A DNA stretch of 64,000 bases. It comes from Methanococcoides sp. Its GTDB lineage: Archaea > Halobacteriota > Methanosarcinia > Methanosarcinales > Methanosarcinaceae. Made by a program: the position numbers and the translations under genes. Shown here one piece after another: positions 1 to 64,000 of this stretch; the stretch's first letter is position 1; each line of letters opens with the position of its first letter. The notes under the pieces were generated by a model. It searched no databases. It was not told the DNA's origin and worked only from the letters and a program-made list of their open reading frames with translations. The stretch covers positions 1 to 64,000 of the forward strand of contig JAIORD010000043.1 in the NCBI GenBank assembly GCA_021108275.1. Direction: 5' to 3'.

Positions 1-251
1 GAGTCTTCGGGAAATCTGCATCGCTGCTATACTCACTCTATCCAACTCTTTTCTTGACTGATCTTTAACTCAATAGTTATGACTCTATTTTTTATTAATT
101 ATCTGTATCCTATTCTCATTTCAATCTACTGAGCAAAGCTTAAAGGATGTATGTTCCAACTTATCTGGAACATTTGGTATACTGGCTTGTTCAATTAATG
201 TTATATCACATTGAAGTTAACTTTTATCTGGGATTATTTTGGGGTGTAGGA
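1..251. other. 5' edge without a recognisable gene
   Basis: This AT-rich stretch at the window edge carries no coding region that I can support on either strand. In-frame codons upstream of the first gene (from 147) could extend it by 35 residues, but that extension is hydrophobic and low-complexity and does not look like the start of the protein. The T/A-rich tract near 85-120 may be promoter DNA for the first gene. No RNA gene is visible. Confidence 0.4.
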
Positions 252-623
252 ATGAGTGAAAATACTCTTGTATTTGTGTATAATGCAGACAGTGGTCTCA
301 TAAATGAAATGAAAGACTACGTTCACAAGATCGTGTCACCATCCACTTATGGGTGCAATCTTTGTGCCATAACCTATGGTAACACAGGAATCAAAGATGA
401 ATGGAGTTCGTTCGTGGATGATCTTGGAATTCCTGTAAAGTTCTTGCATAAGGATGAATTCTATGAAACGTTCAGTGAAAAAGGATCATTTCCCTGTGTT
501 TTTCTCGAAAATAGCAATAAGCTCGATCTGTTCATTTCATCTGATGAAATTAACAACTTCAGGACTCTCGAGGAACTAATGTCCCTTGTGACTCTCAAGG
601 TGAATGAACTATTGGGAAGCTGA
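252..623 (+). CDS. small conserved protein (often annotated GTPase-like)
   Basis: A 123-residue soluble protein beginning MSENTLVFVYNADSG. I chose the ATG at 252 because GGTGTAGG lies just upstream and the family-like VYNADSG motif then sits at the N-terminus. The N-terminal motif and a CNLCAITYG motif near residue 34 are features I associate with a small family annotated only loosely as GTPase or hypothetical in bacteria and archaea. No P-loop is present, so a GTPase function is not supported by the sequence. The paired cysteines (CxxC) could bind metal or be redox active, but that is inference. It is followed closely by the UbiA-type gene and may be cotranscribed with it. Confidence 0.6.
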   Translation: MSENTLVFVYNADSGLINEMKDYVHKIVSPSTYGCNLCAITYGNTGIKDEWSSFVDDLGIPVKFLHKDEFYETFSEKGSFPCVFLENSNKLDLFISSDEINNFRTLEELMSLVTLKVNELLGS

Positions 624-639
624 CCGAATTAGCTCTATA

Positions 640-1503
640 ATGGAACAATTACAGCCATATTTAGCTCTGACCAGATTTGGCAATTCGCTCTTTGGTACAT
701 TTACTGTTCTCATCGCAGGCATCCTGTCAGTTGAACTTATCGGAAATGAGTTCAAATATTTAATAGCAGGATTTGTATCTATCTTTATATTCATGGGTTC
801 ATTTTCCATAAATGATTATTTTGATCACAAGATCGATATTGCCAATCACAGGCAAGACAGGCCAATCGCGATGGGTACTATCTCGAGGCGCAAAGCTTTC
901 GATATTGCTATGGCTTGTTTCATCCTTGCATTTTTAACATCTTTGATCTTAGGATTATTTACCTCTCTATTCATAGCTTTCAATATCCTATTAGCAATAG
1001 TCTACAGCACTCACTTGAAGAAAATTCTCCTGTTAAAAAATATAACCATGGCATATTGTTTTATGGCAACGATCTTGTTCGGCACTATCATAGTTGATAA
1101 CATAATAGAACCATTGATCGGCTTTTACATTATAATAGCATTTCTGGTGGGGATCGCTTTTGAGATAATGGCAGACATTTCAGATATGGCAGGAGATCTG
1201 GAACATAATGTCCAAACAATAGCATCCTTTCATTCACCTCGGTTTGCAGCATTCGTCTCTTCCTTTTTCTTTTTAACGATCTTCTTACTTGATCCGCTTC
1301 CATATTTTGTAAACCTGCATCCCGGTCTATATTTGAACAATATCTTCCTTTTGATGATAATCCCGGTAACTGTATCTTATCTATTGATCTCACTCTCTCT
1401 AATTCGTGATCAATCTAAAAAGCATGTATTGAATTTAAGAGCACGGACAATAATGGTAATGCAAATCGGTTCCCTTGTCTATCTGATATGTTTTATTTTT
1501 TGA
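640..1503 (+). CDS. UbiA-family prenyltransferase
   Basis: A polytopic membrane protein of about 287 residues of the UbiA superfamily, which transfers isoprenoid chains to acceptor molecules at the membrane. The first Asp-rich motif is visible as NDYFDHKIDIANHRQDRP around residues 51-68, and a second Asp motif as DISDMAGDLEHN around residue 183. These bind the Mg-diphosphate of the prenyl donor. Eight or nine hydrophobic helices surround them. Archaeal relatives include geranylgeranylglyceryl phosphate and digeranylgeranylglyceryl phosphate synthases and polyprenyl quinone or heme enzymes, and the acceptor here cannot be read from sequence. The start at 640 fits the family's usual N-terminus. 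An ATG at 604 would overlap the upstream gene by 20 bases and is the alternative. Confidence 0.75.
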   Translation: MEQLQPYLALTRFGNSLFGTFTVLIAGILSVELIGNEFKYLIAGFVSIFIFMGSFSINDYFDHKIDIANHRQDRPIAMGTISRRKAFDIAMACFILAFLTSLILGLFTSLFIAFNILLAIVYSTHLKKILLLKNITMAYCFMATILFGTIIVDNIIEPLIGFYIIIAFLVGIAFEIMADISDMAGDLEHNVQTIASFHSPRFAAFVSSFFFLTIFLLDPLPYFVNLHPGLYLNNIFLLMIIPVTVSYLLISLSLIRDQSKKHVLNLRARTIMVMQIGSLVYLICFIF

Positions 1504-1556
1504 AAGCATCAAGTATAACAATAAAAACAATCTAACATCTTATCATAAGTTGGGGT

Positions 1557-2990
1557 ATGGAAATGAAAGAATATGATCTAATTGTTATTGGCAGTGGTTC
1601 GGGTATGAACTATGTAAGTTTGATAATGCAAGATTATCCTGAAATGAAAGTTGCTATCATAGATAAGGACAAACCCGGGGGGATATGTCTGACAAGAGGT
1701 TGTATCCCTTCTAAAATGCTACTTTATCCTGCAGAACTAGTCAGAGAGATTGGAAAAGCAGATCGTTTTGGTATCCATGCTGAAATAAGATCAATTGATT
1801 TTAATTTTGTAATGGATAGGATGCGGTCCAGCATAGATGAAGATATTGAAATGATACACGAAGGACTTTCATCCGATTCGAAATTAGATTATTATGAAGA
1901 CGTTGTGGAGTTCATTGAACCTTATGTACTAAAGGTCGGAGAAGAGCAGATCACATCAAAAATGATCTTCTTGAGCATAGGTTCAAAGCCCATGATCCCT
2001 CCTGTAAAAGGTCTTGATGGTATTTCCTATCTTACCAGTGACACTGTACTGGAACTGACCACCCTCCCGGAAAGCCTTGCGATTATCGGGGGCGGTTATA
2101 TAGCGGCTGAATACAGCCATTTCTTCTCTGCAATGGGCTCAAAAGTAACTATCATCGGTCGCAGTCCAAGAATTGTGGACAATGAAGAGCCTGAAATAAG
2201 TGAACTTGCAAGAAAAAAGATGGAACATTATATCGATATCATCACTGACCATGAAGTATCTGAGATCCAGCCCTCAGGCAAACAAAAGAAAATAATCGCA
2301 AAAGACCGAAATTCAGGAGATGAAATGGAACTTCTTGTGGATGAAGTATTAGTAGCCACTGGCAGAAGTCCCAATACTGATATTCTCCATCCTGAAAAAG
2401 GAGGGGTCGAGGTCGATGAAAGGGGTTGGATAAAGGTGAACGACCGTTTGGAAACTACTTGTTCTAACGTGTGGGCATTTGGCGATGCTAACGGTCAATA
2501 TCTTTTCAAGCATGTTGGCAATTATGAATCCACTCTGGTATATCAGAACGCAGTCTTGAAAGAGGACATTAAAACCGACTATCACGCTGTCCCCTATGCC
2601 ATATTCTCCTATCCTGAGATGGCAGGTGTGGGCATTGGGGAAGCTGCAGCCATTGAGCAATATGGCAAAGACAACATCTCCATTGGTTTCCATAGGTTCG
2701 AAGACACTGGAAAAGGCATGGCAATGGATCTTGACAGTTATTTCGTTAAGGTCATTCTGGACGGCTCTGGCAGAACTCTCCTGGGGGCACATATAATTGG
2801 TCCGCAAGCATCAGTTCTAATTCATCAATTAATAACTGTGATGAACACCCCTGGAAGCAATGTCGGTCCTATCGTCAATGGAATGGATATCCATCCATCT
2901 CTTAGTGAAGTGGTAAAAAGGGCATTATACTCAAGGATGTCTGTGGAAGAATATCACTCAGTATTGAAGTCCCTTGAACTTGAATACTGA
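1557..2990 (+). CDS. dihydrolipoamide dehydrogenase-like flavoprotein
   Basis: A 477-residue class I pyridine nucleotide-disulfide oxidoreductase. Visible parts, in order, are the FAD-binding GSGSGMNYVS loop near residue 12, the redox-active disulfide GGICLTRGCIPSKM (CxxxxC) near residue 42, the NAD(P)-binding GGGYIAAEY loop near residue 180, the second FAD motif ending FGDANG, and the dimer-interface HPSLSEVV that supplies the His-Glu pair. All catalytic residues are intact. No lipoyl protein, 2-oxoacid dehydrogenase subunit or mercury gene is nearby, so the disulfide substrate is unknown. Lipoamide, a CoA or thiol disulfide, or another protein disulfide would all fit. The gene appears monocistronic, with its own upstream AT-rich promoter region. 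Confidence 0.85.
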   Translation: MEMKEYDLIVIGSGSGMNYVSLIMQDYPEMKVAIIDKDKPGGICLTRGCIPSKMLLYPAELVREIGKADRFGIHAEIRSIDFNFVMDRMRSSIDEDIEMIHEGLSSDSKLDYYEDVVEFIEPYVLKVGEEQITSKMIFLSIGSKPMIPPVKGLDGISYLTSDTVLELTTLPESLAIIGGGYIAAEYSHFFSAMGSKVTIIGRSPRIVDNEEPEISELARKKMEHYIDIITDHEVSEIQPSGKQKKIIAKDRNSGDEMELLVDEVLVATGRSPNTDILHPEKGGVEVDERGWIKVNDRLETTCSNVWAFGDANGQYLFKHVGNYESTLVYQNAVLKEDIKTDYHAVPYAIFSYPEMAGVGIGEAAAIEQYGKDNISIGFHRFEDTGKGMAMDLDSYFVKVILDGSGRTLLGAHIIGPQASVLIHQLITVMNTPGSNVGPIVNGMDIHPSLSEVVKRALYSRMSVEEYHSVLKSLELEY

Positions 2991-3003
2991 CCTCTTTTCT
3001 TTT

Positions 3004-4380
3004 TTATGAGAATGTTCCTATCCATCCTCTGACAAGTATGAAGATTATTACAAGTGGAAGGACGTACCTTATGTATTTTCTTGTCCAACCTGGGAACTTC
3101 AGCCCCTTTCCGGTATCAGCCTCCCGAATGAAATTGTTCCATCCCCATCCGAAACTATAACTGCAGAAAAGCACCAGTGTAAGTGCACCTATTGGAAGGA
3201 TATTGTTAGCAAATATGAAATCTTCCAGATCAAGGATGGATGTTCCTTTTCCAAAAGGCTGATACCAGCTCAATGGTCCGAATCCAAGACAACATGGTAT
3301 GGATAAAATGAATATCGCAGCTCCGCTTATAATTGATGCTTTCTTTCTTTTCCATCCCCATTCGTCCATTGAAAAAGCTATTACATTCTCCGAGATACCC
3401 ATTACAGTTGACATTGAAGCAAAGGCAAGGAAAAGGAAGAAGAGAGTTCCCCACAATATACCTGCAGGCATTTGATTGAAAACGTTCGGCAATGTTACAA
3501 AGAGAAGCCCGGGACCTGATCCTACATCGATCCCGAAAGCAGAACATGCCGGAAATATCATAAGGCCTGCCATGAGTGCTATGCTAGTATCAAGGAATGT
3601 GATCTTTAGAGATTCTCCTGTGAGGGAATGATCTTTGTTGATATAACTTCCGAAGATGGTCATACCCCCGACCCCTACGCTCAAAGTGAAGAATGCCTGG
3701 GTCATGGCGGCATAGATACCTTGCCAGCTTAATAACGAAAAATCCGGTTCAAGATAGAAGCTGATCCCTTCAGCAGCACCGGGAAGGGTCACAGAACGAA
3801 GTACGAGTATTATCAATATAAAAAAAAGCCCTGACATCATTACCTTGGAAGCCCTTTCAACCCCTTTCTGCAATCCTACTGAACATATAAATGTCCCAAG
3901 ACCGACCACCAAAGCCATCCAGGTTATCATTTCTAGGGTACGACCTATGAACAGGTCAAAGAAAAGATCTATTTCCAAGGGTCCGAGGTAAATGAAGCTA
4001 CCTTTGACCATGTAATAGAAGTATGCCAATCCCCACCCTGCAACGGTAGTGTAGAACATAAGCAGGATAACATTTCCTATTATGGCGATATATCCGAATA
4101 AGTGCCATCTTTTTCCACTTGGCTCCAGCTTGCGCAAGGACCCCGCAATATTCTGCCTTCCGGCTCTTCCAGTGGCAAATTCCATTATCAATATCGGCAA
4201 TCCGAGAATGAGGAGGAATACAAGATAAACAATAACAAAGGCAGCACCTCCGTATTTTCCTACAATGAAAGGGAAACGCCAGATATTTCCAAGACCAATG
4301 GCACATCCTGCAGAAACAAGCAAGAACCCAATCCTTGTAGCTAATTGCTCCCGGTTGATGTCCGTGGTGTCATCTTTCAT
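3004..4380 (-). CDS. sodium-dependent symporter, NSS/SNF family
   Basis: A transporter of about 458 residues in the neurotransmitter:sodium symporter family, which imports amino acids or related solutes with Na+. The signature unwound helix 1 is present (GCAIGLGNIWRFPF), followed by helix 2 and a GRAGRQN loop, and about eleven or twelve membrane helices follow. I place the start at the ATG at 4380 because a GAGGA ribosome-binding site lies five bases upstream. An in-frame GTG at 4425 abuts a TATA box at 4426-4433 and would lie upstream of the transcription start, so it is unlikely. An ATG at 4395 is the other candidate. The substrate cannot be told. Halophilic and marine methanogens commonly carry several such genes. 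Confidence 0.88.
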   Translation of the reverse strand: MKDDTTDINREQLATRIGFLLVSAGCAIGLGNIWRFPFIVGKYGGAAFVIVYLVFLLILGLPILIMEFATGRAGRQNIAGSLRKLEPSGKRWHLFGYIAIIGNVILLMFYTTVAGWGLAYFYYMVKGSFIYLGPLEIDLFFDLFIGRTLEMITWMALVVGLGTFICSVGLQKGVERASKVMMSGLFFILIILVLRSVTLPGAAEGISFYLEPDFSLLSWQGIYAAMTQAFFTLSVGVGGMTIFGSYINKDHSLTGESLKITFLDTSIALMAGLMIFPACSAFGIDVGSGPGLLFVTLPNVFNQMPAGILWGTLFFLFLAFASMSTVMGISENVIAFSMDEWGWKRKKASIISGAAIFILSIPCCLGFGPLSWYQPFGKGTSILDLEDFIFANNILPIGALTLVLFCSYSFGWGWNNFIREADTGKGLKFPGWTRKYIRYVLPLVIIFILVRGWIGTFS

Positions 4381-4425
4381 CTCTATCCTCTTCATATCAA
4401 TGTCAGGAATAGCTATGAATGCCAC

Positions 4426-4433
4426 TATATAAA
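4426..4433 (-). promoter_or_regulatory. TATA box of the NSS symporter gene
   Basis: TTTATATA on the minus strand. Archaeal transcription normally starts about 22-27 bases downstream, here near 4402-4406. This rules against the in-frame GTG at 4425 and supports initiation at the ATGs at 4395 or 4380. Confidence 0.55.
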
Positions 4434-4490
4434 TATAATTCTATAAAGTTTTAATATACTGTCCTGTTTTGAAGGCAATAAAAAAAGCAG

Positions 4491-4507
4491 GAACCCGTTA
4501 AGGGTTC
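4491..4507 (-). terminator. hairpin terminator after the NAC gene
   Basis: On the minus strand GAACCC and GGGTTC pair around a TTAAC loop, and the stem is followed within a few bases by a run of seven T. The hairpin begins at the stop codon of the NAC gene. Confidence 0.6.
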
Positions 4508-4856
4508 ATGAGGAAAGAGCGAGAATGGCCTCGGCCAAGTCTCCGTTCGCATTTTTAAGGGATTCAAGTGCAGCTTCTTCGGACACACCGGTCTGTTCAG
4601 CCACAAGTCTAACGTCATCTTCAGGAATGACAACTTCCCTTGGAACCTCTTCAGGAGTGCCAACTACTTGGTAAGTATCCACACCCTGTGCGTTCATGAT
4701 ACTGACATCTGCATCGTTGAACACAATATCCTTATCTGCGGTCCTAATGATGACCTGTTCAACACCTTCTATCTGATCGATGTTGATGCCCATCTGTTTC
4801 ATCATCTGCTTGACTTTTGCCGGGTTCATGCCCCGACCGCCCATACCTGGAATCAT
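4506..4856 (-). CDS. nac: nascent polypeptide-associated complex protein (archaeal NAC)
   Basis: A 116-residue archaeal NAC protein, a homodimeric ribosome-associated factor that contacts nascent chains at the exit tunnel. The N-terminus is Gly/Met-rich with a PAKVKQMMKQMGI helix. The central NAC beta-barrel carries VEQVIIRTADKDIVF. The C-terminal UBA domain (about residues 78-116) carries VRLVAEQTGVSEEAALESL. Length and domain order match the family. AGGTGATC stands four bases before the ATG. A hairpin with a T run follows the stop. Confidence 0.95.
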   Translation of the reverse strand: MIPGMGGRGMNPAKVKQMMKQMGINIDQIEGVEQVIIRTADKDIVFNDADVSIMNAQGVDTYQVVGTPEEVPREVVIPEDDVRLVAEQTGVSEEAALESLKNANGDLAEAILALSS

Positions 4857-4919
4857 ATGATCACCTATTAATCGTTACCGCGTAGGATTATATTACTAAA
4901 TTAAAGTCTTGTTCTAATA

Positions 4920-5243
4920 TTAGTGGCAGCTACCACCGCAGCTTCCGCATCCGGAATTTGCGGTTGGATTGTCAATAATGAATCCTTTGCCACCCTCGGT
5001 GTCAATATAATCTACAGTTGCTTCATCAAGCTGTTCGCTGATGTCAGGACCCACTACTATCTTGATATCCTTGCTTGTTACTGTAATATCATCTTCCTTG
5101 ATCTCGTCATCAAGTGCCATTCCATACTGTACACCACTGCATCCCATGCCAGCGACAAATATTCTGAGTGCGTGATCCTTCTTCTCTTCAGCTTCAAGAA
5201 GTGCTTTTAATTCGGTTGCAGCAACGTCTGTTATCTCGATCAT
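4920..5243 (-). CDS. HesB/IscA-type iron-sulfur assembly protein
   Basis: A 107-residue A-type iron-sulfur carrier or scaffold. The family fold begins MIEITDVAATELKALL. The three conserved cysteines appear as GMGCSGVQYG near residue 34 and as the C-terminal CGSCGG. The last residues are CGSCGGSCH, which is one Cys and one His richer than the usual C-G-C ending. The protein would hand [4Fe-4S] or [2Fe-2S] clusters to apo-enzymes in the cytosol. The ribosome-binding site GGAGTGA is seven bases upstream of the ATG. It appears to be a single-gene unit, with a TATA-like region near 5290-5310. Confidence 0.88.
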   Translation of the reverse strand: MIEITDVAATELKALLEAEEKKDHALRIFVAGMGCSGVQYGMALDDEIKEDDITVTSKDIKIVVGPDISEQLDEATVDYIDTEGGKGFIIDNPTANSGCGSCGGSCH

Positions 5244-5338
5244 TCTTTAATCACTCCATTTTGATATATGAAAATAATAAATGTATTGAACGTTATATAT
5301 ACGTTTTCATATTTAAGAGTTCGCACACATACGAACAA

Positions 5339-6601
5339 TCATACAAACTCCACATCATCATCTACCGGTTCGGTAAGGATCTCCTGTGTGTAAGCATTTA
5401 TCTCTATCGAGTTCCTTGATCCTTTAACTTCCCATATTGGGACATATACAAGTTCGATATTGAAACGAATATCATCTGCTGTAGGCTTGAATATCTTATG
5501 CTCGGATATCATGGCCTCCCCGACAACATTGCTGAAACGTACATCCTTCGTATATTCTTCTATGATCTCGGACAAAAGGGTAGTTTCCGCTTCCTGCTGA
5601 TCGAACATCTGACTCTTGATCTCATAACTGTCATCCGGCAAAGTTATGCTATCATTTACATGTTGTAGTTCGATCAGTTCCCTGTTCCCATTAAGTGCAT
5701 TCAGACAACCCTGCCCCTGTCCGGATATGTCTACAACTTTGTTCTTGAACCGGTGTTCAGCCTTAACTGCATATGCATATCTCCAGTATGGGACAAATTT
5801 CAGAATCACATCTTTCGGCATTCCTATCTCGGACCTTGCCATTGCAATAGCCCTGTCCTTCTGTAATCTTATAGGTGCAGTGTGAAGATCAAGTGTAAAA
5901 GGCATCTGGCTCTGTGCTTGCCATGATGCGGTCTGTGGCTCCTGCATCATGGTTGGTGCTGGCGCTGATTCCTGGTTCTGTGCTTGCCATAATGTGGTCT
6001 GTGGTTCTTCCATCATGTTTGGCGCTGGCGCTGATTCTTGTGCCGTTCTTTGTGGGTGTTCATATTGTATGAAATCGTTGTTTGTTTCTGCCTGTTGCAT
6101 CTCTGGTGATGTTCTCCATATATTGAATCCAGATTTGTTAGTTGCTGGTGCAGCAGGTTCAACATTATTCGAATCCCATACTTCTGTATCTTCACATGAA
6201 GAGCTCATATCAGGTATCTGAGCAGGAAGTTCTTCATGATGGTGTTTTTTTGCATCATATGCGACAAGTTCCAGATCGGAGGTATTTCCTTCTAGGTCAG
6301 CAATTACTGCTTTTCCTATCTGGAAGGCAAGTTCATCGCGGTCCCACGTAATGAGTCCTATATGTGTTGCATAGTCCCACATTTCAGCACTCATCTTTTC
6401 CAAAGTTACATAAAGCCCAATGTTGTCTTCTACAACAGTAGCAAAGCTATTTATCTCTGAAATATCAGGTTGTGTTGTCAACTTAATGTAGGTCTTAGTG
6501 CCATTTTTTTCGATGATCAGATCCACAGTGTCTGATTCTGAAACACTGTGTCCTGAAGTTGCAAATATATTTGTCAGGAGTTCAGCAAGGTTATCTTTCA
6601 T
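5339..6601 (-). CDS. endonuclease-like N-domain protein with tandem 22-residue repeats
   Basis: About 420 residues of uncertain function. Residues 1-100 resemble the PD-(D/E)xK/Mrr-like fold: helix LAELLTNIFATSGHSV, then strands with DLIIEKNGTKTYIKL, which is the place of the E-x-K half of such a site. A low-complexity Gln/Pro/Ala linker of about 120 residues contains two copies of a 22-residue unit. The C-terminal 180 residues form a separate alpha/beta region with two similar WRYAYAV / PIWEVKG strands. I start at 6601, where MKDNLAELL begins the fold. An upstream in-frame start at 6625 is possible. It lies 52 bases downstream of the KaiC-like gene and is probably cotranscribed, so it may be its partner. 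No confident enzymatic assignment. Confidence 0.55.
   Translation of the reverse strand: MKDNLAELLTNIFATSGHSVSESDTVDLIIEKNGTKTYIKLTTQPDISEINSFATVVEDNIGLYVTLEKMSAEMWDYATHIGLITWDRDELAFQIGKAVIADLEGNTSDLELVAYDAKKHHHEELPAQIPDMSSSCEDTEVWDSNNVEPAAPATNKSGFNIWRTSPEMQQAETNNDFIQYEHPQRTAQESAPAPNMMEEPQTTLWQAQNQESAPAPTMMQEPQTASWQAQSQMPFTLDLHTAPIRLQKDRAIAMARSEIGMPKDVILKFVPYWRYAYAVKAEHRFKNKVVDISGQGQGCLNALNGNRELIELQHVNDSITLPDDSYEIKSQMFDQQEAETTLLSEIIEEYTKDVRFSNVVGEAMISEHKIFKPTADDIRFNIELVYVPIWEVKGSRNSIEINAYTQEILTEPVDDDVEFV
5911..6042 (-). repeat. two tandem 66-bp in-frame coding repeats
   Basis: Two adjacent 66-bp copies (5911-5976 and 5977-6042) differ at only a few bases. They encode two 22-residue units of the type QESAPAPTMMQEPQTASWQA within the linker of the surrounding gene. 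The multiple-of-three unit keeps the frame, so copy number could vary between strains. Confidence 0.75.
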
Positions 6602-6653
6602 TTTTATCAACCATTTTTTTAGCAAATATTAAGGATATCTTTTCCAAAAACGA

Positions 6654-7466
6654 TCAGAGAACTCTGGTCGTGGTCTCCAGTTCAAGTCCTTTGTGAGTGA
6701 TATTATATGAAATCGTCTTGTCAGGGGGTATCATTCCTCTCATCTTACGTATCAATATTGATCGCTCGATCTCACTTCCGCGCTCCCTCATTCGAAACTC
6801 TATAACTCCGTCACACACGCTCTTAATGGTATTTTCGACTATTGGCTCATGCATACCACTATTCATCATGATAAGCTGGACAGATTTTGTAATTTTGCCT
6901 ATGGAAGATATTATCTCAATAGCCTCAATGACGGAGTTGAGCTCATAGGATCTCAGGAAGTAAGAAATGGAATCCACAACGCCTCTGTATGGCCCCTTTC
7001 TTTCCTTTGTAACAGACGACTTAAGATGGTTCATGGCGTCAGTGTTCAGTTTCAAAAAATCTTTTGCTGAAAGGTCACTGAATGTTTCCTTTGGTAATAT
7101 ATTGGAAAAACGTGTGGTATAGGCATCAATCAAGTCAACTTTTCCTTCATCTATCTGTTTTTCAATATTCCACCCGAAATTTTTCATATCTTCAACTATC
7201 TCCGGGATCGGGTGTTCAGCAGAAAAATAATAGACCTCTTCTTGGTTTGTCAAACCACCATAAATGAATTGCTGTGCAAATACCTCTGAGCTTGCACCTG
7301 TTTCTGCAAGAAGAAGTATTGTAGTTCCTGGTGGGACTCCGCCTCCGAGTTGTATGTCCAAACTCATTACTCCAGTTGGGACGCGGTATCCCCCATTGCC
7401 ATTGAAGCTGTAATCCATTTTATCCATCCTGTTATTTTCTTTAGGAAATGATTCTGACGAATTCAT
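6654..7466 (-). CDS. KaiC/RecA-superfamily protein with degenerate Walker A
   Basis: A 270-residue protein with the KaiC/RAD55 fold (YRVPTGVMSLDIQLGGGVPPG at the N-terminal fold entry). The position of the P-loop reads LLAETGASSEVFAQQF, so the Lys and Thr/Ser of GKT/GKS are missing. The Walker B strand GVVDSIS is kept. It therefore probably binds nucleotide weakly or not at all, and may act as a regulatory or scaffold member of this family, which in haloarchaea is often called HTR-like. It is the first gene of a two-gene minus-strand unit with the repeat-containing protein. The promoter region is shared with the divergent hisI gene. Confidence 0.65.
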   Translation of the reverse strand: MNSSESFPKENNRMDKMDYSFNGNGGYRVPTGVMSLDIQLGGGVPPGTTILLLAETGASSEVFAQQFIYGGLTNQEEVYYFSAEHPIPEIVEDMKNFGWNIEKQIDEGKVDLIDAYTTRFSNILPKETFSDLSAKDFLKLNTDAMNHLKSSVTKERKGPYRGVVDSISYFLRSYELNSVIEAIEIISSIGKITKSVQLIMMNSGMHEPIVENTIKSVCDGVIEFRMRERGSEIERSILIRKMRGMIPPDKTISYNITHKGLELETTTRVL

Positions 7467-7546
7467 TCGGGCATCATAATTGTTATCATAGCATATTGAT
7501 TCCTCTTAGTTTTTATAGTTTTAGTATATTTTAATAATTGATTACT

Positions 7547-7912
7547 ATGATCGATCTTGATACTCTCAAATTTGATGGAAATGGTCTGATCGGTGCAATA
7601 GCTCAGGACAATGGGACAGGTGAAGTGCTCATGTTTGCTTTCATGAACAGGGAAGCTCTGGAAAAGACAATTGAGACCGGAATTGCCCATTACTGGAGTC
7701 GCAGCAGACAAAAGCTCTGGAAAAAAGGCGAAAGTTCCGGGCACATGCAGAAAGTTCACGAGTTGCTCATTGACTGTGACATGGATGCTCTTGTCGTTAA
7801 GATCTCCCAGAAAGGTGGAGCTTGCCACACTGGATATCGTTCTTGCTTCTACCGCAATATTGAAGGAGATGTTGTGGGTGAGAAAGTTTTCGACCCGGCT
7901 GACGTTTACTGA
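7547..7912 (+). CDS. hisI: phosphoribosyl-AMP cyclohydrolase
   Basis: A 121-residue HisI enzyme that opens the adenine ring of phosphoribosyl-AMP in histidine synthesis (zinc- and magnesium-dependent). The family motifs are complete: [17 protein letters not shown], the metal-binding DCDMDAL, and [13 protein letters not shown], with the zinc cysteines in these segments. I use the ATG at 7547. A TTG three codons upstream is less likely. The gene stands alone: hisH and hisF are also in this window but 8 and 35 kb away, so the pathway is scattered. A TATA-like TTAGTATATTTTAA tract lies 10-25 bases upstream, which leaves a very short leader. Confidence 0.95.
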
Positions 7913-8009
7913 TCTTTTAATGAACCTTTTAAGTCCTATACCTTCCTTTTTTTAATATTTCATTGTTCGTGTCAGTTGTGTTAAATAGTTTTGATCGATA
8001 GTTCTATTT

Positions 8010-9863
8010 ATGGTAAAAGAAGAAAATTACAGGATAGTTCCTGATACAAGTGTGATCATCGATGGTCTCCTGTCCGAGATGGTCGAGAGTGGTGAGTATG
8101 AAGGGATCGAACTGTTCATATCAGAAGCTATGGTGGCAGAACTGGAATCTCAGGCAAACCGTGGCCTTGAGATCGGTAATAAAGGGCTTGACGAGTTAAA
8201 ACAGCTTCAAGAGATGGCCCGTGAGGGTATGTTAGACATGTCCTTCACAGGCAAAATGCCCACTGCCGAAGAAAGGATGTATGCAAAAGCAGGTACTATT
8301 GATGCTATCATCCGTTCATGTGCTGAAGATCTTGATGCTACTTTTGTGACTGGCGATAAAGTGCAGTATGATGTAGCAGTGGCAAAAGGTATGGATGTGG
8401 AATATCTTCCTCCGAAGAAGACTGAATTAATGCCTTTGCTCATTGAAGACTTTTTCACTGAGGACACCATGTCCGTCCATTTAAAGCATAAGATCGCTCC
8501 AATGGCCAAACGCGGTTCCATCAAGAACATCGAGTTCGTGACAATAAGGGATACTCCTTGTAGTTCCCATGAGCTCAAACAAATAACAAGGGAACTGCTT
8601 GAACGTGCAAGGGCAGATGATGAGTCTTTCATCGAGATGTCCCTTAAAGGCGCAACGGTCCTTCAGATACGTGATATGCGAATAGCTATATCCAATCCTC
8701 CGTTCTCTGATGACGTTGAGATAACCGCAGTTCGTCCGGTTGCATCGGTAAGTCTTGATGAATATCATCTTGGTGATGAACTAAAGGAAAGAATTCTGGC
8801 GCAACGTGGAATCCTGGTTTCAGGCCCACCGGGTGCTGGGAAATCCACTTTTGGTGCAGGTGTGGCTATATTCTTGCATGAAAATAACTATGTTGTCAAG
8901 ACAATGGAATCTCCAAGAGACCTGCAGGTTCCAAATGAGATCACACAGTATGCTCCGCTTGAAGGAAGTATGGAAAAAACGGCTGATGTGCTGTTGCTTG
9001 TCAGACCGGACTATACTATCTATGACGAGGTTCGCAAGACCCGCGACTTTGAGATATTCGCAGATATGAGACTTGCAGGCGTGGGTATGATCGGTGTTGT
9101 ACACGCAAATCGTGCTATTGATGCTGTGCAAAGACTTATCGGCAGAGTTGAGCTTGGTGTCATTCCTCAGGTCGTAGATACTGTTATTTTCATCGACAAA
9201 GGTGAGGTTGCTCAGGTACAGACCCTCGAGTTCACTGTAAAGGTCCCATCAGGAATGCTTGAGGCCGATCTTGCAAGACCTGTCATAGTGGTCTCCGATT
9301 TTGAGACATCTGCTCCTGAATTCGAGATATATACCTTCGGTGAACAGGTCGTAGTGATGCCGGTCTCTGACTCGGGCTCGGTAGCCCGTAAGCCTGTCTG
9401 GGGTCTTGCAGAAGGCGAGATAGAAGATGTTGTGCAGCGATACGCCAAAGGTCCGGTCGATGTTGAGATGTTGTCGGATACAAGTGCTGTTGTAAAGGTC
9501 CTTGATAGTGAGATGTCCAAGGTCATAGGCAAAAGTGGTGTGACCATCAATGAGATCGAGAAGATCGTCGGAGTTCATATCGATGTGCGTGAACTTGATG
9601 AGGCATCCCTTAAAAAAGGCAATAAAGACCGTTCTCCCGATTCGTCTTATAGACCCACCATCGAACACACGAAGAAACATGTTATAATGAACGTCCCGGA
9701 GATAGCTTCTCAGGATGTCGAGATATATACAGGGGATGACTATCTTTTCACTGCAACGGTTGGAAGGCATGGCGATGTCAAGGTCCGTAGCAATTCTGCT
9801 CTTGCAGAGGATATCTTGGATGCAGTGGATGCCGGGGAGCCAATAGTTATTAAATTAATATAA
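8010..9863 (+). CDS. PIN domain-PilT-like ATPase-KH protein
   Basis: A 617-residue archaeal protein with three domains. An N-terminal PIN nuclease-like domain starts VPDTSVIIDG and has further acidic residues (GTIDAIIRSC, TGDKVQYD). A PilT/VirB11-like ATPase has Walker A SGPPGAGKSTFGAG near residue 270. A C-terminal KH domain (KVIGKSGVTINEIEKIVG, about residues 511-528) is followed by a basic and TRAM-like tail. The combination suggests an RNA-directed ATPase/nuclease, and related proteins are widespread but poorly characterised in archaea. The ATG is preceded by a short AT-rich leader. The gene is followed by a perfect hairpin that separates it from the convergent nickel-transport operon. 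Confidence 0.88.
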   Translation: MVKEENYRIVPDTSVIIDGLLSEMVESGEYEGIELFISEAMVAELESQANRGLEIGNKGLDELKQLQEMAREGMLDMSFTGKMPTAEERMYAKAGTIDAIIRSCAEDLDATFVTGDKVQYDVAVAKGMDVEYLPPKKTELMPLLIEDFFTEDTMSVHLKHKIAPMAKRGSIKNIEFVTIRDTPCSSHELKQITRELLERARADDESFIEMSLKGATVLQIRDMRIAISNPPFSDDVEITAVRPVASVSLDEYHLGDELKERILAQRGILVSGPPGAGKSTFGAGVAIFLHENNYVVKTMESPRDLQVPNEITQYAPLEGSMEKTADVLLLVRPDYTIYDEVRKTRDFEIFADMRLAGVGMIGVVHANRAIDAVQRLIGRVELGVIPQVVDTVIFIDKGEVAQVQTLEFTVKVPSGMLEADLARPVIVVSDFETSAPEFEIYTFGEQVVVMPVSDSGSVARKPVWGLAEGEIEDVVQRYAKGPVDVEMLSDTSAVVKVLDSEMSKVIGKSGVTINEIEKIVGVHIDVRELDEASLKKGNKDRSPDSSYRPTIEHTKKHVIMNVPEIASQDVEIYTGDDYLFTATVGRHGDVKVRSNSALAEDILDAVDAGEPIVIKLI

Positions 9864-9875
9864 TAAAGAAAAGTT

Positions 9876-9894
9876 TGAGGGGATATTCCCCTCA
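9876..9894. terminator. bidirectional hairpin terminator
   Basis: A perfect 8-bp stem (TGAGGGGA / TCCCCTCA) with a three-base loop sits between two convergent genes. T-rich tracts lie on the right side (TTTTGGTTATTTTT) and, for the other strand, on the left (AAAGAAAAG). Confidence 0.7.
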
Positions 9895-9914
9895 TTTTGG
9901 TTATTTTTCTGATA

Positions 9915-10211
9915 TTAGGATTTGATTATCTTTCCAAGGCCAAAGCTTATTGCCAGAATGCCTATGGTACCTAGGCATATTGCGATTATCTCTCCGAGCT
10001 TGCCTTTACCTTCGATCGCGTAATCCGGCATTGGTGAATCAATGGCAGCTTCAGTTTCTTCAAGTTCTGCAAATCTTTCTTCCCCGATCACCTTTTCAGC
10101 TGCACTTTCCAATCCATCGGGATCGGATGATGCAAGGAAGGGTGCGAGTACGGATATCAGGATTGCGAGAGCAAGTACAACATATAATAATTTCATGTTA
10201 GGATTGCTCAC
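9915..10211 (-). CDS. PDGLE-domain subunit of a nickel/cobalt ECF transporter
   Basis: A 98-residue membrane protein with one N-terminal and one C-terminal helix around an extracytoplasmic segment. It carries the diagnostic SDPDGLESAAE motif near residue 30. This is the N-type accessory subunit (CbiN/NikN-like) that works with the CbiM/NikM membrane protein in metal uptake. Its GTG start lies inside the last bases of the upstream gene (GTGA overlap), so translation is coupled. The NikR-type operator in front of the operon argues for nickel rather than cobalt, although that rests on the operator motif. Confidence 0.85.
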   Translation of the reverse strand: MSNPNMKLLYVVLALAILISVLAPFLASSDPDGLESAAEKVIGEERFAELEETEAAIDSPMPDYAIEGKGKLGEIIAICLGTIGILAISFGLGKIIKS

Positions 10212-10864
10212 AATGTTGCCTCCTTTGAACTTTCCACTGCCTTATCGTCTACAAGGTCAGGACGTGCTTTTGCAATTGCTCCAATGGCGATGGCAGTAAT
10301 AAGACCTTCTCCGATTATCCCTATCACAAAGTGGAATGTTCCCATTGCAACTATTCCCGGAACAAGGGGAAATGTACCTGCGAGACTCATTTCTATGGCT
10401 GTTGCAATGGATGAGATGAAAAGGCCGAGCCATGCACCGATAAATGCTGCGACCTTTATGTCAATGTTCCTTTTCCTGAGTGCGACAAAACCATAGTATC
10501 CTATAGATCCTGAGATAACTCCCATGTTGAGTATGTTAGCACCCATTACGGTAATTCCACCGTCAGCAAATACAATTCCCTGTACTAACAATACAAGGGT
10601 AAGAACAAGCACTCCTGCAAACGGACTTCCAAATATTATTGCTACAAGCGCTGCACCGACCATGTGGCCGCTGGTTCCCATTCCAATTGGGATGTTTAGC
10701 GCCTGGATGGCAAATATACCTGCAGACAATGCTGCAAGGATTGGTATTTTCATGTCATCCATATCTCTTCTTGCCCATCTGAGGGACATGAAGATGAATG
10801 GGAGTGCTATTGCCCAGTAGATAAGCGCCTGGGAAAGCGGCATAAATGAATCTGGTATATGCAT
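10208..10864 (-). CDS. CbiM/NikM substrate-specific membrane subunit
   Basis: A 218-residue polytopic protein that begins MHIPDSFMP. The free N-terminal Met-His is the metal ligand typical of CbiM and NikM. Further family features are GTSGHMVGAALVAIIFG and GITVMGANILNMGV. It is the metal-binding S-component of an ECF transporter. A strong AAGGAGG site precedes the ATG. It is the first gene of a two-gene operon whose promoter contains a perfect GTGTTAC-N14-GTAACAC inverted repeat. The ATPase and T-component are encoded divergently, 290 bp upstream. Methanogens need nickel for F430, CO dehydrogenase and hydrogenases, so nickel is the likelier substrate. Confidence 0.9.
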   Translation of the reverse strand: MHIPDSFMPLSQALIYWAIALPFIFMSLRWARRDMDDMKIPILAALSAGIFAIQALNIPIGMGTSGHMVGAALVAIIFGSPFAGVLVLTLVLLVQGIVFADGGITVMGANILNMGVISGSIGYYGFVALRKRNIDIKVAAFIGAWLGLFISSIATAIEMSLAGTFPLVPGIVAMGTFHFVIGIIGEGLITAIAIGAIAKARPDLVDDKAVESSKEATL

Positions 10865-10908
10865 TATTATCTTCCTCCTTACGAATATTGGAAATTACGT
10901 ACACGAAA

Positions 10909-10936
10909 GTGTTACGTAATTGCATCAAAGTAACAC
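10909..10936. promoter_or_regulatory. perfect NikR-type operator
   Basis: GTGTTAC and GTAACAC form an exact inverted repeat separated by 14 bases, starting 45 bp upstream of the cbiM-like ATG. The spacing and half-sites agree with what I recall of archaeal NikR sites. It overlaps the expected transcription start of the minus-strand operon, so binding would repress. A second, imperfect repeat (ATTACGTACAC at 10894-10904) overlaps the left arm. Confidence 0.7.
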
Positions 10937-10956
10937 TCGAGAAATTAGTTGTAACA

Positions 10957-10965
10957 TATATAAAT
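10957..10965 (-). promoter_or_regulatory. TATA box of the cbiM/nikM operon
   Basis: Minus-strand TTTATATAT about 93 bases before the start codon. The predicted start of transcription near 10932 falls inside the inverted repeat at 10909-10936. Confidence 0.5.
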
Positions 10966-11150
10966 TTAATGGTAATAAGAATTGTATATTTCGTATTACT
11001 CGCTAAAAATTAAAACGCTATTCGGAGCAACTCTCCTCAAATCTGTAAGGCCCAGTGTGACGTTTGTGGCATAATTTATTAATAATACTATCTCTTTTTC
11101 CTGTCATCTGACTGCTGCCTCTAATAAAAAAGCAGCAGGTGAAGGTAATC

Positions 11151-12005
11151 ATGGCTTCTGAAAACCCTATTATAGAACTGAATGACGTTTCTTACAAATA
11201 TTCTCACAGTGACGTAAAGGCACTTGACGGGGTCGATCTAAGCATCTATCCGGGTGAGAAAATTGCTATTCTTGGGGCCAATGGTGCTGGAAAATCCACT
11301 CTCTTCAAGCATTTGAACGGTATAATCTCGCCCTCTTCAGGCGCTGTACTGATCAAAGGGGAAGTCATCTCCAAAAAAACGATCTATAAAGCGAGGCAGA
11401 CAGTTGGGATCGTCTTCCAGAATCCTGACGACCAGATATTTTCTCCAACAGTGGAGGAAGATGTGGCCTTTGGTCCTATCAATATGGGACTTTCAGAAGA
11501 AGAGGTCGAGGAAAGGATCAGGACATCCCTTGAACTGGTCAATCTGTCCGGGTTCGAGAAGCGAGCTCCGCATCATTTGAGCGGGGGTCAGAAGAAACTT
11601 GTTGCAATTGCAGGCGTTCTTGCGATGCAACCCGAAGTGGTTGTCCTCGATGAGCCAACTGCAGGCCTTGATCCCTTAAATGCAGCCCAGATCATGACGA
11701 TCATTGAAAAGATGAACCGTGAACTTGGTATGACGGTTGTGCTTTCAACACATGATGTCGATATTATTCCGGCATTTGCTGACAGGATATGCATAATTGA
11801 CCATGGGAAAATTCAGGCAACAGGCAGTCCTAAGGAGATCTTCAGGGACCATGCACTTATTCAGAAAGCTCATTTGCGTATGCCACGAATAGCAGAGGTC
11901 TTTGAGCTTCTAAAGGAAGAGGGTATCGATGTGCAGATACAGATCACTCCGGTGGATGCAAAAGACGAGATCGTTCGCGTGATGGATATGCACGCTTCGG
12001 AGTAA
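11151..12005 (+). CDS. ECF transporter ATPase (CbiO/NikO type)
   Basis: A 284-residue ABC ATPase that powers metal-ion uptake. Walker A is GANGAGKSTLFKHLNG near residue 40, the Q-loop reads QNPDDQIFSPTVEEDVAFGP, the signature is LSGGQKK, and Walker B is VVVLDEPTAGLD. QNPDDQ and VEEDVAFGP are typical of energy-coupling factor ATPases of the CbiO type. The ATG at 11151 is favoured over a GTG at 11139 because AGGTGA stands eight bases before it. The gene is followed five bases later by the CbiQ-type gene. It is divergent from the membrane subunits, and no copy of the NikR-type repeat lies close to its own start. Confidence 0.9.
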   Translation: MASENPIIELNDVSYKYSHSDVKALDGVDLSIYPGEKIAILGANGAGKSTLFKHLNGIISPSSGAVLIKGEVISKKTIYKARQTVGIVFQNPDDQIFSPTVEEDVAFGPINMGLSEEEVEERIRTSLELVNLSGFEKRAPHHLSGGQKKLVAIAGVLAMQPEVVVLDEPTAGLDPLNAAQIMTIIEKMNRELGMTVVLSTHDVDIIPAFADRICIIDHGKIQATGSPKEIFRDHALIQKAHLRMPRIAEVFELLKEEGIDVQIQITPVDAKDEIVRVMDMHASE

Positions 12006-12010
12006 GATAT

Positions 12011-12823
12011 ATGAGCATTGGCCTGACAGAGATCGAAAGGGAATCTTACAAGAACAGTCCAATTCACAGGCTGGATGGGCGGATCAAGATCCTAGCTCTG
12101 CTCAGTATCGTATTCTATGTAGCAGCTCTTCCGCGATTGGATGATTCCAACATGATCAAACTTCTTGTGCTCGAGTCCTATCTTTTTGTTCTGATCATTA
12201 TCGCCCAACTCAATCTTTTCTATGTTCTTGTCAGGATACTGGCGGTTCTGCCTTTCGGTTTCGGACTGGCAGTATTTCAGCCTTTTATAAGACAACCCTT
12301 CATTGAAACGTTTACTTTATACCCGGTTTCTCTTCCGTTAGGATTGACCATCACTTATGAAGGGCTCGATTTTGGAATAACGCTGATGGCAAGGTTCCTT
12401 GTCTGCGTGACCTCTATAATTGTGCTTTCATCTACCATGAAAATGAGCGATTTTGTAGTGTCTGCAAGAAGACTTGGCGTTCCAAAGGAATTCGTCCTGC
12501 TTTTGACCATGATGGTGAGATATCTGTTCGTGTTCTGGAGCGTGCTCAAAAGGATACGTGTGGCACAACAGTCCCGCCTTTTCGATATGTGGAACAAGAA
12601 CACTCCGAGGAAATGGATACTCGAGCAGGTGGGTAATACAATAAGTTCCCTTTTCGTACAATCGTACGAGCAGGGTGAAAGGACTTACATAGGCATGCTT
12701 TGTAGAGGCTATAGCAATGATAATAGCAACCTTTTCATTCGCAGGTCGAAGTTAAGGGCAAAGGATGTAATATTTTGTGTCATTACCATAGGATTGATAT
12801 TGTACGTACAGTCCCTTCTGTGA
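12011..12823 (+). CDS. ECF transporter T-component (CbiQ/NikQ type)
   Basis: A 270-residue membrane protein that couples the ATPase to the metal-binding subunit. About five helices and the conserved cytoplasmic region are visible, including the ARRLGVPKEFVLLLTMMVRYLF helix pair and, later, RSRLFD-like coupling residues (RVAQQSRLFDM). The N-terminal SYKNSPIHRLDGRIKIL is typical of CbiQ (Pfam CbiQ family). It is separated from the ATPase gene by five bases and clearly cotranscribed. Together with the divergent CbiM and PDGLE subunits it completes a group I ECF importer. Confidence 0.9.
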   Translation: MSIGLTEIERESYKNSPIHRLDGRIKILALLSIVFYVAALPRLDDSNMIKLLVLESYLFVLIIIAQLNLFYVLVRILAVLPFGFGLAVFQPFIRQPFIETFTLYPVSLPLGLTITYEGLDFGITLMARFLVCVTSIIVLSSTMKMSDFVVSARRLGVPKEFVLLLTMMVRYLFVFWSVLKRIRVAQQSRLFDMWNKNTPRKWILEQVGNTISSLFVQSYEQGERTYIGMLCRGYSNDNSNLFIRRSKLRAKDVIFCVITIGLILYVQSLL

Positions 12824-12912
12824 TTCAGGAAAGCTGCTGTTCAATTCTTTTTTTTAAAACCATATACTAATATACATTCATTTACATTTCTTCTATTTAA
12901 GGAGAGTTTTTT

Positions 12913-14208
12913 GTGAAAGTATCTATTATTGGTTCAGGTTACGTTGGTTCAGTGTCAGCTGCATGTTTTGCAGAGCTTGGTCACGAAGTGATATGTATCG
13001 ACATTGATGAAAAAAAAGTGCAGATGATCAATGATGGCATTCCTCCAATTTGGGAGGAAGGGCTTGAAGGACTGATGCAAAAACATGCTGAGAAGAATCT
13101 TATTGCAACTTCAGACTACGATTATGCGATACAGAACTCGGATATATCCTTTATCTGTGTGGGCACACCTTCGAACGAACACGGGAATATCGACCTTTCT
13201 ATCGTTGGCAGGGCTTGCAAAAGTCTTGGAATGGCCATGGCAAAAAAAGATGGTTTCCATATAGTGGTTGTCAAGAGCACAGTGGTTCCCGGGACCACAG
13301 AGGATGTTGTGTTGCATCTTCTCGAGGAGCATTCCGGTAAGACCGCCGGGAAGGATTTTGGAGTGGCAATGAATCCCGAGTTCTTGAGGGAAGGCAAGGC
13401 TGTCTATGATTTCATGAATCCCGATAAGATCGTTGTAGGGGGTATCGATGGGCGTACAATCTCTCTTGTTTCTGAGCTTTATCGTGATCTGGAATGTGAG
13501 GTCACACGTACGAACCCCCGGACCGCTGAGATGATAAAATATGTGAACAATTCTTTCCTTGCTACCAAGATCTCATTTTCCAATGAAGTGGGCAATATCT
13601 GCAAAAAACTAGGAATTGATACCTATGAGGTCATGAATGCAGTAGGTAAGGATTTCCGTATATCTGAACATTTCCTGAATTCCGGTGCAGGTTTTGGAGG
13701 CTCATGTTTCCCTAAGAATGTACGTGCTCTGATAGGAAAAGCAAAGGAACTTGATTATTATCCTGCTCTTCTTGAATCTGTGGTCGAAGTAAATGATCTG
13801 CAGCCCATCCAGATGCTTGAACTCCTCGAAGATCATGTGGGGGAAGTGAAAGACAAACGTATAGCTGTACTGGGATTGGCTTTTAAGAACGATACCGATG
13901 ATATTCGTGAATCCCGCTCAATTCCGGTTATAAGTAAACTCCTTGAGAAAGGTGCTTTAGTGGCTGCTTATGATCCAATGGCATCGGAGCACATGAAAAG
14001 TGTCTTTGAGGATATCACTTATTGTGAGAGTGCCGAAGAGGCTCTTAATGGAGCGGATGCCTGCCTGATCATGACGGAATGGACCGAGTTCAGAAAGCTC
14101 GATACTGAGTTCAGTGGCATGAAGGACAAAGTTGTAATTGACGGCAGAAAGATGATCGATCCTGATAAGCTGGAACAGGATATAATCTACGAAGGCCTTT
14201 GCTGGTGA
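12913..14208 (+). CDS. UDP-glucose/GDP-mannose 6-dehydrogenase
   Basis: A 431-residue nucleotide-sugar dehydrogenase that oxidises the C6 hydroxyl of a UDP- or GDP-sugar to a carboxylate with two NAD. The N-terminal Rossmann motif is GSGYVGSVSAACFAELGHEV, the catalytic Cys lies in GAGFGGSCFPKNVRAL near residue 263, and the C-terminal half has LGLAFKNDTDDIRESRS. In archaea such enzymes feed glycan synthesis for N-glycosylated S-layer proteins or exopolysaccharide. The start is GTG, with AAGGAG about 9-14 bases upstream. It is followed at once by a membrane protein whose start lies six bases past the stop. Confidence 0.92.
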   Translation: MKVSIIGSGYVGSVSAACFAELGHEVICIDIDEKKVQMINDGIPPIWEEGLEGLMQKHAEKNLIATSDYDYAIQNSDISFICVGTPSNEHGNIDLSIVGRACKSLGMAMAKKDGFHIVVVKSTVVPGTTEDVVLHLLEEHSGKTAGKDFGVAMNPEFLREGKAVYDFMNPDKIVVGGIDGRTISLVSELYRDLECEVTRTNPRTAEMIKYVNNSFLATKISFSNEVGNICKKLGIDTYEVMNAVGKDFRISEHFLNSGAGFGGSCFPKNVRALIGKAKELDYYPALLESVVEVNDLQPIQMLELLEDHVGEVKDKRIAVLGLAFKNDTDDIRESRSIPVISKLLEKGALVAAYDPMASEHMKSVFEDITYCESAEEALNGADACLIMTEWTEFRKLDTEFSGMKDKVVIDGRKMIDPDKLEQDIIYEGLCW

Positions 14209-14213
14209 TATTG

Positions 14214-14756
14214 ATGAGTGGGGGCACTGTAAAGGAAGATGTGCAGGGGAGGGTCGAGTCCTTTGACCAGAGTGTCAGAAGTCTTGAAAAGCGTCTCCGT
14301 GCAGTGGAAAGACGTTTGTCGGTGGAAGTTAAGCCCGAGGATGTCGAAGGAACGGTTTTCGAGAAATCAAAAACACAAGCTTCCGGGGATGTACGGCAGG
14401 TTATTGAAGATATCGACTTGTTGAGGTCGGGCATAAATGAACTGCGTGATCTGGTCGAGGTCTCAATTCGCACGGATATCGATACCATCTCTGAAAGACT
14501 TGATTCTGCTATCCTTGAACAAAATGAAAGGATAGCCCGAATAGATGACCGCAACAAGATCACTATAGGTTCCATCAAAATACCGGTTGAGCTTTCCGGT
14601 ATTGTTGGTGCAGCTCTGCTGTTGCTCACAGGCGGTCTGATATATGCAGACAGATGGGACATTCTCCGATCCCCTTATTTTTCTCTGGGACTTGGAATTA
14701 TCCTTGCAATGGCAGTGTTGGTCAAGTTCTATATGGCCAACAGAAGCCCCACTTGA
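14214..14756 (+). CDS. coiled-coil protein with two C-terminal membrane helices
   Basis: About 180 residues, not recognised. The N-terminal two thirds are charged and heptad-like (VESFDQSVRSLEKRLRAVERRL, then IEDIDLLRSGINELRDLVEV), which predicts a long coiled coil. Two hydrophobic helices follow (about 125-145 and 155-172) with a short loop. The start at 14214 has GGTGA five bases upstream. It directly follows the sugar-nucleotide dehydrogenase and may share its transcript, which would fit a role at the cell envelope. Its stop codon abuts the stop of the convergent gene (both lie within TGATCA), so no intergenic terminator separates the two. Confidence 0.6.
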   Translation: MSGGTVKEDVQGRVESFDQSVRSLEKRLRAVERRLSVEVKPEDVEGTVFEKSKTQASGDVRQVIEDIDLLRSGINELRDLVEVSIRTDIDTISERLDSAILEQNERIARIDDRNKITIGSIKIPVELSGIVGAALLLLTGGLIYADRWDILRSPYFSLGLGIILAMAVLVKFYMANRSPT

Positions 14757-15203
14757 TCAGTCCCGTATGACCTTGATGAAGTACTCGTTTTGATGGTCCA
14801 TATATCCGTCACTCATCACTTTTATGGATATGTGGTCTTCCTGTTTTCCATCAGGCATTGACATATTGGTCAGTTTCATTCTCGCATTACCAAAACCATC
14901 TGTTATTGCGCCATCGGCAACAGTTCCGGAAGGGTCTCTGATCACCACATTGGAATTACCTATGCTTTTTCCTTCAAAGTCAGAGACGGTTATGTTCACA
15001 TAACCGGAATCTCCTGTGCCGTTGGTCAGTGAGATGCTGTACACATCAGTAGTTGCATACATTGGTCTTGGTGCCGTTGGTGTGCTCATCACGGCAGATA
15101 CGATGACAGCAAACCCTATCATTCCTATTATAGTTAGCACTACCATTCGTATGGGCAGACCTATGGCTGCTTGCTCATTGCGAATAATGTTCTTACGATA
15201 CAT
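14757..15203 (-). CDS. membrane-anchored Ig-like surface protein (paralog 2)
   Basis: A 148-residue protein with a short basic N-terminus (MYRKNIIRNEQAAIGLPIRM), one hydrophobic helix at about residues 20-42, and an extracytoplasmic beta-rich domain with Ig-like features (VVIRDPSGTVADGAITDGFGNA). It is a clear paralog of the gene just upstream on the same strand: both share the E-x-A-I-x-LPI start of the helix. The N-terminus resembles archaeal pilin-like anchors, but no convincing class III cleavage site is seen. It probably decorates the cell surface. It is cotranscribed with its paralog (24-base gap). Confidence 0.6.
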   Translation of the reverse strand: MYRKNIIRNEQAAIGLPIRMVVLTIIGMIGFAVIVSAVMSTPTAPRPMYATTDVYSISLTNGTGDSGYVNITVSDFEGKSIGNSNVVIRDPSGTVADGAITDGFGNARMKLTNMSMPDGKQEDHISIKVMSDGYMDHQNEYFIKVIRD

Positions 15204-15227
15204 AATTCCCGAAATAAAGAGGTGAGA

Positions 15228-15710
15228 TCATTTTGTCTTAATGATCATCACTGAATCCTTTTTCTCGTAGTCGTAAAAACCGTTCGCAGTTATGGTGAGG
15301 TCCATGGTACCTTCATTCTGATTTGCTCCCATCTGCAATTGGGCAGTGGTCGTTGTAAGCAGGGTCTCACCATTTATGTCGGTCGTATTGGTAGCTACGC
15401 CGCCAAGTCCACGCAGAACAGCATTGGCATTGCGCACAGGATTCCCATCAGGGTCGGTCGCTGTGATCTTTACCATTACTATAAGGGGGTTCCTGGCAGT
15501 GACAGCATCTACTATAATGGTGTTTCCTGCACTCAGTGAATTACCCTGAATTCCAGCTTCATCGATGTTCACGGACATGTTCTTTGTGGGAGGCGGGATT
15601 ATTGCAATAAGGGCTGCTAATGCCACCATACCTACGACCAACATCACCACAATATTGATCGGGAGCTCTATCGCTCTCTCATCATTAAATAGCTTATTTC
15701 TATTTTTCAT
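15228..15710 (-). CDS. membrane-anchored Ig-like surface protein (paralog 1)
   Basis: A 160-residue protein with an N-terminal anchor (NDERAIELPINIVVMLVVGM) and an extracytoplasmic domain that contains the Ig-like pattern DPDGNPVRNANAVLRGLG followed by DINGETLLTTTT. Such strands are typical of carboxypeptidase-regulatory or Big-type domains. GGTGATGGT stands directly before the ATG. It is the first gene of the two-paralog unit. Similar short E-x-A-I-x-LPI anchored proteins occur in haloarchaea and methanogens without known function. Confidence 0.6.
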   Translation of the reverse strand: MKNRNKLFNDERAIELPINIVVMLVVGMVALAALIAIIPPPTKNMSVNIDEAGIQGNSLSAGNTIIVDAVTARNPLIVMVKITATDPDGNPVRNANAVLRGLGGVATNTTDINGETLLTTTTAQLQMGANQNEGTMDLTITANGFYDYEKKDSVMIIKTK

Positions 15711-15862
15711 ACCATCACCTTAGGTATTATTTTAACACCTAACGTTTTTGATAAAAGCTAAAAAGAAATATAAGAGTAACTATATTTCATAATGGTGTAA
15801 ATAATTTTTTATAGAAAATATCGATTCGTTACATTGATGTACCAAAACCGTATGTAATCCCC

Positions 15863-16471
15863 ATGAAAAAAATAGTGATAATTGATTATGGACTTGGCAA
15901 TCTTCGCAGTGTTCAAAAAGGGCTGGAACACGCAGGTGCAGAGGTGCTCATCTCAAAGGACCCTGCGGACATTGAAATTGCCGATGGTGTCATTCTTCCC
16001 GGGGTGGGTGCCTTTTCCGATGCAATGAAGAATCTCGTTCCTTTTTTGGGATCAATTCATGATTATGTGGCATCAGGAAAGCCGGTTCTCGGTATATGTC
16101 TGGGGATGCAAATGCTTATGACATGTTCTGAGGAAGGGGGTCTTACAGAAGGACTGGACCTTGTTCCGGGAAATGTTGTAAAGTTTCCCCGATCGGAATT
16201 GAAGGTCCCTCAAATGGGCTGGAACTCCCTGACTATCGAACAGGACCATCCATTCTATGAGGGTGTGTCCGATGGAGCTTTCGTATATTTCGTACATTCC
16301 TATTATGTTGATACCGATGCATCCCACACGCTTGCATCATGTGATTACGGGATAGATTTTGCTGCATCGGTAGTGAATTCGACAGGTAATGTCATAGGGA
16401 CACAGTTCCACCCTGAAAAAAGTGGCGATATCGGTTTGAAAATGCTCAAGAACTTTGTAGACATGTGCTGA
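15863..16471 (+). CDS. hisH: imidazole glycerol phosphate synthase, glutaminase subunit
   Basis: A 202-residue class I glutamine amidotransferase that supplies ammonia to HisF in histidine synthesis. Cys79 sits in GICLGMQML, and the His-Glu pair is in TQFHPEKSG near residue 184. The N-terminal IDYGLGNLRSV and the oxyanion region PGVGAF are typical. HisF is encoded 27 kb away at 43.0 kb. Upstream, TTACAT and ATGTAA form an inverted repeat across the region just before the start. The gene is followed 14 bases later by an AIR-synthase-like gene. Confidence 0.95.
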   Translation: MKKIVIIDYGLGNLRSVQKGLEHAGAEVLISKDPADIEIADGVILPGVGAFSDAMKNLVPFLGSIHDYVASGKPVLGICLGMQMLMTCSEEGGLTEGLDLVPGNVVKFPRSELKVPQMGWNSLTIEQDHPFYEGVSDGAFVYFVHSYYVDTDASHTLASCDYGIDFAASVVNSTGNVIGTQFHPEKSGDIGLKMLKNFVDMC

Positions 16472-16485
16472 TAAGGAGCGATTTT

Positions 16486-17808
16486 ATGGATATAGAAGGT
16501 TACGCAAGAAAAGGACTTCGAAATAATGATCTCGGGCTTGAAGACAAGTTGACAGAAAGGATACTCGAGATCAAGAACACATCTGAAAAACACGCACGCA
16601 ATCTTGCAAAAGCAGCTATTGTGGAAGCAAAGGCGACTTTGAATGTCGAAGGGGATGTACTTACATCAACTGTCTCAGGGGTGACAATGGGTGAATTCGG
16701 TGTGGGCTCCCGGGGACTGGGGGATTTCTATGCACACGAAAAGATAGCCGAGGTCATAGGTAAGACCAGTGCAGTGGTGGACACTACCCATCTCGATGAT
16801 TCCGGAGCTGTCCTGAATGAAAAGGGCGATGGTTACATCATTGTAACCATAGATGGTATTCATTCCCGATTGAGCGATTTCCCTTTCCTTGCAGGTTTCC
16901 ACGTAGCCCGTGCATCCCTGCGTGATGTCTATGCCATGGGTTCCCGACCGGTTGCTCTCTTGTCCGATATCCATGTTGCCGATGATGGGGATGTGGCAAA
17001 GATATTCGACCACATTGCAGGCATAACCACGGTATCGGAACTTACTGGCATTCCTCTTGTTACCGGAAGTACATTACGCATAGGCGGCGATATGGACATC
17101 GGCGAACGTATGACCGGTGGTGTTGGTGCGGTGGGTACATCTACTGAACTGACCTCCCGTGTGCAGACACAGGTCGGAGATGTCATATTGATGAGCGAAG
17201 GTGCAGGCGGAGGGACCGTTTCCACAGCAGCGCTCTATTATGAAATGCATGATGTGGTCGAGGAAACTATAAACATCAAGTTCCTGGAAGCATGTGAGGC
17301 TCTGATAGCTTCTGGTCTTACCAAACATGTCCATGCAATGACCGATGTGACAAATGGCGGTATTCGCGGTGATGCAAAGGAGATCTCAAGAACAGCTGGT
17401 GTAAAACTTGTCTTTGATGAATCGAAGATGCGTCCCCTTGTCAATCCGAAGGTCCTCGATATGCTGGAAAAGCTGGAGATCGATTATCTTGGCGTATCCC
17501 TGGATGCTTTGCTTGTGATCGCTCCGCAGGAATATGCGGAACAGATAATTCAGGTGGTAAAGGACGTAGGCGTTGATATCGATATCATCGGTGAGATCGT
17601 GGAAGGCAGCGGTGCCGAGATCGTCATTGATGGCAAGGTCTGCGATTTCACTCCTCGTTTCAGGGAATCTGCTTACACTCCTATAAAAAAGATGATTGGT
17701 GAAGAAGAGCCCAGGGACTTTGAAGAAATGAAAGAAGCAATCGACAAAGCTGCGAAAGAAGCTTCGGAGAAAAAGAAAAAAGTTATGGAAATGATAAGAG
17801 GAAAGTGA
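16486..17808 (+). CDS. AIR synthase-related protein (PurM/HypE/SelD superfamily)
   Basis: About 440 residues of the superfamily that includes PurM, PurL, HypE, SelD and ThiL, all of which use ATP to activate an oxygen or carboxyl group. Visible features are the N-terminal ATP-binding half (TVSGVTMGEFGVGSRGLGDF, then HLDDSGAV), the central DGIHSRLSDFPFLAGFHVARASL, and the C-terminal AIRS_C half with MTDVTNGGIRGDAKEISR. An N-terminal helical extension of about 60 residues and a Lys/Glu-rich C-terminal helix are not part of the usual core. It is clearly not PurM itself. AAGGAG lies nine bases before the ATG. The gene follows hisH by 14 bases, but a link to histidine synthesis is unproven. The substrate is unknown. 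Confidence 0.7.
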   Translation: MDIEGYARKGLRNNDLGLEDKLTERILEIKNTSEKHARNLAKAAIVEAKATLNVEGDVLTSTVSGVTMGEFGVGSRGLGDFYAHEKIAEVIGKTSAVVDTTHLDDSGAVLNEKGDGYIIVTIDGIHSRLSDFPFLAGFHVARASLRDVYAMGSRPVALLSDIHVADDGDVAKIFDHIAGITTVSELTGIPLVTGSTLRIGGDMDIGERMTGGVGAVGTSTELTSRVQTQVGDVILMSEGAGGGTVSTAALYYEMHDVVEETINIKFLEACEALIASGLTKHVHAMTDVTNGGIRGDAKEISRTAGVKLVFDESKMRPLVNPKVLDMLEKLEIDYLGVSLDALLVIAPQEYAEQIIQVVKDVGVDIDIIGEIVEGSGAEIVIDGKVCDFTPRFRESAYTPIKKMIGEEEPRDFEEMKEAIDKAAKEASEKKKKVMEMIRGK

Positions 17809-17811
17809 GTA

Positions 17812-19128
17812 TCACTCTTCCTCCTCTTCTACTTTTTTAACAATAAAGAGAGGTCCCTGCACATCAGTGATCTCCACTCTATCTCCATCGCTGATATCCT
17901 CTTTCACTTTTGCTTTCCAGTATTCTCCTTTGTACCTGACAAACCCTTCGTCTCCTGCTTTGATATCCTCTATGGCATTTGCCATCTCGCCGGTAGGGTC
18001 TTCGCCTATAACCGGCTTTTTGTGTCTGACCTCGAGCACTTTATAGAAGACGAACACAAAGAGGATGCCCATTACTATTGTGGGTGTCACGATCGCGATT
18101 ATCATCGACCGCTGTACATCAGCAGGGCTGTACCATCTGGGGAAGTCCATGGGTACCAGGAAGATACTTCCGGCTATCAGGCAGACAAGTCCGGCAATTC
18201 CAAAGATACCGAATCCAGGTGCCTGCAATTCGAGAACGAACAGTATCACTCCGAGCAATATAAGGAATATAGCTGCGATATTCACATCGAATCCCATGCC
18301 CACAAGGCCCAGCGATATTGCAACAACTCCAAATATCTCTGCACCTGCTCCGGGATTAGAAATGCCTATGACGATGCCGTATATGCCGAGCATGATGAGA
18401 AGTGAGGAAATGATCGGGTCCGATATAATGTCCATGAAGCTCAATCTCAGGGACGGTCTATAGTTCTCAATGGCAGCACCTTTGGTGTCCAGTACTTTTC
18501 CTTTGATCGTCTGACCATCCACCTGCTCAAGAAGATCATCAATGTCAGATGCAACATACTCGATAATTCCTGCTTCCAGTGCTTCTTCCGCATTCAGGTT
18601 CAGATTTTCTGTAATGAACTTCTCTGCAGTTGTTTCATTGCGACCGTGCTGTTTTGCTTTTGTTTTTGCAAGGGCCACGAGTGCATTTACTATCTTATCG
18701 TCCTCTATGGGCTCTATACCCTGAGGTGACACTGATACAGGTTGGGCAGAACCGATTATAGTATTTGGTGACATTGCCGCAATGTCAGTTCCGATCAAGA
18801 TAAGTGTCCCTGCAGACCATGCTTTTGTTCCTTCGGGATATACATAACCTATTACCGGGATATCCGAACTGTCAATGGCTTCGATTATCTTGAGGGTCTC
18901 ATCAACCCCTCCGCCAGGGGTGTTGAGGGTGATTACAAGAGCTTCGTATTCATTTTGTTCTGCTAGCTGCAATGCATCTATTACAAGATCATCCGCTACT
19001 GGTGTGATCGAATCGGATATTTCCAGTACCAGAACAGTTTGTTCTGCAGATGCAACTGCAGGCACTAACAATAATAGTACCAAAAAAAAGAAAAGAAGGA
19101 TAGGTGATCCTTTGTTCAACATCATCAC
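17812..19128 (-). CDS. NfeD-family membrane serine protease
   Basis: A 438-residue long-form NfeD protein. A signal peptide (residues 1-28) precedes a ClpP/SppA-like protease domain. The nucleophile Ser lies in EGTKAWSAGTLIL near residue 107, and the likely general-base Lys lies in the following DDKIVNALVALAKTKAKQ helix. Four or more membrane helices and a C-terminal OB-fold NfeD domain (GDEGFVRYKGEYWKAKV) follow. Family members cleave the C-terminal tail of partner stomatins. The partner is encoded just upstream on the same strand (12-base gap), the classical NfeD-stomatin operon. Its stop is three bases from the convergent gene's stop. Confidence 0.92.
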   Translation of the reverse strand: MMMLNKGSPILLFFFLVLLLLVPAVASAEQTVLVLEISDSITPVADDLVIDALQLAEQNEYEALVITLNTPGGGVDETLKIIEAIDSSDIPVIGYVYPEGTKAWSAGTLILIGTDIAAMSPNTIIGSAQPVSVSPQGIEPIEDDKIVNALVALAKTKAKQHGRNETTAEKFITENLNLNAEEALEAGIIEYVASDIDDLLEQVDGQTIKGKVLDTKGAAIENYRPSLRLSFMDIISDPIISSLLIMLGIYGIVIGISNPGAGAEIFGVVAISLGLVGMGFDVNIAAIFLILLGVILFVLELQAPGFGIFGIAGLVCLIAGSIFLVPMDFPRWYSPADVQRSMIIAIVTPTIVMGILFVFVFYKVLEVRHKKPVIGEDPTGEMANAIEDIKAGDEGFVRYKGEYWKAKVKEDISDGDRVEITDVQGPLFIVKKVEEEEE

Positions 19129-19140
19129 CTTTATCCTCTT

Positions 19141-19899
19141 TTATTTCTGCGAGAATGCTTTTGAAAGGGCAGCGATCTCTGCAGTGTTCGAAGAACTTGA
19201 AATTACAATGAGGTTCTTCTCACGTGCAACTTCAGCAATTGTCTGAAACTCTCTCAACTTAATTGCTGCTGGCATATCCTGGTAGAGCTGTGCTGCCTGT
19301 CTCATCTTCTCTGCTGCCATGAACTCTCCTTCGGAGAGAATGATACGTGCACGCTTTTCCCTTTCTGCTTCTGCCTGTTTTGCAATAGCACGTAGCATTG
19401 TCTCATCAATACTAACATCTCTGAGAGTTACTGCGGTGACCTTGATACCCCAGGGGTCTGTGGACGCGTCAAGTAATTCTTGTATGTCCTTGTTTATGGT
19501 CTCACGTTCAGAAAGCACGGCATCGAGCTCGATCTGGCCGATGACATCCCTGAGCGTTGTCTGTGAAAGCATTGCAGTTGCAAATTTGTAGTTCTCAACT
19601 TCAGTAACAGCTGCAGCAGGCTTGAGGACCTTGTAGTAAATAACTGCATCAACAGCGACAGTAACATTGTCCTTTGTTATGACTGCCTGCTTTGGCACAT
19701 CGATGGTGACCACACGAAGATCTATCTTTACGACAGAATCGATGATAGGGATGATCAGGAAAAGTCCCGGACCTTTCACGCCGCTGAGCCTTCCTAACCT
19801 GAAAATAACAACCCTTTCGTATTCCTTTACCATCTTAAGTGATTGTGACAAGATGATAACTGCAATGACAAGTATAGGTATGATGTAGTCTTCTATCAT
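19141..19899 (-). CDS. stomatin/SPFH-domain protein (slipin)
   Basis: A 252-residue SPFH (band 7) protein. One N-terminal membrane helix is followed by MVKEYERVVIFRLGRLSGVKGPGLFLIIPIID, the typical stomatin entry, then the SPFH domain and a C-terminal helical segment with AIAKQAEAEREKRARIILSEGE. It would assemble as a membrane oligomer and scaffold microdomains, and the NfeD-type protease encoded directly downstream is its expected partner. Confidence 0.93.
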   Translation of the reverse strand: MIEDYIIPILVIAVIILSQSLKMVKEYERVVIFRLGRLSGVKGPGLFLIIPIIDSVVKIDLRVVTIDVPKQAVITKDNVTVAVDAVIYYKVLKPAAAVTEVENYKFATAMLSQTTLRDVIGQIELDAVLSERETINKDIQELLDASTDPWGIKVTAVTLRDVSIDETMLRAIAKQAEAEREKRARIILSEGEFMAAEKMRQAAQLYQDMPAAIKLREFQTIAEVAREKNLIVISSSSNTAEIAALSKAFSQK

Positions 19900-20013
19900 G
19901 TTTCACTTCTCCCAAATTAAATGGAAGAGATTGAGATAAAAAACTATTGCTTGTGGTAACCCAATGTTACGCAAAGACATAAATCTAACATAAACAATTA
20001 AGACTTGATACAA

Positions 20014-22137
20014 ATGAGAGATGAGTGTAACGAATGTGGAGGAAAGGGATACGAGGTCCTTTCTACTGAAAAATGTCCTGAATGCAAAGGTTCAGGAAAA
20101 ATAAAAACCGTAAATCTGATGGATCTTTCTCAAAAGGATGTGAAAAATTTCCTTAATGAGGGTTCAGTATGTTCCAAATGCGGTGGAAGCGGAGAAATTG
20201 AAGTAAGAAAACAATGTCCTGCATGTAATGGTAAGGGTGCTTCTTATAGATGTGATGTCTGTGACAAGCCTATTGCTGGACCTATAGATGGCAAGGAAGC
20301 TTGTATTGCCTGCGGTAAGATCGAGATAGTACATGTTCTTGATAATTCCTGCAATCAGGATGAACTGGAAGTAGGCAAGATGTACCTTGCTAAAGTAAAT
20401 AATCATGCGGACTTTGGCGTATTCGTTGATCTGAATTCCAGTTTACGTGGCTTGATCCATTCAAGCAATCTCAACATCAAGCTTGAAGAAAAAGCTCCGG
20501 TGATCGTGCAGGTAAAAGAGATCAGACGCGACGGTAAAATGGATCTGATCCCCCGGGTTATCAAAGATTACCAGACAGTAGAGGTTGAGAAGAGCATCTC
20601 TATAAGAAGGTCCACCGAACTTGGCAGTTTTACTGGTAAACTTGTAAAGATCGAAGGTGAGGTAATTCAGGTAAAGCAGACCGCAGGCCCTACTATTTTC
20701 ACAATTTCCGACGAAGACGGGCTTATTTCCTGTGCTGCTTTTGAGAGTGCCGGTACACGTGCTTTTCCAGAGATCGATGCAGACATGATAATTACCGCAA
20801 CCGGTGAAGTTACCTCCCGTGGTGACAGGCTCCAGTTGGAGGTCAGGAGCATGAAACATCTGACCGGTGAAAAAGAAGTAGCTGTCAAGAAGCGCATCGA
20901 TGAGGTCATTGATCAGAGGGCTGAGCCTTCCGAGATCGAGTTCCTTGTTGAGAGTGAGATCCTTGAAAAGCTTCGACCTGCAATGCGTAAGGTCGCAAAG
21001 GAGATCAAGAGAGCTATTATAAGGTCAAAACCGATCCTTTTACGTCACCATGCCGATGCTGATGGAATGACCGCGGCAGTAGCTATCGAAAAGGCCATCC
21101 TTCCGATGATAAGGGAAGTTAACGGCCCTGATGCAGAATATCACTATTATAAGAGAGCGCCCTCAAAGGCTCCATTCTATGAACTTCCGGATGTCACCAA
21201 GGATATATCCTTTGCACTTGAGGATGCTGCAAGACACGGACAGAAACTTCCACTTGTAGTAATGGTGGACAACGGTTCCACAGAAGAGGATGTTCCGGCC
21301 ATGAGGCAGGCACAGGTCTATGGTATCGATATGGTCGTAGTTGATCACCACCATCCCGATGAGATCGTTGACCAGTATCTGCTTGGTCATGTGAATCCTG
21401 CTCACGTGGGTGGGGATTTCGGTATGACCGCAGGAATGTTGGCCACGGAAGTTGCCCGTATGATCAACCCGGATATGACAGATGTGATCAAACATCTTCC
21501 TGCTATTGCTGCAGTGGGTGACCGTTCTGAAGCACCGGAAGCTGAAGCTTACAAGCAGCTTGTTGCTGACAGGTATTCTCTGCAGGACCTTAAAGAGATG
21601 GCACTTGCACTTGATTTTGAAGCATACTGGCTCAAGTTCGCTAATGGAAGAGGCATAGTTGATGACCTGATGGACCTTGGTGACCACAAGAGGCATAACG
21701 ATATCGTGAAACTATTATGTGAGCAGGCAAATGCCATGATCTCAGAACAGCTCGATGCCTGTATGCCGAACGTGAAGTCGGAGGATCTACCCAACACTGC
21801 TGTACTGAACGTGCTGGATGTCGAGAACTACGCTCATAAGTTTACATTCCCGGCACCTGGCAAGACCTCAGGTGAAGTGCATGACCTTATGTGTAAGAAA
21901 CTCGAAGGAAGGCCGGTAATTACCATCGGTTACGGTCCTGATTTTGCAGTGATACGCTCAAAAGGGGTTCTCATGAACATTCCACAGATGGTCCGTGAAC
22001 TTCACGAAGAGATCGTAGGCGCTGGTGTGAATGGCGGTGGACACCTTGTAGTTGGAAGTATAAAGTTCGTAGAAGGCATGCGCAGCGAAGTGCTTTCCAA
22101 ACTGGTCGAAAAGATCGGTTCCGTGGGTGTAGAGTGA
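20014..22137 (+). CDS. DHH-family nuclease with DnaJ-type zinc and S1 domains
   Basis: About 707 residues with a mosaic layout. Residues 1-90 carry paired Cys motifs of the DnaJ zinc-finger type (CNECGGKGYEV, CPECKGSGK, CSKCGGSGE, CPACNGKG) and a further CxxC pair. An S1 RNA-binding domain (FGVFVDLNSSLRGLIHSSNL) follows near residue 140, then an OB-fold (VIQVKQTAGPTIFTISDEDG), then DHH (HHADADGMTAAVAIEKA near 347 and VVDHHHPDE near 447) and a C-terminal DHHA1 domain (GVNGGGHLVVGSIKF). The DHH core resembles archaeal RecJ-like exonucleases. The zinc and S1 modules suggest an RNA or ribosome-linked substrate. The ATG at 20014 is preferred over a TTG at 20005. Confidence 0.85.
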   Translation: MRDECNECGGKGYEVLSTEKCPECKGSGKIKTVNLMDLSQKDVKNFLNEGSVCSKCGGSGEIEVRKQCPACNGKGASYRCDVCDKPIAGPIDGKEACIACGKIEIVHVLDNSCNQDELEVGKMYLAKVNNHADFGVFVDLNSSLRGLIHSSNLNIKLEEKAPVIVQVKEIRRDGKMDLIPRVIKDYQTVEVEKSISIRRSTELGSFTGKLVKIEGEVIQVKQTAGPTIFTISDEDGLISCAAFESAGTRAFPEIDADMIITATGEVTSRGDRLQLEVRSMKHLTGEKEVAVKKRIDEVIDQRAEPSEIEFLVESEILEKLRPAMRKVAKEIKRAIIRSKPILLRHHADADGMTAAVAIEKAILPMIREVNGPDAEYHYYKRAPSKAPFYELPDVTKDISFALEDAARHGQKLPLVVMVDNGSTEEDVPAMRQAQVYGIDMVVVDHHHPDEIVDQYLLGHVNPAHVGGDFGMTAGMLATEVARMINPDMTDVIKHLPAIAAVGDRSEAPEAEAYKQLVADRYSLQDLKEMALALDFEAYWLKFANGRGIVDDLMDLGDHKRHNDIVKLLCEQANAMISEQLDACMPNVKSEDLPNTAVLNVLDVENYAHKFTFPAPGKTSGEVHDLMCKKLEGRPVITIGYGPDFAVIRSKGVLMNIPQMVRELHEEIVGAGVNGGGHLVVGSIKFVEGMRSEVLSKLVEKIGSVGVE

Positions 22138-22184
22138 GATCTCTCATCCATTTCTTATTTTAAAAAGCAAAAGGAACAAAAAAG

Positions 22185-22204
22185 AAAAGGGAGATTTCCC
22201 TTTT
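22185..22204. terminator. hairpin between convergent genes
   Basis: AAAAGGGA and TCCCTTTT pair with a four-base loop and run into a T tract, so the structure can end transcription of the DHH gene. Read from the other strand, it can also end the GfcR-like gene, whose stop codon it touches. Confidence 0.65.
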
Positions 22205-22815
22205 TAATCTACACGTGTGATACGGACCAGTGAGCTCATAGGCACATTGGCGATCATATCAGCATTCATCTTGTCAACGATAACTGCAACTGCGATCGGG
22301 GTTGCACCAACCTCACGAAGCTGTTCAGCAACGTCTGTAACAGTAGCTCCTGATGACACCACATCGTCCACGATGATGCACTTCTTTCCCTCGACATCAG
22401 CGAAATTCCGGCTAAAGATCCCTCTTTGATTGGCCTTTCCTTTCTGGTCATCATAGTCATGGAAGATCGCGAAATCGATCTCCAGTTCTTCGGCCATCAT
22501 GGTGGCGATAGGGATTCCACTAAGCCCTATACCGATCACAAGGTCAGCATCCTGTTGTGTCCTTTCCAGTGATTCTATCACCATATCACAAAGTGCCTGT
22601 GAGATGCATCTTAATCTGTATGAACTCTGTCCGACACTGTTCCATGTAACAGAGATATCCTTTGGTGCAGGTGCTACAACATCTTTCTTTGAGCGTGTCA
22701 AAAGCCATGTGACCGTTTCCCTGGAGACGTTAAGCTCATTTGCTATCTGGCCTGTAACAAGGCCATTTGACTGCAATTCGACCGCTTTTAGGATTAATTC
22801 TTCTATGTTCTTCAT
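22204..22815 (-). CDS. PRTase-fold transcription regulator (GfcR/PyrE-like)
   Basis: A 203-residue protein with an N-terminal helix-turn-helix ([28 protein letters not shown]) and a C-terminal phosphoribosyltransferase domain that contains the PRPP-binding motif [17 protein letters not shown]. It is the orotate-phosphoribosyltransferase-like family typified by haloarchaeal GfcR, a regulator of sugar and central carbon genes. The HTH makes a regulatory role more likely than pyrimidine synthesis. GGGATAAT precedes the ATG. It is convergent with the DHH gene, with a shared hairpin between them. Confidence 0.85.
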
Positions 22816-22879
22816 ATTATCCCAGCTGAAATATTAATTAGTTTTAACCTTCTAAAATAGTTATAGTACATCTCTATGG

Positions 22880-23359
22880 TTATAGTTTTCTTTTCCTGAC
22901 CTTTTTCAAAGGAGAGCCACAGACAGGGCAATCATCCCCCTCATCGAATTTGCGATAGCACGCAATACACTTCTTTCCCCATACCAGTACGTCCTTTATC
23001 TTTTTCTGACTGATGGGCTTAACTTCAATACCAAGCACTGAAGCCATGTTCTGTACAGCATAGTCATCTGTGAGAAGGACTCCGTTCTCCTTGTATTCAA
23101 GAGCCTTCGTTAGAATGTCTATATCTGTGTCTGAGAGCTCTTCAACATCCCTCGTCTTTTTGGCAATTGAAACTACCTCTTTGCGAACCTGTGGGTCAGG
23201 CGCTTCAATTCTTGTACCGGTCTCACAAGCGATCTCAAATCGCATCATGGCTTCCCGGCTCTTCATTTCGTCCTTTACGGAAGGCACAGTGATGAACAGC
23301 GATGTGTCGCCATCATATCCATAGATGAAAACTGCGGAATCTGTAATATAGAATGTCAT
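22880..23359 (-). CDS. nob1: rRNA maturation endonuclease Nob1
   Basis: A 159-residue protein that cleaves the 3' end of pre-16S rRNA. The N-terminal PIN domain has conserved acids at Asp7 (YITDSAVFI), in the DTDIDILTKALEY helix and in LLTDDYAVQN. A C-terminal zinc ribbon is formed by CIACYRKFDEGDDCPVCG, followed by a basic KKVRKRKL tail. Length and order match archaeal Nob1. No ribosome-binding site is apparent before the ATG, which suggests a leaderless message. Confidence 0.93.
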   Translation of the reverse strand: MTFYITDSAVFIYGYDGDTSLFITVPSVKDEMKSREAMMRFEIACETGTRIEAPDPQVRKEVVSIAKKTRDVEELSDTDIDILTKALEYKENGVLLTDDYAVQNMASVLGIEVKPISQKKIKDVLVWGKKCIACYRKFDEGDDCPVCGSPLKKVRKRKL

Positions 23360-23429
23360 GTTCGTATGGTCTCAAGCCTGTTCGATACCATAGATATTTC
23401 TCCAAGCTTATAAGTATGGCTATTACCAT

Positions 23430-24794
23430 TTAATCCGATGACGGCAACATGATGTCTACTCCGGTATCCCTTATTTCAAATTTCCTTATTCCTTTGTCAT
23501 GAGAGCTTCCGCGCATTTTGATGACAGTTATGGTCTTGTCGATATGGTCTTCTTCCTCTTTTAACGAAAGCAGTACCGAAGTATCCATTCCATAATCTTC
23601 GATATCATGCATCCCATTAATGTTGTCGGCCCTTTGTGCGAACATTGAGGTGACACCATTTGATCTGAACATCTCTGAAAGTAATTTGATATGGTCCTTT
23701 GCATCCAGGGGTGTCATAAGGTCGGAGAATACGTTCACATCGTCTACAAAAATACGCTTGATGTTCTCTTTTTTGATGATCGATCGTAAGTTTATGGCAT
23801 GCTCTCCGGCTTCAATGGCTGACATGCTGGTGAAGACAACTTTTATAGCACCTGAACTTACAAGCTCCTTCATGTCATGGTCAATGGAACTTGCATTTGT
23901 AAGGGTCTGTTCTTCGGACTCTCTAAATGAAACTATCATTCCAGGTTCTTCAATCCTTGCCCCTTCTGCAATGAAATGTGTTCCTATGGTGGTTTTCCCG
24001 GTACCACAGCCTCCGGTTACAAGGGTTGAAGTGCCTCTGATAACGCCATTTCCGGTCATTACGTCAAGCCCCTTTGTCCCTGTTGAGATACGGTCTGTAA
24101 AATGGGGTATCTCCATTTCGGTCAGTTCCTGCCTGTGAAGTATAATGCCTTCTTCAGTTATTGAAAATGGATGTTTTCCACTTATGTATCCCTGTCCTCT
24201 GAGCTTCAATACCTCGAGGTGGTGTACTCGACGTTTGTTGGCCTCATCATTAGAAAGATAGATAATGCCATCTGCTACGTGGCTCAAGTCACTTTTCAAG
24301 AGCTCATCTCCGGTGAACTCTCCGATCGCTATGACCAGAGCATCCCATTTTTTCATACGCAGGAAAAGGTCATAGTAGAACCGTCGTTTTGCTTCTTCAT
24401 CAAGAGTGCTTCCGATGGTCGTTATTGGATCAATGACAATTCGGTCCGGTTTTATTTTTTCAATGGACTCTTCCAAGTTCCACATGAATGTATATATCCC
24501 TTTATCAAGGGTCTCGGTGCCGATGGGGATGTAGTTCATGGAGCCGGAGGAAAGCAGGGAGATATTGTAGAAATTCAGCTTTGACATGAACTTATTGACC
24601 ATTGAAATTGGTTCATTCAATGATGTAACATACATGCATTTCTCATTTTTTTCAGCGGCGTTGAAAATGGATTGCATTGCAAGTGTGGTCTTTCCAGAAC
24701 CTGCTGGACCTGCTACCAGGATCGCAGAGGGCTTTGGAAACCCGCCTTTTAAAATTGTATCAAGGGCATGTATCTCCGAACTCATTTGTTTCAT
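23430..24794 (-). CDS. double-domain KaiC/RAD55-family ATPase
   Basis: A 454-residue protein with two RecA-type ATPase domains in tandem. Domain 1 has Walker A VAGPAGSGKTTLAMQ near residue 27 and Walker B RIVIDPITTIG. Domain 2 has VTGGCGTGKTTIGTHF near residue 250 and RIFVDDVNVF. Both P-loops are intact, unlike the KaiC-like protein at 6.7-7.5 kb. The architecture is that of cyanobacterial KaiC, but archaeal relatives have no shown clock role and are usually thought to be signalling or regulatory ATPases. AGGTG lies five bases before the ATG. The gene is divergent from nadE and the two promoters share an identical 14-bp element. Confidence 0.85.
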   Translation of the reverse strand: MKQMSSEIHALDTILKGGFPKPSAILVAGPAGSGKTTLAMQSIFNAAEKNEKCMYVTSLNEPISMVNKFMSKLNFYNISLLSSGSMNYIPIGTETLDKGIYTFMWNLEESIEKIKPDRIVIDPITTIGSTLDEEAKRRFYYDLFLRMKKWDALVIAIGEFTGDELLKSDLSHVADGIIYLSNDEANKRRVHHLEVLKLRGQGYISGKHPFSITEEGIILHRQELTEMEIPHFTDRISTGTKGLDVMTGNGVIRGTSTLVTGGCGTGKTTIGTHFIAEGARIEEPGMIVSFRESEEQTLTNASSIDHDMKELVSSGAIKVVFTSMSAIEAGEHAINLRSIIKKENIKRIFVDDVNVFSDLMTPLDAKDHIKLLSEMFRSNGVTSMFAQRADNINGMHDIEDYGMDTSVLLSLKEEEDHIDKTITVIKMRGSSHDKGIRKFEIRDTGVDIMLPSSD

Positions 24795-24828
24795 TATAGC
24801 ACCTGCTGAATATATTTATATAAATATT

Positions 24829-24842
24829 CTCTCTACTATATT
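24829..24842 (-). promoter_or_regulatory. 14-bp promoter element, KaiC-like side
   Basis: On the minus strand this reads AATATAGTAGAGAG and lies directly upstream of the TATA-like TTTATATAAATATA tract of the KaiC-like gene. It is the same sequence, in the same orientation relative to transcription, as the element at 24903-24916 in front of nadE. Confidence 0.6.
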
Positions 24843-24902
24843 TAACACTATGTTCGCTCATTTTTGAAAAAAGTTTAACAGGAAATCTAAATATGTACTG
24901 TG

Positions 24903-24916
24903 AATATAGTAGAGAG
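24903..24916 (+). promoter_or_regulatory. 14-bp promoter element, nadE side
   Basis: AATATAGTAGAGAG, followed by CACTATTATATACAC, in which TTATATA is the probable TATA box about 35 bases upstream of the nadE ATG. It is an exact inverted copy of 24829-24842, and the spacing to the TATA box is nearly the same in both promoters. It may be an activator site or an unusual BRE. Confidence 0.6.
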
Positions 24917-24963
24917 CACTATTATATACACAAATATTCGATCATCATCTGGACCTTGGTACT

Positions 24964-25755
24964 ATGGATATTATAAAAGCAAAAGATATCATCATTGATT
25001 TTATTGGGAAGAAACTGGAAGGGACGGGAATTGAAGGTGCTGTTGTAGGTATAAGCGGAGGCATCGATTCTGCACTGGTGGCATACCTGTCCGTCGAAGC
25101 ATTGGGTGCTGAGAATGTTCTTGGTATACACATGCCTGAAGCTTCAAACCCTGAGTCCGAGGTCGAGGATGCTAAAAAGGTCGCAGAAGCTCTTGGTATT
25201 GACCTTAAGGTGGTAGACATCACCAATGTTCTTGAAAGCTACAGATCCGCAATGCCGGATATTGAAGATACATCTGCTTATGTCGATGGTAACCTTAAGG
25301 CAAGGATCAGGATGTCCATGCTCTACTACTATGCTAACATGCTTGGCAGAGTAGTGATGGGGACTGGTAACAAGAGTGAGATATTACTTGGTTATTTCAC
25401 AAAATACGGTGATGGAGGGGTTGATATGGAACCCATCGGCGATCTTTACAAGACCGAAGTATGGGAAATGTCAAAGATTCTGGGTGTCCCGGAGAGCATT
25501 CTGGAAAAAGCACCATCTGCTGGACTCTGGGAGGGTCAGACCGATGAAGAGGACCTTGGTGTTACTTATGAGACCATCGATAAAGTGCTTCAGCCAATTC
25601 TTGCAGGAGAGGGACAGGAACGCGTGCATTTGAAACTCGGGGTTCCAATGGAGGATATCAATTCCATTCTGCTACGTGTCAGGAGTAATCTTCACAAAAG
25701 AGCGATTCCACCTATAGCACACCTTGATGATCTTCGTGATGACTGGTTATCTTGA
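24964..25755 (+). CDS. nadE: NH3-dependent NAD+ synthetase
   Basis: A 263-residue enzyme that amidates deamido-NAD with ammonia and ATP. The ATP-pyrophosphatase loop SGGIDS is at residues 31-36, and GTGNKSEILLGYFTKYGDGG and PSAGLWEGQTDEEDLG are family motifs. There is no glutaminase domain, as is usual in archaea. It is divergent from the double KaiC gene. Its last nine bases overlap the end of the convergent tiaS gene, and a strong hairpin covers that junction. Confidence 0.95.
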   Translation: MDIIKAKDIIIDFIGKKLEGTGIEGAVVGISGGIDSALVAYLSVEALGAENVLGIHMPEASNPESEVEDAKKVAEALGIDLKVVDITNVLESYRSAMPDIEDTSAYVDGNLKARIRMSMLYYYANMLGRVVMGTGNKSEILLGYFTKYGDGGVDMEPIGDLYKTEVWEMSKILGVPESILEKAPSAGLWEGQTDEEDLGVTYETIDKVLQPILAGEGQERVHLKLGVPMEDINSILLRVRSNLHKRAIPPIAHLDDLRDDWLS

Positions 25756-27042
25756 TGGGAAAACTTTCCCATCCTTTTCTTTCTCTTCTTCCTGGGATCT
25801 GACAAGGGGTTTTGCAAGGTGTCTTCTCGCACAGGGCGGAACTTCATACATTCCTATGTCGATTCCTCTTTTGATCTCGACAAGTTCAGGTAGATCTGCT
25901 TTAGTGCCACACTTCTTGCAGCGGTAACCCTGCCCCTTTCCTGCGGATTTCATCCTTTTTCCACATTCGGAACAGGTAGGATTGAACGACTCTTGTTCCT
26001 GGGCCAGGCTTATTATCTTCAGTTTTTCGATGTTCAGGGTGTTGTTCTTCACACTTCCTGAGAACACTATCCTGTCCCCGGGCAGGAATTTGCGTACCAA
26101 TTCGCGGAAGTTCTTGGTAGGTTCGTAGGCTGCACAGTCCATCTCATCTCCTTCATCGTCACGAACCGAAAAGATCGTATGTCCTCCTCTTATCGTTTCA
26201 GGTCGAGTTTCCACTGTTGCTTCAATGGTATAGGAGTGCATGTCCTTTATGTCTGCTATCCTCTCTACTGGAATAAGGTGCAGGTCTGTCCCCTGATCTG
26301 TCTTATAGATCGCATATCTTTCAACAGGTTCAGAGATTATCATCCGGGATGTTATGGTGACAGGCTCAATACCATTTCCTCGAACTCCAAAAAGAACGGG
26401 ATCTCCTGCATGGGGTATGCATACCACTGCATTGTTCGCAATATCTACTGTGTCCCATGTATTCGGGTAGGTCGCAAGGTCTGCTTCTTTCACACTTTCC
26501 TCATTGACCTGCCGTTTTGTTCCCCATGTATCCTTTTCGCGATATGCAAGATATTCATAAGTATGGTCCCATCCCGGGTTCAGCATGGCTCCGCAGGCAG
26601 CAAGAGCACCGATAAGTCCTCTTCCATTCTTCCATCCTCTTGAAGGCAGGTCCAGGTTAGCGATAAGGTTCTTTGCATCATCTATCTGCAATACCTCACG
26701 CACTGCTTTCAGGAAGAATTCGCCGAGCTCTTCCTTTACTTTCTCAGATCGGTCCTCGGGTATGAACACCACTCCGGGATTTGTCATCTCGCTCTGCAGT
26801 TCAGAAAGTTCGTCGACCCTTGAGATGACATGTTCCATTACTTTTTCCGGTTCTGATGTTGTTATTTCAAAAGCGGTTGAAGCATTGCCTCGGGTCTTGT
26901 AAGGAATGGTGGGATTGAGGCGTATAAGTATAGGGCTTCCTCTGATGGTTCCGTATTCTTTCAGCTCGTCCATCAGTAATGCACAAAGGTAGGTGGTGCA
27001 CATTCCTTCTCTGGAATCGGTATCGTCTATACTTATTATCAT
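25747..27042 (-). CDS. tiaS: tRNA(Ile2) 2-agmatinylcytidine synthetase
   Basis: A 431-residue archaeal enzyme that attaches agmatine to C34 of the AUA-reading tRNA(Ile), an essential decoding step. The N-terminal IISIDDTDSREGMCTTYL is the signature kinase-like start. An OB-fold region (FSGSVKNNTLNIEKLKIISL) and a zinc ribbon (CSECGKRMKSAGKGQGYRCKKCG) form the C-terminus. The agmatine substrate is provided by arginine decarboxylase, and a PdaD gene is present at 53.2 kb. No ribosome-binding site is clear before the ATG. The gene is divergent from an HTH regulator. Confidence 0.95.
   Translation of the reverse strand: MIISIDDTDSREGMCTTYLCALLMDELKEYGTIRGSPILIRLNPTIPYKTRGNASTAFEITTSEPEKVMEHVISRVDELSELQSEMTNPGVVFIPEDRSEKVKEELGEFFLKAVREVLQIDDAKNLIANLDLPSRGWKNGRGLIGALAACGAMLNPGWDHTYEYLAYREKDTWGTKRQVNEESVKEADLATYPNTWDTVDIANNAVVCIPHAGDPVLFGVRGNGIEPVTITSRMIISEPVERYAIYKTDQGTDLHLIPVERIADIKDMHSYTIEATVETRPETIRGGHTIFSVRDDEGDEMDCAAYEPTKNFRELVRKFLPGDRIVFSGSVKNNTLNIEKLKIISLAQEQESFNPTCSECGKRMKSAGKGQGYRCKKCGTKADLPELVEIKRGIDIGMYEVPPCARRHLAKPLVRSQEEEKEKDGKVFPSR
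25754..25773 (+). terminator. terminator hairpin inside the end of tiaS
   Basis: GATGGGAAA and TTTCCCATC pair around a two-base loop, followed by CTTTTCTTTCTCTT. It follows the nadE stop codon but lies within the last codons of the convergent tiaS gene. Confidence 0.6.
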
Positions 27043-27082
27043 GGTCTTTCAATCTGTGTTCGTTCATATACTAACAAATACA

Positions 27083-27090
27083 TTTATATA
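27083..27090 (+). promoter_or_regulatory. TATA box of the HTH regulator gene
   Basis: TTTATATA centred about 30 bases before the ATG at 27117. No ribosome-binding site intervenes, so the mRNA is probably leaderless or nearly so. Confidence 0.5.
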
Positions 27091-27116
27091 GATGTGCAAA
27101 CAATGGCTTTATTGTA

Positions 27117-28088
27117 ATGACAAAGGATATTCTGATACATCAGATAATTGAAGTATTGGAACGCGCCGGGTTCATGGTGTCGGATCAATGTAATATCAGA
27201 CCCCGTAGCTTTGACCTCGCTGCACGTCAGGGTAATACGCTCCTATTCTGCAAGGTCTTATACAATATTGACGGTCTGAACGAAGAAACGGCCCGTGAAA
27301 TGAAATCTCTGGCAAAATACCTAAATGGCTATCCCATACTCATAGGTGCAAAAACACGTGACCAGCTGCTTGAGGATAGCGTGGTTTATATGAGATATGA
27401 TATTCCTGCATTGAGTATACAGACACTTTACGATTATTTTGTAGAAAATGTACCTCCGCTTGTATCCGCAGCACCTGGTGGTCTGTATGTATCCATTGAC
27501 GGGGATGTGCTCAAGGAAGCGAGGATGAACATCTCTATGTCTCTGGGGGCTCTTGCTTCCGAGTTGGGTGTGTCCAGACGTACCATAAGCAAGTATGAAG
27601 AAGGCCAGATGGATGCATCCATTGATATTGTGCTTCATCTGGAGGAGATACTGGATATGGCACTTGCAAAGTCCATCGATATACTCCGCAGTTTTGAGAA
27701 AGAATTGGACCCTTCAACTGTGAATGAAGATACATCTGAAAGGAAAACACCGCCCAATGACAATATCCTGAACCTTATATACACTCTGGGTTATGATGTC
27801 CTTTCAACGAACCAGGCTCCGTTCAAGGCGGTTTCAAAGGATACTTCCAGTACTTTCCTGACAGGTGTTAGCGAATACAGCAATGCAATGGTCAAACGTG
27901 CTCATTTGATGAGCAGCATCTCCAATGTCATCGAGACCCAATCCGTTTTCATCATCGAGGGTAAGAGCAGGTATAAGTTTGTTGAGGACACCGTACTTAT
28001 CGAAAAGGATGAGCTCAATAATATCGCAGATGCGGATGACCTTGATACTCTTATTCATGAAAGGTCCAAGCGGCATAAAGGGGAATGA
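27117..28088 (+). CDS. archaeal HTH-type transcriptional regulator
   Basis: A 323-residue protein of a conserved archaeal regulator family. An N-terminal domain of about 120 residues (DQCNIRPRSFDLAARQGNTLLF) resembles a restriction-endonuclease-like or sensor fold. A central Cro/XRE helix-turn-helix is clear at about residues 137-165 (SLGALASELGVSRRTISKYEEG). The C-terminal region has a domain that ends in a basic tail. The targets are unknown. It faces tiaS divergently and precedes the folate cluster by 117 bp, but it has its own promoter and there is no direct evidence that it controls either neighbour. Confidence 0.8.
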   Translation: MTKDILIHQIIEVLERAGFMVSDQCNIRPRSFDLAARQGNTLLFCKVLYNIDGLNEETAREMKSLAKYLNGYPILIGAKTRDQLLEDSVVYMRYDIPALSIQTLYDYFVENVPPLVSAAPGGLYVSIDGDVLKEARMNISMSLGALASELGVSRRTISKYEEGQMDASIDIVLHLEEILDMALAKSIDILRSFEKELDPSTVNEDTSERKTPPNDNILNLIYTLGYDVLSTNQAPFKAVSKDTSSTFLTGVSEYSNAMVKRAHLMSSISNVIETQSVFIIEGKSRYKFVEDTVLIEKDELNNIADADDLDTLIHERSKRHKGE

Positions 28089-28205
28089 ACTGTTTTTAAG
28101 TTTCCCTTCTTAATATGATCGAATGATTTCCTGTAACAATATGTTGATCGTTTGGATATATAAGCCCAAAACTCTAATATATAGCAATCTCGTATGGTGT
28201 GAGCA

Positions 28206-28814
28206 ATGACTCTCAATATTGCAGTTCTTGTATCTGGACGTGGTTCAAATCTACAGTCCATTATCGATAATATTGAAAATGGCTACATCCCGAATGCTGC
28301 TATCAAGGTCGTTATCAGTGACAAGGGAGATGCCTATGCACTTGAGAGGGCAGAAGCACATGGTATTGTTCCTGTTTTTGTGGACCCTTCTGCTTTTGGG
28401 GATAAAAAAGACTATGAGGATAAGATCCTGGAGGTTCTTGGTAAATATGATACCAACCTTGTCCTCCTTGCAGGATACATGCGTATTCTAGGAAGCAGGA
28501 TAATTGGGAAATACCGGAACAGTATAATGAACATCCATCCGGCTTTGTTACCTTCTTTCATGGGACTTCATGCACAGAAGCAGACGTTGGATTATGGTGT
28601 GAAGGTTGCAGGGTGTACAGTTCATTTCGTTGATGAGGGAATGGACACCGGCCCGATAGTTCTTCAGAGATGCGTGCCTGTACTCGAAGGAGATGACGAG
28701 GATTCCCTTGCAGGGCGTATCCTTGAGCAGGAACATAAGATATATCCTGAAGCCGTGAAACTGTTCGTTGAGAACAGGCTTGTGGTGGATGGCAGAAAAG
28801 TATCGATCATATGA
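28206..28814 (+). CDS. purN: phosphoribosylglycinamide formyltransferase
   Basis: A 202-residue enzyme that transfers the formyl group of 10-formyltetrahydrofolate to GAR in purine synthesis. Motifs are SGRGSNLQSIIDNI at the phosphate-binding loop, NIHPALLPSFMG with the catalytic His, and HFVDEGMDTGPI with the catalytic Asp. The use of a formyl-folate enzyme, rather than the formate-dependent PurT or PurP route, fits the folate genes that follow. TATA-like tracts stand at about 28155-28185 and GGTGTGAG lies just before the ATG. Confidence 0.95.
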   Translation: MTLNIAVLVSGRGSNLQSIIDNIENGYIPNAAIKVVISDKGDAYALERAEAHGIVPVFVDPSAFGDKKDYEDKILEVLGKYDTNLVLLAGYMRILGSRIIGKYRNSIMNIHPALLPSFMGLHAQKQTLDYGVKVAGCTVHFVDEGMDTGPIVLQRCVPVLEGDDEDSLAGRILEQEHKIYPEAVKLFVENRLVVDGRKVSII

Positions 28815-28925
28815 TCTGTATGATATAATTAATATCAGCCACTCATATCACATTATCAATTTCATACAATCACATCACTTAACAATTGATCAATTAAAAC
28901 TATAATTTTCAAGGAACGATATAAT

Positions 28926-30170
28926 ATGTCTTACATTTCAGAGATTGACCCGGAAATTGCCAATGCATTGTCATTGGAGGCACAGCGTCAGGATTTCAAG
29001 TTGAACTTGATCGCTTCAGAGAACTACACCAGCCGTGCTGTTATGGAAGCACAGGGCTCCATCATGACCAACAAGTACGCAGAAGGATATTCTGGAAAGC
29101 GTTACTATGGTGGTTGCGAATTTGTCGATATGGCAGAGGACCTTGCAATCTCAAGAGCAAAAGAGATCTTCGGTGCAGAGCATGTAAATGTCCAGCCTCA
29201 TTCAGGCTCAGGGGCTAACATGGCTGTCTATTTCTCAGTTCTCAAACCTGGCGACAAGATCATGTCAATGGATCTTTCCCATGGTGGTCACCTTTCCCAC
29301 GGAAGTCATGTGAGCTTTTCAGGTGAACTCTATAACATCGTTCCATACGGTGTTTCCCAGGAGACCGAGATGCTTGATTACAATGAGCTCATGGAAATTG
29401 CAAAGAAAGAGATGCCACAGATGATCGTTGTTGGAGCATCTGCATATTCCCGTATCATCGATTTCAAGGCATTCAGGGAGATCGCTGATGAGGTAGGAGC
29501 ATACCTTCTCGCAGATGTTGCACACATTGCAGGCCTTATCGCTGCCGGTGTACACCCAAATCCATTCCCATACGCTGACTTCGTAACAACAACCACTCAC
29601 AAGACCCTTCGTGGTCCAAGGGGTGGAATGGTTATGTGCAAGGAAGAGTACGCAAAGGCTATCAACAAGTCCGTCTTCCCGGGAATTCAGGGCGGCCCTT
29701 TGATGCACATCATTGCTGCAAAGGCAGTTGCATTCAAGGAAGCATTGAGCGACAATTTCAGGAAGGACCAGGAACAGACCGTAAAGAACGCAAAAGCACT
29801 TTGTGCAGCGCTTCAGGACAGGGAATTCGATATAGTTTCTGATGGAACTGACAACCATCTTATGCTTATCAACCTTAACAAGTACGACCTTACAGGAAAG
29901 GATGCTGAGGTCATTATGAGCAAAGCTGGTATTGTTATCAACAAGAATACCATCCCATTCGAGACAAGAGGCCCTTTCATTACAAGTGGTCTCAGGGCAG
30001 GTACGCCTGCTTGTACTACACGTGGTATGAAGGAATCAGCAATGGATGAGATCGCAGACTTCTTCAAGACCATTATTGACAACAGGGAGAACGATGCAGT
30101 CCTTGAGACTGTCAATGCAGATGTTCAGGAACTTTGCAGTCGCTTCCCTATCTACGAGCACCTCGGATAA
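28926..30170 (+). CDS. glyA: serine hydroxymethyltransferase
   Basis: A 414-residue PLP enzyme that interconverts serine and glycine and charges tetrahydropterin with a one-carbon unit. The PLP lysine lies in [14 protein letters not shown] near residue 225. The N-terminal [18 protein letters not shown] is typical. Length matches bacterial-type GlyA. Given its neighbours, tetrahydrofolate is the likely cofactor, as shown for M. barkeri. AAGGA lies about 11 bases before the ATG. The upstream gap of 111 bases contains AT-rich promoter-like sequence. folD follows after 28 bases. Confidence 0.96.
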
Positions 30171-30198
30171 TTTATTAGATAATAAAAGGTGATCTTCA

Positions 30199-31059
30199 AT
30201 GCCTGATACTGATAATACAAAGATCATTGATGGACGGGCCATCGCAAAGAAAGTGGAAGCTGAAGTGAAAGCTGATGTCGAGAAGCTGATAAGCGAAAAG
30301 GGGGTAACTCCCGGCTTATCGGCCATACTTGTGGGTGAGGACCCTGCATCAAAGATGTACGTGAGGCTGAAACACAAAGCCTGTGAGCGTGTCGGTATCT
30401 TCGCAGAGGATCAGCATCTTCCTGAGGATATCACTCAGGAGGAACTTCTTGAGGCTATCAGTTCCCTGAACGCAAGGAAAGATATTCACGGTATCCTCCT
30501 GCAACTGCCATTGCCTGAACATCTCAATGAGCAGGAAGCAATGAACGCCATCGATCCTGCAAAGGATGCGGATGGATTCCATCCCTTCAATATGGGGCAG
30601 TTGCTCATTGGTATCGAAGGACTTGTGCCATGCACTCCCAAGGGAATTATACGTGCCCTTGAGGAATACGATGTCGAGATACAGGGCAAGCATGCGGTCA
30701 TTGTCGGTCACAGCAATGTTGTGGGTAAACCCATGGCTGCAATGCTTGTGAATAGGAATGCGACCGTGAGCATCTGCCATGTGTTCACCAAGGATGTCAC
30801 CAAGTTCACCAGAGATGCGGATATTCTTGTGGTTGCCACAGGTGTTAAACATCTCATCAAAGAGGATATGGTCAAAGAAGGCGCTGTGATCTTCGATGTG
30901 GGTATCACCGAAGAGAATGGGAAGGTCTACGGAGATGTTGATTTCGAGAACGTTATCAACAAGGCATCCCGTGTGACCCCTGTTCCAGGTGGTGTCGGAC
31001 CGGTGACCATTGCAACACTGATGCAGCATGTCCTTATGTCCGCCCAGAAGACTGCTTAA
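30199..31059 (+). CDS. folD: methylene-THF dehydrogenase/cyclohydrolase
   Basis: A 286-residue bifunctional enzyme that converts 5,10-methylene-THF to 10-formyl-THF. Motifs are [17 protein letters not shown] with the catalytic Lys, [14 protein letters not shown], and [15 protein letters not shown] at the C-terminus. NAD(P) binding is through [14 protein letters not shown]. It is cotranscribed with glyA. The bases AAAGGTGATCTTCA that precede its ATG recur exactly before the thioredoxin gene at 37.0 kb. Confidence 0.96.
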
Positions 31060-31138
31060 GATGCAGTCTGTATTTTCTTTTCTCTTTTTCAGTCGAATTA
31101 TATATAATCCATGAAAACTCATAATTGTTGGTTATACA

Positions 31139-32371
31139 ATGGTCGTTGATGTTGACATATGTGGCTTGAAGGTAGGTGATGAGCATCCCGCACGCTTAAT
31201 GGGTGTTATAAACCTGAGTCGCGAATCCTTTTACAAGGGTTCCGTAGTTGATACGGATTCTCTTCTTGATGTTGCTAATAAGATGATAGATGATGGTGCA
31301 ACGATCATTGACCTTGGTGCACGGTCAACATGGCCGCTTGCCACACCCATCACAAAGGAAGTGGAATGTGCTCGCCTTCTTCCTGCACTGGAACTTTTGA
31401 AGGACAACGTTGATGCTATGATCTCGGTGGATACCGTATTTGCAGATATTGCGGAAAAGGCTATTGAAAGCGGTGCAGACGTGGTGAACGATGTCGCAGG
31501 TTTTGCAACCGATGGCGGTATGCTTGATGTGGTGGCTGAACATGGCTGCCCCGCAGTCGTAATGGCAGCGGGAAAACTTCCTGGTGATCCGCTGGGTATG
31601 GATGCGATCATGCATTCCCTTGACGATATCCTCATTCGCTCTGAAGAACGTGGTATCGACACCGATCAGCTCATACTGGACCCTGCCATCGGTAAATGGG
31701 TGCCGGAAAAATCAGCGATGTACGATCTTGAGACCATCGACCAGTTCGAACGCCTGAAAGTCTTCGAGAAACCCCTGCTTGCAGCTATTTCACGCAAGTC
31801 CTTCATCGGTGATCTTCTCAACAAACCCGCAACTGAGCGCCTGTACGGAAGTCTGGCCGCCGCCGCCATCGTTGTGCAGAAAGGGGCTCACATCATCCGA
31901 ACACATGATGTTGCAGAGACATTTGACGTTGTGCAAATTGCGGCCGCTGTACGAAGTAGGCAGCCAGTTGTGGAAGAGAGCGGTTTCGAGGTCACCGTTC
32001 TTGACATTCCCTATCCTGATGATGCTGCTCTTTCCATGCGAAATATAGGTGTTACAGGCACGGGTTCTACGATAATGAAGAACAAGACTGTGTCCCGTGT
32101 GCTGCGTATCAGTAATATCACCACCACAGAGGCATTGATAATCAAACAGGAGATCCTCGCAAGGGGTGGGGATGCAGCACTGGAAAGGGATGCGGTTTCC
32201 CATGAGGTAGAAAAGACCGATGTCATTGTCATTGGTACACTGTTGCAGGTAAGAAAACTTGCAGATAAGCTCGAGTGTCAGGCAAGGAACCTTCCTCTCA
32301 TCTCAAAGATGATAAAGGATGCACTGGATCAGGAATCAGACATTGAATACCGTTATTTGAGGCAATCATGA
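31139..32371 (+). CDS. dihydropteroate synthase with C-terminal extension
   Basis: A 410-residue protein. Residues 1-270 are a pterin-binding TIM barrel with GVINLSRESFYKGS, IIDLGARSTWPLA and SVDTVFADIAEKAIESGADVVNDVAG, the usual DHPS elements, although ARSTWP replaces the common ESTRP. The C-terminal 140 residues (TTEALIIKQEILARGGDAAL, then VIVIGTLLQVRKL) resemble a module that I recall from long clostridial DHPS proteins, in a different order. It may condense the pterin with p-aminobenzoate. A TATA box at about 31097-31107 gives it its own short-leader promoter. Its end overlaps the metV start by four bases (ATGA). Confidence 0.8.
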   Translation: MVVDVDICGLKVGDEHPARLMGVINLSRESFYKGSVVDTDSLLDVANKMIDDGATIIDLGARSTWPLATPITKEVECARLLPALELLKDNVDAMISVDTVFADIAEKAIESGADVVNDVAGFATDGGMLDVVAEHGCPAVVMAAGKLPGDPLGMDAIMHSLDDILIRSEERGIDTDQLILDPAIGKWVPEKSAMYDLETIDQFERLKVFEKPLLAAISRKSFIGDLLNKPATERLYGSLAAAAIVVQKGAHIIRTHDVAETFDVVQIAAAVRSRQPVVEESGFEVTVLDIPYPDDAALSMRNIGVTGTGSTIMKNKTVSRVLRISNITTTEALIIKQEILARGGDAALERDAVSHEVEKTDVIVIGTLLQVRKLADKLECQARNLPLISKMIKDALDQESDIEYRYLRQS

Positions 32372-32982
32372 TAATCTCATCTTCCAAACCCTTCAACGAG
32401 ATCCTTGAAATGCTCATGGACAAGGATGCCGTTTATATTGTAGGTTGCAGCGTCTGTGCCGCCAAACAGCATGTAGGCGGTGAACCCGAGGTCGCAGAGA
32501 TGGTATCTCTACTCTCTGATGCCGGAGTAAATGTTATCGGGGGAGTCGTGGCAAAGGCTGCATGCAGTGTCCGGTCCTGCGAGTATCTTCGGGAACTTGC
32601 CCCGAACATCGAGGATGTTACTGCTGTTCTGGTAATGGCATGTGGTAGCGGTACTTCGAACATTGCACGTTTTGTGGATGTGGATGTTTATCCTGCTAAC
32701 AATACCGACTCGTTGGGTGCCATGACAGGGGACAAGGTCATCCATCATCTGTGTGCCATGTGTGGTCAGTGTTCGATCGCAGATTTTGGTGGCATCTGTC
32801 CCACAGCACAGTGTCCCAAGGAATTGCTTAACGGTCCCTGTGGCGGTTCCATGGATGGCAAGTGTGAGGTCGATCCCGAAAAGGATTGTGCGTGGGAATT
32901 GATATATGAACGTCTTGAGAGGATAGGCAGGCTGGACTTGCTGGAAGAGGTTCGGGATGCTAAGGATAGATTGGTTAAGTGA
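32368..32982 (+). CDS. MetV-like, methylene-THF reductase C-terminal domain protein
   Basis: A 204-residue Cys-rich protein like the MetV subunit of acetogen methylenetetrahydrofolate reductases. The N-terminal CSVCAAKQHVGGEPEV and AACSVRSCEYLREL are followed by CAMCGQCSIADFGGICPTAQCPK and NGPCGGSMDGKCEVDPEKDC, enough cysteines for one or two iron-sulfur or zinc centres. It would pass electrons to, or stabilise, the MetF flavoprotein encoded 0.9 kb downstream. It is translationally coupled to the dihydropteroate synthase. Two small membrane genes separate it from metF. Confidence 0.82.
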   Translation: MIISSSKPFNEILEMLMDKDAVYIVGCSVCAAKQHVGGEPEVAEMVSLLSDAGVNVIGGVVAKAACSVRSCEYLRELAPNIEDVTAVLVMACGSGTSNIARFVDVDVYPANNTDSLGAMTGDKVIHHLCAMCGQCSIADFGGICPTAQCPKELLNGPCGGSMDGKCEVDPEKDCAWELIYERLERIGRLDLLEEVRDAKDRLVK

Positions 32983-33108
32983 GTTCTGTTTTTGTCATTT
33001 CTATGTGGCTCATTATTGTAACATGAGAATTCTGTTTCCTACTCACACATTTTAAATATTATTGTGGCAGTAACAATTTGTTTGATAATGTATGGATGGT
33101 GAATAATT

Positions 33109-33369
33109 ATGATCCCAGAAGTTCAGGATTTAATGCACAATATCGCAAAATATCTTTCTCGCAGATATGCAAGTGCATTATTTGGGTTGTTGTTGCTTGT
33201 TACAATTTTATACTATTATGTGGAGTATTCTTATCAAAATAAATATGATACGTTCTTTATGCTTACAGGACAGACTATTGGTAGTGTCCTTTTTGCGTTG
33301 GCAATAATTGTTTTGATAGCTGTTATGATTTTATTCTCCAGAAAATCTCTAAAATTTCTCAAATTCTAA
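33109..33369 (+). CDS. small membrane protein, unknown
   Basis: An 86-residue protein with two hydrophobic helices (about 22-42 and 55-76) and a basic end (SRKSLKFLKF). Not recognised. Its coding sequence is visibly more AT-rich than the folate genes around it. With the next gene it interrupts the spacing between metV and metF. GGTGAATAATT lies just before the ATG. It may be a recent insertion without a metabolic link. Confidence 0.5.
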   Translation: MIPEVQDLMHNIAKYLSRRYASALFGLLLLVTILYYYVEYSYQNKYDTFFMLTGQTIGSVLFALAIIVLIAVMILFSRKSLKFLKF

Positions 33370-33429
33370 TCATTTATCGGAAAACGGAAAAAATACAATA
33401 ACAAATGTAGTTTTGATAAAGGTGCTGAT

Positions 33430-33738
33430 ATGATATCTTCATTATTATTTTTTATCGGATCAATTACACCGATTACAGCTATATTATGTGGCGTAATTTC
33501 AAAAAATAAATATTTGGGTCTTATTGTAGGTATTACAGGTCCGATGGTCCTTTATTATTCTATCTATATCTATTCAGAGGCTCCATACAGGTTCGATGCG
33601 GCTTATTGTTTTGGAACTCTTACAATTTTAGGAGGCCTGACCGGATATTTAGCATCAATTAAAAAAATAGAATATAACTTGTCCGCAGTATGCTTATGTC
33701 TTTTCTACTTGATATTTTACTTTAAAGGCTTTGCTTAA
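33430..33738 (+). CDS. small polytopic membrane protein, unknown
   Basis: A 102-residue protein with three or four hydrophobic helices (SSLLFFIGSITPITAIL at the N-terminus). Not recognised. AAAGGTGCTGAT precedes the ATG. It is AT-rich like its upstream neighbour and lies 60 bases behind it, so the two form a probable unit. It could be a multipass transporter fragment or a complete small protein. No stop or frameshift scar of a longer gene was seen. Confidence 0.5.
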   Translation: MISSLLFFIGSITPITAILCGVISKNKYLGLIVGITGPMVLYYSIYIYSEAPYRFDAAYCFGTLTILGGLTGYLASIKKIEYNLSAVCLCLFYLIFYFKGFA

Positions 33739-33830
33739 GTAGTATCAATCTCGAAGAAAGTTTAGATGGTGTTCTGCAACTCTTCAAGAGGAATTACTGA
33801 AACGAAGTTTCCCCTGACTGTCTCGATGCC

Positions 33831-33838
33831 TTTAAAAA
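33831..33838 (+). promoter_or_regulatory. TATA-like box of metF
   Basis: TTTAAAAA about 29 bases before the ATG at 33863, with no ribosome-binding site in between. This is consistent with a leaderless metF message separate from metV. A short inverted repeat (GAAAC / GTTTC, near 33799-33811) lies just upstream. Confidence 0.45.
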
Positions 33839-33862
33839 CAAATCGCCCATATTCATCCCACG

Positions 33863-34747
33863 ATGCTTTCAACTTTCAACGATGCACTCAACTCAGAACG
33901 CTTCATTGTGACCGCAGAGGTGGCACCCCCAAAGGGTACTGATCTCTCGGCAACACTTGGGGATGCAGAACTTATCAGGGGTTTGGTGGATGCCATCAAT
34001 ATCACGGACAATCAGCGTGCGGTAATGCGCATGAGTCCTATAGCTGTCGGTAAAATACTGATGGATGCAGGGCATGAGGTGATAGTACAGCTCACCTGTC
34101 GTGACCGCAATAGATTGGTATTACAATCTGATATTCTGGCGGCATCGGCTCTGGGTATTGAGAATCTCTGTGTGATGACAGGGGATTATACTACCAAAGG
34201 TGACCACGTGGGTGCAAAGGCTGTTTATGACCTGGATTCTGTGCAGCTTCTCTCCCTTATATCCAAGATGATGGGTGGGTCCGATATGGCAGGCAATGAG
34301 CTTGCAGGTGCTCCGTCCTTCACTGTTGGTGCAGTGTCCAACACCGATGTGACAAAACGGATGCAGATGCTCAAGCTTAAGAAAAAGATCAATGCCGGTG
34401 CCCGGTTCATTCAGACACAGGCGGTCTATGACGTTGGAAGTTTTAAAGATTTTAGTGATCTTATGGATCAAATAGGTCCGAACGTTCCGGTCCTGGCCGG
34501 TATAATCCCTCTCAGGTCTGCCGCAATGGCACATTTTATGAACAATAACATTCCTGGAATACGGGTCGGAGATGAATTTATTATGCGCATGGAAAATGCA
34601 AAGGATCCGATACAGGAAGGGCTTGAGATAGCTGCAGAAAGTATCCGTGAACTTCGGGATATGTGCAGGGGTATTCATCTTATGCCCATCGGCGGTCATG
34701 ACAATACACAAAGGCTTCTTGAGATGGCAGGCCTCTATAATAGATAA
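33863..34747 (+). CDS. metF: methylenetetrahydrofolate reductase
   Basis: A 294-residue flavin TIM-barrel enzyme that reduces methylene-THF to methyl-THF. Visible are TAEVAPPKGTDLSATL at the N-terminus with the catalytic Glu, ITDNQRAVMRMSP, VQLTCRDRNRLVLQSDILAA and GARFIQTQAVYD. A standard MetF beside a MetV-like protein suggests the MetVF type of acetogens, in which an electron donor other than NAD(P)H can serve. thiC follows after 31 bases. Confidence 0.92.
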   Translation: MLSTFNDALNSERFIVTAEVAPPKGTDLSATLGDAELIRGLVDAINITDNQRAVMRMSPIAVGKILMDAGHEVIVQLTCRDRNRLVLQSDILAASALGIENLCVMTGDYTTKGDHVGAKAVYDLDSVQLLSLISKMMGGSDMAGNELAGAPSFTVGAVSNTDVTKRMQMLKLKKKINAGARFIQTQAVYDVGSFKDFSDLMDQIGPNVPVLAGIIPLRSAAMAHFMNNNIPGIRVGDEFIMRMENAKDPIQEGLEIAAESIRELRDMCRGIHLMPIGGHDNTQRLLEMAGLYNR

Positions 34748-34778
34748 TACATAAAAACGATTTTAAGAGTCGAATACT

Positions 34779-36026
34779 ATGAGACCCACACAGGTAGAAT
34801 ACGCAAAGAACGGTACGCTGACCCCGGAAATGGAGTATGTAGCCGAACACGAGTCCATTTATGTGGAAACTGTAATGTCAAGGGTTGCAGATGGCAGCCT
34901 TGTGATAATGGTTCGCGATGGCTGTCCTCCGGTGGCTATCGGCAAAGGAGCTAAGACGAAGATAAATGTCAATCTCGGCACATCTTCTGCAAGCATCGAT
35001 CCTGACGCTGAACTGGAAAAAGTGAAGGTCGCAGAAAAATACGGTGCCGATACCATAACGGACCTGTCAATGGGTGGCGATATCTCTGGCATCAGAAAAA
35101 TGGTCTTTGATAACACCACTTTACCTATCACTACCGTGCCTGTCTATCAGGCGGTCGTTGAGTGCGGTATGAAGGATACAACCGGTGACGATGTGCTTTC
35201 CTATCTTAAGAAGCAGGTCGATGAAGGTGTCAGTTCTGTTGTGGTGCATTGCGTGGAAAAGCATATGCTTGAGAAGCTCAAAGGTACAGGGCGTATCATG
35301 GGCATGGTCTCAAAGGGCGGTTCCTTCACCAGTGTTCTGATGCTGAAGGACGGCTGTGAGAATCCCTATCTTGAGAACTTTGATGAGGTCCTTTCTATAC
35401 TGAAGAAGAACGATGTCGTCCTTTCCCTTGGGAACACCATGCGTAGCGGGTGCATTCATGATGTGTGCGATAATCCGCAGATGATGGAGATCAGGAAGAA
35501 TGCAAAACTTGCAAAGCAGGCCAATGAGGCCGGTGTCCAAGTGATCATTGAAGGAATGGGTGGCCATGTGCAGGCAAATGATATTGTTCCCCACATTCAG
35601 GCTCACCGCACCCTTTCCAATTATCCTCTCTTTGTAGCTGGTCCGTTGCCGACTGATGTCGGTATGGGATATGACCACATCTCCGGGGCAGTTGGTGCGA
35701 CCATTGCAAGTGGCAATGGTGCTGATTATCTTTGTTACATAACTCCGGCAGAGCATCTATCCCTTCCAACACCTGAACAGGTGCGTGAAGGCCTTATTGC
35801 TTTTAAGATCGCGGCACACATTGGCGATTCCATGAAATATGGTCTCGATGAGCGGGATAAATTGCTTGCTGACAGGCGTGCCAATTTCGATTGGGAAGGA
35901 CAGATGGAACTGGCACTGGACCCTGACAAACCAAAGGGGATGTGTCCTATGACTGGTCCCTGTTCCATGTGTGGCGAATATTGTGCCATCAAGATAATGG
36001 CTGATTATCTGTCAGAAGGTGTCTGA
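34779..36026 (+). CDS. thiC: phosphomethylpyrimidine synthase ThiC family
   Basis: A 415-residue radical-SAM enzyme of the ThiC family, which rearranges aminoimidazole ribotide into the thiamine pyrimidine. It is the short form without the N-terminal domain. TKINVNLGTSSASID, DLSMGGDISGIRK and MEGMGGHVQAND-like motifs are present. The C-terminal cluster motif reads CSMCGEYC, that is C-x2-C-x3-C, one residue shorter than the C-x2-C-x4-C of the best known ThiC. Some clostridial-type ThiC may share this spacing. It is cotranscribed with metF and overlaps the CofE paralog, and no other thiamine gene is near, so a role in another cofactor pathway is possible. Confidence 0.85.
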   Translation: MRPTQVEYAKNGTLTPEMEYVAEHESIYVETVMSRVADGSLVIMVRDGCPPVAIGKGAKTKINVNLGTSSASIDPDAELEKVKVAEKYGADTITDLSMGGDISGIRKMVFDNTTLPITTVPVYQAVVECGMKDTTGDDVLSYLKKQVDEGVSSVVVHCVEKHMLEKLKGTGRIMGMVSKGGSFTSVLMLKDGCENPYLENFDEVLSILKKNDVVLSLGNTMRSGCIHDVCDNPQMMEIRKNAKLAKQANEAGVQVIIEGMGGHVQANDIVPHIQAHRTLSNYPLFVAGPLPTDVGMGYDHISGAVGATIASGNGADYLCYITPAEHLSLPTPEQVREGLIAFKIAAHIGDSMKYGLDERDKLLADRRANFDWEGQMELALDPDKPKGMCPMTGPCSMCGEYCAIKIMADYLSEGV

Positions 36027-36804
36027 ATTGGTATCAGAGCTCCCTTCCATACAGATGCTCGGTATCCGAACTCCCCTCATTGGGGTGGGTGACAATATGG
36101 TAGAAGTTCTATGCGAAGCGTTAGAAAAGGATGGGGTATTTCTGGAAGATAGCGATATCCTGGTTCTTGCGGAATCCGCGGTAGCAACTGCAGAAGGCAG
36201 GTTGGTGGAGCTATCAACCGTAGTGCCGGGGAAAATTGCAAAGGAACTTGCGGGTAAGTACTGTCTTGATCCCAGGGAGATGGAGCTCGTTCTTTGTGAA
36301 TGCGATGAGATCATTGGAGGTGTGCCGGGAGCTGCTCTTACTTTGACCAACGGGACCTTGTCCCCCAATGCAGGCATTGACGCTTCCAACGCACCGGAAG
36401 GGCATGTTGTGCTTTTGCCCAAGGATGCTCAGAAAAGTGCTGCTTATATAAGGAAGGGCGTTGAAGAGTACTCTTCCTGCCATGTGGGTGTTATCATTGG
36501 TGATAGCCGCACTCAGCCTTTACGTCTGGGGTGTATGGGAGTTGCACTTGGAACTTCCGGTATAGTTCCGGTTGAGGATGCACGAGGCTCACATGACCTT
36601 TTTGGGAAACCTCTGCATATAACACGCAAGGCGGTTGCGGATAATCTGGTATCTGCTGCTCAGCTTTTGATGGGTGAGGCAGATGAATGTATTCCTTGTG
36701 TGCTTGTTCGCGGAGCTCCTGTGGAAATGTGTGAAGGGTCTGAGGAGATGCCACTGTTCACACCGGAAGAGTGCATGTATTACAGCAATATCAAAAGGAC
36801 TTGA
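36019..36804 (+). CDS. CofE paralog, probable glutamate ligase
   Basis: About 261 residues of the F420-0:gamma-glutamyl ligase family (COG1478). Motifs are IRTPLIGVGDN, LVLAESAVATAEGRLV, GGVPGAALTLTNGTLSPNAGID and GDSRTQPLRLG. The family adds glutamate to carboxylate groups with GTP. The GTG at 36019 overlaps thiC by eight bases, and a TTG at 36028 with AAGGTG upstream is the alternative. The position at the end of a folate cluster suggests that it adds glutamate to folate rather than to F420. A Chlamydia member of this family (CT611) can replace FolC. A second, orthodox CofE should exist elsewhere in the genome. Confidence 0.75.
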   Translation: MSELVSELPSIQMLGIRTPLIGVGDNMVEVLCEALEKDGVFLEDSDILVLAESAVATAEGRLVELSTVVPGKIAKELAGKYCLDPREMELVLCECDEIIGGVPGAALTLTNGTLSPNAGIDASNAPEGHVVLLPKDAQKSAAYIRKGVEEYSSCHVGVIIGDSRTQPLRLGCMGVALGTSGIVPVEDARGSHDLFGKPLHITRKAVADNLVSAAQLLMGEADECIPCVLVRGAPVEMCEGSEEMPLFTPEECMYYSNIKRT

Positions 36805-36823
36805 AAATTCCTTTTGTCCTTTT
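36793..36823 (+). terminator. terminator after the CofE paralog
   Basis: AAAAGGAC and GTCCTTTT form a stem around a 15-base loop, ending in a T run. It begins in the last codons of the gene. The following 200 bases hold no gene. TATA-like tracts at 36940-36995 probably serve the thioredoxin gene. Confidence 0.5.
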
Positions 36824-37021
36824 TAGTTTACCACTCTTCCATTGGCTCTTCTGAGCCTGATCTTTAAAAAATATATCTCTCTTGCAGTTTCCCTGTTAGC
36901 GAGCATCATAATTGATCTCAGATTGGCACTCAAAAGTTATTTATAGAATGCAACCAATGGTTTTGTATAAAGCATGCAATACCGCTTACTTTATATTTTT
37001 CATTTACAAAGGTGATCTTCA

Positions 37022-37291
37022 ATGAGCAATGTAGTAGTAATGGATTTTACAGCAACGTGGTGTGGACCTTGCCAGATACAGAAACCTATCCTTGAACAGC
37101 TCGAGGGTGAACTGGGGGATAAGGTAGAGTTCAAGATGATAGATGTTGACCAGAACAATGCCCTTGCAGGCAAGTATGGGGTCAGTGCAGTACCTACTCT
37201 CATCATTGAGAAAGATGGCGAAATGGTAAAGCGTTATACAGGTGTTACCAGCGCTGACGTTCTTCGTGCAGAGTTGAATACTCTTATTTAA
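37022..37291 (+). CDS. trx: thioredoxin
   Basis: An 89-residue thioredoxin with WCGPC at residues 13-17 and the cis-proline segment SAVPTLII. It is compact, as archaeal thioredoxins often are. It reduces protein disulfides with electrons from a thioredoxin reductase, which is not in this window. The ribosome-binding region AAAGGTGATCTTCA is identical to that of folD. It has its own promoter region. Confidence 0.93.
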   Translation: MSNVVVMDFTATWCGPCQIQKPILEQLEGELGDKVEFKMIDVDQNNALAGKYGVSAVPTLIIEKDGEMVKRYTGVTSADVLRAELNTLI

Positions 37292-37400
37292 ACCTTTTAT
37301 TTTATTTCCTTTTCATTCATTCTTCCTCTATTTTTTTTATTGTTTTTTCTTCTGACAACATGTAAATAACTTGAACTCGTCCATTGGCCAGAGGTATCAT

Positions 37401-38414
37401 TTGAACAGATTTGCAGACATGGGAGTTCTGGCATTCCGCCAGACGAATTCACGAGGAACGTTCAAACCCCATCTTGCCGTGAAATTTCGGGCAGATGATG
37501 GGAACCTTTGCACCTTTTCAATCGATTCTACTCGTGTCCCTAATAAACAGCCTCAACCGGACGCTTATCTTGTCACTCATGCTCATTCTGACCATAATGG
37601 CAAGTCTGCAATGCTATCTGACCTCTCGGTTTCCACGGAAAAGACCGCTAAAGCCCTTGAGATCCGTCATGATCGTGAGTTCAAGGGGCGTACGATGGCA
37701 TGTGGGGATTCTATCGACATCAATGGTGTGACAGTAAAGACTTATCAGACGGGACATACTGCAGGAGCGGTTGGCTTCTATTGGGTGAACGATGTGGGTA
37801 CTCGTATCCTTGTCACCGGGGATGTCAAGGATGCTTCTGCACTGCCAAAATGTGACGTACTGATAACTGAAGCGAACTATGGAGATCATTCTGACCCGTC
37901 CTGTCATTTCGAGGATGATCTCGAAGGGTTTAGAAATGTGATGGGATGTGGTTCCCAGGTTGCTTTCGGTGCTTATGCTTTTGGGAAGGCACAGCGTGCG
38001 GTGGAGCTTTTGCGTGGTATTGGTTATCATGGGACTATCGCAATGGAAGAAAAATCATTGCTTCTGACACGCAGCCTTGTAGATAATGCGGGGGATATAG
38101 TGGCCATCGGGGAATGCGATGAGGATGAGGTCTGTATCGTCCCGCCTTGGGACCTTAAGAAGTTGCCTCATTCAATGAAAAAATATGTGCTGACTGGAAG
38201 GCTGGACTATAGCTATCCTGCCCTGCAGGTAAGTGACCATCTTGACGCTAATGGGCTTGCTAAAATGGTGGAGGATATAGATCCTGAGCTGACAATTGTG
38301 TATCATCCTTCAGGAGAAAGGCCGGAAAAGTTCGCTTCCTATCTGAATAGTGTCGGCAGGGAAGCTGTGTCCCTTGATCAGGTCAGCAATGTACTGAGTA
38401 ATGAGTTTCTTTGA
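37401..38414 (+). CDS. MBL-fold protein, mRNA 3'-processing/exonuclease-like
   Basis: About 337 residues of metallo-beta-lactamase fold. The zinc motif THAHSDHNG (HxHxDH) lies near residue 58, a further His is in TGHTAGAVGF, and the metal Asp is in TGDVKD. The arrangement (motif 4 as TEANYGDHS, C-terminal HPSGERPEKF) resembles the mRNA 3'-end processing and DNA ligase-associated exonuclease families. I favour the TTG start at 37401 because GAGGT lies five bases upstream. A TTG at 37371 and an ATG at 37419 are alternatives. It is a probable nuclease, with substrate unknown. Confidence 0.75.
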   Translation: MNRFADMGVLAFRQTNSRGTFKPHLAVKFRADDGNLCTFSIDSTRVPNKQPQPDAYLVTHAHSDHNGKSAMLSDLSVSTEKTAKALEIRHDREFKGRTMACGDSIDINGVTVKTYQTGHTAGAVGFYWVNDVGTRILVTGDVKDASALPKCDVLITEANYGDHSDPSCHFEDDLEGFRNVMGCGSQVAFGAYAFGKAQRAVELLRGIGYHGTIAMEEKSLLLTRSLVDNAGDIVAIGECDEDEVCIVPPWDLKKLPHSMKKYVLTGRLDYSYPALQVSDHLDANGLAKMVEDIDPELTIVYHPSGERPEKFASYLNSVGREAVSLDQVSNVLSNEFL

Positions 38415-38500
38415 CCTTGCTCTTGCAGGAATAAACGTTTATATATGTTCTAATGATTATAACAACCAATCTTAATAATTAACTCAGGAGAAGATGCCAA

Positions 38501-38890
38501 TTGAAAAAGGAAAGCAAAGTGAAGTCGGATGGCACCAAAAAGGTAGTTCAGACTGACGCTCCTGCAGTGTCCAAAAAACCCGCTGCGATCAAAGTAAAAA
38601 CTCCGGAAGAGCGCAAGGTAGCACATATACAGGGTATAATCAAGACTGCTGTTGCAGCATTCCTTGGTATGGTAGCCGGTCTTGGTTCATTCCTACAATT
38701 CGGTGCAGGTACCGAAACCAAATGGTATGCAGTGCTGGTCATTGTCGGTGTGTTGGCATATTATGCGCAGCGTTTGATCTATCCCGCTATCAAGATAAAT
38801 ACGAAAGAGTTCGGACCAAAAGATTGGTTCTATGTAGAATTCATCGTTATCGACTTCTGCCTTGTGACATGGGTATTGCTGTTGAATTGA
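38501..38890 (+). CDS. EMC6-like membrane protein
   Basis: A 129-residue protein. A basic N-terminal tail of about 45 residues is followed by three membrane helices (about 46-67, 73-95 and 110-128) with a short polar loop TKEFGPKDWF before the last. Length and helix pattern fit the archaeal EMC6 family, related to a core subunit of the eukaryotic ER membrane protein complex that inserts membrane proteins. The start is TTG, since CAGGAG lies ten bases upstream and the nearby ATG at 38494 is in another frame with a short run. It sits 75 bp before ABCE1, so a ribosome link is plausible. Confidence 0.5.
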   Translation: MKKESKVKSDGTKKVVQTDAPAVSKKPAAIKVKTPEERKVAHIQGIIKTAVAAFLGMVAGLGSFLQFGAGTETKWYAVLVIVGVLAYYAQRLIYPAIKINTKEFGPKDWFYVEFIVIDFCLVTWVLLLN

Positions 38891-38965
38891 CAGTATTCAT
38901 GCTACTCTTTTTTTCGTTTGCGTACAGTTTATTAAATATCCCATTAACAACTTCAGTGATCCATC

Positions 38966-40735
38966 ATGCGAATTGCAATATTGAATAAGGATAAGTGTCA
39001 GCCAAGGCGATGTAGTCACGAATGTGAGAAATATTGCCCTAGGGTCAGGACAGGATACGAAACGATCGTGTTTGGAGATGATGGTAAAGCCATTATATCT
39101 GAGGAATTATGTGTCGGCTGTGGTATCTGTGTCAACAAATGTCCTTTTAGCTGTATTATGATAATCGGTCTGCCTGAGGCTCTTGATAAGCCAACCCACA
39201 GGTATGGCCAGAACGGTTTTGCCCTTTATGGATTACCAACACCTCAGGTAGGTAAGGTAACCGGTATTCTTGGTCCGAACGGTATTGGTAAGAGTACTTC
39301 GGTACAGATACTCTCAGGTGCTCTTGTTCCTAACTTCGGGGAAGAGACCGGTGACTGGGACACAGTATTGGAACACTATGCCGGTACCGGGATGTATGAT
39401 TATTTCAAGAATGTTGTCGATGGCAAGATCAAAGTATCCCAGAAACCGCAGTATGTGGATATGATCCCTAATGCCTTCAAAGGCAAGACCCGTGATCTTC
39501 TTGAAGGTACCGACGAGCGCGGTGTAATGGATGAACTTGTGGAGAAACTTGACCTAAGTCACATAATCAACCGAAATATCGGTGAGCTCAGTGGCGGAGA
39601 ATTGCAGAGGGTAGCCATTGCTGCATGTGCTGCAAGGGATGCCGACTTTTACTTCTTTGATGAGATCAGTCCATATCTGGATATCTACCAGCGCATCAAT
39701 TCCTCAAAGCTTATACAGGAGCTCGCAAAGGACAAGGCCGTTCTTGTAGTTGAGCATGACCTTGCAATTCTGGACATGCTCTCTGATGTCGTTCAGGTGG
39801 CATACGGTATGCCAAGCGGGTATGGTGTGATCACACATCCAAAGGGTGTCAGGATCGCTATCAACCAATATCTCAAGGGTTATCTTCCTGAAGAGAACGT
39901 ACGTGTCAGGCCGGATGCCATTACCTTTGAAGTGCATCCTCCACGCGTTGCAACTGACATTGCCACTCTTCTGGATTACAATGCTTTCTCCAAAAAGTAC
40001 GGTGACGGTTTCTCACTTAAGTCCGATAGCGGTTCTTTAAAAGAAGGTGAAGTGATCGGAATTGTCGGCCCTAATGGTATTGGTAAGTCCACTTTTGTAA
40101 AGATACTTGCAGGAGAGGTCAAACCTGATGAGGGTGAGCTGGAATCTGAAGTATCCATCTCCTATAAACCTCAGTACATCAAAGTGGATTCGTTCATGCA
40201 GGTGCGACAGTTCTTAAGGAGCATCACCCGCAGGTTCGATACCAGCTATTATGAAGCTGAGATCATCAAGCCACTTCAGCTTGAGTCCCTCTTTGATAAA
40301 ATGCTGAACGATCTGAGTGGCGGTGAGTTGCAGAGGGTTGCTATCGCAGCTTGTCTTTCAAAGGATGCTGATCTTTATATTCTCGATGAACCAAGTGCGC
40401 ATCTTGATGTGGAGCAGCGTTCCCTCGCAACTAAGGCGATAAAGAGATTTGCAGAGAATAACGGTAAGACCGCAATGGTCGTAGACCATGACATCTATAT
40501 GATCGATATGCTCAGTGAACGCCTGATAGTCTTCGAAGGTGAACCGGCAGTCTTTGGTATAGCACATCCTCCCTCTTCAATGCAGAAAGGAATGAACAAA
40601 TTCCTTTCAGACCTTGGTATAACTTTCAGAAGGGATGAAGAGACCATAAGACCACGGGTCAATAAAAAAGATTCACGTCTTGACAGAGAACAGAAAGCAA
40701 AAGGCGAATATTATTACTACAAGGTGGATGAGTGA
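38966..40735 (+). CDS. ribosome recycling ATPase ABCE1/Rli1
   Basis: A 589-residue twin ABC ATPase that splits 70S ribosomes after termination with aRF1 and Pelota. The N-terminus has two iron-sulfur cluster motifs (CQPRRCSHECEKYCP and CVGCGICVNKCPFSC). Both nucleotide domains have GPNGIGKST and LSGGELQRVAIAAC, at about residues 99/213 and 366/461. The hinge and C-terminus are complete. It is highly conserved in archaea and eukaryotes. A TATA-like TTATTAAATATCCC lies before the gene. Confidence 0.97.
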   Translation: MRIAILNKDKCQPRRCSHECEKYCPRVRTGYETIVFGDDGKAIISEELCVGCGICVNKCPFSCIMIIGLPEALDKPTHRYGQNGFALYGLPTPQVGKVTGILGPNGIGKSTSVQILSGALVPNFGEETGDWDTVLEHYAGTGMYDYFKNVVDGKIKVSQKPQYVDMIPNAFKGKTRDLLEGTDERGVMDELVEKLDLSHIINRNIGELSGGELQRVAIAACAARDADFYFFDEISPYLDIYQRINSSKLIQELAKDKAVLVVEHDLAILDMLSDVVQVAYGMPSGYGVITHPKGVRIAINQYLKGYLPEENVRVRPDAITFEVHPPRVATDIATLLDYNAFSKKYGDGFSLKSDSGSLKEGEVIGIVGPNGIGKSTFVKILAGEVKPDEGELESEVSISYKPQYIKVDSFMQVRQFLRSITRRFDTSYYEAEIIKPLQLESLFDKMLNDLSGGELQRVAIAACLSKDADLYILDEPSAHLDVEQRSLATKAIKRFAENNGKTAMVVDHDIYMIDMLSERLIVFEGEPAVFGIAHPPSSMQKGMNKFLSDLGITFRRDEETIRPRVNKKDSRLDREQKAKGEYYYYKVDE

Positions 40736-40775
40736 ATATCTCATTCTTTTTATTTCCTTTATTTAATTTGATCTT

Positions 40776-41066
40776 TTAATTTGATATTTTTTTCCTCGAA
40801 AGGTACCATGTAAGGAATTCGGTATAGAGTATTATGCCGATGATAGTGGACCACGCGAACAATAGCAGATGGTAATTGTTAATCGGCACGACCCCTCCTG
40901 CAAGACGTACATGCTCGTGGGTCAAAAACCCAATGGCTGCGTCAGGAATGACCAGCATGATCACCAGTGGAATTCCAAGAAGTACGACACCCGCTATCAA
41001 AGAAGAGTAGTTAACGAGCAGGTACAGTACAATGGCGGAAAGAAGCCCGAATATTATGACTGCCAA
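40776..41066 (-). CDS. small membrane protein, unknown
   Basis: About 96 residues with three hydrophobic helices (1-20, 22-43 and 68-88) and a polar loop HEHVRLAGGVVPINNYH. Not recognised. The start is probably a TTG with GGA six bases upstream, since an in-frame stop excludes a longer form. It lies between ABCE1 and a secreted protein and has no visible partner. Confidence 0.45.
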   Translation of the reverse strand: MAVIIFGLLSAIVLYLLVNYSSLIAGVVLLGIPLVIMLVIPDAAIGFLTHEHVRLAGGVVPINNYHLLLFAWSTIIGIILYTEFLTWYLSRKKISN

Positions 41067-41131
41067 TGCTATTCCAATGATGTCCGTTCAAACCCTCTCC
41101 TTTCTTCTTTGGATCTCATTCATAAATGGCT

Positions 41132-42937
41132 TCATTGTATCCTTTTCCTTTGATTTGATTGTTTTCTGCTAATATATAAATATGCAATAAATGGTATGGT
41201 GGAAAGCACACCCAGAATTGTGATGAATGAGGATAGCAGGAATAATATTCTTCCTTTCATTGTAAGTGGTTGGTAATTAACTTCCTCATCTTTGCTATCA
41301 TCATCGATCGATCCAGTTGAATATGCATATAATCTGATCGTGTTTGATTCAAACGTTCCCTGCGTACCACTTTCATCGTCAAATGTTACTTTTGTGGAAG
41401 GTAGTTCATAGATCGCTTCTTCCTTTGCAACTATTGTATAGACGATCCGTTCTTCTTCACCTACGCCAATATACCCTACCCAGCTTTTATGTCCGCTGAC
41501 AAATTCAAATCCTTTCGGGATGTTCTCTGTGTAGGACACGGTCGCATCCCTGGTGCCGATGTTACGTATGTTTATGGTGACATCTACTTCTTCACCTGTA
41601 TGGATATCAGTTAAACTAACTGCCTTTTCAACTTCCAGCAGTGTACCACTAGTGACGATCGTGCTACTCTCTCCTGAATCCACGCTATATGTCTCTCCCT
41701 GTGAATACCAGTTTGCAACGGCTGGCATCATCTCAAAGGTACCGGCAGCAGTGGGGATGGCACTGTATGTTATCGTTTTTGACTTTTCAGGATCGATAAA
41801 TAAATTCCATTGGGTAGAAGCTATGTCCACAGGCATGAATGAAGGAGGTATCGGATCATTCACAGTTACTTCATGTCCAATGCTGGCATTGTTGTGTATA
41901 ACTAGGGTGAAAATTATCTCCGGATCATCTATTCCTTCTTGTAGCTGGCTGGCATCATATGATCTTGAGATCGCTATATATGGGTCGACAAAGGTAACTG
42001 CGCTTGCTGATGCCTGGTAGCTGTTCCCTTTGTAATCATATCCTTCAACGATAACACTTATTTCGATATCTTCTCCGATGGGTGTTTCCGGAAGCTTGAG
42101 GGTGACCGGGATGATCTGTCTATCTGAAGTGTCCAGTATTGGTACCTCAAAGCTGTCAGAGTCGACCTGTGCATTAATTGCGGAAGGTGTGATCGTAATT
42201 CCTCTGGCAGGTATGGTTCCCTCATTTTTTATAAGAATGTTAAAGACAGGTTCTTCATTTGGAAAGTATCTATCCTCAATGTCCTGTATCTCAAGGGCAA
42301 GTACCGGTTTGCCAGGCTGGTAAGGTAGTATTGTGATCGTCTGTTCTATTTTATCAATGTAGGTTAGACGAATGAGTACTTCATCGAAGTAGCGATGATG
42401 ATCGCCTGTAATGTACTCGTCACTGAGGGTCCGTCCATCCTTTGAGATCTCTATGGATGCAGAATCATCGTTAATTCCAATGGCTCCAATGTTGATGCCA
42501 TTCAGGTCATAACTTTCTCCAACCCCGAGAACAATGGTATCTCCGGGTATCCATACAAGCTCGTATTCATGGATGTACATCTCAAGGGATATTCCGGTCT
42601 CATCAATTGCGAGTGTTCTGACCTTGAGATCTTTGTCATAGAGGAACTCATTGTTCAATTCTGCATCTGCAAAGAAAGCTTCTTTGAATTCTCCGTCAAC
42701 GTATAGGAGGACGTTCGCTGAATACCCGTAGTCTCCTGATCGTATCTCCTGCAGTTTTACAGTGTACTTTTCAGCAGACGCTTTATCATTATCTGAGAGT
42801 TCAAATACTCCCTGATGGACCCAGATCTCTTCATACTGGAACTCGAAGGCAGAAGCTGTCGTACACATTAAAATAAGGACTATAATGCCTGCGAGGACAG
42901 CGCGGTTCAAATGCATCAGGCTTTTTATGTACTTCAT
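41132..42937 (-). CDS. secreted S-layer-related protein (COG1361 type)
   Basis: About 601 residues. A signal peptide (MKYIKSLMHLNRAVLAGIIV onward, cleaved after TASA) is followed by a region with EIRSGDYGYSANVLLYVDGE, then two or three beta-sandwich repeats of the CARDB/DUF11 type (VFNILIKNEGTIPARGITI, FTLVIHNNASIGHEVTVND and VTINIRNIGTRDATVSYTENIP). One C-terminal helix with a basic stop-transfer end anchors it. The start at 42937 makes a normal signal peptide. The longer in-frame start at 42997 does not. It is probably displayed on the outside of the cell. Confidence 0.75.
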   Translation of the reverse strand: MKYIKSLMHLNRAVLAGIIVLILMCTTASAFEFQYEEIWVHQGVFELSDNDKASAEKYTVKLQEIRSGDYGYSANVLLYVDGEFKEAFFADAELNNEFLYDKDLKVRTLAIDETGISLEMYIHEYELVWIPGDTIVLGVGESYDLNGINIGAIGINDDSASIEISKDGRTLSDEYITGDHHRYFDEVLIRLTYIDKIEQTITILPYQPGKPVLALEIQDIEDRYFPNEEPVFNILIKNEGTIPARGITITPSAINAQVDSDSFEVPILDTSDRQIIPVTLKLPETPIGEDIEISVIVEGYDYKGNSYQASASAVTFVDPYIAISRSYDASQLQEGIDDPEIIFTLVIHNNASIGHEVTVNDPIPPSFMPVDIASTQWNLFIDPEKSKTITYSAIPTAAGTFEMMPAVANWYSQGETYSVDSGESSTIVTSGTLLEVEKAVSLTDIHTGEEVDVTINIRNIGTRDATVSYTENIPKGFEFVSGHKSWVGYIGVGEEERIVYTIVAKEEAIYELPSTKVTFDDESGTQGTFESNTIRLYAYSTGSIDDDSKDEEVNYQPLTMKGRILFLLSSFITILGVLSTIPFIAYLYISRKQSNQRKRIQ

Positions 42938-43036
42938 ACCGTTTAAATATACCGTTTTTATTCCTATATTTTTATACTGGTTTGCCTGTTTTATCATTCA
43001 ATAACATTTAATTACAGAACATTCATTACGTAAACT

Positions 43037-43858
43037 ATGCTAACAAAAAGGATAATTCCTTGTCTCGATGTTACTCTTGATGCGTCAGGTGGGACTGTGG
43101 TCAAGGGCGTTGAATTCGTTGACCTGAAAAAAGCAGGTGACCCTGTGGACCTTGCAAAGCGCTATAATGAGCAGGGTGCGGATGAGCTTGTTTTCCTTGA
43201 TATCACCGCTTCTCACGAAGGCCGTTCCACAATGATAGATGTCATCGAGCGGACCGCCGATGAGGTATTTATTCCTCTGACGGTCGGAGGTGGCATAAAT
43301 TCTGTCGAGGATGTCAGGCAGATCCTCCGGGCAGGTGCTGATAAGGTATCTGTTAATACAGCAGCAGTGAAGAACCCGGAATTAATTCGCGAGGCTTCTA
43401 CTATCTTCGGTTCACAATGTATTGTAACAGCTATCGATTGCAGGCGTAACCTCGATGTCGAGAACAATCAGGACAAGACCATACTTGAGCTTGAGGATGG
43501 TACTCTTGCATGGTATGAAGTTGTTATCTATGGTGGCAGAGAACCTACCGGACTGGATACTGTCCAGTGGGCGAAGAAGGTGGAAGAGCTTGGTTCAGGT
43601 GAGATCCTTCTTACAAGCATGAACCGTGACGGGACTTATGATGGTTTTGATATCCCTATTACAAAGAAGCTCTCTGAAGAGCTTGATATTCCAATAATAG
43701 CCTCTGGTGGCGTTGGTAATCCTGAGCACATGTACAAGGGATTCGTTGATGGTAAGGCCGATGCAGGACTTGCTGCAAGCATCTTCCACTTCGGGGAATA
43801 TACTGTGCGGGATGTAAAGGAAGCCCTCAGGGTAAAGGGCATACCGGTACGCCTTTAA
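43037..43858 (+). CDS. hisF: imidazole glycerol phosphate synthase, cyclase subunit
   Basis: A 273-residue TIM barrel that closes the imidazole ring with ammonia from HisH. The catalytic Asp11 lies in KRIIPCLDV, and the second Asp is in TAIDCRRN near residue 132. [28 protein letters not shown] and [15 protein letters not shown] bind the phosphates. The gene is followed 22 bases later by a MazG-like gene, which may be cotranscribed. Confidence 0.96.
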
Positions 43859-43880
43859 TTTGATCTCAGGGGAAGATATC

Positions 43881-44168
43881 ATGGAAATATCCGAATTCCA
43901 GAAGTTCATGTATGACCTTTATGCCCATAACGACAAACGCAGAGGTGGACCTGCCACGATGCTCTGGCTTGTCGAAGAGGTCGGAGAGCTCGCAGAGGCT
44001 ATTCGCAGGAATGATATGGAGAATCTAAGGGAAGAGCTTGCTGACTGTTTTGCTTGGGTTGGGGCAGTGGCAAATCTCTATGATATTGATCTTGAAAAAG
44101 CATTTCTGGAAAAATATCCTCTTGTATGCCCGACCTGCAGGAAGAATCCGTGTATCTGTACTGATTGA
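43881..44168 (+). CDS. MazG-like nucleotide pyrophosphohydrolase with Cys-rich tail
   Basis: About 95 residues with the all-alpha NTP pyrophosphatase motif LVEEVGELAEAI followed by EELADCFAWVGAVANL (E-E-x-x-E ... E-x-x-D). The C-terminus ends CPTCRKNPCICTD, a small zinc-ribbon-like or metal-binding tail. AGGGG lies before the ATG at 43881. It follows hisF closely. HisE, the phosphoribosyl-ATP pyrophosphatase, belongs to the same superfamily, so a link to histidine synthesis is possible, but house-cleaning of nucleotides is equally likely. Confidence 0.75.
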   Translation: MEISEFQKFMYDLYAHNDKRRGGPATMLWLVEEVGELAEAIRRNDMENLREELADCFAWVGAVANLYDIDLEKAFLEKYPLVCPTCRKNPCICTD

Positions 44169-44342
44169 TATTTGAGACCTTTTTAGGTCTGCCTTATTTT
44201 CTTATTTATTTTTGCCCATTTCTTTCATCTTTTTTAGATCAAAGTTCCCTTTTCTCCTACATTACAAACAAAAATATGATCTGTAACATTAATGCAGGAA
44301 GTTATTTATTCTATCTTTCTTCTCTATCATTGGTGAAAATTT

Positions 44343-45293
44343 ATGAACAAATCCCAAAAAATAGTGGGATTTACATTACTATTACTTGTTATGTTCGCAT
44401 CAGTGATGTCCGCTGGCTGTCTTCGGGACTTTGAAGATAATAGCCAGCTTGAGATCTCAAACGTGGATATCTCTTCAGAAAAAATAAGAAGTAGCTATGT
44501 AGATCTCAATATTACGACCGAAATTAAGAGTAATTTCGCAGATAGTAACAATGTATCCCTTCTTCTGAAGGTGTATGATAAGGAAACTGGTTTTCTTGAT
44601 ATGCAGCGAGATGTTTTCATAGGATTTGTGGAAAACGGTGAAACGGTATTCATCCCCATGGAGATCTCACTTTTGAAAGAAGGTGGCTATCGAATGGAGA
44701 TACAGCTTCTTGAAGACGATCAGAAAAAAAGGTCTCGCCAGTTGGAGATCTCAAATCTGGATTCTTTAACTCCTGATGTAGCTGATATTGGGATCGAGAT
44801 CGGAGATGTTGACTTTATCGTAAAGGGTGTTGTCGATAACAAGGTCGAGTTACAGGCGGACATCTATCTTTCAAATGAAGGAAGAGCTCTGAGTGATGAT
44901 TACAGAGTACTCATCAAGGCACGGGAAAGGGATGCCAGCCTGCTTGGAGATAAGGCCTGGACCACTACAGGTTCTATCCTTCCTGAAACAACAAAGATCG
45001 TTTCAGTGGGTATTACAGTTCCCAATAATTACAATTACATTGTTGATGTGATCATCTGGGACAATGATACTATTATCAAGCGTGGTGAGAGTGAAATCCA
45101 GCTAAGTCCTGAAACCGTTCTTGACAAGGATACCGTCGTTCAGAAAAGGGTGATCGATGCAGGGGACTTTGAGGAACGTTTCGTAGATGAAGTTTATGAG
45201 GACTATCCCGAATCGGAAACTCCCGGTTTTACCATATTGTTCGCGCTTGCTTCGATATTAAGTGTTGTATTCATACATAGGAGGAGATCATAA
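44343..45293 (+). CDS. PGF-CTERM surface protein with lipobox
   Basis: A 316-residue secreted protein. The N-terminal signal ends in a lipobox (VMSAGC, Cys near residue 26). The middle is beta-rich, with two similar CARDB-like segments. The C-terminus has a tripartite PGF-CTERM sorting signal (ETPGFTILFALASILSVVFI and then a basic RRRS), which in archaea directs processing by archaeosortase and lipid attachment at the C-terminus. Having both a lipobox and a sorting signal is unusual. It overlaps the next gene by one base (TAATG). Confidence 0.78.
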   Translation: MNKSQKIVGFTLLLLVMFASVMSAGCLRDFEDNSQLEISNVDISSEKIRSSYVDLNITTEIKSNFADSNNVSLLLKVYDKETGFLDMQRDVFIGFVENGETVFIPMEISLLKEGGYRMEIQLLEDDQKKRSRQLEISNLDSLTPDVADIGIEIGDVDFIVKGVVDNKVELQADIYLSNEGRALSDDYRVLIKARERDASLLGDKAWTTTGSILPETTKIVSVGITVPNNYNYIVDVIIWDNDTIIKRGESEIQLSPETVLDKDTVVQKRVIDAGDFEERFVDEVYEDYPESETPGFTILFALASILSVVFIHRRRS

Positions 45294-45529
45294 TGGATGA
45301 GAAAATCCCAAATGGAAAACTGAATCTGGAATACTATTTCCGGTTAGGCGTTTTTGGACTTGCAATGATCTTTTTGATCTTGTCAGCATTCCAGCTCTAT
45401 ATTTCCATAGACAGTATCATTTATACCTGGTTTGAGCATCAGTATGTTCCTATAGTCAAATCACTGGTCAATCTTGCAGTACTGGGACTTAGTGTCTATA
45501 TAATAAGGCTTTATTTTGTGAACAAATGA
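45293..45529 (+). CDS. small membrane protein, unknown
   Basis: A 78-residue protein with two predicted membrane helices (about 15-37 and 53-73). Not recognised. Its ATG overlaps the stop of the PGF-CTERM protein gene, so the two are translated together, and it may assist the surface protein. The first 12 residues are polar. Confidence 0.55.
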   Translation: MDEKIPNGKLNLEYYFRLGVFGLAMIFLILSAFQLYISIDSIIYTWFEHQYVPIVKSLVNLAVLGLSVYIIRLYFVNK

Positions 45530-45676
45530 GTGAGTTCTTCTCCCTCATTTTTTCATTTCCATCCTTCTGTTCTTTGTGTTCTGCCTTGTCTGACCACGCT
45601 TATATATGTTCAGTTGTTTGATATCAGGTATATAAGTCTTGATCATTGAAACTTTATCGGATATGCTGTGAATACA

Positions 45677-48109
45677 ATGAACGAAAAACCTGAACTTTTG
45701 GCTCCAGCAGGAACCTGGGACTCCTTTGTGGCTGCTGTAGAGAACGGGGCTGATGCTGTCTATCTCGGAGCGAAGGCGCTGGGTGCGAGGGCTTTTGCCG
45801 GAAATTTCACTCTTGAAGAGATAGGCGAGGCTGTGGACTATGCCCATCTTCGTGGTGTCAAGGTCTTTGTGACCGTCAATACCCTTGTTAAAGATATGCA
45901 GATGAAAAAAGCAGCGGATATGTTGTGCTTCCTTAGTGAATGCGGGGCTGATGCTGTCATTGTTCAGGATATCGGTCTGCTTCATCTGGCAAAGGATATA
46001 GTTCCTGATCTGCCCATACACGCAAGCACGCAGATGACCGTTCACAATAGTGAAGGTGTTCTTTTTCTTGAAGAGCTTGGTGTCAAGAGGGTGGTACTTG
46101 CAAGGGAGATGTCCATCGATGAGATCAGGCAGGTAAGGGAAAAGACCCACGTTGAGCTTGAAACGTTCATTCATGGTGCTCTTTGCATATCCTATTCAGG
46201 GCAGTGCCTTTTGAGCAGTGTCATTGGTGGCAGGAGTGGAAACCGCGGGCAATGTGCCCAGCCCTGCAGAAAATCCTATGAGCTGCTGGGGTATGAGGGT
46301 GCTGTGAGCACAGAAGGTCCTTATGTTTTAAGTCCCAGGGACCTGAACAGCACGGACGTTCTTCCACAACTTATTGAAGCGGGTGTTTCTTCTTTCAAGA
46401 TCGAAGGTCGAATGAAAAGACCCGAATACGTTGCAGGTGTCGTTGGCATATACAGGACATTGATCGATCGTTATTTTGATGATCCTGAAGCTTATTTTGT
46501 CTCTCCGGACGAGTCGCTTGTGCTTGAACAGCTTTTCAACAGGGAATTCACTGATGCTTATTTGAAAGGCTCCAGGGTAGAGATGATGAGCCGGGAACAG
46601 CCATACAGTCGTGGATTGGTTGCAGGCAGTGTCATGGGCTACAATGAAGAGGATAGGCGTATAATTGCGAAGCTTTCCGCAAAACTGGAGCTTGGCGATG
46701 GTATTGGTCTCGAGGGTATGGAAGGTGCAGGTGAGAACATCACTCAAATGGCCATGGACGGTGAGCAGGTAACTTCAGCTCAGGCAGGGGATGTTGTAGA
46801 GATATCATTTGGAAGGGAACTTCCTGAAGGTTCAATGATCTTCAGGACCATGGACAGGGCTCTTATGGACTCTCTCAAACGTACGTTCACATCATCAAAA
46901 CCTGTCAGGAAGGTTCCAATAAATATTAAAGCAAATGTTGCCGCTGGCTCGAGCATTTCCCTTGAAATGGAAGATGGGGATGGTAACAGTGTTTCTGTTC
47001 TCTCGGATTATGTGGTCGAGGTTGCACAAAAAAGGCCTACCGATAAAGAGCAGATAGAAAAACAGCTTCTAAAACTGGGGAATTCTGTTTTCGAGGCTTC
47101 CTCGCTCGATGTGAACATTACCGGCGAGGTGTTCATTCCCATAAAACAGCTCAATGATGTGAGGAACAATGCTGTTTCCCTTCTGGGCGCTGCAAGGATG
47201 GAGAAATGGCATCGCCCAGGGCATGGTAAATGTGTTTTGCCTGATGTGCCCTGTGAGGAGAAGAGCTCTGAAAAGCCGTTGCTCGTTGTTAGTGTTGACA
47301 CTCTCAAGAGGCTGAATGCAGCCATTGAGGGAGGTGCTGATGTCCTTTATGTCGGAGGGGAATTCTTCAGGGGACGTAAGTATATCGATCTGGAAGAAGC
47401 GGTCACCATATGCAAGGACAATGGTCGCAGGGTTTATGTGAACAGTTCCAGGATAGTGTCGGAAGACGATATGGATGCTGTGAGGGAACTGTTCGGACTG
47501 GCAAAGAAGCTTGAAGTCGATGGCGTGGTAGTTTCCAATTACGGAACTTATCATCTTGCCATGGGCTTTGGTCTTCCTGTGGTTGCGGACAGTCCCATGA
47601 ATGTCTTTAATGTAAGGTCTTATGCTGCCATGAAGAAGCTTGGTGCGGCTTCGGTGGTTCTTTCTCCCGAGATGTCAATCGCACAGGTCGAAGAGGTCGC
47701 AGAATGTGGTCCTGTGGAATGTATCGTGCATGGTCGCCAGGATGTCATGGTTTCACGCTATTGTATGCTTGGTGATCTTTTCGGGAAGAAGGATGGATGC
47801 ATTAAGGTCTGTGAGGAAGAGGATTTCGAACTGGTCGATGAGATGGGTTATTATTTCCCTTTGCTTGTGGATTCGGATTGCAGGATGCATGTGCTTAATT
47901 CCAGAGAACTTTGTATGCTCGAGAACATGGACATCATCCTTCGGGCAGGGGTTGCGTCCATAAGGATCGAGGCAAGGACAATGGATGTGGAGCTGGTGAA
48001 GAAAGTGACTCACCGCTATCGTGGAGTTCTGGACGGTAAAAAGGCTGGCCGCTGTAAGGATATTACGGATGGCTATACTGCAGGGCATTATCTGCGAGGT
48101 GTGGTATGA
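45677..48109 (+). CDS. U32 family peptidase (large form)
   Basis: About 810 residues. The U32 signature ETFIHGALCISYSGQC, followed by GGRSGNRGQCAQPCR with conserved cysteines, lies near residue 170-190. The N-terminal PELLAPAGTWDSFVAAVENGADAVY is typical, and a DUF3656-like C-terminal half (second barrel-like repeat with VDTLKRLNAAIEGGADVLYVGG) follows. Proteins of this family hydroxylate tRNA or rRNA bases (TrhP, RlhA) and depend on prephenate and an iron-sulfur centre in bacteria. Its exact target here is unknown. The last four bases overlap the start of the next gene (ATGA). Confidence 0.85.
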   Translation: MNEKPELLAPAGTWDSFVAAVENGADAVYLGAKALGARAFAGNFTLEEIGEAVDYAHLRGVKVFVTVNTLVKDMQMKKAADMLCFLSECGADAVIVQDIGLLHLAKDIVPDLPIHASTQMTVHNSEGVLFLEELGVKRVVLAREMSIDEIRQVREKTHVELETFIHGALCISYSGQCLLSSVIGGRSGNRGQCAQPCRKSYELLGYEGAVSTEGPYVLSPRDLNSTDVLPQLIEAGVSSFKIEGRMKRPEYVAGVVGIYRTLIDRYFDDPEAYFVSPDESLVLEQLFNREFTDAYLKGSRVEMMSREQPYSRGLVAGSVMGYNEEDRRIIAKLSAKLELGDGIGLEGMEGAGENITQMAMDGEQVTSAQAGDVVEISFGRELPEGSMIFRTMDRALMDSLKRTFTSSKPVRKVPINIKANVAAGSSISLEMEDGDGNSVSVLSDYVVEVAQKRPTDKEQIEKQLLKLGNSVFEASSLDVNITGEVFIPIKQLNDVRNNAVSLLGAARMEKWHRPGHGKCVLPDVPCEEKSSEKPLLVVSVDTLKRLNAAIEGGADVLYVGGEFFRGRKYIDLEEAVTICKDNGRRVYVNSSRIVSEDDMDAVRELFGLAKKLEVDGVVVSNYGTYHLAMGFGLPVVADSPMNVFNVRSYAAMKKLGAASVVLSPEMSIAQVEEVAECGPVECIVHGRQDVMVSRYCMLGDLFGKKDGCIKVCEEEDFELVDEMGYYFPLLVDSDCRMHVLNSRELCMLENMDIILRAGVASIRIEARTMDVELVKKVTHRYRGVLDGKKAGRCKDITDGYTAGHYLRGVV

Positions 48110-48534
48110 AGGTATTTCTGTCCGGCTCGATTCGTGGAGGGCGGCAGGTGCTACCCACTTACCAGTTCATTTGCAGGTCTCTGAGGGATAAGGGGCATGA
48201 GGTATTGAGCTGGCATGTTGCGGATAGTGAGGTCGAAGGCAAGGAATCCCTTTTGACGGAGACTCAGATATATGAAAGGGATATGTCCTTCTTGCAGGAC
48301 AGTGAATGCATGATCGCAGAGGTCAGCATGCCTTCCATTGGCGTTGGTTATGAGGTATGTTCCGCGATCAAAAAAGGCATTCCTGTAATGTGTGTACACA
48401 TGCCGGATTCAAATGTTTCTGCAATGTTGCTTGGGAATACGTATACTGATATCTCTGTAAGGGAATATGGGGATAATTCTGAACTGGAACTCATTCTTAA
48501 TGGTTTTTTGAGCTCTTTTAAAAGCAAAAATTAA
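48106..48534 (+). CDS. DNPH1-like nucleotide N-glycohydrolase
   Basis: A 142-residue protein of the nucleoside deoxyribosyltransferase superfamily. The motif SGSIRGGRQVLP is nearly identical to that of human DNPH1 (RCL), and EVSMPSIGVGYEV carries the catalytic Glu. Such enzymes cut the N-glycosidic bond of deoxynucleoside monophosphates, including modified ones such as hydroxymethyl-dUMP. It is translationally coupled to the U32 peptidase gene by an ATGA overlap, which suggests a shared role in nucleotide or RNA base repair, but this is inference. Confidence 0.82.
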   Translation: MKVFLSGSIRGGRQVLPTYQFICRSLRDKGHEVLSWHVADSEVEGKESLLTETQIYERDMSFLQDSECMIAEVSMPSIGVGYEVCSAIKKGIPVMCVHMPDSNVSAMLLGNTYTDISVREYGDNSELELILNGFLSSFKSKN

Positions 48535-48566
48535 ATGCCTTTAATATATATTTAGGATTGATCAAT

Positions 48567-48812
48567 ATGGTAATGGAACTAATTATAGTACTGGTTGCAA
48601 TAATTGCAGCTCTTATATTGTACAAAGTGCTTAAGACCATCAAGAATATGGTTGTAAACACGGTGCTTGGTATCGTTATCCTTCTTGTGGCAAAGTTCGT
48701 ACTGGGGATAAACATCGCAATTACGTGGATAACAATACTTGTGTGTGCACTGGCAGGAGTTGTCGGCGCCTTGCTTTTAGTGCTTTTAGCTTATCTTGGT
48801 ATCACTTTTTGA
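48567..48812 (+). CDS. BofA-family small membrane protein
   Basis: An 81-residue protein with three hydrophobic segments. The pattern matches the pro-sigma-K processing inhibitor BofA domain (MVVNTVLGIVILLVAKFVLG, then TWITILVCALAGVVGALLL). Archaeal members are common and uncharacterised. The last 27 bases overlap the end of the convergent methyltransferase gene. Confidence 0.7.
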   Translation: MVMELIIVLVAIIAALILYKVLKTIKNMVVNTVLGIVILLVAKFVLGINIAITWITILVCALAGVVGALLLVLLAYLGITF

Positions 48813-49451
48813 TACCTTTTGAATGATGCCGTTGACCATGTGGCGGGTATAGGACTCGCCTTTGAATATTTTTTTTGTGATCACATCATTAATGTCGTTC
48901 GTGGCGAATCCACTGAAAAGGTTTTGAAGCTCTTCCTTTGTAAAATAGTGATAGATTATGCCGCTCTGGCGAACGAATGTGTGTTCTTCGACCTCTTCTC
49001 CGCCATATCTCATGTCCTCTATGCCGAAGACCTCGAGGAATATCATGCCCCCGGGTTTTAAGACACGTTCAAATTCACAGACCGCGTTTTCTCTTTCTTT
49101 TTTGAGAAGATGCTGCAGCACTCCAAAACAGACAATGGCATCAAAACTGTTGTCCTGGAATGGAAGGTCGGTGATCGAAGCTGTGGAGTGGTGTGCTTCT
49201 CTATCCCTTTTTGCAAGATACTCTCTTGAAGCTGTCAATGCCTTTGTGGATACATCGATACCCACACAATTGTAAAAATTAGATAAGGGGAGAAGGTGAC
49301 GACCATTCCCTGAACCGGCATCAAGGATTCGGCCCTTTTCAGGTATTTGGGAGCGTATGGCATCTATGGGTGCTGCTCCTCCCCATTTCACATGGGAGTA
49401 TTCTTCCTCCCATGCTGTGAAATGAGATATGGTCGTTCTACCTTCTGTCAT
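48786..49451 (-). CDS. class I SAM-dependent methyltransferase
   Basis: A 221-residue methyltransferase. Motif I is RILDAGSGNGRHLLPL near residue 40, motif II is DLPFQDNSFDAIVCFGVLQHL and motif III is LKPGGMIFLEVFG. The substrate is unknown. The family resembles small-molecule methyltransferases of the UbiE/thiopurine type. It starts two bases after the lysS stop and is therefore in the lysS operon. It ends 27 bases inside the convergent BofA-like gene. Confidence 0.85.
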   Translation of the reverse strand: MTEGRTTISHFTAWEEEYSHVKWGGAAPIDAIRSQIPEKGRILDAGSGNGRHLLPLSNFYNCVGIDVSTKALTASREYLAKRDREAHHSTASITDLPFQDNSFDAIVCFGVLQHLLKKERENAVCEFERVLKPGGMIFLEVFGIEDMRYGGEEVEEHTFVRQSGIIYHYFTKEELQNLFSGFATNDINDVITKKIFKGESYTRHMVNGIIQKVSKSDTKIS

Positions 49452-49453
49452 AT

Positions 49454-51040
49454 TCAGGGTCTGTACAAGGCTGCTTCACTGAAGCGCTTTGCAAGGAAAT
49501 CTTGGTCGATGGATGAAAGGAACCATCCTGCCTTTGGACCCGACTGCTGGCCAAGTACTGATGTATAGATGGCCTTGAACATATCCTTGGGGTTTATCTC
49601 TACCTCATCAACGCTCAGTTTTGCAGCTATTTTCGTGTTCAGTTCTGAGCCTGCTTCCTTTGAAGAATAAACGAGGTTATGATAATCTTCGCCTGTCAGT
49701 TCTCCACTGTTCCCTATGATCTCTGATACTGCACCCAAGAATGCTTTTTGTTCATCTGTGAGGCTGGCTGTCTCTTCAGGCAGTACGTCCTTCACGCTGA
49801 ACTTTGCAAATGGAGGTGCGTACATCTCGAGCCAGTTAGCGACATTGTTCACAAGTTCCCTGATACACTTCTCGTTGGTGGTGTCGTAGCCGGCACGTCC
49901 AATGATCTTCATGATCTTGTCGAAGTCACCATGTGCGACCTGGGCAATGGTGGTCATGTGCTTGAACGGGATATCGGTGTGGCAGATGCCCTTTGCGTGG
50001 GAGAGCTCCAGTACGCGCTTGTTAAGGCCTTCGATCTCAGCGTTCGAGTTGAGGCGTTCATATTCATCCACAAGTGTCAGCAATGGCTGTGCAGGGTCGA
50101 ACTTGATGTGTTTTTCAGGCTTTGTACGCATGATAAGGTAACGCAATACTTCCGGTGGCACCACTTTAAGCATGTCGGAGATCGATACAACAACGCCGCT
50201 TGATGATGACATTGCTCCCTTCTGTCCGAGCATGATCCACTCATATACTATAGGCTGAGGTGGTTCGTGGTCGAATATCTCCCGCACGATCCTCTTTCCG
50301 GTATCGTATGAACCGCCTCTTGAAGCATGGTCCTTTCCGAAAGGTTCTACCGTTACATTCAGCATCTTCCATTTTGCAGGCCAGTCCACACGCCATGTGA
50401 GCTTTCCGCCACCTATCATTGAGACCGTGCCGGAGTGTCCGCAGGAACATTCGTAGTCAACGGTCTCTGCATCTGCATCGAATCCGGTGACTGTTGCGGT
50501 ATTGATCTTCTTACATTCCTGGCATATAGGATTGAAAGGGCTCCACTCAGGAAGTACATCCTTTCCTGATACTTCTTTCAGGATCTTTGCGATATCATCT
50601 CTTTTGATGAGGGCTGCCTTGATGGCTTCGACAAACCTTCCACTCTTGTAAAGCTCATCTGCACGATATACCTTAGGGTGTATTCCCAGTTTCTCAAGAC
50701 CTTCAAGGAAAGGTGTGAGGAAGTGCTCTGCGTAGCTCTTACATTCTCCGCATGGACACGGGATCTCGGAAATTGGTTTTCCCACATGTTCTGCATAGCT
50801 TTCAGGGAGGAACGGGTAGACCTTACGGAGAGGGTCGTAATTATCTGCAATGTATATGAACTCGGATTCGAGTCCTGCATCGTTCATTGCCCTGTAAGCC
50901 GCATCAGCTGTTACGACCTCTCTCATATTCCCTATATGGATGTGACCGGAGGGGGTAATTCCGGTGGATACCAGATGTTTATTGCCATTTTTTGCTGCTT
51001 CTTCAGCAATAACATCTGCCCAGTGTGTAATTTCAGTCAT
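49454..51040 (-). CDS. lysS: lysyl-tRNA synthetase, class I
   Basis: A 528-residue class I LysRS, the archaeal type. The HIGH-like motif is [11 protein letters not shown] near residue 32, the KMSKS-like motif is [13 protein letters not shown] near residue 277, and zinc-binding cysteines appear in CPCGECKSY and CQECKKINT. The ATG at 51040 has GGTGATC just upstream, and an in-frame GTG at 51049 is less likely. The downstream methyltransferase follows after two bases. Confidence 0.96.
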
Positions 51041-51104
51041 TTTGATCACCGATAATAAGATAATTGATGTACAGATTGGATTTCAATATTATAAGGTTTG
51101 GTTT

Positions 51105-52154
51105 TTAGTCGATGATTTCCGTAACTATCTCTTCAAGGTCACAGAAGTTCGACCAGAAATTGTAGGCTCCTGCATTGATGAACACCATCTCGTCACCGAT
51201 CTTTGGTTCATCCTTTAAGTAAACACGATACCTGAACAGGTCCATGGAACAGGGTGTGCACCCTTTCACAACATAGGGTTTTCCACTATCGTTCCCGACC
51301 TCTCCTTCGATTCGAAGTTTCACGGGAACCAGGATGGCATCCATGTCGCTGTTATATACAGATGCGTTCACTATGATGTTGTTATCATATACTCCTGTTA
51401 TGTGGCTCACAAGTTTCCCTGCAGGTGCGGCTATGAACCTGCCTGGTTCTATCATGAGCTTTATGTTCTTTTCATGAAGCCATTCCCGAAGTTCGGATAT
51501 GCGTCTGAATATTCCGTTTATGACATCAACATTGGTGTTGGCATATTCTGAAGGTAGCCCTCCTCCGATGTTCAGTATGTCGATGGCTTCCAGTGTTCCT
51601 TCAGTGAGCGCATCCTCAATCTCAGGCTGGATCTTCCATTCGTTCACGTTCTGTGTTTTCCTGTGGAAGTGAACCCCAAGCTTTTCGATGTTCTTGTTAC
51701 CTTTAAGCTGAGCTATCCTTTTGTTGATGGTGTCCGAGCTCATTCCGAAAACGAAGTAACGTTCAGTGCGTATGGAGTGTTCCTTGAGTTTGAGGCGTAA
51801 CAATAATGTGATCTTCCAGTCGGTATCATCGACTGTAGAAAGCAATGTATCGAGGTCGAACTTGTTATCAACTGCAAAGGAACGGATGCCTTTTTCGTAA
51901 AGCTCCCTTATCATCTCAGGTGTCCATGCCTGTGCCAGGAACAATACTCTTGACATGTCCCCTGTGTGCTTCAGCTCGTTTGGCATGTGGACACTCAGTA
52001 GTCCATCGGTCTCAGCTTCGATCAACGGGCTGACCTTCGGGTTCGTCTTTGAGCTGAATGCGACAATATCCGCCACTTCCTTGACCTTGCGGTACTGCTC
52101 GAGTATTATCTTCTTTGAAAGGATGAATCTAGGTGCAGGTACGGTGCTGTTCAT
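51105..52154 (-). CDS. PLP-dependent decarboxylase (alanine racemase fold)
   Basis: A 349-residue group IV decarboxylase, of the family with ornithine, arginine and diaminopimelate decarboxylases. The PLP Lys lies in VAFSSKTNPK near residue 36, the Gly-rich phosphate loop is LNIGGGLPSEY and IEPGRFIAAPAG follows, and the active Cys lies in KGCTPCSMDLF. The substrate is not readable: the GVHFHRKTQN segment differs from the HVGS pattern of common ornithine decarboxylases. The ATG overlaps the stop of the deoxyhypusine synthase gene by four bases, which points to polyamine metabolism. Confidence 0.82.
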   Translation of the reverse strand: MNSTVPAPRFILSKKIILEQYRKVKEVADIVAFSSKTNPKVSPLIEAETDGLLSVHMPNELKHTGDMSRVLFLAQAWTPEMIRELYEKGIRSFAVDNKFDLDTLLSTVDDTDWKITLLLRLKLKEHSIRTERYFVFGMSSDTINKRIAQLKGNKNIEKLGVHFHRKTQNVNEWKIQPEIEDALTEGTLEAIDILNIGGGLPSEYANTNVDVINGIFRRISELREWLHEKNIKLMIEPGRFIAAPAGKLVSHITGVYDNNIIVNASVYNSDMDAILVPVKLRIEGEVGNDSGKPYVVKGCTPCSMDLFRYRVYLKDEPKIGDEMVFINAGAYNFWSNFCDLEEIVTEIID

Positions 52155-53125
52155 TTTACCACTCCGGTGGTCCTGTTCTCCTGCAGCCCTTTAAGCAGAC
52201 CATCGGCTGCAAGTTCATCAAGTGCCCTTATCATTGCCAGAGGGAAGGTTATGCTCACATCTCCTATTACTGTGGCAACATCACTTTCGTCCTTGACCTT
52301 TCCCCATGATTTTGCTTCATTGGTGTTAGCTCCCGACATACTTCCGGAGGTACGGTGAGCAGTTGTCATATATACTGCATATTCAGCACCTCCATTCAAG
52401 AGGGTGCTCAATATGGCATGATGTTTCGAGATGGAGCCGCCAAGGGCTATGACACCCTTGCGGTCATCATGACTGCTTGCAAAAAGGATGTTTCCGAAGT
52501 CTTTCACTACATCTACGATGAAATCTGGGTGTTCCTGCTGGAACAGATATAGATGGAAACCGAACGCTCCATCGGTAATGGCAGGACAGAATATGGGTAC
52601 GTTGTTCTTTGCAGCCTGATAGAGTATGGAGCTTTCATCATCAAGCATAAGTCCTATTTCCCTGAGCATATCAGAGACTGCCCAGCGGTTTTGCTTTTCG
52701 TAAAGCTCTTTGAGGATCTTATCGACGAGGCTCTCGAAGTTCATGTAACTCTCTGTTTTGATGAGCAGGTTCCCGACACGGTTGATCCCCTGTTCATGAA
52801 GTTCAACATCATCTGTATGGAAAGAGCCTATCTGGAAATCCTCTCCGGTGGCTTTCATTATATCCTCTTCAAGACCGCCTACAGTAGTGACGATGACATC
52901 GGCAATACCAAGGTCAATGAGCTGTGCAAAGAATCCGCGAAGCCCGGAAGTGACCATGTTCGAGGTAAATGTAAGGAAGACCTTTGCAGAATCCTTTTTC
53001 ATCTTCACGATCACATCGGATGCCCGCTGAAGCTCTACGCTCTGGAATCCTATGAACTCATAGGAATCGACGAGCTCTGATACCCTCATGTCCTGCTTCC
53101 ATTTAAGGTCCTTTACTTTTACCAT
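52151..53125 (-). CDS. dys: deoxyhypusine synthase
   Basis: A 324-residue enzyme that transfers an aminobutyl group from spermidine to a lysine of aIF5A. GGSISKHHAILSTLLNGGAEYAV, TTAHRTSGSMSG and NTNEAKSWGKV (with the catalytic Lys) are the family motifs. Residues bind NAD and spermidine. It is the first gene of a two-gene unit with a decarboxylase, and a divergent pyruvoyl arginine decarboxylase lies 120 bp upstream, so the polyamine supply and its use in hypusine are encoded together. Confidence 0.95.
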   Translation of the reverse strand: MVKVKDLKWKQDMRVSELVDSYEFIGFQSVELQRASDVIVKMKKDSAKVFLTFTSNMVTSGLRGFFAQLIDLGIADVIVTTVGGLEEDIMKATGEDFQIGSFHTDDVELHEQGINRVGNLLIKTESYMNFESLVDKILKELYEKQNRWAVSDMLREIGLMLDDESSILYQAAKNNVPIFCPAITDGAFGFHLYLFQQEHPDFIVDVVKDFGNILFASSHDDRKGVIALGGSISKHHAILSTLLNGGAEYAVYMTTAHRTSGSMSGANTNEAKSWGKVKDESDVATVIGDVSITFPLAMIRALDELAADGLLKGLQENRTTGVVK

Positions 53126-53245
53126 TAAAGATCACCATTTAAGTATGAGGTTGATGGAATCTTTGAATCATATATAAATGTTGGTCTGGTCTTAAGCTAT
53201 CCTGCCAGCGAAACGTATTTAAGTCTCTTCTCAATAGCCTTCCCT

Positions 53246-53788
53246 ATGATCCCCCGGAAAGCATTCGTGGTAAAAGGCACAGGCGTGCACAAGGATAAAC
53301 TGGCATCGTTCGAGCTTGCGTTAAGGGATGCGGGAATTGAAAAGTTCAATCTTGTGACCGTTTCAAGTATACTACCACCTAACTGTGTTATTGTTCCAAG
53401 GGACGAAGGCCTTGAAGAACTCGCTCCGGGGCAGATAGTATATTGTGTCATGGCAAAGAACCAGACCAATGAGCCGGGACGCATGATCGCAGCGGCCATT
53501 GGGAATGCGGTGCCTGCTGATAGCAATGATTATGGTTACATTTCCGAACATCATTCTTTCGGAGAGGATGAACGGACCGCAGGGGTCTACGCAGAAGACC
53601 TTGCGGCTACAATGCTCGCTACAACCCTTGGCATCGAGTTCGATGCTGATTCGGCATGGGGGGAAAGGGAACGGGTGTATAAGGCGAGCGGTCATATATT
53701 CGATACTGTTCACTATTGCCGGTGTGCAAAAGGGGATGAAAACGGGCTGTGGACAACGGTCGTTGTTTCCATGGTATTTATTCTTTGA
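53246..53788 (+). CDS. pdaD: pyruvoyl-dependent arginine decarboxylase
   Basis: A 180-residue pro-enzyme that makes agmatine from arginine. Self-cleavage is expected at Ser40-Ser41 in VTVSSILPPN, giving the pyruvoyl group at the new N-terminus of the large chain. KGTGVHKDKLASFELALRDAG and GIEFD-type residues are typical. Agmatine is the precursor of spermidine by way of aminopropylagmatine and is also the substrate of TiaS. The gene is divergent from dys and has a short AT-rich leader region. Confidence 0.95.
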   Translation: MIPRKAFVVKGTGVHKDKLASFELALRDAGIEKFNLVTVSSILPPNCVIVPRDEGLEELAPGQIVYCVMAKNQTNEPGRMIAAAIGNAVPADSNDYGYISEHHSFGEDERTAGVYAEDLAATMLATTLGIEFDADSAWGERERVYKASGHIFDTVHYCRCAKGDENGLWTTVVVSMVFIL

Positions 53789-53830
53789 ATTGGTATGTAT
53801 CCGAATAATTTTCGGTATGGCTAACCACAA

Positions 53831-53838
53831 TTTATATA
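53831..53838 (+). promoter_or_regulatory. TATA box of the iron regulator/feoB unit
   Basis: TTTATATA about 45 bases before the first possible start codon. The expected transcription start falls at about 53858-53862, at the left edge of the inverted repeat 53859-53878. Confidence 0.5.
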
Positions 53839-53858
53839 TTTAGAACAGGGATTATAGC

Positions 53859-53878
53859 CACACATATACTATAGTGTG
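53859..53878. promoter_or_regulatory. candidate operator over the transcription start
   Basis: CACAC and GTGTG form an inverted repeat around ten A/T-rich bases, placed at the predicted transcription start of the iron-regulator gene. The position fits autorepression. The sequence does not match a DtxR box that I know, so this is a candidate only. Confidence 0.35.
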
Positions 53879-53884
53879 AACAAG

Positions 53885-54565
53885 ATGATCGGCGACCGTA
53901 TAGAAGAATATCTTGAAACGATAGACTCCCTTGGCAAGAGCCGTGGGACTCCCGTCAAGAACAAGGATATTGCTGAAGAGCTTGGCTTTTCTCAAGCTTC
54001 AGTTTCTGAAATGGTGCAAAAGCTGGCAGATGAAGGGCTTGTGAAACACGAACCTTATCATGGCACTGAGCTTACAAATCAAGGTATCCTTCAGGTGAAC
54101 AGTATTCGCCGGAAACACCATGTTATTGAGAAGTTCCTTTCTGATGTACTGGCCCTCGATCCTGAGGTCGCACATAATGAAGCCTGTGGGCTTGAACATA
54201 CATTATCTGACCTTGTAGTGGAAAGCATGTGCAATTACCTTGGTAACAACAATATCGATTGCAAACCTGCAGATGGGAACGAACATTGTCCTTTCAAGGA
54301 GAGCTATGTTTCTCTGGCCGATCTTAAGGAAGGCGACTGCGGTACTGTCGTTATGATGACATTGTCAGATCCCTCAAAAGAGCGTCTGAGCTCACTTGGA
54401 ATGATAACCGGTGAGAATATAGAGGTCAAACGCAAGCAAAAGCAGGGCTCAACTTCTATACTGACCCGGGGGACCGAGATAGCTCTTGGAAATGAGATCG
54501 CTAAGAAGATCTTCGTACGTTTGGGGATGAGGAAGAGGTATCCACGTGGAAAAGACAGAAATTAA
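53885..54565 (+). CDS. DtxR/MntR-family metal regulator with FeoA domain
   Basis: About 226 residues. The N-terminal winged helix (GTPVKNKDIAEELGFSQASVSEMVQKL) and the dimerisation domain with metal-site residues (HHVIEKFL, CGLEHTLSD, ESMCNYL) are of the DtxR type. A C-terminal FeoA/SH3-like domain (GTVVMMTLSDPSKERLSSLGM) is fused. It binds Fe2+ or Mn2+ and should repress the downstream ferrous transporter. The GTG at 53876 is an alternative start. The end overlaps feoB by 20 bases, so the regulator and transporter are coupled. Confidence 0.88.
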   Translation: MIGDRIEEYLETIDSLGKSRGTPVKNKDIAEELGFSQASVSEMVQKLADEGLVKHEPYHGTELTNQGILQVNSIRRKHHVIEKFLSDVLALDPEVAHNEACGLEHTLSDLVVESMCNYLGNNNIDCKPADGNEHCPFKESYVSLADLKEGDCGTVVMMTLSDPSKERLSSLGMITGENIEVKRKQKQGSTSILTRGTEIALGNEIAKKIFVRLGMRKRYPRGKDRN

Positions 54566-56522
54566 TGATGGACCTGCTGCGAATATCCGTAAGGCGAGGT
54601 CGGCTGATTTCGACATGACCATAGCCTTCGTGGGCAATCCCAGTGTCGGTAAAAGCGCATTCTTCTCCCGTCTGACAGGTGTGGGAGTTGTAGTGGCGAA
54701 CTATCCCGGAACTACTGTGGAACTTACACATGGCAGCGTCAATGTAGGCTCCAAGAAGCTCGATGTTGTCGATCTTCCTGGTATCTATTCTCTGGGGGCA
54801 TCAACTGAGGACGAGAAGGTTGCAAAACGCTATCTTTTGCATGAATATCCGGATGTCATCATCAATGTGGTGGATGCTACCCGCCTTGAACGAAATCTTT
54901 TCCTTACACTGCAATTGCTTGAGTTGAACATCCCTATGGTGGTAGCACTTAACCAGATGGATGCTGCAAAGGAAATGGGTATCGAGATAGATATTGAAAA
55001 GCTTTCTAAGACCCTTGGGGTGCCTGTGGTGCCGACCATCGCTACCAAAGGTGTAGGTCTGGAAGATACTGTCCTTGCGGCCCTCGATGAGAAGCTTTCC
55101 ATTAAAAACAGGCATAGGGTACATTACGATAATCATATTCTCCGTGCGATCGAGAAGCTTGATAAGGACTTTCCGGAGATCGGATATGGTATCAAGGTCA
55201 GGGCACTGGAAAGGGATCAAGAGTTCGTTAAATTGAGCTGTCGCCCTCACGATGCCGACCTTTTGTTAATTACCTCTGAATCCATTACCGATGATATTGA
55301 AAAAGCACATGGTATGTCCATTTCGGATACTATCGTGCGTGACCTTTACGGTGAGGCCGGTTATATCGTTGACAGGGTGACCACTCAGGTCGAACATAAG
55401 ATCACATTTAAAGAAAGGATCGATTCAGTGCTCACTTCGGAATATGTGGGCATAACCGGACTTGTTGCTGCACTGCTATTGACTTTCTTTGTAGTTTTCA
55501 CTGTGGGCGGTTTTCTCGAAGAGGGCATAGTTTCCCTGTTCGAGACCTTTCTAATCTCTCCGGCAGAAAGTCTGCTTGCAGGTTCACACCCTGTTATCAG
55601 GAACGTTATCATCTACTCTCTTCTGGGAGTTGAGGCAGGTTTCGCTATCGCTATTCCCTACATTGCGGTGTTCTACGTGATACTGTCACTGTTCGAGGAT
55701 TCCGGTTATCTAACAAGGGCATCCTTCCTGCTTGATAACTGGACCCACAAGGTGGGGCTTCACGGGAGGGCTATCATTCCTCTGGTACTTGGTATGGGGT
55801 GTAGTGTCCCGGCAATAATGTCTACCCGCACCCTGAATACGGTCCGTGAGAAAAGGATTGCATCTGTGCTGATCGCACTGACTCCATGTTCTGCAAGGAC
55901 TGTGATAATAATTGGACTTGTAGGCACCTTTGTGGGATACTGGGCAGCTATTTCCATCTACGTGCTTGAGCTTGTGATCATCTTTGCCACCGGCTGGGTG
56001 CTCGGCAAGGGGCTTCCGGGAGAAAGGACCGGTCTTATTATGGAAATGGCCCCATTACGGAAGCCGGACCGAAGGGCTACTTTCCAGAAGACCTGGTTGC
56101 GTGTCCGTGAGTTCATGTATATTGCCTTCCCGTTGTTAGTGGCTGGAAGTGCATTACTTGGCCTGGTCGATTCCCTTGGTGTTCTGGATGTGTTCCAGAA
56201 TGCAGTGGAGCCGATCACAGTGGGGATCTTTGGATTGCCGGCATTTGCAGCAACTGCCCTTGTCTTCGGTATTCTCAGGAAAGAAATGGCGTTGCAGATA
56301 CTGGCGGTGCTTGCCGGAACTGCAAACTTTGCCCTGGTGCTCACACCTTTGCAAATGTACTCTTTCGCGGTCATTACCACCATCTATATCCCGTGTGTTG
56401 CAACCATTGCAATACTAAAGCACGAGCTTGGATGGAAAGACACCACTGCTATATCTCTTTTCACGATCACACTGGCACTGGTCATCGGTGCACTAATAAA
56501 TATGATTGGAATGAACCTTTAA
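54546..56522 (+). CDS. feoB: ferrous iron transporter FeoB
   Basis: A 658-residue membrane protein with an N-terminal GTPase (GNPSVGKS near residue 29, DLPGIYSL and NQMD) and two gate-type membrane domains (LGMGCSVPAIMSTRT). It imports Fe2+. The GTG start has GAGGT six bases upstream and lies within the end of the regulator gene. No separate feoA gene is seen, because the FeoA-like domain is fused to the regulator. Confidence 0.95.
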   Translation: MEKTEINDGPAANIRKARSADFDMTIAFVGNPSVGKSAFFSRLTGVGVVVANYPGTTVELTHGSVNVGSKKLDVVDLPGIYSLGASTEDEKVAKRYLLHEYPDVIINVVDATRLERNLFLTLQLLELNIPMVVALNQMDAAKEMGIEIDIEKLSKTLGVPVVPTIATKGVGLEDTVLAALDEKLSIKNRHRVHYDNHILRAIEKLDKDFPEIGYGIKVRALERDQEFVKLSCRPHDADLLLITSESITDDIEKAHGMSISDTIVRDLYGEAGYIVDRVTTQVEHKITFKERIDSVLTSEYVGITGLVAALLLTFFVVFTVGGFLEEGIVSLFETFLISPAESLLAGSHPVIRNVIIYSLLGVEAGFAIAIPYIAVFYVILSLFEDSGYLTRASFLLDNWTHKVGLHGRAIIPLVLGMGCSVPAIMSTRTLNTVREKRIASVLIALTPCSARTVIIIGLVGTFVGYWAAISIYVLELVIIFATGWVLGKGLPGERTGLIMEMAPLRKPDRRATFQKTWLRVREFMYIAFPLLVAGSALLGLVDSLGVLDVFQNAVEPITVGIFGLPAFAATALVFGILRKEMALQILAVLAGTANFALVLTPLQMYSFAVITTIYIPCVATIAILKHELGWKDTTAISLFTITLALVIGALINMIGMNL

Positions 56523-56596
56523 ATCTCGATTTATCCAATGTACCTATAATATTTCTATCTCGGCAGGTTTTAATAGTACTAAACAAACTTATCTAT

Positions 56597-56815
56597 ATGA
56601 CCCGTATCAAAGCAAATACTGAAAGGCCTGCAATAACCGCTCTGATGGATATTTTCGAGATGAGCAACCTGCGTGCACCGGGTTTCGATGAAGTCTCTGA
56701 CATGCTTGAGATGATAGGTACGCATGCCTCAATAATGGATGGCGCAGTGTCATATGAGGAAGAAGAGGTCTCCCACGTTCATACACTAAGCATCATGGAC
56801 ATAAAAAGAAAGTGA
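56597..56815 (+). CDS. small acidic protein, unknown
   Basis: A 72-residue protein that begins MTRIKANTERPAITALMDIF and ends in a basic IKRK. Not recognised. The first half is helical, and an acidic YEEEE run stands near residue 53. Codon use looks coding and the frame is open from the ATG. A TATA-like TTTAATAGTACTAAA tract precedes it. It lies 74 bp after feoB and could be cotranscribed. Confidence 0.45.
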   Translation: MTRIKANTERPAITALMDIFEMSNLRAPGFDEVSDMLEMIGTHASIMDGAVSYEEEEVSHVHTLSIMDIKRK

Positions 56816-56825
56816 GTTATTTTGT

Positions 56826-58289
56826 TCAAAGGGTTGAACTCAGAAGTTCGTCTATTTCTGCATCTATTTTTGCATCCAGGTCCATGTAAAAAGTGTGGTC
56901 ACGTATAAGGTTGCCTTCAAATTCTATGGTATCAAGGTGGCCGTACCAGTAGATTACCATTCCTGTGCCATAGTCCCTTTCATAATGCTGAAACTGCTTT
57001 TTAAAATAGTAGGTGTGCTCCTTTTCATCCCCGAACATTGCCTTACTTTCTATCCACTCGATCTCAGTACCATCAACATAGAGGGTCTTGTCAAGAAAAA
57101 AATCAGGTGTCTTCTGCATTCCCAGTTCTCTCAGGTCTTCTTCAGTGCTGTAACCTAACTTGTGGTGGTCAAGCCATTTGCCTATAATGTCCTCTCCCAT
57201 CTTTCCTTTTATAACCTGAAGTGCATGGGCTTTGGGGGAGAAGAAATGGTCCGAGTTGGTCGCATCTTCTATTTCGATCGCAAGTCTTCTGTTGTCCAGT
57301 GTGTCCAGATTCTTGAGGACATGCTTTTTAGAGTAACCCAGTTCCTTGATGATCACACTTGCCATTAAAGTAGCTGGGACATCATTATTCTGTGCCAGCG
57401 TATTGATGGTCATGCCCTTTTCCCAGAGGTATCGGAAGTTCTTTGCTTTATTCTGAAGCTGCCCCATCTTCCTTTTGACCTTTGAGACCGTTTTCTGATT
57501 GAGGATCGCTGCAATGACCCCTGTGCTTTCTTCAAATTCAATCGCTAATATATCTATATCTTCAAGTGTGTTTACCTGCTGATATATCTGGAGGTAGGTC
57601 TCTTTTTCCATTTTTAGTCCTCTCCCTTTGGTCAGTACACAGTCGTCGCACTGTTTCTTTCCACAGTAGTTCTTAGCATATTCCACTATCAATGCATGGT
57701 ATTCTTTATAGAGCGGCACATCTTCAGGAAGGCTCTTTTCGAACATCTCCTGAAGTTGCATATAATTGCCTTCAATACCGATACATTTCATCATCCTTGT
57801 TGTATAAGCATCGATCACGAATTTCGGCTTGTCAGCAGCGTAAAGGACGATACTATCAGCAGTCTCATTTCCCACACCATTGAGGGAAAGCATGAGGTTG
57901 CGTAATTCGGTTGTTGGCATGGAAAGGATATTATCCATTCCTTCCCTTGCAAAGAAGCCTGCAATATCTCTCAGACGTTTTGCTTTCTGTCGGTAAAAAC
58001 CACAACCTCTGACAAGTTCTTCAATAAGTCCCAGGTCAGCTCTCGCAAGTTTATCAGGTTCTATCAGATCATACTTCTTCAGACCTTCTATAGCCTTCTC
58101 GACATTGGTCCATTTTGTCTGCTGTGTCAGTATTGTGCCTATCACAACTTCAAAAGGAGTATCTGCAGGCCACCATTGAAGATGTCCTATCTTTTCGAGG
58201 AGTGCCTCGTAGATATCGCAGACATGTTCGTTTTTCATCTCTTTAAATGGATGTTCTCTTATTATATAACCATTTAAGTCCTCATCCAT
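56826..58289 (-). CDS. DNA-glycosylase-like domain fused to CDIN1/TPD-type nuclease
   Basis: A 487-residue two-part protein. Residues 25-220 are an HhH-GPD domain of the endonuclease III group: helix-hairpin-helix LNGVGNETADS (137-147), then D160 in VIDAYTTR. The catalytic Lys of bifunctional enzymes is absent (GVGNET), and only three cysteines (209, 214 and 217) remain of a cluster. The C-terminal half has an HTH-like region (about 285-325) and a PD-(D/E)xK domain of the TPD family, with PD at 395-396 and ESK at 414-416, closely like human CDIN1 (C15orf41): KTPDFFL, EWIESKAMFGDE and VIYWYG. A repair or structure-specific nuclease is likely. Confidence 0.8.
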   Translation of the reverse strand: MDEDLNGYIIREHPFKEMKNEHVCDIYEALLEKIGHLQWWPADTPFEVVIGTILTQQTKWTNVEKAIEGLKKYDLIEPDKLARADLGLIEELVRGCGFYRQKAKRLRDIAGFFAREGMDNILSMPTTELRNLMLSLNGVGNETADSIVLYAADKPKFVIDAYTTRMMKCIGIEGNYMQLQEMFEKSLPEDVPLYKEYHALIVEYAKNYCGKKQCDDCVLTKGRGLKMEKETYLQIYQQVNTLEDIDILAIEFEESTGVIAAILNQKTVSKVKRKMGQLQNKAKNFRYLWEKGMTINTLAQNNDVPATLMASVIIKELGYSKKHVLKNLDTLDNRRLAIEIEDATNSDHFFSPKAHALQVIKGKMGEDIIGKWLDHHKLGYSTEEDLRELGMQKTPDFFLDKTLYVDGTEIEWIESKAMFGDEKEHTYYFKKQFQHYERDYGTGMVIYWYGHLDTIEFEGNLIRDHTFYMDLDAKIDAEIDELLSSTL

Positions 58290-58361
58290 GAAGGTCTAAT
58301 GGGCAAATGGTCTGCAAGCTGAAGTTGTATCGATCAAGAAAAAAATTAGAGTGAATGATGT

Positions 58362-58844
58362 TTATTTCCAAAAGTCCTTCTCATAATCCTCGGAAATCTC
58401 TTCAAGGTCCATCATCTTGGTTAACTTGTCTTTTTTGTCGGTATCTTCTTCCGAAGGGGTGGCCTCATCGGCCATTTCTGTTTTGGGATCTGACACATGT
58501 GATTCTATCACAGTGGTATCCTTTGATTCCATCACAATGGTTTCTATTATCTCACTAATATGGGTGACCATCTCTCTCTTTTCTTCGATGGTCTCTTTTT
58601 TGATCGTGAAAATTTCTGGCGTATGCATCTCGATGGTTGCCTCAGAGCTATGTCCAAGTCTTTTGCGAGTCTCTTCAGCGTAGGTGTCGCGAGTAGTTCC
58701 TATCGGATCGCTTTGTGTGTGAGTCCCACGGTATCCGATGGAACAGTTCTCTTCCCCTGTACGCCAGTCTATATGGTAGAGGTAGCATTGCTCTTTCTTA
58801 CATCGGTGTTCGTTGTCCTGTGGGCATATATCGGGTAACGCCAT
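58362..58844 (-). CDS. Cys-rich acidic protein, unknown
   Basis: A 160-residue protein. The first 40 residues carry four cysteines and a WRTGEENC segment (CPQDNEHRCKKEQCYLYH, then CSIGYRG), a possible small zinc or iron site. The remainder is acidic, charged and probably disordered or coiled (TIEEKREMVTHISEIIETI). Not recognised. No ribosome-binding site precedes the ATG, so its message may be leaderless. It lies between prs and the glycosylase-nuclease gene on the same strand. Confidence 0.5.
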   Translation of the reverse strand: MALPDICPQDNEHRCKKEQCYLYHIDWRTGEENCSIGYRGTHTQSDPIGTTRDTYAEETRKRLGHSSEATIEMHTPEIFTIKKETIEEKREMVTHISEIIETIVMESKDTTVIESHVSDPKTEMADEATPSEEDTDKKDKLTKMMDLEEISEDYEKDFWK

Positions 58845-58873
58845 GGTAAACCACTTCGGTATGTTTATATTTC

Positions 58874-59722
58874 TCAGAGGTTCTTCAGGAAATCAGCAAT
58901 AAGCGGAGCAACACTGATGGTGCTTTGTGCTTTTTCAAGAGTGTCCGATGCGATGATCTCATGGACGCCAGCATTGTAAAGCCTTAATACTCCGTTCTTG
59001 GTAAGCACAGGATGCACGCATGCGATGTAAACATCTTTGGCGCCCTGGCTGCGAAGCAGCTTTATGGACTCTGCCATAGTGCCTCCCGTGGCGATCATAT
59101 CGTCGATGAGAATGATCTCTTTCCCTGTGACATCGATGTTCTTCGTCTTGATGGTGACAGTGTCCCCGGAATGTCTGGTCTTCTCAAGGTAATCGTACTC
59201 GATCCCCACATCTGCTGCGGCACTTTCTGCAAGGGCAATAGCTCCTTTGTCAGGCGCGATGATAAGGGGGTCTTCTAGGCCCAGTGATCTGATGTAATTC
59301 CCTATCAAATGGGATGCGTCAAGGTCAAAAGAATCCGCATTGAAGTGTTCGAGCACGCTCTTCTCATGAATATTGACCGTGATGACCCTGTCAGCATGGA
59401 TGGTCCGTGCAATTGCACGTGCACTGATAGCTTCTCCAGATCTGAACGCCTTATCCTGTCTTGCATAACCCATGTAAGGTATGACCACTGTGATCGTGGG
59501 TGCATCCTCGCAAGCATCGATAAGCTGTAACAGGGATACAAGGTCTGCGTCTGTGGGTGTGCTCTGTATAATGGTCACGTCATCGACAATATCTTCGATT
59601 ATCCTTGTATAGACCTCTCCGTCGGGAAAACGGTTGAATTCGCAAAGTGTTGGTTCCATATTTAGTTCTCTTGCCACACGTGATGCAAGTAACTGTGATG
59701 CAGGTCCTGCTATGATCTTCAA
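58874..59722 (-). CDS. prs: ribose-phosphate pyrophosphokinase
   Basis: A 282-residue PRPP synthetase of the archaeal class. The N-terminal KIIAGPASQLLASRVA, the pyrophosphate-binding TVVIPYMGYARQDKAF and the PRPP loop ILIDDMIATGGTMAESI are clear. It makes PRPP for nucleotides, histidine and NAD. The start is TTG, with GAGGT seven bases upstream. The 82-base gap to moaC leaves room for its own promoter. Confidence 0.94.
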   Translation of the reverse strand: MKIIAGPASQLLASRVARELNMEPTLCEFNRFPDGEVYTRIIEDIVDDVTIIQSTPTDADLVSLLQLIDACEDAPTITVVIPYMGYARQDKAFRSGEAISARAIARTIHADRVITVNIHEKSVLEHFNADSFDLDASHLIGNYIRSLGLEDPLIIAPDKGAIALAESAAADVGIEYDYLEKTRHSGDTVTIKTKNIDVTGKEIILIDDMIATGGTMAESIKLLRSQGAKDVYIACVHPVLTKNGVLRLYNAGVHEIIASDTLEKAQSTISVAPLIADFLKNL

Positions 59723-59804
59723 ATGATGTACCTCTCTTGTCTCGTTTTGTAGTAATCGAATTATCAGCCAATGAACTTTCCTATCTACATTGAACCATTA
59801 AAAG

Positions 59805-60284
59805 TCATTGGTTTGTAATGATCTCTTTCACTTTTCTTACAACATGGATATTCTCAATGGCAGTTGATGGGTAATTGCCGGTATTGTCCTTTTCAGCAGA
59901 CTTTACCATGTCCCATACCGTAAGAAGTGCAACTGAAACCCCTGTAAGTGCTTCCATTTCAACACCTGTTCTGCCCACGGACCTTACTTCAACGTTAGCA
60001 GTAACATCACCTTCCCCGATTTCAAATTCCACGTCTACGGAAGTGATCGGTATCTGGTGGCACATCGGTATCAGGTCCGGCGTTCTCTTTACTGCAAGTA
60101 TGGCAGCGGTCCTCGCTGTGGCAAGGACGTTTCCTTTTTCCACACTTCCACTGCGTATCTTCTCGACAGTTTCGTCGTGAAGTTTTATTTTTCCGGAAGC
60201 TATCGCATACCTGACAACCGTGTCTTTGTTACTTATGTCGACCATGTAAGCACGGTCATCTTTAATGTGACTGAATTCCTGCAT
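59805..60284 (-). CDS. moaC: cyclic pyranopterin monophosphate synthase accessory MoaC
   Basis: About 159 residues of MoaC, which with MoaA makes cPMP from GTP for molybdopterin. The motifs IPMCHQIPITSVDVEF and EMEALTGVSVALLTVWDMVK are conserved. Start at 60284: GGAGAA lies five bases upstream. An ATG at 60290 is too close to it. No other moa gene is in the window. It lies 17 bases after a 59-residue gene, on the same strand. Confidence 0.93.
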   Translation of the reverse strand: MQEFSHIKDDRAYMVDISNKDTVVRYAIASGKIKLHDETVEKIRSGSVEKGNVLATARTAAILAVKRTPDLIPMCHQIPITSVDVEFEIGEGDVTANVEVRSVGRTGVEMEALTGVSVALLTVWDMVKSAEKDNTGNYPSTAIENIHVVRKVKEIITNQ

Positions 60285-60301
60285 TACCATTTCTCCAATA
60301 T

Positions 60302-60481
60302 TTAATCGATACGCACCTGTTTCCTCTGGTCATAATCAAGAATTGTATCTTGCATTTTTGACATGAGTTCCCGTGCTTCAGGGATCGAGAGCTTGACTAT
60401 TTCCTCGTCCTCTCCATGACTTACTACTACACGAACCCGGTTCCTTTCGATATCGACTATTATTTTTCTTTCTGTATCCAT
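60302..60481 (-). CDS. small protein (59 residues), unknown
   Basis: An open frame from an ATG at 60481 to a TAA at 60302 encodes 59 residues, starting MDTERKIIVDIERNRVRVVV and ending RKQVRID. It has strands of alternating charge, then a helix (IPEARELMSKMQDTI). GGGAGTGGGAATATG gives a good ribosome-binding site. It is placed between nnr and moaC with 13- and 17-base gaps, so it belongs to that operon. Not recognised. Confidence 0.6.
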   Translation of the reverse strand: MDTERKIIVDIERNRVRVVVSHGEDEEIVKLSIPEARELMSKMQDTILDYDQRKQVRID

Positions 60482-60494
60482 ATTCCCACTCCCT

Positions 60495-61970
60495 TTATTT
60501 CATTACTTCTGTTATCATATCAATAATATCTGTTGCCAGCAACCCGTGCCCCCGTCTTTCAAAAGCAAGGTCTCCAGCTACTCCATTAATATAAGCTGCA
60601 CCACATGCCGCATCCATCGCAGGCGCAATTGCAAAAAGAGCTCCTGTAATTCCGGCAAGGACATCTCCTGTGCCGCCGACCGTCATTCCCGGATTTCCGG
60701 TCTGATTGATGGCGACCCGCTCTCCGTTGCTTATGTGGTCCTCTCTGCCCTTAAGCAGGACAGTTACATTGTTCTTCTTTGAGAACTCAAGGGCGTCCTC
60801 TTTACCATTTCCACCCAGTGCAGTAAATTCTCTTGCATGGGGCGTGATGATCATCTCAATGTCTTCCGGCACAGGAAGGGCTATCCCGTAAAGTCCGTCT
60901 GCATCGACAACCACTTTTTTGCAAAGGGGAACGATCTTCGAGACAGTATCTTTCGTCCGCTCGTCCCTTCCAAGTCCCATTCCCATGACCACTACGTCAT
61001 GGCCTTCTATGAGTTTGGCAACGGTGTCAATATCCTCCTCACACAGGACATTGGAAGAAAGGGCTTTCACAATGATGTTCGGTGAGAATGAAGCTATGGT
61101 GTCTGCAACATTTGCAGGAGCTACCACTGTCACTATGTCTGCACCGGTACGCAATGCTGCCATTGCAGTGAGTGCAGGGGCACCGGAGTAAGGCCCGCCT
61201 CCGATAATGAGCATCCTTCCATGTTGCCCTTTGTGGCTATCTCTCCCTCTTGTTCGGAATGCAGCGATATCTCCTTTTCCAACATAGATCTCAGCATCCT
61301 CACAAACTCCTATATTGATGACCTTGACATCGGATGTGTATTCTTTAGCATGGTCTGATGCCAGTCCCTTTTTCATCCTGTGAAAAGTGAGGGTAACATC
61401 CGCACGGACCGATCGATCGAATTTCCCTCCATCGGGATCGAATCCTGAAGGAACATCAACAGCAACTACCGGGACCTTTGAATCGTTGATAAGGTCTATC
61501 ACTGTTGCTTCAGTTTTCCTTAACTTTCCGGTGATGCCTGTTCCAAGTAATGCATCCACTATCAGGTCTGCGTCGTCAAGCCAGCCAGTTGCTTTAAGCT
61601 GTTGGGGATCTGTTATCTCAATGAACCCCTCAATTCTACAATGTTCAAGAAGATCGAAATTGTGCATTGAATCCTGGGTCCTTATTCCCGAAGCCGATCC
61701 AATGAGTGCAATATTGACTGTAATTGCAGGGTCGTATACCAGATGTCTGGCAGCAACAAAAGCATCGCCACCGTTATTCCCCCTTCCTGCAACGATGAGC
61801 ACATTTCCTTTTTGAATGCGTTCCTTCACTTCATGGGCAATGGCAGCTCCGGCATTTTCCATAAGCTGGAGTCCCTTTAATCCCAAGTGCTCACAATTCT
61901 CATCGATCGCTTTCATCCTTGAAGATGTGATCCCCTTCATGTTCCTCATATATTCTTCTGTTTGCATCAT
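60495..61970 (-). CDS. nnr: bifunctional NAD(P)H-hydrate epimerase/dehydratase
   Basis: About 491 residues with two domains. The N-terminal YjeF-N epimerase (about 1-210; VLIVAGRGNNGGDAFVAARHL) and the C-terminal ADP- or ATP-dependent dehydratase (GNPGMTVGGTGDVLAGITGAL with the Mg/phosphate-binding GTGD) repair hydrated NAD(P)H. Both sites look intact. The start is at the ATG at 61970, with other in-frame ATGs near. It is the first gene of the unit with the 59-residue protein and moaC. Confidence 0.93.
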   Translation of the reverse strand: MMQTEEYMRNMKGITSSRMKAIDENCEHLGLKGLQLMENAGAAIAHEVKERIQKGNVLIVAGRGNNGGDAFVAARHLVYDPAITVNIALIGSASGIRTQDSMHNFDLLEHCRIEGFIEITDPQQLKATGWLDDADLIVDALLGTGITGKLRKTEATVIDLINDSKVPVVAVDVPSGFDPDGGKFDRSVRADVTLTFHRMKKGLASDHAKEYTSDVKVINIGVCEDAEIYVGKGDIAAFRTRGRDSHKGQHGRMLIIGGGPYSGAPALTAMAALRTGADIVTVVAPANVADTIASFSPNIIVKALSSNVLCEEDIDTVAKLIEGHDVVVMGMGLGRDERTKDTVSKIVPLCKKVVVDADGLYGIALPVPEDIEMIITPHAREFTALGGNGKEDALEFSKKNNVTVLLKGREDHISNGERVAINQTGNPGMTVGGTGDVLAGITGALFAIAPAMDAACGAAYINGVAGDLAFERRGHGLLATDIIDMITEVMK

Positions 61971-62049
61971 ATTTAGTTCTATCAATCTTGTTCTTTTGAC
62001 TTCTATGAGTGCGGATCGGACATGTCTTCATTTCCGGTGGATGCGTTCA

Positions 62050-62058
62050 AATATATAT
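62050..62058 (+). promoter_or_regulatory. TATA box of the RCK-DHH gene
   Basis: AATATATAT in the 104-bp divergent gap between nnr and this gene. The predicted transcription start is about 5-10 bases before the ATG. Confidence 0.45.
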
Positions 62059-62089
62059 ACATTTTCCGAAAGACGCTTAATAGCGAACA

Positions 62090-63586
62090 ATGAATTATAG
62101 CTTACGAGGAGGTATCAATATACCCACTTTAAAAGAAATAGATGTCCCGGACAAGAAGTGGCAAAATCCCACTTATCTGATCTTGGGAAGTGGCAGTATC
62201 GGTTTTGCTGTCGCAAAGGAGCTCCGTGAGCTCGATAAAGACCTTATAATCGTTGATAAGGATTCGCAAAAAGTTGAAACGCTACGCGAAGATGCTTATG
62301 AGGCTATTGCAGGGGATATTTCTGACCCTGAGGTCTACAAACAATTGAACCTCAAAGAGCTTACAGGCGTTCTTGTTCTTAGTTCTGACAATGAGGCCAA
62401 CAAAAAGGCACTTGAGATAATACCCACTTTGGGCATAAATGATGCTTATTGTGTGGCAAGGGCATCTGATGCCATCAATCTGCAGGAGATGGAAGCTCTC
62501 GGTGCAGACCTTGTGTTGATGCCATCCCGATTGGTTGCAAAATCGCTTGCAAGATCGCTTGGACGTGCAGAGGTGGTTCACCGTGGGAACAAGCTGTCCC
62601 AATGGTTCAAGGATATGTCCGGCAATGCACTTGCTATCGTAGTTCACGACAATCCAGATCCGGATGCTATTTCCAGTGCACTTGCACTGCAAAAAATCGC
62701 GGATTCATTTGATGTTAAGTCCTCTATATTGTATCATGGTGAGATCGGACATCAGGAGAACAAGGCATTCGTGAACTTACTGGGTATCGACCTTAACAGA
62801 ATGGAAGAGCATAGCCTTTCTGATTTTTCTGATATCGCAATGGTGGATTGTGCGGTTCCGGGTGCTAATAATATGTTATCCCCTGGAATGCATCTTGGTA
62901 TTGTTCTGGACCATCATCCATTGGGTGATGCTGAGATAGATGCTGATTTTGTGGATATTCGTCCTAATGTGGGAGCATCTGCAACTATCCTTACCAAATA
63001 CCTGCAGGAATTGAACATCGAGATCGAACAGGTTCTTGCAACTGCTTTGCTTTACGGCATAAGGACAGATACATTGGATTTCAAGAGGAATACCGATTCT
63101 GCAGATCTTTCTGCAGCTGCTTACCTTTACCCATTGGCGGACCATGAGATACTTGACCAGCTCGAACGCCCTTCAATGTCGATTGAGACGCTTGATATTC
63201 TGGGTGAGGCTATTCTTAACAGGCAGGTCATTGGTAGCTATCTGTTGTCGAACGTTGGTATCATAAGGGACCGCGATGCCCTTCCACAGGCAGCGGATTA
63301 TTTGTTAAGCCTTGAAGGTATATCTACGTCTATTGTTTTCGGCGTTTCCGAGGACCGTATCTTCATCTCAGGTAGAAGCAATGATATCAGGGTAAATCTC
63401 GGTGAAGTCCTTAGACGGGCGTTCGGAGAAGAGATCGCTGGTGGTCACTCCAATGCAGCAGGGGCACAGATCCCGCTTGGGGTTTTCAGTGATATAAAAG
63501 ATAGGCAGACACTTCTCAGACTTGTCAATGAGGCGGTTGTTAAGAAATTCCTTAATGCGGTCGGTGTTGATGAGAACACGGAATGA
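62090..63586 (+). CDS. RCK_N domain fused to DHH-DHHA1 phosphoesterase
   Basis: A 498-residue protein. Residues 25-150 are a TrkA-N/RCK Rossmann domain (LILGSGSIGFAVAKEL, then DLIIVDKDSQKVE and VLVLSSDNEANKKAL). A DHH phosphoesterase follows (VVHDNPDPDAISSALAL, then LDHHPLGD), with a C-terminal DHHA1 substrate domain (GGHSNAAGAQIPLG). DHH-DHHA1 proteins hydrolyse nano-RNA, pAp or cyclic di-AMP. An RCK domain binds NAD(H) or a related ligand and could switch the enzyme. The ATG at 62090 lies about 36 bases from a TATA box at 62050-62058, so the leader is very short. Confidence 0.85.
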   Translation: MNYSLRGGINIPTLKEIDVPDKKWQNPTYLILGSGSIGFAVAKELRELDKDLIIVDKDSQKVETLREDAYEAIAGDISDPEVYKQLNLKELTGVLVLSSDNEANKKALEIIPTLGINDAYCVARASDAINLQEMEALGADLVLMPSRLVAKSLARSLGRAEVVHRGNKLSQWFKDMSGNALAIVVHDNPDPDAISSALALQKIADSFDVKSSILYHGEIGHQENKAFVNLLGIDLNRMEEHSLSDFSDIAMVDCAVPGANNMLSPGMHLGIVLDHHPLGDAEIDADFVDIRPNVGASATILTKYLQELNIEIEQVLATALLYGIRTDTLDFKRNTDSADLSAAAYLYPLADHEILDQLERPSMSIETLDILGEAILNRQVIGSYLLSNVGIIRDRDALPQAADYLLSLEGISTSIVFGVSEDRIFISGRSNDIRVNLGEVLRRAFGEEIAGGHSNAAGAQIPLGVFSDIKDRQTLLRLVNEAVVKKFLNAVGVDENTE

Positions 63587-63610
63587 GCTTGAATCATTTG
63601 TAGGCTGATC

Positions 63611-64000
63611 ATGTTCTCGGATTATAGGCAGCGTCTTGTCAATGAACTCAAAGAAGAGCTTGAAGCTGCCGAAAATATTTCTTGTGATGATCTGGCATCA
63701 CAGATACGTAGTATCGGTTTTACCTGTTCCATGTGTGGTAAATGCTGTAGGCGTTCCTGTGGGGACAACCGTGTTTTTTTGACATCTTCTGACATTCGTT
63801 CATTGCAGGACTGCTCCCTTGACGATGCGGTCTTCCCAATGTTGCCTGATATACCTGATGTTTCTTTTGCAGCTGCTGTGAATGAGTATTCGCATGAGTT
63901 AGAAGTGGACTCTCAGGGCAGGTATCATACGTTTGGATGGATGCTGAAAAGGAAGGCGAATGGCAATTGTTCTTTTATTGGTGAGGATGGTAGCAACAGG
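63611..64000 (+). CDS. YkgJ-like Cys-cluster protein (partial, runs off the window)
   Basis: The first 130 residues of a protein that continues past the window edge. The start is MFSDYRQRLVNELKEE, and the metal-binding pattern FTCSMCGKCCRRSCG follows near residue 40, as in the YkgJ/Fe-S-oxidoreductase-type family that binds zinc or an iron-sulfur cluster through 8-9 cysteines. Another Cys (NCSFIGEDG) is near the cut end. GGCTGATC before the ATG is a weak ribosome-binding site. It is close behind the RCK-DHH gene (24 bp), probably in the same transcript. Confidence 0.7.
   Translation, partial: MFSDYRQRLVNELKEELEAAENISCDDLASQIRSIGFTCSMCGKCCRRSCGDNRVFLTSSDIRSLQDCSLDDAVFPMLPDIPDVSFAAAVNEYSHELEVDSQGRYHTFGWMLKRKANGNCSFIGEDGSNR

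Follow-up and report, generated by a model that had tools for sequence, protein, structure and literature searches.

A MagIII-like DNA glycosylase gene and a CDIN1-family gene joined in one Methanococcoides reading frame, probably by a recent 8-bp deletion

A single open reading frame of 487 aa, on the minus strand at positions 56826-58289 of a 64,000-nucleotide stretch of Methanococcoides sp. DNA (hereafter the window), joins an HhH-GPD DNA glycosylase to a protein of the TPD family (PF14811). The joined frame is most probably the product of a recent accident in one genome, in which two tightly spaced genes were brought together by a deletion of 8 bp. The human protein CDIN1 (C15orf41), mutated in congenital dyserythropoietic anaemia type I, is also a PF14811 member, and it is on this family that the likeness of the window protein to CDIN1 rests. 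The gene order in this genome is prs-orf160-glycosylase-TPD, the last two forming a tightly spaced operon, and the features concerned are as follows.

57624..58289, minus strand: HhH-GPD DNA glycosylase gene, MagIII-like, residues 1-222 of the fused frame (Pfam, phmmer, fold matches, alignment)
57609..57632, minus strand: fusion junction, with the 8-bp deletion ATCAAAAG between 57625 and 57624 (junction DNA comparison, gapped alignment)
56826..57611, minus strand: CDIN1/TPD-family (PF14811) protein, with a length of 261 aa when begun at its own ATG, which is M227 of the fusion (Pfam, alignment, AlphaFold2, weak fold matches)
58362..58844, minus strand: orf160, a conserved upstream protein and member of the syntenic block, adjoining TPD in the majority of Methanosarcinaceae loci that have sufficient flanking sequence
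58874..59722, minus strand: ribose-phosphate pyrophosphokinase (prs; name read off the sequence), heading the block and conserved in this upstream position in the majority of Methanosarcinaceae loci that have sufficient flanking sequence

The two halves of the reading frame

Both domains proposed in the first-pass annotation were recovered in the same frame above their curated Pfam cut-offs, with residues 50-187 matching PF00730 (HhH-GPD; E=5.9e-17, 62.4 bits vs a cut-off of 26.2) and residues 333-464 matching PF14811 (TPD; E=2.1e-45, 154.4 bits vs a cut-off of 27). The KTPDF, WIESKA and VIYWYG motifs read in the second half are likewise present.

The best sequence match of the glycosylase half is H. 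pylori MagIII (1pu6; phmmer, E=2.6e-25), and its fold matches are headed by 1pu7, with D. radiodurans Endo III-1 second and 1pu6 third, the identity to MagIII being 31%. NCBIfam also ranks MagIII top, through the equivalog PRK13913.1, at 111.8 bits under a cut-off of 192. On these comparisons of sequence and fold, the glycosylase is classed as a MagIII-like relative and is not assigned as a MagIII equivalog; MagIII, the closest family by both measures, thus replaces the MIG/MutY reference suggested earlier. We take the protein to be of the COG2231 type. Membership of the Endonuclease III, MutY or MIG groups was rejected on the basis of three cysteines without the four-cysteine Fe-S motif and of scores of 59.3 vs 211.7 bits for nth and 33.8 vs 286.5 bits for mutY. 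An 18-bit REase_II match to this half was not taken as an assignment, and PADLOC and PHROGs gave no weighty defence or phage assignment.

Alignment of 19 orthologues revealed that the catalytic D160 is not only kept, as first noted, but invariant, and that the position of the lyase lysine (GVGxK in Nth) is occupied by an equally invariant Glu142, in agreement with the reported absence of the bifunctional lysine. The C-terminal cysteines number exactly three (C209-x4-C214-x2-C217), all invariant in the same 19 sequences; the count behind the supposed lack of one cluster cysteine was therefore right, but three is the family norm and no defect. The proposal of a monofunctional-type enzyme held up, as the half is MagIII-like and has no catalytic lysine, and it is best read as a monofunctional alkyl-purine glycosylase. 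By analogy with the family, such an enzyme would remove alkylated purines, e.g., 3-methyladenine, leaving abasic sites.

The TPD half was modelled with high confidence by AlphaFold2 (pLDDT 93.8, pTM 0.88) as a set of helices followed by an alpha/beta core, corresponding to a helical/HTH N-terminal part and a PD-(D/E)xK-like core with E366, D396, E414, K416 and Q432 (fusion numbering). In an alignment of 24 sequences, with its own numbering, K165, T166, P167 and D168 and the E186-S-K188 triad are invariant, and the K-T-P-D, W-x-E-S-K and Q elements are unchanged from Methanosarcinales to Archaeoglobi-type genomes. Matches of the model to PDB folds were weak (Foldseek, best E=0.058, none with E<0.05, prob. 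0.6-0.7 at best), the leading ones being mainly PD-(D/E)xK proteins (BbvCI, AF1548, NucS and BsaWI) together with RPB5, of a related fold, while a sequence search of the PDB with the TPD profile returned no meaningful match. The earlier assignment of a PD-(D/E)xK-like core finds some support in the invariant TPD and ExK motifs, the confident model and these weak but consistent fold matches.

The gene pair in relatives

Of 295 genomes surveyed across the phylum, 90 carry PF14811. In 36 of 80 named loci the glycosylase lies immediately upstream of TPD, always as a separate ORF, and the intervals between the two genes fall mostly at -46 to +24 nt, where some values use the first start codon in frame and negative overlaps may be overstated. 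MagIII-TPD adjacency characterizes all 39 loci of one Methanosarcinaceae clade, is absent in Methanosarcina, ANME-2 and Archaeoglobi, and maps to one change on a tree built from 105 TPD proteins, which implies a single gain of the arrangement or a single loss of it elsewhere. Methanosarcina has the order prs-orf160-TPD with no intervening glycosylase, and in 27 Methanosarcina-type loci tblastn detected no glycosylase remnant in the interval from orf160 to TPD. About half of the TPD-bearing genomes, those of Archaeoglobi type, have no such glycosylase: at E<=1e-25, none of the TPD-bearing genomes of this family (f9, presumably Archaeoglobi on gene content) is among those listed as carrying this glycosylase type. 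Conversely, about half of the glycosylase genomes are without TPD, as are many glycosylase-bearing families.

Several other arrangements were recorded along the way. The product of orf160 (58362-58844, minus strand) is a conserved protein that contains cysteines, has no Pfam match and is retained between prs and the glycosylase/TPD pair in Methanosarcinaceae. In Methanosarcina (L175, L176 and L183), a divergent MagIII-like glycosylase with an insert after WWP and without the conserved three-cysteine pattern is encoded elsewhere in the genome. In ANME-2/Methanosarcinales, TPD lies directly downstream of aRF1 on the same strand, mostly at 6-51 nt, in 13 of 13 loci (L076, L077, L080, L121, L126, L128, L136, L141, L144-L147 and L149), an adjacency with one origin on the tree. 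In eight Archaeoglobi-type loci (L061-L066, L070 and L184), TPD is preceded by an ORF of 84-97 aa, usually overlapping and otherwise abutting, which resembles the C-terminal part of NMD3 (PF04981), a ribosome-related neighbour. In two Archaeoglobi-type genomes, the NMD3-like ORF and TPD are closely preceded by a true Nth gene (L066:5828-6505 and L184:3973-4596), a second and independent HhH-GPD neighbour.

One reading of these data, which is compatible with an accidental fusion and which we consider slightly favoured, is that the glycosylase and TPD have unrelated functions and owe their proximity solely to synteny inherited next to prs-orf160. It accords with the single origin of the synteny, with the Methanosarcina order, with the many genomes holding one gene and not the other, and with the aRF1 and often overlapping NMD3-like neighbours of TPD in ANME-2 and Archaeoglobi; it sits less easily with the tight spacing or overlap kept in all loci of the clade, though TPD there is only about 40-50% identical to that of the window, and with the Nth genes upstream of TPD in the two Archaeoglobi genomes. 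The TPD protein might cut DNA, and it may act in a common pathway with the glycosylase, given their conserved co-expression in one family.

Origin of the fused frame

When 40 relatives were searched with the fused protein, the halves matched separately in every congener, and in the three closest genomes they were 89-98% identical to those of the window. Reading of the junction in the 10 other Methanococcoides genomes revealed, in each of them, two separate genes, adjacent or overlapping, with stop codons between; even in one genome where both genes happen to share a frame (G022, L002), a stop codon and then an ATG part them. The nearest relative, Methanococcoides sp. SMBSF15 (L081), has 97.0% DNA identity to the window over 12.8 kb of gapped alignment, in which only two indels occur, one a 2-bp intergenic indel and the other the 8-bp junction deletion. 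The latter, the sole coding indel and one overlooked in the first-pass annotation, falls at 57624/57625 (ACCAAAGG[ATCAAAAG]GAGAGGACTAAAAATG), and M. alaskense and M. seepicolus differ from the window by the same 8 bp at the junction. As a result of the deletion, the glycosylase stop codon TAA is thrown out of frame and the two frames are joined. Short imperfect direct repeats, CAAAGG and CAAAAGG, flank the site, with which slippage fits. The SD-like GGGAGAGG and the ATG (57611-57609) of the second gene survive, 7 nt apart, so a separate CDIN1-like product may still be made. RNA structure at the junction is unremarkable (z=-1.2) and does not point to a programmed frameshift device. Each half remains intact and is subject to purifying selection, with dN/dS between species of 0.06-0.18.

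The same fusion was found in none of the 10 congeners and at no other place among the 90 TPD genomes or the 80 named loci, and only the genome of the window has an open frame of >400 aa (489 aa) among those 90. Of the original claim of a fusion, the real two-domain ORF stands, but an evolved fusion enzyme is not supported, in view of its absence from congeners and the other TPD loci covered and its origin in an 8-bp deletion. Briefly, the accidental fusion would have started from a two-gene operon of a MagIII-like monofunctional base-excision glycosylase and a CDIN1-family PD-(D/E)xK protein; slippage between the CAAAGG and CAAAAGG repeats would have deleted 8 bp, dropping the glycosylase stop codon and placing both genes in one frame. 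The fused protein would be a variant of recent date, probably close to neutral, and translation of the CDIN1-like protein could presumably still begin at its own ATG with its ribosome-binding site intact. It is also possible that the fusion brings a selected advantage or that TPD is no longer translated separately.

The first-pass annotation took absence of the fusion from other genomes as a sign of an assembly artefact; the fusion is indeed confined to this genome, yet a real recent mutation is likelier. An assembly or sequencing error, with the organism really carrying two genes like its congeners, would explain a junction private to one 60-contig draft and absent from every relative, but it is an unlikely account, as an 8-bp deletion is atypical of homopolymer error, 12.8 kb of comparison with the nearest relative contains no further coding indel and the short direct repeats at the junction fit slippage.

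As to the proposed hand-off of an abasic site from the glycosylase to the fused nuclease, the genome of the window encodes an AP endonuclease (Xth/ExoIII) together with two Nth proteins, by which abasic sites would be processed independently of TPD, making the hand-off unneeded for survival. A functional bifunctional repair enzyme, in which base removal by the glycosylase would be followed by cutting at or close to the abasic site by a TPD nuclease, is very improbable despite the family active-site residues kept in both halves, the purifying selection and the adjacency maintained throughout one clade, given a fusion seen in a single genome and produced by a frameshifting deletion, the abasic-site enzymes already present there and the fact that no nuclease activity was seen with human CDIN1 on many DNA and RNA substrates (PMC7261414).

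Relevance to CDIN1

The link between the two proteins had been presented as a direct clue to CDIN1 function. This is not sustained by a synteny of single origin in one family, when most other TPD genes adjoin unrelated genes and about half of the TPD genomes have no such glycosylase; with one evolutionary event behind the pairing, the evidence for CDIN1 function is weak, and the conserved pair in one clade is a modest functional lead. It is also rather unlikely that the pair constitutes a dedicated excision module in one Methanosarcinaceae clade, in which the CDIN1 relative would process the abasic site or damaged strand and the CDIN1 family would ancestrally have acted on damaged or abasic DNA; if this were the case, the natural fusion would be a ready-made test construct. 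Archaea are not known to have a Codanin-1 partner.

CDIN1 has no published activity (PMC13370696), and no activity was seen with the human protein on plasmids, single- and double-stranded DNA, forks, flaps, Holliday junctions and RNA, a set of substrates from which abasic and damaged DNA were missing (PMC7261414). Among the papers searched, none links C15orf41 to a glycosylase and none mentions PF14811. The archaeal pair suggests a cheap further class of substrate for CDIN1, alkylated or abasic DNA, as well as archaeal proteins to try. The varied neighbours of TPD (glycosylase, aRF1, NMD3-like and prs) warn against taking any one of them as its function, and the fusion illustrates that a single small deletion, where genes lie close together, can yield a 'Rosetta stone' protein liable to mislead.

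Comparison with known systems

The glycosylase half resembles H. pylori MagIII (1pu6/1pu7) in its WWP motif, catalytic Asp and Glu at the lyase-Lys position and in being its best sequence and fold match, and differs by keeping three invariant C-terminal cysteines and by its fusion to TPD in this genome. With Endonuclease III (Nth), which provides the next-best fold matches, it shares the HhH-GPD fold but has neither the catalytic lysine nor the four-cysteine cluster motif, and genuine Nth genes are located elsewhere in the genome. The TPD core bears a weak structural resemblance to NucS/EndoMS, AF1548 and other PD-(D/E)xK nucleases, with E-values >0.05 and no sequence similarity detected. Human C15ORF41 has an HTH-like N-terminal part and then a PD-(D/E)xK-like domain (PMC7261414), an order apparently shared by the window TPD half, which scores well over the PF14811 cut-off; the window protein differs from CDIN1 in being archaeal and in carrying, in this genome only, a glycosylase fused ahead of it.
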